Positions 1-36,661 of a stretch of 36,661 nt of DNA are shown piece by piece. The stretch comes from a virus. Made by a program: the position numbers and the translations under genes. Within the stretch, counting starts at the first letter, position 1, and each line of letters opens with the position of its first letter. The DNA lies in IMG/VR virus record IMGVR_UViG_3300007539_000064, positions 1 through 36,661 of that record; one strand, 5' to 3'. The notes under the pieces are model-generated. The model made no database searches. It was given only the letters and a program-made list of their open reading frames with translations, and was not told the origin of the DNA.

Positions 1-651
1 CAATTGTGGACTTGTATCTTGCACAATACTAGTCAAGCCGCCGCCTGATGCACCTAGTGCTACCCATGCTAATCCATCATACACTTCTACACTTTGTGTG
101 CTAGTGTTATAAATTACATCACCATCTGTTGCTAATAATGCATTTCTTTCTGTGGTAGTAACATTATTTAAATTTAACGGAGAAGTTACTTGTGTTCTAT
201 TTGTTGCTTCTAAAATAAGATCATTGCCGGCTCTAAGGTAAAATGGTCCAGTGCCTTGAATTTCTAAATCTGCACAGTTTACAACATCATCTACATATAT
301 TCCGCTTTGAAAGTTTACACTTGGAACAACAACAATTTGGCTAGAGTCGTCTGTATCAATTGTGTTTGCAGAAAATTCAAAATTTGCGATATCAACGGTA
401 GGAGGAGCATCTGTTAGATCATTGTATGATCCACTGAAAAGTAAACTACTGTTGTCGGTTAAATCATTAACGTCTGAAGGAATATTAGGAACATTTACAA
501 AGTTTGTATAATCAATGTAATAACTTCCTGGTTGTCCGTTTAATGTAGTAGCATCTAAGCCGCCGCCTCCTGATGTTGCATCATCTGCTGCTGCCCATTC
601 AAACCCATTCCATTTTAAAACTTGTCCTGAAACTGCTGATGTACTTGCATC
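1..651 (-). pseudogene. Out-of-frame continuation of the fibre gene, runs off left edge
   Basis: Reading the minus strand with codons ending at 651, 648 and so on gives about 217 codons without a stop to the window edge. The product continues the upstream fibre: it starts DASTSAVSGQVLKWNGFEW, parallel to VGEVLKWNGDEW of the first block, then LNGQPGSYYIDYTNF parallel to LDGQDGSYYLDWANV, then another LTDNSSLLFSGSYNDL unit. Near the edge lies a DGDVIYNTSTQSVEVYDGLAW motif also found in other virion proteins of this window. There is no start codon of its own, so it must be joined to the frame above. A single missing base in the codon after DVA (about 649-656) would restore one frame. It may be a true mutation or a sequence error. 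Confidence 0.7.
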
Positions 652-1220
652 ACAGCAACATCACTTAAATCTTGTATACTTGACGGAACTGTAGGAGTAC
701 CATCTAATGAACTGTATTGGCCATCAAATAAAAGACCGCCTGTGTCAGTCAATTGGTTTATATCTGTTGGAATTGTAGGCTTGCCAGTAAGACTACTATA
801 TAATCCGTCAAATAACAAATCACTTGCATCATTAAGTTGAGCAATATCTGTAGGAATAGTAGGAGTACCTGTCAAGTCGTTATATACACCGCTAAACAAT
901 AAACTTGATACATCGCTTAACTGATTGATATCTGTTGGAATTGTCGGAGCACCTGTTACGTTTGCCCAATCTAGATAGTACGAACCGTCTTGCCCATCTA
1001 GGGTGTCTGCATCCGTGCTGCCGCCGGCTGCTGGTGCCCATTCGTCACCGTTCCATTTTAACACTTCGCCTACATTTGGTGCTACACTTGCAACATCAGA
1101 TAGACTTGCAAGTGTGCCGCCTTCTAATGCAATAACACGAGTATTAAGATCGGTAAAGTTACCGTCTAATTCGTCAAATGTAAGTGTCGATCCTTTGACT
1201 GTTCTTAACGTAATTGCCAT
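615..1220 (-). CDS. Repetitive tail-fibre/virion protein, N-terminal part (frameshifted)
   Basis: Likely a fibre or virion surface protein. It opens with MAITLRTVKGSTLTFDELDG, an N-terminus of a kind I associate with marine T4-like phage structural proteins. After residue 80 it is built of ~28-aa units of the form TGxPTIPTDIxQLxDxSxLLFDGxYSSL, at least three complete here. The start is supported by AGGAG upstream, and the gene lies 10 nt after the TAG of the 151-aa gene, so they are probably co-transcribed. The frame stops at 615 after an out-of-family tail (VMQVHQQFQDKF). The repeat pattern continues without interruption in another frame down to base 1, so the real gene probably spans 1-1220 and beyond. 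No enzymatic domain is visible. Family assignment rests on repeat style, not on a recognised named protein. Confidence 0.75.
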   Translation of the reverse strand: MAITLRTVKGSTLTFDELDGNFTDLNTRVIALEGGTLASLSDVASVAPNVGEVLKWNGDEWAPAAGGSTDADTLDGQDGSYYLDWANVTGAPTIPTDINQLSDVSSLLFSGVYNDLTGTPTIPTDIAQLNDASDLLFDGLYSSLTGKPTIPTDINQLTDTGGLLFDGQYSSLDGTPTVPSSIQDLSDVAVMQVHQQFQDKF

Positions 1221-1230
1221 TTTATTTCTC

Positions 1231-1686
1231 CTACGCTACATATCCAGGGGCAACATATCCCGGAGTTATGTATCCACTTGTTTCTTCTGTGGGTTCTGGT
1301 AACAATGGAAAATCAAAGCCGTCAACGTTCCGTGCTTCAAAATTATTTGCTACATCTATATCTGCCTTAAATCCTAATTTTGTTATCGAACTTCTACTGT
1401 TATTTAATATAACTGCTACTAAATTTGTTAATTGTACCTTATCATAACCCTTTAAGGTATCTAATAAATCAAAAACAGGTATTCCGTCCGCTTTTGCTTG
1501 TGAAAGTATAACTGATGCTATGCTTATAGAAGAAAGTTCTTCAAATCCTCTTTTTACAAAAAACCCAATTACTGCATCAATATCTGATGAGTTGTAATGA
1601 AGTGATTTATCAAAGAATGAATTAAAAGTTCTTCGTGTGTCTAAATTACTATCATTGACTACTGTTATGTTTTCGTATGTAGACAT
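1231..1686 (-). CDS. Conserved T4-like virion-associated protein (151 aa)
   Basis: I do not know a function. It looks like a conserved small protein of marine T4-like phages: a mainly helical body with the segments RRTFNSFFDKSLHYNSSDID, FFVKRGFEELSSISIASVIL and VFDLLDTLKGYDKVQLTNLV, followed by a short tail of repeated GYxxPGY (GYITPGYVAPGYVA) at the C-terminus. The ATG overlaps the TAA of the upstream 403-aa gene by one base (TAATG) and is preceded by GAGAGGAA, so it is translationally coupled to that gene. The fibre gene begins 10 nt downstream. Position between a tail-tube-like protein and a fibre suggests a baseplate or fibre-attachment role; that is inference. Confidence 0.7.
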   Translation of the reverse strand: MSTYENITVVNDSNLDTRRTFNSFFDKSLHYNSSDIDAVIGFFVKRGFEELSSISIASVILSQAKADGIPVFDLLDTLKGYDKVQLTNLVAVILNNSRSSITKLGFKADIDVANNFEARNVDGFDFPLLPEPTEETSGYITPGYVAPGYVA

Positions 1687-2897
1687 TATGCAGATTCCTC
1701 TCTAGGTACAACATAAGTTTTTCCGTTTACATTAACTAATTTTTCATTTCTATTATTGTAACTGCCCTTAAAAGGTCTTGAGTTAGCAGGTAAATTATCT
1801 GTCAAATCAGTTCTTTGTTTTGCAGATCGTTGTTCTGATCCTGATGATTTTGTGTCTGCCCAATTAATACCGCCTTGTCCTGACTGATTTATTCCTCTAG
1901 ATGTAAGTCCTGCATTTGCATTAGGTTGTAAACCTAATCTATCTAAATTTATCTTATCTCCTAAAAATTTAGAAGCAGATGTTTTTAGGAAACTTTTTGC
2001 AAACGCTTCTATAGAATTAGTTCTTCCTTTTTGTGGTGAAACACTGCCAAATGGCGTAGTTGTAACTTTACTGGTTCCGAAACTACTGCCTCCTTCTTGT
2101 ATAGGACTTGGTCTAGTATCATAGTGTCTTGGGTCTGCAAAAGATGTAGGTGCTACGCCTTCTAATAGTTCTCCTCTTTCGTAATGAACTGTTTCGTATG
2201 CAACTGTCATTGTATTAGTCGAAAATTCGCTACCTTCAGATTGTACATTATCATGAGAAAAGTCTTCTATTAAAGGATTAACTAAAGTAAAGCATGTATA
2301 ATGTGATTTTTTATTCAAAGGATGCAATTGAAAAATTTGAATAGAATCAAAAAACTGATACATTTTATTTGGTTTATCTAAACCATATCTATGGGTAAAG
2401 TTTGTAAAATATGTATTGTTAGATCCAAATGCACTTCTTCTATATCTTTCGTCTGGTGCAATATCTGGGGCTGCTGATGCACTTTGTTTTTGATGATCAC
2501 CGTCTGCATAATAATATCTAAAATATGCTTCCCATAACAATGTTGTCAACCCTGCATTATCGTCATGGAATTCAATTCTAACTGGCTGATAATCTATTCT
2601 TGTTTGTAAAAGTTTTTTTCTATTATATTGATTTAAAACTTCTACTTGCGGTCTGTATTTTGGTAAGTCAGCACTTTTTGCCAAAATATGAATATCTTCT
2701 TGTGTAAAATTATCTATAAGTGTATCTGGTTTAACATCTGGATTTATGTTTAACACAACATGATACAGAAACTTGTGCTTAGGAGCAAGACGCATATTGT
2801 TAGAGCGGAATACTCTAGATGCATGATCATAATCTCCTAAATTACCTTTAGGACCATTATAGTTTTTTATATTATCAAAAAATCCGTTAAATGCCAT
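1686..2897 (-). CDS. Tail-tube-like baseplate protein (gp54/gp48-like candidate)
   Basis: Probably a baseplate component on which the tail tube is built. The N-terminal 250 residues have a tail-tube-like layout: LAPKHKFLYHVVLNINP, then LAKSADLPKY, LNQYNRKKLLQTRIDY with PVRIEFHDDN, an aromatic helix LLWEAYFRYYY, and FTLVNPLIEDFSHD before NTMTVAYETVHYERG. This resembles how gp19-fold proteins present strand and helix order, hence the suggestion of a T4 gp54- or gp48-type initiator. The C-terminal 150 residues are low-complexity Ser/Gly/Asn. It follows gp19 after a terminator and has its own late promoter 3 nt before the ATG, with no Shine-Dalgarno site. The next gene overlaps its stop. It could equally be a tail-tube-fold protein unique to marine myophages. 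Confidence 0.6.
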   Translation of the reverse strand: MAFNGFFDNIKNYNGPKGNLGDYDHASRVFRSNNMRLAPKHKFLYHVVLNINPDVKPDTLIDNFTQEDIHILAKSADLPKYRPQVEVLNQYNRKKLLQTRIDYQPVRIEFHDDNAGLTTLLWEAYFRYYYADGDHQKQSASAAPDIAPDERYRRSAFGSNNTYFTNFTHRYGLDKPNKMYQFFDSIQIFQLHPLNKKSHYTCFTLVNPLIEDFSHDNVQSEGSEFSTNTMTVAYETVHYERGELLEGVAPTSFADPRHYDTRPSPIQEGGSSFGTSKVTTTPFGSVSPQKGRTNSIEAFAKSFLKTSASKFLGDKINLDRLGLQPNANAGLTSRGINQSGQGGINWADTKSSGSEQRSAKQRTDLTDNLPANSRPFKGSYNNRNEKLVNVNGKTYVVPREESA

Positions 2898-2900
2898 ACT

Positions 2901-2909
2901 GTATTTATC
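2901..2909 (-). promoter_or_regulatory. Late promoter motif GATAAATAC, leaderless arrangement
   Basis: Minus strand reads GATAAATAC then AGT then the ATG at 2897. It matches the T4 late -10 element TATAAATA at seven of eight positions. With T4 spacing (start about 6 nt past the element) transcription would begin at the AUG itself. No Shine-Dalgarno sequence lies in the preceding 30 nt. Confidence 0.6.
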
Positions 2910-2933
2910 GTTTATGTAAAGTGTGTAGATAAT

Positions 2934-2959
2934 AAAAAAGGGAACCGAAGTTCCCTTTT
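2934..2959 (-). terminator. Rho-independent terminator after gp19
   Basis: On the minus strand AAAAGGGAAC, loop TTCG, GTTCCCTTTTTT: a 10-bp stem closed by a C(UUCG)G tetraloop and followed by six T. It sits 24 nt after the gp19 stop. The plus strand also forms it with a CGAA loop, so it may work both ways, but only the minus strand has a gene running into it. Confidence 0.85.
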
Positions 2960-2982
2960 CTAAAGCAATCTCTTATTTGCTA

Positions 2983-3600
2983 TTAACCAGTTGTACTTGT
3001 TCCAATAGTTCTAGGAACTGCTGCTCCTACTCCTTCACCATTTGGTGTTTGTACAGCATTATCATACTGTATTGTAATTGATGTTTGTACTGGTTCACTG
3101 TTTGCATATGCTAAAGAATTGTAGTTAACTTCTGTTAAGTAGCAACCATAAATTTCCCAAGTTTCTAGTACACCTGCTTCTGCTGCTCCGTTACCACCAT
3201 CTAAAATTTCAATGTTAGTTTGGAACTTATAATCAATACCAGATGCAGCACTTGCTTGGTTAATAAAGTCAAATTGTTTCTGAAGCTGTTCGCCAACTAG
3301 TTTTTGAACACTGTTGTTTACATCTTCACGAAGCGTAATTGTAATTGGGTTCCATGTATGTTTACCTGCTAAATGTACAGTTGAATTGTAAACTGGAATT
3401 GGCATGTTTTCAAACGTCAAGTTTGGTCTTGCAGCATCAATTACTTGTTTTGTTAATTCTGTGGTTGATGCAGTGACGCCAAAGTTAATAAAGTTTACTC
3501 TAAAACGATATTGTAATTTAGGCATTAATAAGCCTTCAGATGTTGCACTCTGATCGCTTGCTAATGGAACACTTAATTTTGTTAATGATGAGATTGCCAT
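2983..3600 (-). CDS. gp19: Tail tube protein gp19
   Basis: Major tail tube subunit of a contractile tail; hexamers of it form the channel for DNA inside the sheath. At 205 aa it is slightly longer than T4 gp19 (about 163 aa). Diagnostic parts are the N-terminal MPKLQYRFRVNFINFG strand, RPNLTFENMPIPVYNSTVHL, the loop and strand HTWNPITITLREDVNNSVQK, and the C-terminal ETWEIYGCYLTEVNYNSL with SITIQYDNAVQ, all typical of this family. The start is supported by AGGAG 10 nt upstream and a late promoter GATAAATAC at 3623-3631. It lies directly downstream of gp18 as in T4, separated by a long hairpin, and is closed by the UUCG terminator at 2934-2959, so it can be made as an abundant monocistronic message. 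Confidence 0.93.
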   Translation of the reverse strand: MAISSLTKLSVPLASDQSATSEGLLMPKLQYRFRVNFINFGVTASTTELTKQVIDAARPNLTFENMPIPVYNSTVHLAGKHTWNPITITLREDVNNSVQKLVGEQLQKQFDFINQASAASGIDYKFQTNIEILDGGNGAAEAGVLETWEIYGCYLTEVNYNSLAYANSEPVQTSITIQYDNAVQTPNGEGVGAAVPRTIGTSTTG

Positions 3601-3622
3601 TTAATATTTCTCCTATTCACAA

Positions 3623-3631
3623 GTATTTATC
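3623..3631 (-). promoter_or_regulatory. Late promoter motif for gp19
   Basis: GATAAATAC on the minus strand, 22 nt before the gp19 ATG. The predicted start near 3618 gives a short leader of about 18 nt holding AGGAG. This is the standard T4-like late layout. Confidence 0.75.
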
Positions 3632-3671
3632 AGTTTAGGGTCAACTTTCGATGACCCTAAATTTAACTGAT
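3629..3671 (-). repeat. Long hairpin between gp18 and gp19
   Basis: Inner inverted repeat 3634-3643 with 3652-3661 (TTTAGGGTCA / TGACCCTAAA, 10 bp, 8-nt loop). An outer pairing ATCAGT / ACTGAT (3629-3634 and 3666-3671) extends it, with internal unpaired bases. It starts at the gp18 stop codon and abuts the gp19 promoter. There is no T-run behind it, so it may slow or process gp18 read-through mRNA rather than be a classic terminator. Confidence 0.65.
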
Positions 3672-6600
3672 TATAGACTTGCAATTTCTCCTGTGTTTTT
3701 AAGGCGTAGTGGAATGTAAATAAACTCAACACTCTTAACTGGTTCGATAGCAACGTCTACATATAGTTCGTTTTTATCTATTCTTGTCGGAGTGTTGTTT
3801 GTTTCGTCACACACAACTAGGTAGTCAAAAATTGCTCTTAGTGATGTAAGTTCAATTAGTAGACTTTCAACTTGTCCTTTGATACTATCTCTGGTAATCT
3901 TATCATTTGGTTCAAAGATAAAAGGTTTAGCAAGTGTTTTAAGTTGACTACGTAAGTAAACTACAAGTCTAGCAACATTAACTCTATCTAGTGAACTTGC
4001 ATTTGCTGCACGAGTTTTTTGTCCAAAGACAACAAGTCCTGCTCCGTTAATAAACGAAATAGGGTTAATATTCTTAGAATATAATGTATCTCTTTGTCCT
4101 TCGTTAAGTGCAACACTTTGGAACTCACCTTCACTTGTGATATATCCTGATGCTGTAGCATTAGTTACACTACCACGTCTTGTGCCTGCTGGAGCAAACC
4201 AGGGGAACGCAACTTGGTCGTTTAATGCAATTGTTCTTAGTGCCATGTGTGATGCTGGAACAACAATGTTGTTTCCTGCGTTATCGCTTGTAAATCCTGC
4301 TGGATAATACATGCCTAAGTATTCATCACTAGTAACTGCACCGTCATCATTATCTTCTACTGCGCCTGCAATGTTGTTTGCCCAGTTTGTTAATGATGTG
4401 CTATCAGGTGTTAGTCTCATTGGAGTATCACCCACAACAAACGCTGTTAATCCACGATCGTTGTTTAGTGTTACCATTTCACCAATAAGTTCTGGATAGC
4501 CTGGAGTTGCAATCAAGTTAAAGATTCTCGATTCGTCATCACGGATATCTTGGTTGCTGTTCATTTCTGCTTGTAACGCTTGTACAACAATTTTACGTTG
4601 TGCTTTACGTCCAAATGATCCTGAACCATCTTCGTTGTTTGCTGATTTTGTTACCCAACGGTTAGCATAGTAGCCTGCCATAGATTCGTCGCCATTACGA
4701 CCGTTTTCAGCATTGATATCAATATGATCACGCTTGAATTCTTTTACGTTGAACCCACTTCTACGTGTATTCCATAGCAACATACCTTTTGGATATAGTG
4801 CTGGATCTGGAGCATCTGGGTCTAAGTAGTTGCTTACTAGTAGATCTGCAATTGTGCCTGCTTCGTCACTGTTTGCACCTGCTGTGTTATAACGTGCATC
4901 TGCAAATAGTACACCGTTTTCAGTTGTTTGATCTGTGTTGTCTAGTAATGCCCAAACACCTGCTGCTGTCCATCTGTAAACTTGTGGATAGTTTTCTAAG
5001 TCTGCTGTTGAAATCCAAAGATCACCAGCAACTAGCGCACTTCCGTCTGACTGTTGTGTTGGAGCACTTGCTGCAACAATCGGTCCTGCTGGATCGTTTG
5101 TGCTACTTGCGCCTACTAAGCCGCCGCCTGTGTGGTCAAAATTATGATAACCAACCCATGATGTACCATTATGAATCATCATGTCTACTTCATCTACTAC
5201 GCTGCTGTACCATAGAGCACCGTCTGCTGGTGTACTTGTAGGTGCACCTTCTGAAGCAGTATATGACAATGCTTTCCACCATGTAACAATATATTGCTTA
5301 GGTGATGTGCTAGAGTCAGTACCTGGTGTGTAATAAAAGTTTGTAGTAGTTGTAGGATCTGTTGAATCAAACACTGTAAATGCGTTATCAACAATGCTGT
5401 CTGTATCAACAATACGAATTTCGCCACCTAGTGCATGTGAAATAACAACTCTGTTTTGTGAATCTACGCTTGCGCTTACATTTGTAAATCCTGCTGAGTT
5501 AATATCACCTGCTAGTGTATCTGCATCCGCAGTTACACCTGCTGCTGTAAACGAAATTGTTTTTGCACTATCCATTGAATCTTGTCCGGATAAACTTTCT
5601 GACATTGTAAATGAATATGTGCCTGCTGGGAATGTAGATGCTGTAATTTTTGCTGATGTAACTGTAACTGCGCCACTTCCGCTCTTACGATAGAGTTTAA
5701 AGTTTGCTAAGTTGTCGTACTCATCTTCACTTGTGTTACTTTGTACATAGATAGCACCTTCTGCAATACCAGCACCGCCGCCTGATGAATCTAATTCATA
5801 GATTGCTTTATGGTTTGTTGGATAAATTTTAGCACTTACAGTTGTCCATGCGTCTGTTGCTGAACTATACTGCTTTACGTTCCAGTTTGCACCTAAGTTA
5901 GGTGTTGTTGTTTTAACCCAAATAGAACCTGTTGGTCTTGGTTGTGTGTCATTTGTTTTGTACTCTGGAACACTTGTATGCGGAGCAATAGTTAATTCTG
6001 GTGAATAATATTCACCAGCTGTAATGCCTAGAGCACTTAACAATGCTGCATCACCAAAAACATCAATCAAGTCGCCCTTGCCGCCAGTTGTACCACCAGC
6101 ATTATATAGTGAAAGTCTTCCGTTGTTATTTTTTGCAGTAACACCTGCGGCTATAAGTCCTGCATCTACATTAATTTGGCTAACCAAAGATGTAACAGTT
6201 GCACCTGTAAGTGTAATTGTATGCTCTGTTGAAGTACTATTTGCTTCTTCAACACGAATAATTAGTTCTTGACCAATTGTTAGTGTTGGATTTGCTGCTG
6301 TACCAGTTACTGCTGGCCAACTTTTTCTCCATGCAGCACCGCCTACTTCTACCCAAGTACCATCTGCATTTTTGTACCATAGTTTGTTAGTAGTTGTAAC
6401 TGCTACTAGTGCATAGTCACCTACAGCACCTACTGATGTTTTTGGTGTATAGTCTGCGCCTGCATAGTCAACAACTTTTGTTGTATCTGTAATTACAGTT
6501 GGAACTTTGTTAGTAAATGTTTGTCCGCCTGTTGTAGTAGCCGCTGCACCGTTCCATTCAAACACACCGTAGAATGAATCATTTGTATCAAACCACCATG

Positions 6601-7000
6601 CACCATTAGCAGGCTTACCTGCTGTTTCTGTTGCACTTGCTGTGATTGCATTTGTGTCTACTGGTGCTCTTACAATATAGGCTCTATTTGCTACGCCTAA
6701 GAAACTGTATGCTGCTTGTAAACCGTATTCGTTTTGTTCGCCCCCATGAATCGAAGCACCATTGTTATCTGTGTAGAACAATGGATCGCCGAATGTTTCT
6801 GATAGTTCACGCTGTGAACTTATTAAATATACTTTGCCAGCATTTGCTGCTGTTGTACCTGGGGCAATACCTGTGCCTGCAGGATTTGATTTATCTTGTT
6901 TTGTTGCCACAAAAATTAGTGGTGTTGTACCTGGTTCAGCAGGAGTGTAAAAACTCTCATCTATAACGCTGACCTGTACGCCTGGTGATGTTAAAGCCAT
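3671..7000 (-). CDS. gp18: Contractile tail sheath protein gp18, enlarged
   Basis: Sheath subunit that contracts to drive the tube through the host envelope. The N-terminus MALTSPGVQVSVIDESFYTP and the segment LQAAYSFLGVANRAYIVRAP are sheath hallmarks. The C-terminal core has ESRIFNLIATPGYPELIGEM, LVVYLRSQLKTLAKPFIFEP and NELYVDVAIEPVKSVEFIYI with the final IPLRLKNTGEI. T4 gp18 has 659 aa; this one has 1109. The excess lies between residues ~115 and ~700 and holds about six fibre-like units with a G-x-LWY ... NG-x-W pattern (for example PADGALWYSS and HNGTSWVGY near 591-617). The start is supported by AAAGGAG. A weak late motif GGTAAATAT lies at 7040-7048. gp19 follows. Ends are certain; the inserted region is the unusual part. 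Confidence 0.95.
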   Translation of the reverse strand: MALTSPGVQVSVIDESFYTPAEPGTTPLIFVATKQDKSNPAGTGIAPGTTAANAGKVYLISSQRELSETFGDPLFYTDNNGASIHGGEQNEYGLQAAYSFLGVANRAYIVRAPVDTNAITASATETAGKPANGAWWFDTNDSFYGVFEWNGAAATTTGGQTFTNKVPTVITDTTKVVDYAGADYTPKTSVGAVGDYALVAVTTTNKLWYKNADGTWVEVGGAAWRKSWPAVTGTAANPTLTIGQELIIRVEEANSTSTEHTITLTGATVTSLVSQINVDAGLIAAGVTAKNNNGRLSLYNAGGTTGGKGDLIDVFGDAALLSALGITAGEYYSPELTIAPHTSVPEYKTNDTQPRPTGSIWVKTTTPNLGANWNVKQYSSATDAWTTVSAKIYPTNHKAIYELDSSGGGAGIAEGAIYVQSNTSEDEYDNLANFKLYRKSGSGAVTVTSAKITASTFPAGTYSFTMSESLSGQDSMDSAKTISFTAAGVTADADTLAGDINSAGFTNVSASVDSQNRVVISHALGGEIRIVDTDSIVDNAFTVFDSTDPTTTTNFYYTPGTDSSTSPKQYIVTWWKALSYTASEGAPTSTPADGALWYSSVVDEVDMMIHNGTSWVGYHNFDHTGGGLVGASSTNDPAGPIVAASAPTQQSDGSALVAGDLWISTADLENYPQVYRWTAAGVWALLDNTDQTTENGVLFADARYNTAGANSDEAGTIADLLVSNYLDPDAPDPALYPKGMLLWNTRRSGFNVKEFKRDHIDINAENGRNGDESMAGYYANRWVTKSANNEDGSGSFGRKAQRKIVVQALQAEMNSNQDIRDDESRIFNLIATPGYPELIGEMVTLNNDRGLTAFVVGDTPMRLTPDSTSLTNWANNIAGAVEDNDDGAVTSDEYLGMYYPAGFTSDNAGNNIVVPASHMALRTIALNDQVAFPWFAPAGTRRGSVTNATASGYITSEGEFQSVALNEGQRDTLYSKNINPISFINGAGLVVFGQKTRAANASSLDRVNVARLVVYLRSQLKTLAKPFIFEPNDKITRDSIKGQVESLLIELTSLRAIFDYLVVCDETNNTPTRIDKNELYVDVAIEPVKSVEFIYIPLRLKNTGEIASL

Positions 7001-7039
7001 TTTTTTAATCTCCTTTGGGATTTCACTATTGCTATATTA

Positions 7040-7048
7040 TATTTACCA
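7040..7048 (-). promoter_or_regulatory. Possible late promoter for gp18
   Basis: Minus strand GGTAAATAT, about 40 nt before the gp18 ATG. It is a poorer match to the late consensus than the other sites here. A promoter is expected because the gene upstream (DUF3310) points the other way. Confidence 0.35.
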
Positions 7049-7067
7049 GTATCTACAGAAATACACC

Positions 7068-7095
7068 TAAAATCAGTGGTAAACCACGCATTTTA
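7068..7095. repeat. Inverted repeat upstream of the DUF3310 promoter
   Basis: TAAAAT-CA-GTGGT-AA-ACCAC-GC-ATTTTA: two nested palindromic arms, 11 paired positions, ending 4 nt before the TTGACA box at 7099. No T-run follows on either strand. The position fits a regulator-binding site or a barrier between the divergent gp18 and DUF3310 units; neither is shown. Confidence 0.5.
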
Positions 7096-7098
7096 TAC

Positions 7099-7127
7099 TT
7101 GACAAATATAATATTTTTTGTTACTAT
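7099..7127 (+). promoter_or_regulatory. Sigma70-type promoter for the DUF3310 gene
   Basis: TTGACA (7099-7104), 17-nt spacer, TACTAT (7122-7127): perfect -35 and a 4/6 -10 at ideal spacing. The predicted start is near 7134 and a strong AGGAGG lies at 7140-7145, 4 nt before the ATG. This is early-type, unlike the late motifs around it. Confidence 0.7.
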
Positions 7128-7149
7128 TAAGGATAACTTAGGAGGCATC

Positions 7150-7425
7150 ATGAGCATAGATTACAAGTTTGACGAAAACAAATATATTGAAGAATTTCAA
7201 GCATATATTGATAAAACATATGACGGGCATTATAGTACAAATAAATTTCAGTCAACTGAAGTAATCATTGATAGAGGACATGGAACTGGATTTTGCATGG
7301 GCAATGTTGACAAGTATTCTAATCGTTATGGTAAAAAAGGTACACGGGATGATGCTCGTAAAGATTTAATGAAAATTTTGCATTATGCACTTATACAGTT
7401 ATATGTGCATGATAACGATCTATAG
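7150..7425 (+). CDS. DUF3310-like small protein (91 aa)
   Basis: The product resembles the DUF3310 (SaV-like) family of phage proteins, whose biochemical role is not known to me. The signature is GHGTGFCMGNVDKYSNRYGKKGTRDDARKDLMKILHY (positions about 7276-7389), where a conserved G-x-CxGNxxKYxxRxGKK block is followed by a helix rich in Lys and Leu. The open frame extends upstream to 7015, but the ATG at 7150 is preferred because AGGAGG stands just before it and the family block is then at the usual distance. It is alone on the plus strand between gp18 and a methyltransferase, with its own TTGACA promoter, so it is probably made early. Its TAG overlaps the stop of the convergent gene in the palindrome CTATAG (7420-7425). 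Confidence 0.8.
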   Translation: MSIDYKFDENKYIEEFQAYIDKTYDGHYSTNKFQSTEVIIDRGHGTGFCMGNVDKYSNRYGKKGTRDDARKDLMKILHYALIQLYVHDNDL

Positions 7426-7902
7426 TTGTTTTAGCCAAACATTATTTGTACCAATGTCATAGGTCACTATAAGTTCATTAACTGCTTTATAAACACCTTC
7501 ATAATCTATATCGTGTCCGGTTAGCCAGCCGCCTTTTTTTACCTTAGGTGTGTATGCCTTTATATCTCTGCATACCCACGGATAACTGTGATCTGCATCT
7601 ATAAAAACTAAATCTTGAGAATTATCAGGAATATTTTTTGCACAATAGTCGCTTAACCCTGCAAATGGCCTTAGCCTATCTCCGTACTTTTCTTGAACTT
7701 CTTTATTATAAAATCCTTTAATGCTTTTATCTATTGCATACATTACAAGATCAGGATTGTTATCTAACAAATGAAATGTTGTTCTACCATCTCTTACACC
7801 TACTTCAGTCATTGTTTTAATATTGTGTTTTTTTATCCACCAATTTAAAAAATGTTTTCTATTAGGTTTTCCTGTGTATTCAATAGTCTGTTCTATATTC
7901 AT
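7420..7902 (-). CDS. Class I SAM-dependent methyltransferase (160 aa)
   Basis: Predicted small-molecule or sugar methyltransferase of the Methyltransf_24 type. Motif I is MTEVGVRDGRTTFHLL (residues ~31-46), then MYAIDKS with the acidic residue after beta-2, and DLVFIDADHSYPWVCRDI (~97-114) with KKGGWLTGHD, the FIDADH...GG...HD pattern typical of the family. At 160 aa it is short, a bare Rossmann core. Its ATG overlaps the TGA of the upstream gene (ATGA), so the two are coupled. A phage role in modifying a surface glycan or a virion sugar would fit the glycosyltransferase at 14996; the substrate is not known. Confidence 0.8.
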   Translation of the reverse strand: MNIEQTIEYTGKPNRKHFLNWWIKKHNIKTMTEVGVRDGRTTFHLLDNNPDLVMYAIDKSIKGFYNKEVQEKYGDRLRPFAGLSDYCAKNIPDNSQDLVFIDADHSYPWVCRDIKAYTPKVKKGGWLTGHDIDYEGVYKAVNELIVTYDIGTNNVWLKQL

Positions 7903-8591
7903 TTCATACCTATCCGCATAAATCTTGTATATTTTGTCAAGGATAATTCTCCTTCATAAAAAACATGCATAGGTGTTTGTTCAGCAAATGTTTGTAAATT
8001 AGCAACACAATTTATATGCTGTTCGTGTTCGTAATAGTTATTATTTTGCAATGCAACTATTGTGCCTGATGGAATATTATCATACCACTGCTTAAAATCT
8101 TCTATATGTTCACAACTTGTATTGATAATTGTATTAGGCATTTCAGTTAATTCTAAACTTGTGCCGTCGGCCCTAAAGGTTTCATGTGTAGTAGGATAAG
8201 TCATTTTTCTAATATCTAATGTGCTTGCTTTAAATTGCCAACCATCCATTACATAAGGTCGATTAATATTATCAGCAACATCTGCACAACTTGGATCTAT
8301 ATCAAAGCTTCTAATCTTTTCAAACTTATTAGGAATGTGTTCAAACATCATACCTGCAAGAGTACCAAACCAACCTGCACATATAAAAACTATACCCATA
8401 TCATTAGGTAAGTTTTCAACCATCCATTTTTTACTTTTCAATTGTCCTAAACTATAGGCATCTACCATTGCATATTCAACTTCAGGAAATTTATGCAAAG
8501 TTCTTTTAAGTTGAGATACAGTTACGTTTTCAGGGTATAAAAATTCTAAACCGTTTAGAAATTGAATTACACTACTGCTAAATTGTTGCAT
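7899..8591 (-). CDS. Rossmann-fold methyltransferase-like protein (230 aa)
   Basis: Probably a class I methyltransferase fold. Seen: MGIVFICAGWFGTLAGMM (~residues 65-82) in the position of the glycine-rich SAM loop, IRSFDIDPSCADVADNIN with the acidic residues expected after strand 2, NTIINTSCEHIEDF in the position of motif IV, and IPSGTIVALQNNNYYEHEQH. The SAM loop is less glycine-rich than usual, so catalytic activity is uncertain. The gene follows gp13 by 25 nt, has its own late motif 3 nt before the ATG with no Shine-Dalgarno site, and is coupled to the 160-aa methyltransferase downstream. Late expression suggests action during virion assembly or on released progeny. Confidence 0.65.
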   Translation of the reverse strand: MQQFSSSVIQFLNGLEFLYPENVTVSQLKRTLHKFPEVEYAMVDAYSLGQLKSKKWMVENLPNDMGIVFICAGWFGTLAGMMFEHIPNKFEKIRSFDIDPSCADVADNINRPYVMDGWQFKASTLDIRKMTYPTTHETFRADGTSLELTEMPNTIINTSCEHIEDFKQWYDNIPSGTIVALQNNNYYEHEQHINCVANLQTFAEQTPMHVFYEGELSLTKYTRFMRIGMK

Positions 8592-8594
8592 AGT

Positions 8595-8603
8595 GTATTT
8601 ATA
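8595..8603 (-). promoter_or_regulatory. Late promoter motif TATAAATAC, leaderless arrangement
   Basis: Exact T4 late consensus TATAAATA plus C, followed by ACT and the ATG at 8591. The spacing is the same as before the 403-aa gene. The 25-nt gap after gp13 holds no Shine-Dalgarno site. Confidence 0.7.
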
Positions 8604-8616
8604 TTAAATGCGTAGT

Positions 8617-9378
8617 TTATCCTATAACAAAACTATAACCTGTGCCGCCTGCAACAGCCAATGCTGCTTCTGCATCAAGTTTTTCCATTTCTGCTTGTGC
8701 TTCTGCTTTTAAACTTGCACCGTTTAAACTTGTGCCGCCTTGTGGCCCGGCAATAGTTGCAAACTTTTCACGTGCTTCGCCTAACATATACTTACATGCT
8801 GCTAATGTGTAATCTTTAATCCATTGTTTTGAAAGATAGTCTTCCAACAGTTGCGAGTCAGGGCGAAAATTATAACACCATAACAAAATTTCTTCATCTG
8901 CTCTCGGGCGTTGTAGTATTGTTAATTTTTTTGTAGGACTGTTCCATGTAAACTCAATAAAAGAACCAAACATTCTACCTACTAATTCTTGGTAACTTGC
9001 AAACATATAATAAGTTGCAAGTCCACCTACAGCAGAACTTGCTAACAAATATGTGTTAGTGTATGCAAGATTAAACGGTTCGAATATTGTTCCTCCGTCG
9101 CCTCCGGCAGATCTACTACCTACACTTCTTCTAAAACACTGTCTTACTTCCTGTATTTCATTTGGAAGAATATAATCGTTTTGATCTTCGACTAAAGTTA
9201 ATGTAACATAACTTTCTTCTACACTATGATCAACACGTTGTCTATATCTACTAAGTGCCTTAGTTAATGCAGTTTCATAATGTATTGGATCAAGTTCAAC
9301 ATCGACCATACCACCGCCTAAAAAGGCCTTTACATAGTCGAAAACTTCCTGTTTTTGTTCAATGTAGTTTGCTGCCAT
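8617..9378 (-). CDS. gp13: Neck protein gp13
   Basis: Head-completion/neck protein that with gp14 closes the filled head and makes the tail-joining site. The sequence from MAANYIEQKQEVFDYVKAFL contains GGGMVDVELDPIHYETAL, YRQRVDHSVEESYVTLTL, DYILPNEIQEVRQCFRR, YQELVGRMFGSFIEFTW, LLWCYNFRPDSQLLEDYLSK and a C-terminal GPQGGTSLNGASLKAEAQAE, as in marine T4-like gp13. It is 253 aa (T4: 309). An upstream ATG at 9471 exists, but those 31 residues would overlap gp14 and both promoters; the ATG at 9378 has GGAG 10 nt upstream and a late motif at 9395. gp14 diverges from it, unlike T4 where the two are co-oriented. Confidence 0.88.
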   Translation of the reverse strand: MAANYIEQKQEVFDYVKAFLGGGMVDVELDPIHYETALTKALSRYRQRVDHSVEESYVTLTLVEDQNDYILPNEIQEVRQCFRRSVGSRSAGGDGGTIFEPFNLAYTNTYLLASSAVGGLATYYMFASYQELVGRMFGSFIEFTWNSPTKKLTILQRPRADEEILLWCYNFRPDSQLLEDYLSKQWIKDYTLAACKYMLGEAREKFATIAGPQGGTSLNGASLKAEAQAEMEKLDAEAALAVAGGTGYSFVIG

Positions 9379-9394
9379 AAAAGTTCTCCGTATT

Positions 9395-9403
9395 GTATTT
9401 ATT
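9395..9403 (-). promoter_or_regulatory. Late promoter motif for gp13
   Basis: Minus strand AATAAATAC, 16 nt before the gp13 ATG. The predicted start near 9390 leaves a 12-nt leader beginning at CGGAGAA. Confidence 0.65.
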
Positions 9404-9409
9404 CGTTGC

Positions 9410-9418
9410 GATAAATAT
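9410..9418 (+). promoter_or_regulatory. Late promoter motif for gp14, leaderless arrangement
   Basis: GATAAATAT, then ATGT, then the gp14 ATG at 9423. With a 6-nt T4-type offset from the eighth base, +1 falls on the A of the ATG. It is only 6 bp from the opposite-facing gp13 promoter, making a compact divergent pair. Confidence 0.6.
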
Positions 9419-9422
9419 ATGT

Positions 9423-10577
9423 ATGCCACGCTTAAGCTTATATAGACCAAATAAAACAAATGATTATACATTTTTAGATGATGTAATTAGAGAACAATTT
9501 TACATCGGCGGCACCGACGTGAATGTACACAAGTACTTAGGGCCAAGAAATCCTACAGAAGAAGAAGCAACAGCAGAACAGCCGCGGTATGACGCAGTTA
9601 AAGAGACTAACATTCAAGACATGTTGTTCTTAGAAAATAGAGATAGAAAATATGATCAAGATATCTACACAATACGTGGCATTTATAATGTTATAGATAA
9701 CGATTTTAATTTAAGTCAGTTTGGTTTGTTTTTAAGCAACGACACGTTGTTTATGACAATTCATATAAATGAAAGTGTAAAAACTCTTGGTAGAAAAATT
9801 ATGGCGGGTGATGTATTTGAATTACCTCACCTAAAAGACGAGTATGCTGCAAATGACTACAGTGTTGCACTAAAACGTTTTTATGTAGTTGATGAAATTA
9901 CTCGTGCAGCAGAAGGTTTTTCACAGACTTGGTATCCTCATTTATATAGAGTTAAACTAAAACAAATATTCGATTCACAAGAGTTTAAAGACATACTTGA
10001 TCTACCTGCAGGTGATGAAGCAGGAAACACACTACGTGATGTACTGAGCACATTTGAAACTGAAATGAATATCAATAATGCTATTGTACAACAAGCAGAA
10101 GCAAATGCAAAAGCCGCAGGATATGAAACAAGTCACTTTTTTACAGTAGCAGTAGACGATAATGGTGTACCTACATTAAGGACAGCAGATACAACAGAAA
10201 TAGATGCAAGCGGCGGCGAACTTGCAGACTCTATCTTAGACACTCCTATACGTGAAGGTTATGATGGTTATCTAATAGGAGATGGACTTGCACCAAATGG
10301 TTCACCGTTTGGCAGTGGGTTATCATTTCCTGATGCAAGTGCATCTGGAGATTATTTTTTAAGAACGGACTTTTTTCCAAACAGACTATTTAGATATGAT
10401 GGGAGAAGATGGGTGAAGGTTGAAGATAACGTAAGACAAACACTAACTAATACATCAACAAGAGCGCATCAAAAAGGTACGTTCATTAATAACACAAACA
10501 CAAGTACTATTGGCGGTGAAATTGTTCAAGAAAGACAATCACTATCAAAAGCATTGAAGATAAAGACGGATAACTGA
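9423..10577 (+). CDS. gp14: Neck protein gp14
   Basis: Neck/head-completion protein acting with gp13. It begins MPRLSLYRPNKTNDYTFLDD and includes EQFYIGGTDVNVHKYLGPRN, NIQDMLFLENRDRKYDQDIY, NDFNLSQFGLFLSNDTLFMT, LGRKIMAGDVFELPHLKDEY and AALKRFYVV-like ALKRFYVVDEITRAAEGFSQ, all strong gp14 features. It is 384 aa (T4: 256); the extra C-terminal third carries GDYFLRTDFFPNRLFRYDGR ending in RW (~305-330), a motif shared with fibres and gp18 here. The frame is open from 9393, but the N-terminus that matches the family is at 9423. No Shine-Dalgarno site precedes it. Its TGA overlaps the gp15 ATG (TGATG), so gp15 is translationally coupled. Confidence 0.92.
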   Translation: MPRLSLYRPNKTNDYTFLDDVIREQFYIGGTDVNVHKYLGPRNPTEEEATAEQPRYDAVKETNIQDMLFLENRDRKYDQDIYTIRGIYNVIDNDFNLSQFGLFLSNDTLFMTIHINESVKTLGRKIMAGDVFELPHLKDEYAANDYSVALKRFYVVDEITRAAEGFSQTWYPHLYRVKLKQIFDSQEFKDILDLPAGDEAGNTLRDVLSTFETEMNINNAIVQQAEANAKAAGYETSHFFTVAVDDNGVPTLRTADTTEIDASGGELADSILDTPIREGYDGYLIGDGLAPNGSPFGSGLSFPDASASGDYFLRTDFFPNRLFRYDGRRWVKVEDNVRQTLTNTSTRAHQKGTFINNTNTSTIGGEIVQERQSLSKALKIKTDN

Positions 10578-12061
10578 TGCAGTTTTTTTATGACGGACAA
10601 ATACGTAGATATCTAACACAGATTATACGCTTACTGAGTAATTTTAGTTACCAAGACGGTGATGGTCAATTGCGTCAAATACCTGTGACATACGGTGATT
10701 TAACAAGACAAGTTGCAAGTATTATACGTGACAACAGCGAAAATAAAATTCCTAGTGCGCCACGGATGGCAGTTTATATTACAGGGATTGAATTAGATAG
10801 GCAAAGATTAAGCGATGCAAGTTATGTTAACAAAGTTAATATTAGAGAACGTGCATACGATTCACAAGGAAAAGAATACTTAAACGAACAAGGCAAAAAC
10901 TATACAGTTGAGAGACTACATCCTGCTCCGTATACATTGAGTATAAATGCTGACATATGGGCAACTAACACAGAAATGAAGTTGCAAATTATGGAGCAAA
11001 TTTTAACACTGTTTAATCCTAGTTTAGAAATTCAAACAACAGACAATTTTATTGACTGGACAAGTTTAAGTGTAGTCAACTTAGAATTAGTAAATTTTAG
11101 TAATAGAAATGTGCCAGTAGGCGTTGATAGTGAAATAGATATTGCAACTTTAGGATTTTCTACTCCTATCTATCTAAGTGCGCCTGCTAAAGTTAAACGA
11201 CTAGGCGTAATTACAAATATCATTGCAAACATCTTTAACGAAGAAAGTGGTGACATTGACCTAGGTAATAGCGAAGCACAATTAGGTGCATATAAAGATG
11301 CACTGCATCCTATAGAACAAACTACACAATCGACAGATTCTTCGGGTGAAGTTGATATTGAGACACAAAGAAAAGTAGATCCATTATTGAATGAGAGAGT
11401 AACACAAAGCACGACATTTAGAGATTATGGGTTGTATATTGAAGGTACACAAGCACGTATTGTTTATAATCGTGAAGTAGGAACAACTAACTGGAGAGTA
11501 TTACTAGAAGCATATCCAGGAACGTACACAGCAGGTTTAAGTCAAATTAGGATGCGAACTGAAGGATCTGATAACTTTATTGTTGGTACATTTGCTTTAA
11601 ATCCGCTTGATGAAAGAATTATTAGTGTTACATGGGATTCTGATACATTACCTAGCAATGATGTAATCACAGGACCTGCTAGAAATCCTGCAAGTTATAC
11701 AAGCATAGATTATGTAATAGAGCCTTCAAAATGGAATCCAACTTCATATAAAACACCAGGATTAAGAGTGTTAATAGTAAGTGATATTAATCCAAGCGAT
11801 CAAGTAGGTAAAGCAGGATATGATGGTCCCGATGCATGGAAAAATACAGACACAAGTGATCCTGTTGCAGAAGCAAACGATATTATTGAATGGACTGGTA
11901 CAGCATGGCAAGTTGTGTTTGACGCTAGTGCAACAACTGATATAACACATATTAAGAATCTTAATACTGGTATACAGTATAAATGGACAGGTACTGATTG
12001 GATTAAGAGTTGGGAAGGTGAGTATTCAGGAGGTAACTGGATGCTATTCTTAGACGGCTAA
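10577..12061 (+). CDS. gp15: Tail sheath stabiliser/completion protein gp15, extended
   Basis: Terminator of the tail that caps tube and sheath and joins the tail to the neck. The N-terminal ~215 residues follow T4 gp15: FFYDGQIRRYLTQIIRLLSN, QLRQIPVTYGDLTRQVA, the strand MAVYITGIELDRQRL, then VERLHPAPYTLSINADIWAT, MKLQIMEQILTLFNPSLEIQ, and SEIDIATLGFSTPIYLSAP. T4 gp15 is 272 aa; here the protein has 494 aa, with a C-terminal extension rich in Trp and Asp containing EWTGTAWQVV (~437) and KWTGTDWIKSWEG (~468), the same NG/TG-x-W style as in the fibres. It begins on the last base of the gp14 stop. A Nudix gene follows after 8 nt. Confidence 0.9.
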   Translation: MQFFYDGQIRRYLTQIIRLLSNFSYQDGDGQLRQIPVTYGDLTRQVASIIRDNSENKIPSAPRMAVYITGIELDRQRLSDASYVNKVNIRERAYDSQGKEYLNEQGKNYTVERLHPAPYTLSINADIWATNTEMKLQIMEQILTLFNPSLEIQTTDNFIDWTSLSVVNLELVNFSNRNVPVGVDSEIDIATLGFSTPIYLSAPAKVKRLGVITNIIANIFNEESGDIDLGNSEAQLGAYKDALHPIEQTTQSTDSSGEVDIETQRKVDPLLNERVTQSTTFRDYGLYIEGTQARIVYNREVGTTNWRVLLEAYPGTYTAGLSQIRMRTEGSDNFIVGTFALNPLDERIISVTWDSDTLPSNDVITGPARNPASYTSIDYVIEPSKWNPTSYKTPGLRVLIVSDINPSDQVGKAGYDGPDAWKNTDTSDPVAEANDIIEWTGTAWQVVFDASATTDITHIKNLNTGIQYKWTGTDWIKSWEGEYSGGNWMLFLDG

Positions 12062-12069
12062 TTATTTTT

Positions 12070-12501
12070 ATGAAAAAGATAATATGTAGTGGTGCATTGT
12101 TTTATACCCTCTCGACTAAAAGATTTCTTACCTTACACAGAACAGCAAAGAAAAATTCAGTATGGGGATTAGTAGGAGGTACTAATGAAGAAAATGAGAC
12201 TGCTTGGGAAGCACTTAAAAGAGAAATCAAAGAAGAAATAGGATTTCTTCCTGAAATAAAAAAAACTATTCCTTTAGAAACTTTTGTTAGTAACGATGAA
12301 CATTTTCACTTTCATACATATCTTTGTGTAGTTCAAGATGAATTTTTGCCTATTTTAAATGTAGAACACGATGGATATGCATGGGTAGAATTTGGAAAAT
12401 GGCCTAAGCCTTTACATCAAGGCTTAGCCAATACTTTGCGTAGTAAAACTAATCAAAACAAATTACAAACTGTGTTTGAATTAATTAATCTTATCTCTTG
12501 A
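12070..12501 (+). CDS. Nudix hydrolase (143 aa)
   Basis: Predicted hydrolase of nucleoside diphosphates linked to another moiety. The Nudix box is complete: GTNEENETAWEALKREIKEE followed by IGF (residues ~38-60) matches Gx5Ex7REUxEExGU, with all catalytic glutamates present. The fold surround is normal: ALFYTLSTKRFLTLHRT before it and HTYLCVVQDEF after it. Length is typical of a single-domain enzyme. It follows gp15 by 8 nt without a clear Shine-Dalgarno site, so expression may be low or coupled. The last 21 nt overlap the 3' end of the convergent 842-aa gene. Substrate is not deducible; capped RNA, nucleotide sugars or dinucleotide signals are all known Nudix substrates. Confidence 0.88.
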   Translation: MKKIICSGALFYTLSTKRFLTLHRTAKKNSVWGLVGGTNEENETAWEALKREIKEEIGFLPEIKKTIPLETFVSNDEHFHFHTYLCVVQDEFLPILNVEHDGYAWVEFGKWPKPLHQGLANTLRSKTNQNKLQTVFELINLIS

Positions 12502-15009
12502 TACATTTTTTGGTAATAGAAAAATACCATTATGATATTGCTTACCTTCGACTTCGTGTATGAATGAATGAGAAGTACTTCTATCATATTCATTATCGTG
12601 TGTAAAGTAAATATCAAAGTTAAAATTACTTGTATCAACGTTTGACGAAATAGCCCAAAACATTTCTGTTGTAGATTCATCTAGTGCTTTAAGATAGTCT
12701 TCATAGGTATCAATAATAAATCTATCATATTCTACAGGCCCACTTGCAACAGTATTCCATTCTTTTCTAGTAACAAGATGTCTATGTTCAATTTCTTTTT
12801 TACTTACAGGTTTGTTTTTGCTCATTAAGAACACACCGTTATAGTATTCTTTATTTCCTACTTTGTGTACAAAAACATGATTTTCATTTCTTTCGTATTC
12901 AAATTCATTGTCTCTGTTATCAAAGAATAAATCAAACTTAAAGTTAGGATCAATTTCAACATTTCTACTTTTAATCCAAAACATTTCTGTTGTAGATTTG
13001 CTTAGTGCTTCCAAGTATTCATCATAATTATCTACGTCAAAAATGTCGTAAAGAACAGGTCCACTTATTACTCGTTCATACTCTTTTCTTTCAACAATAT
13101 GTTTGTAATCAATTTCTTTTTTAGTTACAGGCTTATGTTTTGAAAACAAATATAGTCCGTCATAAGTTAGTTTATCATTTACTTTATGTAAAAACGCATG
13201 ATTCGTCTTTCTATCAAACGTATTGTCATGTGTAAAATACAAATCAAAAATTGATTCATCAATAACTGATAAATTTTGTAACTTACCCCAAAACATTTCT
13301 GTTTTAGATTTTTGCATTGCATCTAAGTAATCATCGTACGATGTTATATCAAATACATCATATCTAGTTTTTGTACTTGCAACTTCATTCCATTCTTTAC
13401 GGTTTACTGGATGTCTAAATTCTATTTCTTTTTTAGAAAGCTTTGAGTACTTGCTACATAAAAATACACCACTATAAAGTTTTTCACCATCAACATCATG
13501 TAAAAACGCATGATTAATTTTTCTATCAAACATATTGTCGTGTGTAAAATACTTGTCGAATTTAAAGTTTTTCTTTATTTTTATATTTCTACTTAATGCC
13601 CAAAACATCTCTGTTTTGCTTTGCTCTAGCGCATTTAGATATTCACCATAAGTGTCAATATAAAATTTTTCATACTTGACTCCTGTTGATCCAATAACTT
13701 TCCATTCTTTTCTTTCAATGATGTGTCTGTGTTCAACTTCTTTTTTGTTAAGAGGTTTTTTTGTTGAACAAAGGAACAAGCCGTTGTATAATTGCCTTCC
13801 ATCAGCATCGTGTACAAAAGCATGATTTGTTTGTCTGTCGTATTCGTTTTCAAAGTCAAAATATATCTCTGGTATATCGCTGCTGATGTTTTTACTGTCC
13901 ATCCAAAACATTTCTGTTTTGGAATTATTCAGTGCATATTCATATTCTTCATACGAATCAACATAGAATCTATCATAAGTTACAGGTCCTGTTGCTACAA
14001 TATCATGTTCAATGCGTTCTACAGGAAATCTATAAGTAACTTCTTTTTCTGAGAGTACTTTGTTTTTAGAACACAAAAATAATCCATTGTACTTGTTATT
14101 GCTATGCAAAAATGCATGTGTTTTGTTTTTAAGATCTTTTTCATGGTGTGAAATATAAAAGTCAAGATCAATATTAACTTTTATATTTTTACTGCTCATC
14201 CAAAACATTTCTGTTGTAGATGATTCAAGTGCAGTTTTGTATTCGTCATAATTATCAATTTCAAAAAAGTCATATGGCTTAGGTGTACTTGCAATCATAC
14301 GGACTTCTTTTTTGTTAATTAAAAATCTATAGTCAATTTCTCTATTTGAGGGATTATAGAATTTGTTACACAAAAATATGCCGTCAAATTGATTTCTTTT
14401 TCCATTTCCAAACACATGATTATATTTGTAACTCCATTCGTCTGGTTCAAAAGAAAAGTCGAAGTTTTCTGATACTGTAACATCATTTGGTATTAACCAA
14501 AACATATCAGTCGAAGTTAGTTCTTGTGCTTGACTATAAGTGTCAACAATTTGTATATTATATTTTTCTTTTAATTTTTTATATTCGCTATCTTTACGGC
14601 TACCTAAGAAGAATATATCAAATTTTTCTTTACCGTAATATGGATCATATACACCACAAATATTGTTGTGAGTATATTTCTTTTTTGCATTAAACTTTGT
14701 TGGAACTAGTTGTACTTTATTCCAACTTTTAGGATGTCTACTCTTTTTTCTTACATACGGAAACAAGTGAATGCCGTTACTTTGTTCAGCGCTTGGCCTA
14801 AAATGCCAAGGAAATGTATTTAATACTTTAATTGATTTGTCAACAAGCCAAACATAATCAGCAACTTCTGCATAATCTCTTACTTGTTCATAATCTTCTA
14901 CATCGTCTGTGTGTAGTATTGGATAACATTGAAAAATGTGATTTTTTAGGACATCTTGTCCGTTATAAATGTTTTTACTAAATCTCTCAAATCTACTAAC
15001 TGAATTCAT
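12481..15009 (-). CDS. 842-aa tandem-repeat protein of unknown function
   Basis: I do not recognise a named family. After an N-terminal region of about 150 residues come seven units of 99-107 aa. The consensus per unit is YDxFxIDxYxEYLxALxxSxTEMFWxxSxNI, then FxFDxYFTHDNxxDRxxNHAFLH, YNGxFLxSKxKP, and KKEIxxRHxxxRKEWxxVAS. The invariant Trp of EMFW falls at 171, 270, 369, 470, 574, 678 and 785; a degenerate earlier copy (ADYVWLVDKSI, W54) is likely. From memory, the TDMFWxxDxD-like block recalls glycosyltransferase-like proteins of marine myophages, with the acidic metal site replaced by S-x-N, so the copies may be binding rather than catalytic; that is a hypothesis. The start overlaps the glycosyltransferase gene by 14 nt. 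Confidence 0.8.
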   Translation of the reverse strand: MNSVSRFERFSKNIYNGQDVLKNHIFQCYPILHTDDVEDYEQVRDYAEVADYVWLVDKSIKVLNTFPWHFRPSAEQSNGIHLFPYVRKKSRHPKSWNKVQLVPTKFNAKKKYTHNNICGVYDPYYGKEKFDIFFLGSRKDSEYKKLKEKYNIQIVDTYSQAQELTSTDMFWLIPNDVTVSENFDFSFEPDEWSYKYNHVFGNGKRNQFDGIFLCNKFYNPSNREIDYRFLINKKEVRMIASTPKPYDFFEIDNYDEYKTALESSTTEMFWMSSKNIKVNIDLDFYISHHEKDLKNKTHAFLHSNNKYNGLFLCSKNKVLSEKEVTYRFPVERIEHDIVATGPVTYDRFYVDSYEEYEYALNNSKTEMFWMDSKNISSDIPEIYFDFENEYDRQTNHAFVHDADGRQLYNGLFLCSTKKPLNKKEVEHRHIIERKEWKVIGSTGVKYEKFYIDTYGEYLNALEQSKTEMFWALSRNIKIKKNFKFDKYFTHDNMFDRKINHAFLHDVDGEKLYSGVFLCSKYSKLSKKEIEFRHPVNRKEWNEVASTKTRYDVFDITSYDDYLDAMQKSKTEMFWGKLQNLSVIDESIFDLYFTHDNTFDRKTNHAFLHKVNDKLTYDGLYLFSKHKPVTKKEIDYKHIVERKEYERVISGPVLYDIFDVDNYDEYLEALSKSTTEMFWIKSRNVEIDPNFKFDLFFDNRDNEFEYERNENHVFVHKVGNKEYYNGVFLMSKNKPVSKKEIEHRHLVTRKEWNTVASGPVEYDRFIIDTYEDYLKALDESTTEMFWAISSNVDTSNFNFDIYFTHDNEYDRSTSHSFIHEVEGKQYHNGIFLLPKNVSRDKIN
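12484..14550 (-). repeat. Seven in-frame ~300-bp coding repeats
   Basis: Coding repeats of the 842-aa protein. Period grows from 297 to 321 bp towards the 3' end. Copies are diverged at DNA level but recognisable by recurring blocks such as ccaaaacatttctgtt (for example 13901-13916, 14201-14216). Each ends with a Lys/Glu/Arg-rich linker. Confidence 0.8.
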
Positions 15010-15607
15010 TTGTTTCTCTTAACATATATGCCTTAGTGCCGAAGTGTGCAACCTTTTCACTTATATCAGCATCTACATATATTTTATAACCATTATCTCT
15101 GACTAACTTACAAAAGTGAATATCTTCACCGCTAAGGTCGTGTGTGTCCTCGTTCCATGTATAGTTAAACCAAGGTGCATCTAATACACGATACACATCT
15201 CTATCAACTAACATACATCCAAGACCTACTGCAAAAACTTCGTGTAAACCTTTTGACTCTGTTAGTCTACTATCTAAGTTGTATTGATCAGTAAACGCAA
15301 CACTACGTTGCGGTTTGACTCGTGTGCTGTAGGTTGCAGCAACAATATCTTTTTTATGTTTAAGGAACACATCGACAACATTTGATGGTATGTGCATATC
15401 GCTATCTAACCAAAGTATGTGGGATGCCCCTTTGGCAAAGGCATCCCAAACTAGCGAGTTTCTTTGGTTGGCAATCACACTGCCAAGATTGAATAGAACA
15501 TCAAATTCTATTCCGTCTCGTTGCAGACGTGCTGTGAGATTTGCTAAACATAAAGCAAATCCTGTGTGAACTGTATCCCGTGCTGGAATACAAATCGCGA
15601 TTCTCAT
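14996..15607 (-). CDS. GT-A type glycosyltransferase (203 aa)
   Basis: Predicted transferase of a sugar from a nucleotide donor. It starts MRIAICIPARDTVHTGFALC, has NQRNSLVWDAFAKGASHILW and the metal-binding DxD in WLDSDMHIP (Asp68 and Asp70). A later VGLGCMLVDRDVYRVL and SGEDIHFCKLVRDNGYKIYV correspond to the acceptor side and the ED motif of GT2-like enzymes. Length is short but complete for a single GT-A domain; no membrane segment is seen. It begins 1 nt after the stop of the 132-aa gene and overlaps the 842-aa repeat gene, so the three are one operon. It could modify fibres or capsid, or the host surface; acceptor unknown. Confidence 0.85.
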   Translation of the reverse strand: MRIAICIPARDTVHTGFALCLANLTARLQRDGIEFDVLFNLGSVIANQRNSLVWDAFAKGASHILWLDSDMHIPSNVVDVFLKHKKDIVAATYSTRVKPQRSVAFTDQYNLDSRLTESKGLHEVFAVGLGCMLVDRDVYRVLDAPWFNYTWNEDTHDLSGEDIHFCKLVRDNGYKIYVDADISEKVAHFGTKAYMLRETNEFS

Positions 15608-15608
15608 C

Positions 15609-16007
15609 TTAAACTAGAGAATCATCAACTGTGTCTGTGTTTAGTTCTTGCTCTGCAGCCACAGTATCATTATTCCACTGTCTTGCAGTACCAGTTGCTA
15701 CTTTTACTGCTTCGCGGAAATCTTCGGATGGAAGGTTGCCCATTTCAAGCATTGTTTCAGGTTGAACCTTACCAAGTGTTAGTAGATCAGCAGCGGCCTT
15801 TTTACCGATAGCACGAATCCAATGTTCTCTATCGTCATCTGCTGCTCGCGCCATTACATCAGTTTCTTTTTCACCGTCGAGAATAGCGTCTTTGATTTCT
15901 GTTAGGATACTTTCATCTACTTCAAGTGATGAAAGTTTAATTAATTTGCGTGCCTTGCTATATTCATTTGCAAGTTCGATATTTTCAATTTGATAACGTG
16001 TTAGCAT
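15609..16007 (-). CDS. Conserved phage protein, unknown function (132 aa)
   Basis: Not recognised. The product is acidic and mostly helical, starting MLTRYQIENIELANEYSKAR, with IGKKAAADLLTLGKVQPETM and a hydrophilic, Asp-rich C-terminus (NTDTVDDSLV). No signal peptide or membrane segment is visible. AAGGAG stands 7-12 nt before the ATG. It sits between the 57-aa virion-like gene (24 nt upstream) and the glycosyltransferase (1 nt downstream), so it belongs to that operon. A helper for glycosylation or fibre assembly is possible from position only. Confidence 0.7.
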   Translation of the reverse strand: MLTRYQIENIELANEYSKARKLIKLSSLEVDESILTEIKDAILDGEKETDVMARAADDDREHWIRAIGKKAAADLLTLGKVQPETMLEMGNLPSEDFREAVKVATGTARQWNNDTVAAEQELNTDTVDDSLV

Positions 16008-16031
16008 ACGTCTGCTCCTTTACTTTGCTAG

Positions 16032-16205
16032 TTATACTCCTGGAGTTCCTAAACCGCCAAATGTTGAACTCATAGGAATTGTTGTACCACTTGAGATACC
16101 CAAGTAGCTACCCAAAAAACTCATTGTAATTGGGGTTGTTGAAGAGCCAAAATAGTTTCTAATTTGACTCATGGTAATTTGTGATCCTGTTGGAGGTAAT
16201 GCCAT
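16032..16205 (-). CDS. Small virion-like protein (57 aa)
   Basis: A short gene that is easily missed. The product starts MALPPTGSQITMSQIRNYFG and ends GLGTPGV; three internal TMS/PMS-type segments (ITMSQI, ITMSFLG, IPMSSTFG) recur every ~16-23 residues. Proteins opening MALPxxGxIxxSxI are, as I recall, common small structural proteins in marine and other tailed phages, where the gene often neighbours fibres. The ATG at 16205 has AGGATC as a moderate ribosome site. It begins the operon driven by the TTGACA promoter at 16236-16264 and is followed 24 nt later by the 132-aa gene. Function not known. Confidence 0.75.
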   Translation of the reverse strand: MALPPTGSQITMSQIRNYFGSSTTPITMSFLGSYLGISSGTTIPMSSTFGGLGTPGV

Positions 16206-16209
16206 AAGT

Positions 16210-16256
16210 GATCCTATCTACAGTTAATATATTATATAATAACTGCAAATAGGATC
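16210..16256. repeat. 47-bp inverted repeat over a promoter
   Basis: GATCCTAT / ATAGGATC (8 bp) at the ends, then a 3-nt mismatch on each side, CAGTTA / TAACTG (6 bp), and an AT-only centre. It covers the -10 box and predicted start for the 57-aa gene and ends 4 nt before its ATG. With no T-run it is not a terminator. It could be an operator or, in RNA, a hairpin near the ribosome site. Confidence 0.7.
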
Positions 16257-16264
16257 GTTGTCAA
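16236..16264 (-). promoter_or_regulatory. Sigma70-type promoter for the 57-aa/glycosyltransferase operon
   Basis: Minus strand TTGACA (16264-16259), 17-nt spacer, TATTAT (16241-16236): 6/6 and 5/6 at ideal spacing. The -35 begins 10 nt after the stop of the 3367-aa gene. No late motif was found before this operon. Confidence 0.65.
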
Positions 16265-16273
16265 GAACTTTTT

Positions 16274-19200
16274 TTAATTTTTTTCAATTAATTTTTGCAC
16301 CATTGCTTTTAGTTCAGCAATCTCAGCAGCCTGCGCTTCAATTTTGTCATCTGCTTCTTTTACTGCTTCGATTAGCAATGGAACCATACGCTCATACTTA
16401 ACTGTTAGATAGTCTTCGCCTGACTTACTGTTACCATCTTCGTCTAAGTCGAACGGTGCAGCAACAACTGCTTCTGGTAGTACCTTTTGTACTTCTTGAG
16501 CACTAACACCTACTTGTGCGTTGTCATTGTTGTATCCGTACTTCTTAGCAGTTTCGTTTTCAACATATAGATAACCATTAAGTGCTTTTACTTTATCAAG
16601 AGCGCCTTCTAGTTTACCTGTGAATGTTTTCAAACGTTCGTCTGAGTAGTATGCTGTAACTTCGCTTGTTGCAAGCAATTGACCGTTTACATACCAGCCT
16701 TCGTTTTGTGCTCTTGCTTTCCATGAACCATTATAGTAGATGTATGTGTAAGAGTTTTGTTCTGCATACAATGCCCACTCGTTGTCGGTATCATTATACA
16801 ATCCACAGTTTGCAGCACTGCTTGACATCATAACCCAATCATCTCTGATTGAATAACCTGCGTATGATCCGCTTGTACCGTTGGTTCCTTCTACTCTTAT
16901 AGTACCGTAGTTTTGAGTGTTTGCTGCTTGGATATAAGCACCAGTATTACCTGCTAAACCAATAGCATTTTTAACCATCAAGTTACCGTTTGTAGTAAGT
17001 GACATAGCACCATCTGATGCTACATCGCTTGTATCTCTCCATAGGAAGCCTCTATCAGTATCGTCGTTCATAGTAAATGTCATTGCATAGTCATTTAGCC
17101 AACCATAACTTTGAGCACTTGTCATACCAATTGTATATGAACTCGAATTCCAAACTCTGATCTTATCGTATGAGTTGCCACCATAACCGTCAATAAAGCC
17201 AATGTTATAGCGTGTACTCGCACTAAATAGATCTGGGAATGTACCACTTGTAATGTTACCAGCATTGATACTTGTAATACTTGCGCCATTACCACTAAAC
17301 GTACCACTAATAGTACCACCGTTGGTAATATTGTTTAAGTTTAAGTCTAATGTTGATCTCAATGTAGGAACAGCATTTGCAGTACCTAAATACAACTTGT
17401 TGTCACTATGATCTCTCCAAATATAGTTTGTTGTGCCGTCGGTAGTATCTTGAACAATAAAGTCTGCATCGTTAACTCTAATTGTTGTAAGTCCGTTATC
17501 TACTCCTGCACCGTTAACAAAATCACCAATGTCTTGTCCGTCAACTGTGTCAGCATCTAGTCCTGAACCTGCACCATCGTTACCAGCATGCCATACTTTG
17601 TTTCCGTTGACATAGAAGTCGCCCGGTCCATCAATAGTAACTGCTAAGTTTGGTTCTGTTGTTTGGAATTTGAATACTGCACCATATGCATTGCCAGGTG
17701 ACGCACTGTCTGAATGCTCAAAGTTTAGTCTACCATATTGCGTATTAGATGCGTGATCAGTAAAGTCAATTCGAGCACCGCCTGCGTTTGTTGTGTTTCT
17801 AACAACAAGTCTTTGTGCGCCTGCACCTACTAAACTAATTACACCACTTGCTGTATCATTTGCATCTGAACGTAAGAACTGTGTGCTATCAATACCATCT
17901 AGCGTATCTGCACTAACATTTGTAAGCCCACTACCGTTACCAGTAAATGTACTTGTACCAATGTTAATATTACCAAAGCCGCTTGTGATTTGACCTGCAT
18001 TTAGAGCACCTGTACCTAAGATACCTGTATAACTACCGCTAATTCTTGCGTTAGGTACTGTACCACTTGACAAGTTACTTGCATTTAGTGTTGATAATCC
18101 ACTACCGTTACCTGTAATTGTTCCGCCAACATGTAGGTTTTTAGCAATACCAACACCACCGCTAACTTTGACAGCACCAGTTGTTGTGCTACTTGCTTCA
18201 GTTGTGTTTGAGAATGTCTTAATACCACTCATTGACTGGTTGCCGCCTAGCCTTGCACCTGCAACAGTACCACTTGACAAGTTACTTGCGTTTAGTGTTG
18301 TCAATCCGCTACCATTACCTGTAAATGTGCTTGTACCAATGTTAATATTACCAAAGCCAGAACTAATTGCACCTGCGTTTAGTGTACCTACAGCATCAAT
18401 GTCAGTTTCGTGTTGTGTTACACTTGAACTTGAAATTCTACCATCTGGTACAGTTCCGCTTGTAAGTTGGCTTGCATTAAGTGCAGTAAGTGAAGTACCA
18501 ACACCTGCAAAACCAGTAGTACCACTAAATGACAATGTTGTAGTGTTAATAGTTAATCCTACACCTGGTATTCTTAGATTTGTGTGTGAAGCAGTACCTA
18601 GTGTAATTTCATTGTCTGTAGTATTTGCTGTTGGTGCAGCATCTTTACCAATAACAATGTTGTTACTACCTGTTGTAATTGTTGCACCTGCGCCGTAGCC
18701 TATAATTACGTTGTTGCTTGCATTTGCAATTTCTAGTGCTTTATAACCAATAGCAACGTTTGCATTAGCAGTAATTGAGTTCTGCATACTTTCAGCACCA
18801 ATTGCTGTGTTGCCGCCTGTTGCTGCATCAATTTGTGAAAGTGTGTATGCACCCATTGCTGTGTTGTTTGCTGAAGCAGTAACTAGTGCAAGAGCGTCTT
18901 TACCAACACCTGTGTTTTGATCGCCTGTTAATACAGCACCAAATACACCATCTCCAACACCAACTGAATCTATACCAGTTGTTACAGCAGCGCCACCGCC
19001 TGCAAAGAAGTTGGTAGCACTACTGCCGCCGCCTTCGCCAATTAAGTGTCCGTTAACTGTGATATCACTTGTAAATGTTTTGCCTGTTTGTGAAGTAGGA
19101 AGCACTGCATCTGGGATAGTACCACTTAACAACTGAGACGCATTTAAGTTTGTTAGTCCGCTACCATTGCCGTATATAATACCGCCAACTCTAAGTTTCT

Positions 19201-22200
19201 TAGCAATACCTACACCACCTGCTATAATTAAAGCACCGTCTGTTGCTAGAGTAGATTCAGTTGTATCGCTTACTGTTACAATTGTACTTGCTGCAAAATT
19301 AATTCCTGTACCTGCATCTTTTTGAATTGTATCTAAGCTAATTGTACCAACATTTGTGATGTTGTTATCATTAAAACTAGTAGCACCTAGGCTTACTGTT
19401 CCTGTTGCTGTTAGGTTTGATGATCCAATGTCAATATTACCAAAGCCTGAACTTATTGCACCAGTATTAAGTGTTCCTACAACAGTCAAACTTGAGTTTA
19501 CAATATTTGTACCTAATGTCGTAGAATTTAGAACACTTACGTCATTGATATAATATGCTTTACCGCTTACAAGATTAATGTCTTCGCTTGAATCCCAACT
19601 AGTGTTTGTAGCATCATAAGTCCATGTTGCATTTGCACCGTCTACAGTAAGTCCTGCACCGTCTGCTGCGGCAGCATTCGCTGCACCTTTTGCTACTGTA
19701 ATGTTTAAATCTTCAACATCTAGTGTAGTTGTGTTGAGTGTAACAGTTGTACCGTTAACAGTCAAGTTACCTGCGATAATAGTATCACCTGTTGCAAAGT
19801 CAATTGTAAATTTGTTTAAACCGTCGCCATACAGTAAGTTACCAGTTGCACCAACTTGCATACGCTGTGTACCAGCAGTGTAAAAATCTAGTTCATCGTT
19901 ATCTGCACCAGCACTACTTTCTGCTTCAATTTTAGTATCTTGGTCTACATCTTTCACACCACCTAGTGATCCCCAGTTACTTCCATCGTAACCTTCAAAT
20001 GTACTATCGCTAGTATTATAACGAATTTGACCTTGTGCTGCTGCTGTACTTACACCAGTTTCGCCCGGACGTTGAGCACTTGTACCTACTGGAATTTTTA
20101 AACCAGTGGTTGTTGTGAATACTGCATAACCTGTATAAGTTAATACGCCACTTGTGTCAATACGTAATCTTTCTGCAGGACTTTGAATAAAATCGCTTGT
20201 TGTTGCAACTGTACCAGTTTCTACAACAAAGTCACCACCTGTGCCTGCACCAGTACCAAGGCCGCCTACAATTTTAATTTCACCGCCGCCAATATCTGTT
20301 CCAATACCTGCTGCGCCGTGGATCTCTACATCTGCCGGTGTTGTACTTGCTTCTGCATCACCAAAGATTACTTTTTGATGTTTAACAATTAGTTTATTGT
20401 TAATTACTGCACTACCTGCAACGCCGCCTGAACTACTTACTGTAACATTTAATTCTGTTTGTACAGTAAACGAAGTTGCATTAATTGTTGCACCTAATAC
20501 TGGCCATGTACCATCTAGTGAGGCAACACCGCTGCTTGCAATAGTTACAAAATCACCTGCTCTAATACCTAGCACTTCTGGTGTGTACGTAAATGTTAAT
20601 GCAGATGTTGTAGGAATAGTACCTACTGTAGGTTTGTCAATGTATACAACATCATCTGCAACACCTGTTACTACTGTGTTTGCTTGTAAACTTGCACTTC
20701 CTGTGACAACCATACCAACTTCAATTGTTGCTGTGCTAGAAAGAGGAATAAAGTCGTCTGTGTTGTTTACGTTTTCATTTGTTGTTCTTGAAAATCCATT
20801 TAGGTTGACAGCAACAACCTGACTTGTTGCAGCATCATATCCGTCAATAAATGAAGTGATTGCTCTAGTTGTTGTGCTTGCACCAATTCTAGTAACATCT
20901 GCTTCTCCGCTTATTTCAACAGTTGTAAGATTTTCATTGTAAACTTTACCAGTAGCAGTGCTCTTAGAACTTGTATCTGCTGCGCCAATATCTAAACTAT
21001 CTAAGATATCAACTGCATCACCCCATACAGGATAACCACTGTCTACTACAAGTATATTTCCTTGTCTACCAATATTAAGAGCATTAAGTGTACCTGATGT
21101 TTGTGCATAAATTAAGTCACCATCAGCATATGTACTAAGGTTAGTACCGCCTCTGTTAACAGGCACATTACTTGTTAGGTTAGCAGGATTGAGGAAATAA
21201 CTGCTATCTAACCCGTCTAATGTGCCTGCATCAACTACACCATCTTTAATAAACACTTGACCTGTACCAGCGGCATCAACATCAAATTGTGCTTGGAAGA
21301 ATCTACTTGTACCTAGTGTAGAGTATGTTCCACCCGGATCATAATCAACATTTGCAATACCGATATCTACTGCACCATAATAATCTCCACTGGTATTAGG
21401 ACCAGTAAGTGTAATTGGATTGTCAGTTGTGCTGGCTTTTGTAAGTGTTTGAACTGCAACAGCATAAGCACTATCACCTCTTAAAAATGTATCACTACTT
21501 GCAACACCGCTTGCACCTAATCTGCTGGGTGATACAGTGCCTGAAATAATGTTACTTGCATCAATGTTTGTGACAGCAAGTGTATTCCAATTTGCTTTCA
21601 ATCTACTTGATGTATTGATTACTGTGTTAACTTGCACATTGTTTGGAATAACATCTGCATCGCCTGTGCCAGTTGCAGTAATATCTGAAGCATTTGTTAC
21701 AAGTCCGTTAATACTACTTAAAGCATCTGAACGTAATGTATGTAGCGTGAAACTGTTAGTTGTAACAGAACCAATAAAGAATCTTGAGCCTGATGTAACT
21801 TGAGCACCGTTTATAGAAAATAGCCCAGTTCCAGAACTTCCATCATCTTCTTCTTCTAGTCTAATAGCGTCACCTGTTGTTAAACCGTGGCTTGGAACAA
21901 TAATACTGTTATCATAAATGTTGACGTTAAATCTTGTCCATTGATGAGCATTGTTAGCAGGAGTCGTTAAAAATTCAATTTGATTTAACAAACTAAAATC
22001 TTCGTATACTTCGATAGTGTCTGCGTCAATACGCTTTGCATAGTACACACTACCATTTAGTAGTCCGCCGATTGCAACATTACCTAATGTGTTATATCTA
22101 ATAGGATCACCGTCTGAGTAGCCATGGGCCGTCATTGTAATTCTATAGGTTGTATAGTCAACATTACCGCCACCTGCTGTGGTACCTGCTAAAAACTGAT

Positions 22201-25200
22201 TTACAATACTATCATCTAATGTGGTAGTAATTTTAGAACTTACTGCATCATTGTCTTCAATAAAGTCAATTGACGATGCACTTGCTACATAAAGTTCACC
22301 ACCTAAAATGTTTACATAAGCTCTATCCTCAATAGCAGAAACTTCAATTTCAAAACCACTACCTGTGCCGCCTACATCGCTTGCATTCAGTTCAAGTAAA
22401 TCACCTGCTGCGTAGCCTGTGCCGCCTCTGCGTAAATCAACGTCACTGATTTGTCCTGCTGTAACAGTAACATCTGCTTTTGCTCCTGTACCTACGCCAG
22501 TCTTTGCTTGCAAGTCTACCATTTCGTAAACAAGAGTACCTAGTGTAGGTGTATAACCACTACCGCCAGTGATATTAGCATTATCTACGTTAGTACATAC
22601 ACCATAACGTGTTTCTGTAACTGCACCTTGTGCATTACCGTCTGCAGAAGTAACAATGGTCCTTACTGTACCTGTTGCTACTTTGCTGCCTTCATTAGAT
22701 CCTGTATTTGCAATTGTAAAGGTTGTTGAACTTGGTACGCTTGTAACTAGGCCATTTACGTTGTAAAGTGTATCATTACACTCAACTTCAACGTTATTAC
22801 CAATTGCTAGGTTATGGTTGCCGCTTGTTGTAATTGTAGCAACATTGCTTGTTCTTTCAACATTTGTAATTGTTTCAACTGTAAAGTTGAAAGGAGCACC
22901 ACTTGAATCTAATACTAGGTACTGACTAGAGTTAGAACTTTTTAAGAAGAAGTTATCAGTAATCTCTGATACCGCACCGAGTGTTAATGGTGCTTGTCCA
23001 GTGTCAACACCCGCAATAAAGATATTGTTTGTAGTATCAAAGTCGGTGCCTGTTGAGTCCTCTCCTGGCTTGAATTGGTTATCTTCACTAGCAACTAATA
23101 GGTTAGTTGAGTTAGAATAATCACCTTTTGCTTTACCTCTTGCACCTGTTGCAGGTTGTGTAATTAAATCACCGTCACTTGCTGAAATTGGTGATGAAAA
23201 TGTTAATTCGATTTGATCATATTCTTCTGTACCAATGTCACCTGCTTTTAGATCAATTGCTGGAATTTCGTCAACTTGTGTAAGTCTTGATTCATAGCCA
23301 TCTGTGTTTGTACTTGTAAACTGTCTTGTAGCAGGAATCAAGTCTGGGTTCAACTGACCGTTGGTGTTCAACTGAACAATAGCACCTGGAACTGCCGCAG
23401 TTGACACAGATTTGTCAATGAAGCCGCCTAATCTGTTTGATAAGAAACTTCTTGTTGCTAACTGTGTAGATAGTCTTGCATCACTCGGACCGCCAATTTC
23501 ATCGTCACCTAAGTTAACACTTGTTGAAATTTCTTCAATAGCAACATTAGAAAGACTTAGTCTCAAAGCATCAAGTTCGTCCACCTGAACTTTGTTTCTA
23601 AAGGTAATGTTACCAGTTCTGTTAAACGCTGTAATAAAGTCACCAACTTTAAAGTCACCAAGTTCGTTTGTACCTGATGAGTAACAACGTCCTGGTAATT
23701 CTTCAAACTGTTCGTATTCTGTTCTTGTATTACCGCCGTTTTGTGGTAATGCGTTATAGTCTGTGCCTGACCCTGCAAATTCCCAAGTATGCGCTGATGA
23801 GTTAACAATTGAAGGTCTATGCAACCAAATTGCTTTCTCAGGAAGTGCAGTTAGATTTGTTAGTAGTTCGCCTGCAACTGTAGGTTCGATTGTAAATGTT
23901 GCAGTTGAATAACCATTAAATGGTTGTACTTCACTTACACCGATATTTGTATAAGGACTAGGTGTGTGATCATCATCAATAATACTTAAATTACTAAATT
24001 GCACTCTTTGTGTAGATTCACCTACTGCAACTTCTTCAATTGAAACTACAAGTTCTCTAAGATTAGGTGTCCAACTATATACAATAGCACGGTTATTTGC
24101 TGCACCTGTTGTAGCAGTAATTTGTCTGCCCGGAACAAATGCATAGCCTTCACTACCTGAAGGTAAAATAAGTTTTTGATATGTTGTGTGACTTGAAATA
24201 ACTTCTTTTACAAAGAATTCTTTGATGTTTGTAAGGAATTTGTGAGTACCGCTAGATGTTGCAATAATATTAACATCAAACTCTAAACTGTCATCAAATG
24301 TCAAACTAAATTCATTTACGTTAATTAGTTTCACATAATAGGTTTGCTCTTCATCAAGTCCTTGAATTGGAACATTTCCGTTAGCACTATATACAACCTG
24401 TTCACCATTTACAAGTCCGTGTGCTGTTTTTGTAAAAATATTTGTAACTTCAGAAACACCTGATCCACCATTGAATAAAACTTCATCAGGTGGATCTTTA
24501 AATTGGTTTGTAATTTCACCTTCTGAACTTACATCAAACGATGCTGGAATACTGTCTGGATCTGCAATTGCATTTTTGATCAAATCAAATAGTTCATCTA
24601 CGTATGCTCTAGGTTCACTATCAAGATCTGTTAGTACAATACCTGTTAGTCTACTTGCTTCTTCAAGTGCATCGATTGTTTGTTCTTCTTGTCCACTGAT
24701 AGTAATGTTAGAACTATCTGCGATACGTTGAGAATAGTATGCAAGTGCTGCCTGTCTAGTCAAAGCATTAGAAGTTGCCCATGTATCTTTACTAATAGCA
24801 TCTAAAATAATACCTAAATCTCTACGACACTTTGCTTCGTCGTAATTAAACAGATACCATATATCGCCAGGCGTTGCGGCTGCAACACTGTTTGTGATAT
24901 AAGTTATAGTATCGTCAATAATATTTTGTGTTTCACCTTGAATAAGATCGTAAGCAATTTTATATTCAGGATCTCTAAAGCGTAAAACGAATTCTTCAAC
25001 TGGTGCAGTACGATTTAAACCAACAATACTAACTGTTTGTAAGCCTTCACTTTGACCTGTTGCTGTAACAAAAGCACGGTCAAAAACGAATGCTTTAGGT
25101 GAATAACCTGATGAACGTAGTGAATACAAACCAAAGTTTGTAGCAGAGTTAGTAATTGAACAATAACCACCTGACTGTGTATAAACACCGTTTAGTAGGA

Positions 25201-26377
25201 AAATTTGGAAACAAGAAACGATCTGTGCATAAGCATCGTTTAGTAGACGCCAACCTGTACCACCAAATGAAAGCATGGTAAATGCGTTAGCAACCATAGA
25301 CTTACCTTGTTCAGGAGTAGCACCGATCACTGGATTTTCTTGTTCTAATGGAATTAAACCAATGTTTGGAGAAACAATCTTAGCACCGTCAATTTTTGCA
25401 CCGTTTAATCCAAGGAAAGAAAGAATTGAACAGTTTTGTATATATGGCGAAACAGTAATGAATGGATTAGTATCAGGTAGGTTAGTGTAACCTGTTCTAT
25501 CTACAGTTGTATCATTTGGATCGTCGAATGCAACACAATAATCACCAGTCCATAAAGGAACAAAATTAGCATCAACCTTATCTCTAAATGTAAATTCACC
25601 AAAATAACAAGCGTTTCTAACACGTAGAATATCTTGGTTTGCGTTTGCAGGACGGATAATACAACCACGCAAACCGTCACCTTTGATAACTGTGTTGTCT
25701 GGAACAATAACCGGGTTTTGTTCTTCGTAATCACCTACAGCAATTTTGACGTTTACACGTACACCATTTGTTGTACCGTCTACATTATAAACTAAACCAG
25801 AAGCAATTTGACACGCACGTTTGATTGTTCTTACAGGTTTGTTCAAACCATCATTAGCATCATTACCACGTTCTGCAGACACATACACAACGTTACCACC
25901 GTAAACATCTGGGTTTTCAAATGCTAAAGAACCATCACTTGTTAGACGTAAAACCTGTCCATCGATTCCATTTTCTGTTGGTAAAACAATATCATATGAA
26001 CTTGGAATAGTAGTAGGCGCTTTAATATTAATACTGTCAAGACCTGAAGCAGTTGCTTCTCTCATCTTCAGTGACTTAGCATTGTCAATAGTAACATCAT
26101 CAAGAAATTCTAAGTCGCTAATAGAACCGATAAATTTCTTTTCACCGTCAATTGTCATATCAATGGTGCCAGATGTACTATCATCAGGTTCGTTAACTGC
26201 TAATTCAGTATCTTTAGAAAAAATTCTTCTTGTAATATCTTGAACAGTATTGTCATCTCTAAGTAGGAAAACTTTACCGTCTGCTGTGTTAATTGCTAAT
26301 TCGCCGCTGTCTAATTGTGAAACTATAGGTTTCTTGTCAGCGACCGCACTTCGCTTGTGTCTAATTCTGGTTGCCAT
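16274..26377 (-). CDS. Giant tail fibre with S74 chaperone C-terminus (3367 aa)
   Basis: Probably a long receptor-binding fibre. Order of parts: a phage-attachment-like head (LDSGELAINTADGKVFLLRD, ~22-41); a right-handed beta-helix-like region (~160-460, with VYVSAERGNDANDG, VIKGDGLRGCIIRP); one cysteine unit (DEAKCRRDLGIILDAI, ~513-528); several HGL-type small beta domains; glycine/serine shaft with seven GxGSGLTxLNASxLxSGTxPxxR units; a trimeric head-like stretch of NTAIG/NVAIG repeats; and a C-terminal peptidase S74 domain. That domain shows SDERLK near residue 3245, VGVSAQEVQKVLPEAV and LTVKYERMVPLLIEAVKE, then a coiled coil. In this family the domain trims itself off after trimerisation at the Ser of SDERLK. 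AGGAG precedes the ATG; a long leader and a late promoter lie upstream. Confidence 0.9.
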   Translation of the reverse strand: MATRIRHKRSAVADKKPIVSQLDSGELAINTADGKVFLLRDDNTVQDITRRIFSKDTELAVNEPDDSTSGTIDMTIDGEKKFIGSISDLEFLDDVTIDNAKSLKMREATASGLDSINIKAPTTIPSSYDIVLPTENGIDGQVLRLTSDGSLAFENPDVYGGNVVYVSAERGNDANDGLNKPVRTIKRACQIASGLVYNVDGTTNGVRVNVKIAVGDYEEQNPVIVPDNTVIKGDGLRGCIIRPANANQDILRVRNACYFGEFTFRDKVDANFVPLWTGDYCVAFDDPNDTTVDRTGYTNLPDTNPFITVSPYIQNCSILSFLGLNGAKIDGAKIVSPNIGLIPLEQENPVIGATPEQGKSMVANAFTMLSFGGTGWRLLNDAYAQIVSCFQIFLLNGVYTQSGGYCSITNSATNFGLYSLRSSGYSPKAFVFDRAFVTATGQSEGLQTVSIVGLNRTAPVEEFVLRFRDPEYKIAYDLIQGETQNIIDDTITYITNSVAAATPGDIWYLFNYDEAKCRRDLGIILDAISKDTWATSNALTRQAALAYYSQRIADSSNITISGQEEQTIDALEEASRLTGIVLTDLDSEPRAYVDELFDLIKNAIADPDSIPASFDVSSEGEITNQFKDPPDEVLFNGGSGVSEVTNIFTKTAHGLVNGEQVVYSANGNVPIQGLDEEQTYYVKLINVNEFSLTFDDSLEFDVNIIATSSGTHKFLTNIKEFFVKEVISSHTTYQKLILPSGSEGYAFVPGRQITATTGAANNRAIVYSWTPNLRELVVSIEEVAVGESTQRVQFSNLSIIDDDHTPSPYTNIGVSEVQPFNGYSTATFTIEPTVAGELLTNLTALPEKAIWLHRPSIVNSSAHTWEFAGSGTDYNALPQNGGNTRTEYEQFEELPGRCYSSGTNELGDFKVGDFITAFNRTGNITFRNKVQVDELDALRLSLSNVAIEEISTSVNLGDDEIGGPSDARLSTQLATRSFLSNRLGGFIDKSVSTAAVPGAIVQLNTNGQLNPDLIPATRQFTSTNTDGYESRLTQVDEIPAIDLKAGDIGTEEYDQIELTFSSPISASDGDLITQPATGARGKAKGDYSNSTNLLVASEDNQFKPGEDSTGTDFDTTNNIFIAGVDTGQAPLTLGAVSEITDNFFLKSSNSSQYLVLDSSGAPFNFTVETITNVERTSNVATITTSGNHNLAIGNNVEVECNDTLYNVNGLVTSVPSSTTFTIANTGSNEGSKVATGTVRTIVTSADGNAQGAVTETRYGVCTNVDNANITGGSGYTPTLGTLVYEMVDLQAKTGVGTGAKADVTVTAGQISDVDLRRGGTGYAAGDLLELNASDVGGTGSGFEIEVSAIEDRAYVNILGGELYVASASSIDFIEDNDAVSSKITTTLDDSIVNQFLAGTTAGGGNVDYTTYRITMTAHGYSDGDPIRYNTLGNVAIGGLLNGSVYYAKRIDADTIEVYEDFSLLNQIEFLTTPANNAHQWTRFNVNIYDNSIIVPSHGLTTGDAIRLEEEDDGSSGTGLFSINGAQVTSGSRFFIGSVTTNSFTLHTLRSDALSSINGLVTNASDITATGTGDADVIPNNVQVNTVINTSSRLKANWNTLAVTNIDASNIISGTVSPSRLGASGVASSDTFLRGDSAYAVAVQTLTKASTTDNPITLTGPNTSGDYYGAVDIGIANVDYDPGGTYSTLGTSRFFQAQFDVDAAGTGQVFIKDGVVDAGTLDGLDSSYFLNPANLTSNVPVNRGGTNLSTYADGDLIYAQTSGTLNALNIGRQGNILVVDSGYPVWGDAVDILDSLDIGAADTSSKSTATGKVYNENLTTVEISGEADVTRIGASTTTRAITSFIDGYDAATSQVVAVNLNGFSRTTNENVNNTDDFIPLSSTATIEVGMVVTGSASLQANTVVTGVADDVVYIDKPTVGTIPTTSALTFTYTPEVLGIRAGDFVTIASSGVASLDGTWPVLGATINATSFTVQTELNVTVSSSGGVAGSAVINNKLIVKHQKVIFGDAEASTTPADVEIHGAAGIGTDIGGGEIKIVGGLGTGAGTGGDFVVETGTVATTSDFIQSPAERLRIDTSGVLTYTGYAVFTTTTGLKIPVGTSAQRPGETGVSTAAAQGQIRYNTSDSTFEGYDGSNWGSLGGVKDVDQDTKIEAESSAGADNDELDFYTAGTQRMQVGATGNLLYGDGLNKFTIDFATGDTIIAGNLTVNGTTVTLNTTTLDVEDLNITVAKGAANAAAADGAGLTVDGANATWTYDATNTSWDSSEDINLVSGKAYYINDVSVLNSTTLGTNIVNSSLTVVGTLNTGAISSGFGNIDIGSSNLTATGTVSLGATSFNDNNITNVGTISLDTIQKDAGTGINFAASTIVTVSDTTESTLATDGALIIAGGVGIAKKLRVGGIIYGNGSGLTNLNASQLLSGTIPDAVLPTSQTGKTFTSDITVNGHLIGEGGGSSATNFFAGGGAAVTTGIDSVGVGDGVFGAVLTGDQNTGVGKDALALVTASANNTAMGAYTLSQIDAATGGNTAIGAESMQNSITANANVAIGYKALEIANASNNVIIGYGAGATITTGSNNIVIGKDAAPTANTTDNEITLGTASHTNLRIPGVGLTINTTTLSFSGTTGFAGVGTSLTALNASQLTSGTVPDGRISSSSVTQHETDIDAVGTLNAGAISSGFGNINIGTSTFTGNGSGLTTLNASNLSSGTVAGARLGGNQSMSGIKTFSNTTEASSTTTGAVKVSGGVGIAKNLHVGGTITGNGSGLSTLNASNLSSGTVPNARISGSYTGILGTGALNAGQITSGFGNINIGTSTFTGNGSGLTNVSADTLDGIDSTQFLRSDANDTASGVISLVGAGAQRLVVRNTTNAGGARIDFTDHASNTQYGRLNFEHSDSASPGNAYGAVFKFQTTEPNLAVTIDGPGDFYVNGNKVWHAGNDGAGSGLDADTVDGQDIGDFVNGAGVDNGLTTIRVNDADFIVQDTTDGTTNYIWRDHSDNKLYLGTANAVPTLRSTLDLNLNNITNGGTISGTFSGNGASITSINAGNITSGTFPDLFSASTRYNIGFIDGYGGNSYDKIRVWNSSSYTIGMTSAQSYGWLNDYAMTFTMNDDTDRGFLWRDTSDVASDGAMSLTTNGNLMVKNAIGLAGNTGAYIQAANTQNYGTIRVEGTNGTSGSYAGYSIRDDWVMMSSSAANCGLYNDTDNEWALYAEQNSYTYIYYNGSWKARAQNEGWYVNGQLLATSEVTAYYSDERLKTFTGKLEGALDKVKALNGYLYVENETAKKYGYNNDNAQVGVSAQEVQKVLPEAVVAAPFDLDEDGNSKSGEDYLTVKYERMVPLLIEAVKEADDKIEAQAAEIAELKAMVQKLIEKN

Positions 26378-26447
26378 AAGGCTTATCTCCTATCAAGGTA
26401 CGGGTCAAGTCTATGTAGACGCCCACGTTAAAGCAATAGAAATTGCT
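26378..26447 (-). promoter_or_regulatory. Structured 5' leader of the giant fibre gene
   Basis: About 70 nt between predicted start and ATG. Hairpin 1: AGCAAT-TTCT-ATTGCT at 26447-26432. Hairpin 2: GGG...CCC (26424-26402) around GTCT-ACAT-AGAC (26420-26409). AGGAG follows unpaired. Most other late leaders here are 0-18 nt. Confidence 0.5.
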
Positions 26448-26451
26448 AAAT

Positions 26452-26460
26452 GTATTTATC
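26452..26460 (-). promoter_or_regulatory. Late promoter motif for the 3367-aa fibre
   Basis: GATAAATAC on the minus strand, in the 106-bp gap after the 2328-aa gene. Predicted start near 26447, exactly at the base of the first leader hairpin. Confidence 0.7.
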
Positions 26461-26473
26461 AAGGAAATTAATA

Positions 26474-26497
26474 GTGGTAGTTTTTAGAAACTACCAC
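26474..26497. repeat. Hairpin spanning the stop codon of the 2328-aa gene
   Basis: Perfect 10-bp stem GTGGTAGTTT / AAACTACCAC with a 4-nt loop. On the minus strand the loop (CTAA) carries the TAA stop and the 5' arm encodes the last residues (GGSF). No T-run follows. It may be a weak terminator or 3'-end stabiliser. Confidence 0.6.
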
Positions 26498-29400
26498 CAT
26501 CGATTGTATCAGTCCAAACTGGTGTTGAATCAACATCGCTTGTAACAGTTAGTATTTGGAATGATTCGCTTGCATCACTTGTACCTGCGGCATCAGTAAC
26601 TTGTACAGGATCTGCTGTGTTTCCGTATAGTATACCGTTTTCAGTAAATGTGCTTGCTCCAGTACCACCATATTGTACTTCAAGATCACTAGTTAAAATA
26701 AGCGTTCCGATATCAGCATTTACAACAGTTATTTTATTATTAACTGCATCAATAATTTCAGTACTATCGTCTGCAAAAATACTACCAGTAAATCCTGCCG
26801 CATCAAGTATACCATCTACAACTAAGTTTGTTGTAAATGTTGAATTTAGTTCGCTGATTCTAAATTTTTCAGTTAGCAATCCATTATGCATGGTGCTAAT
26901 AATCATATCAAAGTCTTCACCACCGCCTGTTACATCTGTGCTAACAACATCAACTTGTGCTGCTGTTTCAAAGTTGTTTAGGAATGTTTCTAACTCGAAC
27001 TTCATACCAGTACCAGCACCAGAAGTAATTGCACCAGTGGTAGTATGGTGTGCAAGTGTTAACGGATATACAATATCATCTGCTGCGCTATCAGGTGCAT
27101 CTGTAATAAGTCTAATTGTATCTGGAGCATAAACAGTTTCGCCTCTAATTGTAAGTGTGCTTGTTCCTAAATGACCAATTTGAATATCACCGCCTATTGT
27201 GCCACCGACATATAAGTTGCCACCTATACCCATGCCGCCTGTAACAACAACTGCTCCGCTTTCAGTACTTCTTGATTGTGTATCACTGTTAATTGTAATA
27301 TCAACAGACTCGTCAACATCCAATTCACTTGCATTCAAATACATTCTCTTTGAACCGTCAGCGTAAAATTCTAACGTATCTTCGTCTGTTCCTGGGCCAG
27401 TTTCTGGTCTAATAAATGTATCTTGGTCGGCATCGATAGTACCAACCAACGAACTCCAGTTTACACCATTATAGCCTTCATAAAACTGTAGGTCTGTGTT
27501 AAAGCGTACTTGACCAATTACTGGTACAGACGGACGAGCACTTGTGTCTCCTACCGGTACTTGAATACTCTTGTCACTATCAATAACAACAAAGTCGTTG
27601 TTGATCGTCATTGTACCAGTGTCTGCACCTATAATAATTGTAGTCGCGTCGCCCATTGCATTTACTGTTGTTACAGTTGTGTTAAGTAAGTTTACAGTTA
27701 ATGAATCAGTTGTAACATTAGTAGTAGGATTTTCTCCTAATTTGATATCATCTTTAACAACTAGGCTGTTGTTAATAGTTGTTGTACCAATCAAATCACC
27801 AATGTTAATGTTTGCCGCGCCACCAGCAAAGTTAACGGTATTAGCATTATCATTAACTAGGTTAAACTCACTTGCAGTAGTTGTTAAGTCTCCGCCATCG
27901 ACTGCAATGTCTAGTTCAAAAGTAACATCGCCTTCAACTGTGCCGCCTGTGATTTTATTTAGATAGTTGTTGCTTAGGAATTGTACCACAGCATTTTGTG
28001 TAGGTACAGTATTAATATCTGCTGTACCTGTACTTGCTATAAGGTTTGTATTATCACTAACTTCTTTTAATTCAACACCAACTGGAATACCAAATCTTTG
28101 GAAGGGACCAATGCTTGCAATACCTGTTAAATCAATCTGGTTAGCATTAAGAGTAATAGCACCAGTAAGTGCGTTAACTGCAAAGAAATTACCAACTCTA
28201 AAGTTACCAATTTGGTCAACAGTACCACCTGCAAACACTTTACCAGTGTTTGTTTCAACAATTTCGTTTGCAGCAATCGGAGAACCTCCAAAGAACGGAA
28301 GTGCGTTGTAAGTGATACCTGCACCAACATATTCAAATGCATGTCCTGAAGTTGATACAGTACTTACACGTTGCATGTTACCTAGTGTACCTTTTTCTAC
28401 TGATAGTACACCTGGGAATAATGTAAGTTCTGCAACACCACCATATTCTAAGTTTAGTAATCTGATTGCTTCATCTTCAATGTCTTGTGCTTTGAACATA
28501 ATCAATTGTCTGTCAGCATAATCTGCCATAGATGCCAAACCTTCATAATTATGATCTTGTTCAATAGGAAGATAAACTGTGTTTCCTGATTCAGAAATTA
28601 CAGTAGTTTCAATAACTTCAGCAATTTTATATACAAGTGTTTTAAGAATCAATCCTGCTGCTGCGCTGCCATTTGTACCATCTGTTTCTTGTAGTAATGT
28701 AGGTGTACCGCTAGGTGTGATATCTATGTTTTGTGCTACATCGCTTAATACTCTTGCTAGATGCTTATATGTAAATTCGGTAATATCTTGTTGATCTGCA
28801 TTACCTTCTGATGCTGCACTTAAAATTGTGCCACTGTAATAAGCTTCTGCTGCTCTGCGTGTTTGTTTGTTACCACCATACATCATATCATAAACTGCTG
28901 CATCAATAATGTAGTTTGTATCTCTTCTACATTTTTCTACATTATATCTAAAGCCAATGATATTTTGAGTAATATAATCAATTACTTGCTGCTGATATGT
29001 TGTGCTATTTGTAAGGATATTGTCTGCTGCTTCTACAAGACTGCTACTAATCCAACTGTAATCTGGATTAGTATTTTGTGGAGTAGTACCCAGTCCTAAA
29101 CTGTCTGTGATTGCAAGAATTAAAATATTATAAAGTTCGTTTGCAACTTCGCTTTCTGTTGAAGTACCAAATGTTCCGCTTAGATCTTGTGTTTCGCTAT
29201 TTCCAGGCTGAGGAGCAATTGGTACACCTTCAATAACACTAACACTAATATCTCTTAAGTGTTCAATAGCATCAGCAGTTTGTGATTCTTGTCCAGCAAT
29301 AGTAGAAACACCATCATCAAAATACGCTCTAGTGCTTACTAGTATACTTCTGTTTCCGCCATACAGCATATCATGTGACACACTGTCAATAATATACTCA

Positions 29401-32400
29401 CTATCTCTACGACATTTTGCTTCATCATAACTTAAACCATTCAAACTTGTGTTAATATAATCAATTACACTTTGTACAAGATCTGATTGAGAACTGTCTC
29501 CGCTTGCTAAGATTAAATCTCTTGAGTTTGTTAAGTTAGAAGCAACCCAAGTTAAATCAGGCTCATAAAGTGATGGAAGATTTTCTGTACTTTCTTCTTG
29601 TAACACATCAACAATATAAGTTACTAAGCCTGCTAATTCATCCATTTCTGCTGAACTAGCAGGATTACCTGTAAGTGTTTGTCCTGCTCTGTTTTCTATA
29701 ATTACATCGTCAGCAATATCAATTAATTGCTGGTATGCAGCAATTGTTTCGTCTTTTTGTGATGCAGGAATTTGTGATGCAGTTCCTTCAAAATACGCTA
29801 ATGCTGCTGTTCTTGTTGCAAAGTTTGTACCATATTGAATGTCATGAGATACGGCATCAATAATATATCCTGTGTCTCTTTCGCACTTTGCTTGATCGTA
29901 AACTAAAGTTGGGAAACTTAAATTGATCCAGGCAATTAACTCACTAATAATGAACGTTCTGTTACTTTGTAACAATGTTCTAGCATATGCTTTATTAACA
30001 TCCGATCCAGGATCAGTAAATGTTAATGGATCAGCATTACCGACACCATTTTGTAAAATATCAATAATTTCATCAAACAAGTCATTACATGCTGTTACGC
30101 TTGCACTATCTGCTGCAACAAGTGTTGCTACTTCTGTTCTTAGATATGTGATTGCTGCAACAGTTTCTATTAATTGATCACTAATTACTAAAGAAGCATT
30201 TGCATTATAATATGCAAGTCCTGCTTGTATACTGTTATAATTTGTACCTAGAACTAAGTCATAAGTTACAGCATCTAGAATTAAAGCAGTATCTCTTGCA
30301 CATTTTGCACTGTCATAAACAAAATAGTTGTTAGCAATATACTTAATTGTATCTTCAACAAGAAAATCTCTGTTTGCTTGTAATAATCTATTTGCATCGA
30401 TTAATTCTTGACTTGCAGGTGTTGGTGCAGGAAATGTTCTACCTTCACTAGGCAATGCAACTTGAGCGCCAAAGCCGCCATCTGGCACAGTAGTTAAGGT
30501 TTGGTCTGCAAATTCAATTAAGTTTAGAATAATATCAAATCTGTCATTTACTCTTTCAACTGCAACACTGCTACCTGCTGCGCCTGCTGCTGCTAGTGTT
30601 TTTAAATATCTAATCGAAATAATAGTTGCAGGTTTTTGTGCAACATCAAAATATGTTGCTGTTGCTCTTTGATATGCTTGTCCTGCTTGAATACTATTGT
30701 GATTTGTGCCTAGTTTAACATCTCTTACAACAGCATCTAAAATAAGTTCTACATCTCTTTTACACTTTGTTCTATCATATGTAAAGTTTGGATATGTTGT
30801 AAGCAAATAACTTGTAATATTTGTTGCAAAATTATCTTGTGCTGCAAACAATGAACTTCTTGCTGCTTGTACATCTGCTGCTGCCCAAAGCACACTTGGA
30901 TATTGTACTTCAGGTAAGTTTGTCAATGCACCTGTGTTAATTACTTCAATAATAATATCAATATAATCGTCTGCACGTTCTGCTTCAACACCTGTTGCAT
31001 TTGCTGCTGATGTATCTTGTACTAACAAGTTACCAGTAGACCTAAATACTGGATCTCCTTGCAAAATCTGTGTTGTAATTTCTTTTAATCTGCCATATGC
31101 TGCAATAGTAGCAGTAGTTTCGTCTGCTCCTAATTGACTTGCTGTTCCTACAAAATACGCTTGTGCTACGTCCCTAGTTGCATAGTTACCGCCATATAAG
31201 ATATCATAAACTAATCCGTCAACAATATGACCTACATCTTTGTAACATGCGTCTTGATCATAATCTAATGTAGGATAGTTTACGTCTACCCACTTTATAA
31301 TTTCTTCTTGAATAAAATCTTTGTTGTTAACAAGTTGATCTCTTGCATTTTCTCTTGCTGCAATAACACCTGTTGGTGAAGGATATGTATAATCGTCTGC
31401 ACTTGTGCTATCACCTCTTGAAAGGATTTCGATAATCTCATCCATTGCATTGTTGACTCTGCTTGTAGCAGTTGAACTTGCTGCTACATTAGGTAAAGCA
31501 AGCATAAGTGTTTTTAAATATTGGTATGCTGCAATAGTTTGTACTTTTTGTTTTTGGTATACAACACTTGCATTTGCACGAGCATATGCTCTACCTGCTG
31601 TAACACTTGAATAGTTTGTTCCTAAAGCAGTATCATATGCAACCGCAGTTGTAATTTGTCTAACATCTCTTTCACACTTATCTTGATTATATGAAAGATC
31701 TGTAAATTGATCTGAAATATAATTTACAACTTCGTCAATAATAAAGTCTTTATTTTGTACAATATTATCTTTTGCAGCAATTACCCCGCTATCAATATTT
31801 GTAAGTTCGTTATAAACTACATCAGGTACCGCAGTACTATCGCCCTGTGTGATTGTATTTGTAATAATTGCAAAGTTTTCAATTATGTTATATCTATAGT
31901 CTAAGTTAGCAGGATCTGTATCAGGAACACATTTTAGCATTTCGTCCCTTGCTGCTTCAATACCGTATATTGTAGGTGCTAACTGTTGATTAAGAACTTT
32001 TTGCGATGTTGCACGAAGATAACTTCTTCCTGCATTAATACTTTGATAGTTTGTGCCAAGTGCAGAATCGCCCGAAACTGCATCAATAATTCTTTGTATA
32101 TCTCTTCTACAAATTGTTTCATCATAAATGAAAGGCTGTGTTGTAATATTAGATTCGGTTACATAATATTTTGTTTCATCACCTTCAAACGTAATAATAG
32201 AACCTGTCTGCGGAATATCACGTAAACTATCTACTTCAACTATTCTATTTGTAATTAGGTTTACAGTACCTGTTGCAGGAATACTAAATCCGCCACCTGT
32301 AAATGTAATAGTAGGTATAAAGTCATATCCACTACCTTGTTCATTAATACTAACAGCAACAACTTTACCTGTTGCAGGGTCAATACTTGCAGTACCTGTT

Positions 32401-33470
32401 GCTTGTACACCTCCTGGCGTAGTAGGAGGATCAATAGTTACTGTAGGTGCATTTGTATAGCCTGCACCTTGGTTATTAATAGTCACACTACCAACAACAG
32501 AATAATAGTCTTGAGTAGGTCTAGCAGTTGTAAATACTTTATCAAACAAGCCGTCAGCAATAATTGCATAGGTACCAAAGTCACTAACAGAGTTTGAGAT
32601 TGAAAGATATCCGCCTGTAGTTGCTTGGAAGCCAACTCTTGTAAAAACTGAGAAGCAACTAACAATCTGTGTATAACCTTCATTAAGTAGCCAAAAGCCA
32701 ATACCGCCCTGTGCAACTTGTGTAAATGCGTCAGCAACAAACGATCTTACAAGACTTCGCTGATCGTAAGCAGAACCATCAACTTTCATACCGTTGCCGC
32801 CACCGTTGTCATTTACACGTTTTTCAAATGGTACATTAGGATCATTTATAATTGGTCTAGCACCTGCTGGTACACCTGGAATCTGTTCTGTTTCAAACGG
32901 AATAAATTCAGTACCGTCATTTAACCAAGGACCATTCATGTTTGTACAGTTTTGTACATACGGCGAAACGGTTACAAGTGCGCCTGGTCTAATTTCTGCA
33001 CACCAACCTGGATCTGCTAATCCTCTAAATGTAAGTTGGAACAAGTAACATGCACAATCCATATAAAAAATTGTTTGTGTTTTATTGTTTGGCCAAACTT
33101 GACAGTTACGTAAACTATCGCCTCTAACAGTCATACGTTCTTTTAACGTAATTGGGTTATCTTCGTAATAGTCTCCTGGTGCAACTTTAATAGTTGATCC
33201 TGCTGGTGCTGCTTCAACAGCAGATTTAATTGTTCTTTTTGCACGATCAGGACCTGCACCTAATCCATCATTTTCATCACTACCTTGTAATGACACATAA
33301 TAGACTAGTGTATCAGTAGGACCACTTGAACTACCTGTAACTTTTAGATCGCCGTTAATTTCAACAGTGCCGCTACTTGGGTTAAGTTCAATTGTACCGT
33401 CACCTTTAATAACAAGTTGACGGTCTCCTATTTTCCTATCGTGTAATATCTGCTGCTTTACATACTTCAT
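26484..33470 (-). CDS. Giant fibre/virion protein with eight cysteine-unit repeats (2328 aa)
   Basis: Likely a tail fibre or virion decoration. An N-terminal VINGDL-type module (GTIELNPSSGTVEINGDLKV, ~25-44) is shared with the 441-aa gene. A right-handed beta-helix-like region follows (~60-330: VYYVSLQGSDENDG, MTVRGDSLRNCQVW, VTVSPYVQNC). From ~455 to ~1560 come eight ~150-aa units, each starting YDxxKCxRDxxxIxDAVxxDxxxGTNxxSIxAGxAYxxxxA (units near 455, 600, 743, 905, 1057, 1197, 1353, 1515). The C-terminal third is shaft-like, with GQVRFNTDLQFYEGYNGVNW near 2000. No S74 domain. The ATG directly follows the TAA of the 110-aa gene, with GGAAG upstream. The next gene's beta-helix and cysteine unit are homologous, so the two giants are partly paralogous. 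Confidence 0.88.
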   Translation of the reverse strand: MKYVKQQILHDRKIGDRQLVIKGDGTIELNPSSGTVEINGDLKVTGSSSGPTDTLVYYVSLQGSDENDGLGAGPDRAKRTIKSAVEAAPAGSTIKVAPGDYYEDNPITLKERMTVRGDSLRNCQVWPNNKTQTIFYMDCACYLFQLTFRGLADPGWCAEIRPGALVTVSPYVQNCTNMNGPWLNDGTEFIPFETEQIPGVPAGARPIINDPNVPFEKRVNDNGGGNGMKVDGSAYDQRSLVRSFVADAFTQVAQGGIGFWLLNEGYTQIVSCFSVFTRVGFQATTGGYLSISNSVSDFGTYAIIADGLFDKVFTTARPTQDYYSVVGSVTINNQGAGYTNAPTVTIDPPTTPGGVQATGTASIDPATGKVVAVSINEQGSGYDFIPTITFTGGGFSIPATGTVNLITNRIVEVDSLRDIPQTGSIITFEGDETKYYVTESNITTQPFIYDETICRRDIQRIIDAVSGDSALGTNYQSINAGRSYLRATSQKVLNQQLAPTIYGIEAARDEMLKCVPDTDPANLDYRYNIIENFAIITNTITQGDSTAVPDVVYNELTNIDSGVIAAKDNIVQNKDFIIDEVVNYISDQFTDLSYNQDKCERDVRQITTAVAYDTALGTNYSSVTAGRAYARANASVVYQKQKVQTIAAYQYLKTLMLALPNVAASSTATSRVNNAMDEIIEILSRGDSTSADDYTYPSPTGVIAARENARDQLVNNKDFIQEEIIKWVDVNYPTLDYDQDACYKDVGHIVDGLVYDILYGGNYATRDVAQAYFVGTASQLGADETTATIAAYGRLKEITTQILQGDPVFRSTGNLLVQDTSAANATGVEAERADDYIDIIIEVINTGALTNLPEVQYPSVLWAAADVQAARSSLFAAQDNFATNITSYLLTTYPNFTYDRTKCKRDVELILDAVVRDVKLGTNHNSIQAGQAYQRATATYFDVAQKPATIISIRYLKTLAAAGAAGSSVAVERVNDRFDIILNLIEFADQTLTTVPDGGFGAQVALPSEGRTFPAPTPASQELIDANRLLQANRDFLVEDTIKYIANNYFVYDSAKCARDTALILDAVTYDLVLGTNYNSIQAGLAYYNANASLVISDQLIETVAAITYLRTEVATLVAADSASVTACNDLFDEIIDILQNGVGNADPLTFTDPGSDVNKAYARTLLQSNRTFIISELIAWINLSFPTLVYDQAKCERDTGYIIDAVSHDIQYGTNFATRTAALAYFEGTASQIPASQKDETIAAYQQLIDIADDVIIENRAGQTLTGNPASSAEMDELAGLVTYIVDVLQEESTENLPSLYEPDLTWVASNLTNSRDLILASGDSSQSDLVQSVIDYINTSLNGLSYDEAKCRRDSEYIIDSVSHDMLYGGNRSILVSTRAYFDDGVSTIAGQESQTADAIEHLRDISVSVIEGVPIAPQPGNSETQDLSGTFGTSTESEVANELYNILILAITDSLGLGTTPQNTNPDYSWISSSLVEAADNILTNSTTYQQQVIDYITQNIIGFRYNVEKCRRDTNYIIDAAVYDMMYGGNKQTRRAAEAYYSGTILSAASEGNADQQDITEFTYKHLARVLSDVAQNIDITPSGTPTLLQETDGTNGSAAAGLILKTLVYKIAEVIETTVISESGNTVYLPIEQDHNYEGLASMADYADRQLIMFKAQDIEDEAIRLLNLEYGGVAELTLFPGVLSVEKGTLGNMQRVSTVSTSGHAFEYVGAGITYNALPFFGGSPIAANEIVETNTGKVFAGGTVDQIGNFRVGNFFAVNALTGAITLNANQIDLTGIASIGPFQRFGIPVGVELKEVSDNTNLIASTGTADINTVPTQNAVVQFLSNNYLNKITGGTVEGDVTFELDIAVDGGDLTTTASEFNLVNDNANTVNFAGGAANINIGDLIGTTTINNSLVVKDDIKLGENPTTNVTTDSLTVNLLNTTVTTVNAMGDATTIIIGADTGTMTINNDFVVIDSDKSIQVPVGDTSARPSVPVIGQVRFNTDLQFYEGYNGVNWSSLVGTIDADQDTFIRPETGPGTDEDTLEFYADGSKRMYLNASELDVDESVDITINSDTQSRSTESGAVVVTGGMGIGGNLYVGGTIGGDIQIGHLGTSTLTIRGETVYAPDTIRLITDAPDSAADDIVYPLTLAHHTTTGAITSGAGTGMKFELETFLNNFETAAQVDVVSTDVTGGGEDFDMIISTMHNGLLTEKFRISELNSTFTTNLVVDGILDAAGFTGSIFADDSTEIIDAVNNKITVVNADIGTLILTSDLEVQYGGTGASTFTENGILYGNTADPVQVTDAAGTSDASESFQILTVTSDVDSTPVWTDTIDGGSF
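28880..32125 (-). repeat. Eight ~430-490 bp coding repeats
   Basis: Repeats encoding the KCxRD units of the 2328-aa protein. Marker blocks such as tctcttctacatttttc or tctctacgacattttgc occur near 32105, 31670, 31240, 30755, 30298, 29880, 29410 and 28925. The most regular part is the 40-residue Cys segment; linkers differ in length. Confidence 0.8.
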
Positions 33471-33803
33471 TTATACTTCCAAATAACTTATTGTCGCATT
33501 CAGTTTATCCGAATCCGGACTAATCATTACTATTCTGTCACCTTCTTCTAAAATCAATCTCTCAACATTAAAAGAAAATGTTTCCTGAGCAGGCATAGAT
33601 ATATTGTTAAGGACTTTATTATCGTCTGATTTAACTCCGCCACTTCCTTGTATTACATGCATATCAAAACTACTGTCGTTTACACTTGTAGTCGAAGTAG
33701 AATAGTTGCTAACTAATACGGTCGTGATGGCATATTTTTTTCCTGCTGGAACATCTAGCAATGTTGTATCAGTTTCGAGTATTTTTACACTGTTAATCGC
33801 CAT
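33471..33803 (-). CDS. Small virion-like protein (110 aa)
   Basis: Function not known. The sequence MAINSVKILETDTTLLDVPA, then KKYAITTVLVSNYS, SFDMHVIQGSGG, QETFSFNVERLILEEGDRIV and LNATISYLEV alternates short hydrophobic strands and looks like an all-beta sandwich, as in head or fibre decoration proteins of tailed phages. No signal peptide, no cysteine, no enzyme motif. AAGGAAG precedes the ATG by 4 nt. It sits between two fibre-type genes, 9 nt after the 441-aa gene and directly abutting the 2328-aa gene (TAA next to ATG). It may be an attachment or capping partner of those fibres; inferred from position. Confidence 0.7.
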   Translation of the reverse strand: MAINSVKILETDTTLLDVPAGKKYAITTVLVSNYSTSTTSVNDSSFDMHVIQGSGGVKSDDNKVLNNISMPAQETFSFNVERLILEEGDRIVMISPDSDKLNATISYLEV

Positions 33804-33812
33804 CTTTCTTCC

Positions 33813-35138
33813 TTAAAAAATAATACTATAAAGCAGAGCCTTATTCCTGCTTATTAATTCGTCTTGTGTACCTAATTCGTTTATAAAATATAAACCTGTG
33901 CCGCCGTCAGCTTCGTCTTTTGCATATATCTTTGTACCATCAGTTGGTGGTGTTGCTTCTGTATCAGTTAATGCCGGATCTGTTAATTTAGGAAATAACA
34001 TAGGTGTTAATACTTGCACATCACCTAAATTATTACCTGATAATACCAAATCACTATCAAGTGCAGTTGACGAAATTGTACTTCCATCTATGCTTACTTG
34101 AGCAATTTCTGCAGACGTTTCAAAAAAGTTTGCAATTTCACTGCCATCTACAGTAAGTCTAATTTTACTTAGAGGTGTAATACCATCTAGTGTACTAAAT
34201 GCTTCTACTTTTGTTGTTCCGTCTGGTTCAATAGCATTAATTCTATATTGCCAATTGTACTTGTGATAATCTCTAACATAATCTTTCAAATACTGTACAT
34301 TAGGAATAGCATCTGGTTCATAATCTGGCCAATCTGCTCCTGACAATCTGTCAGAATTTGTAGGAACATTTTTTATTTCACTGCCGTCATATTCAGCAAG
34401 GCGTTTTTCATAATCAAGTGTGCCTGATACAGAAACAACGCCGCCTAAACTTGATCCCGGTAACAAGTTAAGATCATTACCATCTTCAGTTTTAATGCTG
34501 CTTGTATAGATACCTAAGTATCCTGAACCTTCTAAACCAAACTTAAATGCACCTGCGTTTGCTTCTAGTGTACCGTTAGTATATGAAAGTAAGTTTTCAT
34601 CGTAAAATATAACAGCATTTGGCAATGTGCCTCTGTCCATTATGATACCTGAAATTTCATCGCCGCCAATGCCGGTTGCAATTACTCTTTGTATGTTACC
34701 ATCACTTACATATGCACCAAAACCTGATGAATCTACAGGAGTGCTTAATGTAAAGTCTGCAAATAATTCAACTTTAGTAGGATCAACAACATTTACATAG
34801 TAAGTGTTATTGTTTAATTCTATCATTCCTAAAACATTAGTAATGATTACTTCGCTACCATCAGTAAAACTGTGCGCATCTGATAATGTTATTCGAGCAG
34901 GATTTGCTTGTGTAATACCAGTAATATCATATAGTGTATTAGATTGATTGTTTAGTGTTAGAGTCTTGTCACTTACAATTAATTCAGACGAAGTAATCGA
35001 AGTTTGGGAACCATTGACATCTAAGTCACCATTGATAACGACTGTGCCGGAACCTACATTAATTTCAATAGTTCCGCCATCGTTAATTGTTAACTTATAA
35101 TCGTCGACTCCATACTGCTCGATTCTAGACGCTGACAT
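33813..35138 (-). CDS. Fibre-type virion protein (441 aa)
   Basis: Probable structural protein. The N-terminal module (LTINDGGTIEINVGSGTVVI then NGDLDVNG, ~14-43) matches the start of the 2328-aa protein. Residues ~75-150 form an FCCH-like small beta domain of a type common in phage fibres (ARITLSDAHSFTDGSEVIIT, LNNNTYYVNVVDPTKVELF). The middle is glycine-rich, and ~270-300 has PDYEPDAIPNVQYLKDYVRD. The C-terminal DGTKIYAKDEADGGTGLYFI ends with LISRNKALLYSIIF, a stretch seen in short fibre ends. GGAG stands 9 nt before the ATG. It is 13 nt from the 149-aa gene and likely shares its transcript. Name not assignable. Confidence 0.75.
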   Translation of the reverse strand: MSASRIEQYGVDDYKLTINDGGTIEINVGSGTVVINGDLDVNGSQTSITSSELIVSDKTLTLNNQSNTLYDITGITQANPARITLSDAHSFTDGSEVIITNVLGMIELNNNTYYVNVVDPTKVELFADFTLSTPVDSSGFGAYVSDGNIQRVIATGIGGDEISGIIMDRGTLPNAVIFYDENLLSYTNGTLEANAGAFKFGLEGSGYLGIYTSSIKTEDGNDLNLLPGSSLGGVVSVSGTLDYEKRLAEYDGSEIKNVPTNSDRLSGADWPDYEPDAIPNVQYLKDYVRDYHKYNWQYRINAIEPDGTTKVEAFSTLDGITPLSKIRLTVDGSEIANFFETSAEIAQVSIDGSTISSTALDSDLVLSGNNLGDVQVLTPMLFPKLTDPALTDTEATPPTDGTKIYAKDEADGGTGLYFINELGTQDELISRNKALLYSIIF

Positions 35139-35151
35139 TTATATCTCCAAC

Positions 35152-35601
35152 TTATGATTGTCTTGGTAGAGATACACTTAATACTGCGTTTGGTACACCT
35201 GAATCTTCTCTTGCATCTGGATGATTACCAATTTCGTAAATTACATTGTCTGCTTTGTCACCATCTGGAGGTGTAGCAGTACCTTTTGCAGTATTTTCAA
35301 TTTGTACTGTTCTGTTACGAAGTTGTGTTACTTGATAAACTGTTGAGTCAGAACCAGTTGCATCAATTCTAAATGTACCTTCTGGCATACTTCCGTTGCC
35401 TTCTGTTGTTAATTTTAGAACTTCGCCTGCTGTTGGATCTGCATTGTCGCTATCTAAGCGTACCCAGAATTGGTTAGCACCTTTTACTTTGTAAATGTGT
35501 GCTGCTGTAGTTGCTTCTGAACCACCTGTAAAATAGTGACGGCTTACAGCAATTCTACCTGTACCGTATCCTATTTTTGATTTATTAATTGGACGTCCCA
35601 T
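35152..35601 (-). CDS. Conserved marine T4-like virion protein (149 aa)
   Basis: A small structural-type protein opening MGRPINKSKIGYGTGRIAVS, a start that I associate with a conserved virion protein family of marine T4-like phages. The body is beta-rich and basic (YKVKGANQFWVRLDSDNADP, TFRIDATGSDSTVYQVTQLR, RTVQIENTAKG), with a C-terminal VLSVSLPRQS. No enzyme motif. AAGGAG lies 9 nt upstream of the ATG. It is the first gene of the fibre operon, driven by the late promoter at 35683-35691 through an unusually long structured leader. Exact position in the virion is unknown. Confidence 0.75.
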   Translation of the reverse strand: MGRPINKSKIGYGTGRIAVSRHYFTGGSEATTAAHIYKVKGANQFWVRLDSDNADPTAGEVLKLTTEGNGSMPEGTFRIDATGSDSTVYQVTQLRNRTVQIENTAKGTATPPDGDKADNVIYEIGNHPDAREDSGVPNAVLSVSLPRQS

Positions 35602-35678
35602 TTGTTTCTCCTTTTTGACGTTCTAGGTCTACGCGGCGGGCACCGCATAAGTCCTCATCGAGAGGCGCTCCTCTTGAC
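35602..35678 (-). promoter_or_regulatory. GC-rich structured 5' leader of the fibre operon
   Basis: 77 nt from predicted start to ATG, much richer in GC than its surroundings. GAGG-AGCG-CCTC and CCTC-TCGAT-GAGG (35674-35652) compete for the same CCTC, giving two exclusive hairpins; GCGG...CCGC (35646-35633) forms another. A clear AAGGAG follows. Confidence 0.55.
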
Positions 35679-35682
35679 ACAA

Positions 35683-35691
35683 GTATTTATC
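35683..35691 (-). promoter_or_regulatory. Late promoter motif for the fibre operon
   Basis: GATAAATAC on the minus strand, 81 nt before the ATG of the 149-aa gene. It lies 30 bp downstream of the terminator of the non-coding RNA, so the two units are insulated. Confidence 0.75.
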
Positions 35692-35720
35692 CAAAAGATT
35701 AAAATGGGTTATTATGTCAT

Positions 35721-35755
35721 AAAAAAAGGCCTACTAAAATATAGCAGACCTTTTT
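35721..35755 (-). terminator. Strong rho-independent terminator of the ncRNA
   Basis: Minus strand 13-bp stem AAAAAGGTCTGCT / AGTAGGCCTTTTT with a 7-nt loop, then a run of seven T. Two of the pairs are G-U on the minus strand and would be C-A mismatches on the plus strand, so it is built for minus-strand RNA. Confidence 0.85.
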
Positions 35756-35977
35756 CTATAATATGTGATAGGTTGGACTACTGATTACCAACAACCGCAC
35801 TATGCCCCATCAGGCTCAAAACAGCACGGAACCTCACAATAGAATGGTTAGTTCTACTTTTCCTGCAACTCCTAGTCTCCTAAGTCTTGCAGCGCCACCA
35901 CAGCGTGTGAGTCAAGTTAATGCCTGGGTAAGCATCGTTTCCTTGCACTATCTAACTCGGACCGTCGTCTTTGTTAT
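35721..35977 (-). ncRNA. Candidate structured non-coding RNA (~255 nt)
   Basis: A gene-sized stretch with no credible protein on either strand but a full set of RNA-gene signals: a TTGACA/TATATT promoter, several stable hairpins and a terminator. Stems on the minus strand: CAAG/CTTG around ATGC/GCAT (35945-35913); CACA/TGTG (35909-35899); CTGCAA/TTGCAG enclosing CTTAG-GAGA-CTAGG with a GNRA loop (35892-35863); TAGAA/TTCTA (35856-35840); AGGTTC/GAGCCT (35834-35812); GGTTG/CAACC (35796-35771). At least four pairs across the stems and terminator are G-U on the minus strand, which would not pair on the plus strand. It is not a tRNA, RNase P RNA or tmRNA by visible signatures. Function unknown. 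Confidence 0.7.
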
Positions 35978-35983
35978 GTACTT

Positions 35984-36011
35984 AATATAACATCTAAAAA
36001 AAGTTTGTCAA
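35984..36011 (-). promoter_or_regulatory. Sigma70-type promoter for the ncRNA
   Basis: Minus strand TTGACA (36011-36006), 16-nt spacer, TATATT (35989-35984). The -35 overlaps the TGA stop of the 70-aa gene. Predicted start near 35977. Confidence 0.65.
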
Positions 36012-36220
36012 CGATAATCTTGATCTTTTTTTTCAATTTTTTCTATTTTTGTTGCAAATTTTCTATCTTTGAAATCATCTGCAAGATATTGCACTCTGTC
36101 GCCAATTTTTAGATCATACAAACGTGGATCAAACACAATATCTTTACGTGTCGCTTTCCAACGATCTGGTCTAATAAATCCATGCATTTTTAATTTTTTA
36201 TATACTGTACCTGTTTCCAT
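36008..36220 (-). CDS. Small basic protein, unknown (70 aa)
   Basis: Not recognised. The product is rich in Lys, Arg and Asp; residues ~36-50 (LYDLKIGDRVQYLADDFKDR) with a following KIEKIEKK look like an SH3/KOW-type small barrel, which in other proteins binds RNA, DNA or peptide. No membrane segment. AAGGAG lies 8 nt before the ATG, and a late-like motif TGTAAATAC (36236-36244) lies within 24 nt, overlapping the T-run of the gp23 terminator. Downstream, its stop codon is part of the -35 box of the ncRNA promoter. Being the gene after gp23 suggests a capsid-phase role; that is inference only. Confidence 0.65.
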   Translation of the reverse strand: METGTVYKKLKMHGFIRPDRWKATRKDIVFDPRLYDLKIGDRVQYLADDFKDRKFATKIEKIEKKDQDYR

Positions 36221-36235
36221 TAGTATCTCCTTACA

Positions 36236-36244
36236 GTATTTACA
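36236..36244 (-). promoter_or_regulatory. Late-like promoter motif for the 70-aa gene
   Basis: Minus strand TGTAAATAC, 15 nt before the ATG. One base off the usual ATAAATAC core. The predicted start near 36231 places AGGAG at the very 5' end of the mRNA. Confidence 0.45.
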
Positions 36245-36245
36245 T

Positions 36246-36269
36246 AAAAATAGGCCCCACAGGGCCTAT
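36246..36269 (-). terminator. Rho-independent terminator after gp23
   Basis: Minus strand ATAGGCCC-TGTG-GGGCCTAT followed by a short T-run: an 8-bp GC-rich stem with a 4-nt loop, 23 nt past the gp23 stop. Confidence 0.85.
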
Positions 36270-36292
36270 CTTAAAAATATATATTCTAAAAC

Positions 36293-36661
36293 TTACGCGA
36301 AGCTTAGGTTTGCTGTTGTTACACCAACTAGACCTAGGTAATCTGCTGCATTGCCTAGTGACGATGCTGCGTTTGATAGTTCTACGTAACCATAACGTGT
36401 CATGAATGACACTGTTGGTTCGAATGTTGATGGATCTAGTACAACACCACTGCTCATTAATGGAATGTATGGGCAGTAGAACGCTGCTGCGTCTGATTCT
36501 GATGTACCTTTGTAGCCAACTAGAACATTGTCATTACCTGCATATGTGTTTACATATACTTTCATGCTGTTGTTTAGTGTACCAACCATTTTTGTGTTTG
36601 TTGGTGCTTCAAATGTACCTTCTGTTGTACGAGCAAATGCAGATGTTGTTGCACTTTGTAG
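36293..36661 (-). CDS. gp23: Major capsid protein gp23, C-terminal end (partial)
   Basis: C-terminal ~122 residues of the T4-type major head protein. Diagnostic: NSMKVYVNTYAGNDNVLVGY then KGTSESDAAAFYCPYIPL and FEPTVSFMTRYGYVEL, matching the KVYVDPYA...VGYKG...DAGxFYxPYxPL...F.P...F.TRYG end of gp23 proteins. The frame is open to the right edge (first codon at 36661-36659), so the ATG at 36589 is internal. The very C-terminus (SNAASSLGNAADYLGLVGV to SFA) extends past the usual short end after TRYG. A strong terminator follows, as expected for a very abundant transcript. The domain with the prohead protease site is outside the window. Confidence 0.93.
   Translation of the reverse strand, partial: LQSATTSAFARTTEGTFEAPTNTKMVGTLNNSMKVYVNTYAGNDNVLVGYKGTSESDAAAFYCPYIPLMSSGVVLDPSTFEPTVSFMTRYGYVELSNAASSLGNAADYLGLVGVTTANLSFA

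Follow-up and report, generated by a model that had tools for sequence, protein, structure and literature searches.

The window (the whole stretch of DNA analysed here, 36,661 nucleotides of IMG/VR virus record IMGVR_UViG_3300007539_000064) contains, among its virion genes, a non-coding segment that a preliminary description took to be a dedicated gene for an RNA matching no recognised class. The locus raises two questions: to which family, if any, does the RNA belong, and is it a leader of the virion-module gene downstream or a product in its own right? The features of the unit, in order of transcription, are as follows.

36006-36011, minus strand: -35 element TTGACA
35984-35989, minus strand: -10 element TATATT; spacer 16 nt, predicted start at ∼35977
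35721-35977, minus strand: predicted stand-alone transcript (manA RNA plus terminator), ∼257 nt, with predicted ends
35762-35971, minus strand: full-length match to the manA RNA model (RF01745), 55.6 bits (gathering threshold 55.2 bits)
35721-35757, minus strand: intrinsic terminator, ending in seven T
35683-35690, minus strand: late-type motif ATAAATAC of the downstream virion-module gene

Identity of the RNA

In an Rfam search, 35971-35762 (minus) is identified as manA RNA, aligned over the entire model (1-192 of 192) with an E-value of 9.8e-12. The claim that the RNA fits no recognised class was wrong, by the test of an Rfam match that the preliminary description had itself set. In 2010, the manA family was described from cyanophages, two gamma-proteobacteria and marine sequences as lying mainly in the 5' UTRs of genes for metabolism (PMC2864571), and was proposed as a possible riboswitch, with a pseudoknot that was drawn with a question mark (Weinberg et al., PMC2864571).

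As the score exceeds the gathering threshold by only 0.4 bit, the assignment was tested with relatives. These were sought with patterns taken from the manA 3' hairpin, from the window's branch and from the classic branch, each giving more than 100 viral contigs among the matches listed; the first pattern set included some coding DNA, matching by chance. The set for the window's branch comprises 55 distinct copies among the matches listed. Close relatives score 50-58 bits, the consensus helices are backed by covariation in the 55 relatives, and the pseudoknot is present in the window as GAUAG/CUAUC, with compensatory variants across branches. Among the conserved unpaired nucleotides of RF01745, GACG, GUGGUG, UAACCA and GGUAnnCAGUAnUCC are kept, while CUGAAUAAaCUU has become AAGGAAACG, with a deletion. 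A cis-regulatory position in a 5' UTR was not found for the RNA in the window, where, as in most of its branch, a terminator and a late-type motif stand between it and the next gene; this position is the typical location of manA and its Rfam type (Cis-reg), but is not needed for membership by sequence.

Within the window, no tRNA or tmRNA was found by ARAGORN or Rfam and no GOLLD or ROOL RNA by Rfam; manA alone reaches its cut-off there. Sub-threshold matches to Thr_leader and L20_leader were rejected as terminator-driven or due to chance. AGGA motifs suggested a CsrA-type decoy, which was rejected because these motifs vary between branches. The plus-strand ORF at 35802-35990 (62 aa) has no coding support and is outweighed by the RNA covariation, in agreement with the earlier remark that no frame gives a believable protein. 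Further downstream, at 35599-35667 (minus), a leader resembling the freshwater-2 RNA (RF02980) scores 43.7 bits, below its cut-off of 49.9, and lies across the beginning of the 149-aa virion-module gene; in L293, a relative scores 58.3, and the signature is kept in 33/49 relatives.

Promoter, predicted transcript and terminator

The promoter was correctly noted on the minus strand. A TTGAC-type -35 element with a -10 element is found in 55/55 distinct relatives, one of which has TTGAT as its -35. Within the window, TTGACA-N15..18-TATAWT occurs at this site only, on either strand, but dinucleotide shuffles give an expectation of 0.32 per window, so that the site by itself says little and the argument is carried by its conservation.

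Terminators were scanned for within 120 nt downstream of the RNA in 52 relatives and 520 shuffles, and were detected in 39/52 and 5/520, respectively. They usually lie 10-15 nt past the pseudoknot, and their arms differ in sequence among relatives with the pairing kept, so the described hairpin with its seven T is conserved as a hairpin rather than as a sequence. About a quarter of the window's branch is without a nearby terminator by the scan used. Within 120 nt 3' of the terminator, and ahead of the next gene, ATAAATAC is found at 37/38 terminator-bearing loci, compared with 0.8% of background stretches. The window has six copies of this motif, all on the minus strand, which is the coding strand of most of the virion genes. 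T4-type late promoters have the sequence TATAAATA, and by analogy ATAAATAC is read as a late promoter.

With its own promoter and terminator, and with a late-type motif further downstream, the RNA appears to be self-contained in the window's branch and not a leader of the virion gene. The proposal of a dedicated non-coding RNA gene is therefore well supported as regards a separate unit with an early-type promoter beside virion genes with late motifs, and fails only as regards its unclassified status. No manA transcript data were found in the literature searched, and the text on RNA-seq of P-HM2 does not mention manA.

Fold and covariation

The minimum free energy of 35977-35721 (minus) is -83.4 kcal/mol, which is lower than that of any of 200 dinucleotide shuffles (mean -66.4, sd 4.6; z -3.71), giving a positive outcome to the first check that had been suggested for this locus. 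Another of the suggested checks, covariation in relatives, was examined in a MAFFT alignment of the 55 distinct RNAs of the window's branch. MAFFT misregistered two blocks (indels) between sequence types and these were shifted by hand to fit the helices, so that the pairing counts lean toward structure: 94.7% of pair cells are standard in the 55 relatives, against 31-35% when the partners are displaced by 1 or 2 columns. For every variable helix, shuffled 3' partners pair less than the observed ones, and changes on both sides of a pair are seen in P1, P2, P3, P3a, P3b, P3c, P4 and P5. The elements of the fold, from 5' to 3', are listed below.

35953-35976, minus strand: P1 hairpin, GACG loop; stem pairs covary (GC/AT, AT/GC, CG/AT)
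35948-35952, minus strand: pseudoknot 5' strand GAUAG, partner 35771-35767
35913-35945, minus strand: P2, with outer CAAG/CUUG (invariant) and inner GAUGC/GCAUU (covaries, 98.9% paired)
35833-35911, minus strand: P3 multi-branch domain with closing helix CUCACA/UGUGAG; all cells paired (100%), 3 double-change pairs
35893-35905, minus strand: P3a hairpin, loop UGUGGUG; proposed kiss of UGGU with ACCA of P3c
35863-35892, minus strand: P3b hairpin, GNRA (GAGA) tetraloop; outer part 98.5% and inner part 87.6% paired, 10 double-change pairs
35839-35857, minus strand: P3c hairpin, loop CUAACCA; 99.7% paired, 4 double-change pairs
35795-35829, minus strand: P4 helix, variable interior; 95.9% paired against 73% in shuffles, 3 double-change pairs
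35773-35791, minus strand: P5 hairpin UUGG-UAAUCAGUAGU-CCAA; 100% paired, 2 double-change pairs
35767-35771, minus strand: pseudoknot 3' strand CUAUC, partner of the 5' strand GAUAG

Nearly every helix is backed by compensatory changes. The GNRA loop belongs to P3b, and the CTTAG/CTAGG stem is confirmed as the inner part of that hairpin, where it covaries. The AGGTTC/GAGCCT stem is complementary on paper only, and conflicts with the supported helices P3 and P4 (CCGUGC/GUGCGG).

The pseudoknot is invariant among the 55 RNAs, which is due in part to a search pattern that left no freedom in the 5' strand. Where the 5' strand was left freer, the pairings across the family are GAUAG/CUAUC, UGUAG/CUACA, GGGAG/CUCCC, GGGUG/CACCC and AGGAG/CUCCU, and these five complementary combinations support the helix questioned in 2010. 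A further contact, absent from the Rfam structure line of RF01745, is suggested by the loops of P3a (UGGU or UAGU) and P3c (ACCA, ACUA or ACUG), which could form four pairs. Across the 55 sequences, the second position (G84-C139) is A-U in 38, G-C in 15 and G-U in the other 2, in columns that largely split two sequence types, so the covariation may rest on few independent events. It is proposed from this pattern that the P3a and P3c loops form a kissing loop.

Branches of the family

Scores against RF01745 divide the family into a classic branch (∼155-190 bits), the window's branch (∼37-58 bits) and weaker relatives scoring lower. Most of the window's branch falls below the gathering threshold and is consequently missed by current annotation. 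The model had no match in 14 control genomes, and a scan of genome contigs gave four short matches of bacterial or phage origin. The gene psbA is present in 4/4 contigs of the classic cyanophage branch and in 0/16 contigs of the window's branch, including two of 257 and 236 kb, so the window's branch probably resides outside cyanophages. BLAST searches of named phages with the RNA and with the neighbouring 149-aa protein gave no match, and no isolate belonging to the window's branch was found. The gp23 fragment in the window is 79.5% identical to gp23 of Sinorhizobium phage Phosso and 72% identical to gp23 of Vibrio phage 2.275.O, both jumbo phages. RF01745 has no match in these two, nor in PA5oct and pEa_SNUABM_19, the other jumbo isolates that are nearest by gp23.

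In the classic branch, the same scan found a terminator in 19/94 copies. The next ORF is on the same strand in 81/85, often at ∼50 nt, and is commonly gp32, talC or thyX, names which we assign partly by reading the sequences. A leader role may thus apply in the classic branch. Other manA-like RNAs lie inside tRNA arrays, and possibly represent a further branch of the family. The one in L157 (1414-1713, minus) scores 30.9 bits, has an insertion of ∼170 nt in the P4 region and stops ∼14 nt before a tRNA gene; others are found in L186, L187, L024 and L156.

Genomic neighbourhoods

In the window's branch the RNA lies mostly between gp23 and a gene starting MGRP; some copies precede a gene which, from reading its sequence, we take to resemble IMP dehydrogenase / GMP reductase, or head a tRNA array. 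Copies also precede other structured stretches instead of a protein gene. Each of 10 complete cyanophage genomes has exactly one copy, and its neighbours differ. The RNA follows gp23 in S-SSM5, P-RSM4, S-TIM4, P-HM1 and MED4-213, pstS in P-SSM3 and P-SSM4, and a ferredoxin gene in P-SSM7, where a terminator comes after it; it precedes gp32 in P-HM2, where it occupies 4771-4969, and talC in P-RSM6, and is placed between regA and purL/hsp20 in P-SSM2. The gene next to it in P-TIM68 is on the opposite strand. The gp23 flank is common to distant manA-bearing phages.

Small hypothetical proteins have been annotated over manA in P-HM2 (PHM2_011/012), S-SSM5 (SSSM5_127), P-SSM4 (PSSM4_169.1), P-HM1 (PHM1_121) and S-TIM4 (ORF_135), and are probably spurious genes.

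Several copies are accompanied by other conserved elements. In L115, L282 and L232, a short conserved reading frame (e.g. MFKTNTICIICWPPGDWGMS, by reading) follows manA and is itself followed by a terminator, beyond which lie tRNA genes. In L285, the ∼290 nt at 4382-4670, which separate a manA of the window's branch from tRNA-Gln, appear to be structured, are unclassified and contain a tRNA-like 3' half. A common conserved non-coding stretch, CCGAACTGTAAC.AGAAAGGA... or CCTAACTGTAAC..., separates manA from the late-type motif in L289, L196, L245, L234 and L253, and had no Rfam match in the three that were searched. In L293, a glutamine riboswitch match (2024-2070) is found directly upstream of the manA promoter.

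Interpretation

The sequence comparisons support family membership, the fold including the pseudoknot, conservation of promoter and terminator, and separation from the virion-module gene. The explanation that we consider probable is that a divergent manA branch forms its own transcription unit, consisting of an early-type promoter, a pseudoknotted multi-branch RNA of ∼210 nt and an intrinsic terminator, and that its product is an early trans-acting RNA. Host RNA polymerase would make the RNA early, from the sigma-70-like promoter, and it would be released as a short stable transcript. It would then act in trans via its fold, with a protein or a host RNA machine as the most likely binding partner, and the downstream virion-module gene would be served by its own late-type motif.

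The main rival, now weakened, is a riboswitch or attenuator, in which the terminator would be the expression platform of a manA aptamer and would gate early read-through into the virion genes. The terminator directly follows the RNA, as such a device would have it, the classic branch is mostly 5' of same-strand genes, and both the Rfam type and the proposal of 2010 point to cis-regulation. However, when relatives were folded, the terminator helix kept a mean probability of 0.98 beside the folded RNA; the two are compatible, giving no sign of a switch, and no mutually exclusive terminator pairing was found. No conserved antiterminator was seen by eye in the relatives, the downstream gene nearly always has its own late-type motif, and other copies precede tRNA arrays or an opposite-strand gene. 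With an early-type promoter and terminator of its own, here and in dozens of uncultured phages, the RNA is probably no gene-leader switch in this branch, and attenuation is judged unlikely.

Two other roles were considered. The RNA could prime DNA replication, as at the R-loop origins of T4; its occurrence once in each genome, at positions that vary, and its host-type promoter would suit an origin, but the terminator comes so soon after the RNA that an R-loop would have little DNA downstream, and we regard this as very improbable. Least probable of all is that the unit is an insulator only, absorbing early transcription or shielding the adjoining late genes, with an RNA product that has no job. 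Such a function accounts for a promoter and terminator placed between virion genes, but would not call for a fold of 200 nt in which the loops are invariant and almost all helices show compensatory changes.

Returning to the trans-acting RNA, one RNA is found in two genetic arrangements, and most simply it would be its own fold that is selected. Extended to the whole family, this would make manA a class of phage-borne, early, trans-acting non-coding RNAs rather than cis leaders, normally single-copy, mobile among the gp23 flank, tRNA arrays and early operons, common to cyanophages and distant jumbo-like relatives of T4, and sharing a fold in which the pseudoknot has support from covariation and the kissing loop had gone unrecorded. 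To this wider statement we give about an even chance.

The family itself is not new. Within what was searched, what appears to be new is a stand-alone, terminator-closed branch in phages without psbA, the covariation support for the pseudoknot together with the kissing-loop proposal, and a single-copy distribution independent of neighbourhood. Since 2010, manA has been without an assigned function and has been presented as regulating metabolic genes in cis. A branch that ends in its own terminator, and that is found among virion genes or ahead of tRNA arrays on contigs without psbA, moves the question from the metabolite sensed to the role of a stand-alone RNA in infection.

Comparison with known RNAs

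The wcaG, PhotoRC-II and glutamine (glnA) RNAs are, like manA, structured RNAs for which Rfam gives predictions in cyanophages, and in S-CREM1 wcaG and manA are only a few hundred bases apart. They are nonetheless separate families, none of which reached its cut-off in the window. GOLLD and ROOL offer another parallel, as large ornate RNAs of phages and prophages with unassigned function, often near tRNA islands (PMC12286853), and some manA copies likewise adjoin tRNA genes; GOLLD, however, is often >800 nt (PMC12286853), compared with ∼210 nt for the RNA of the window. The closest counterpart is classic manA. The window's branch differs from it in being a terminator-closed unit, in phages without psbA, that scores 37-58 rather than ∼155-190 bits, but the two share the order of helices, the GACG loop of P1, the GUGGUG and UAACCA loops, the GGUAnnCAGUAnUCC 3' hairpin and the register of the pseudoknot.
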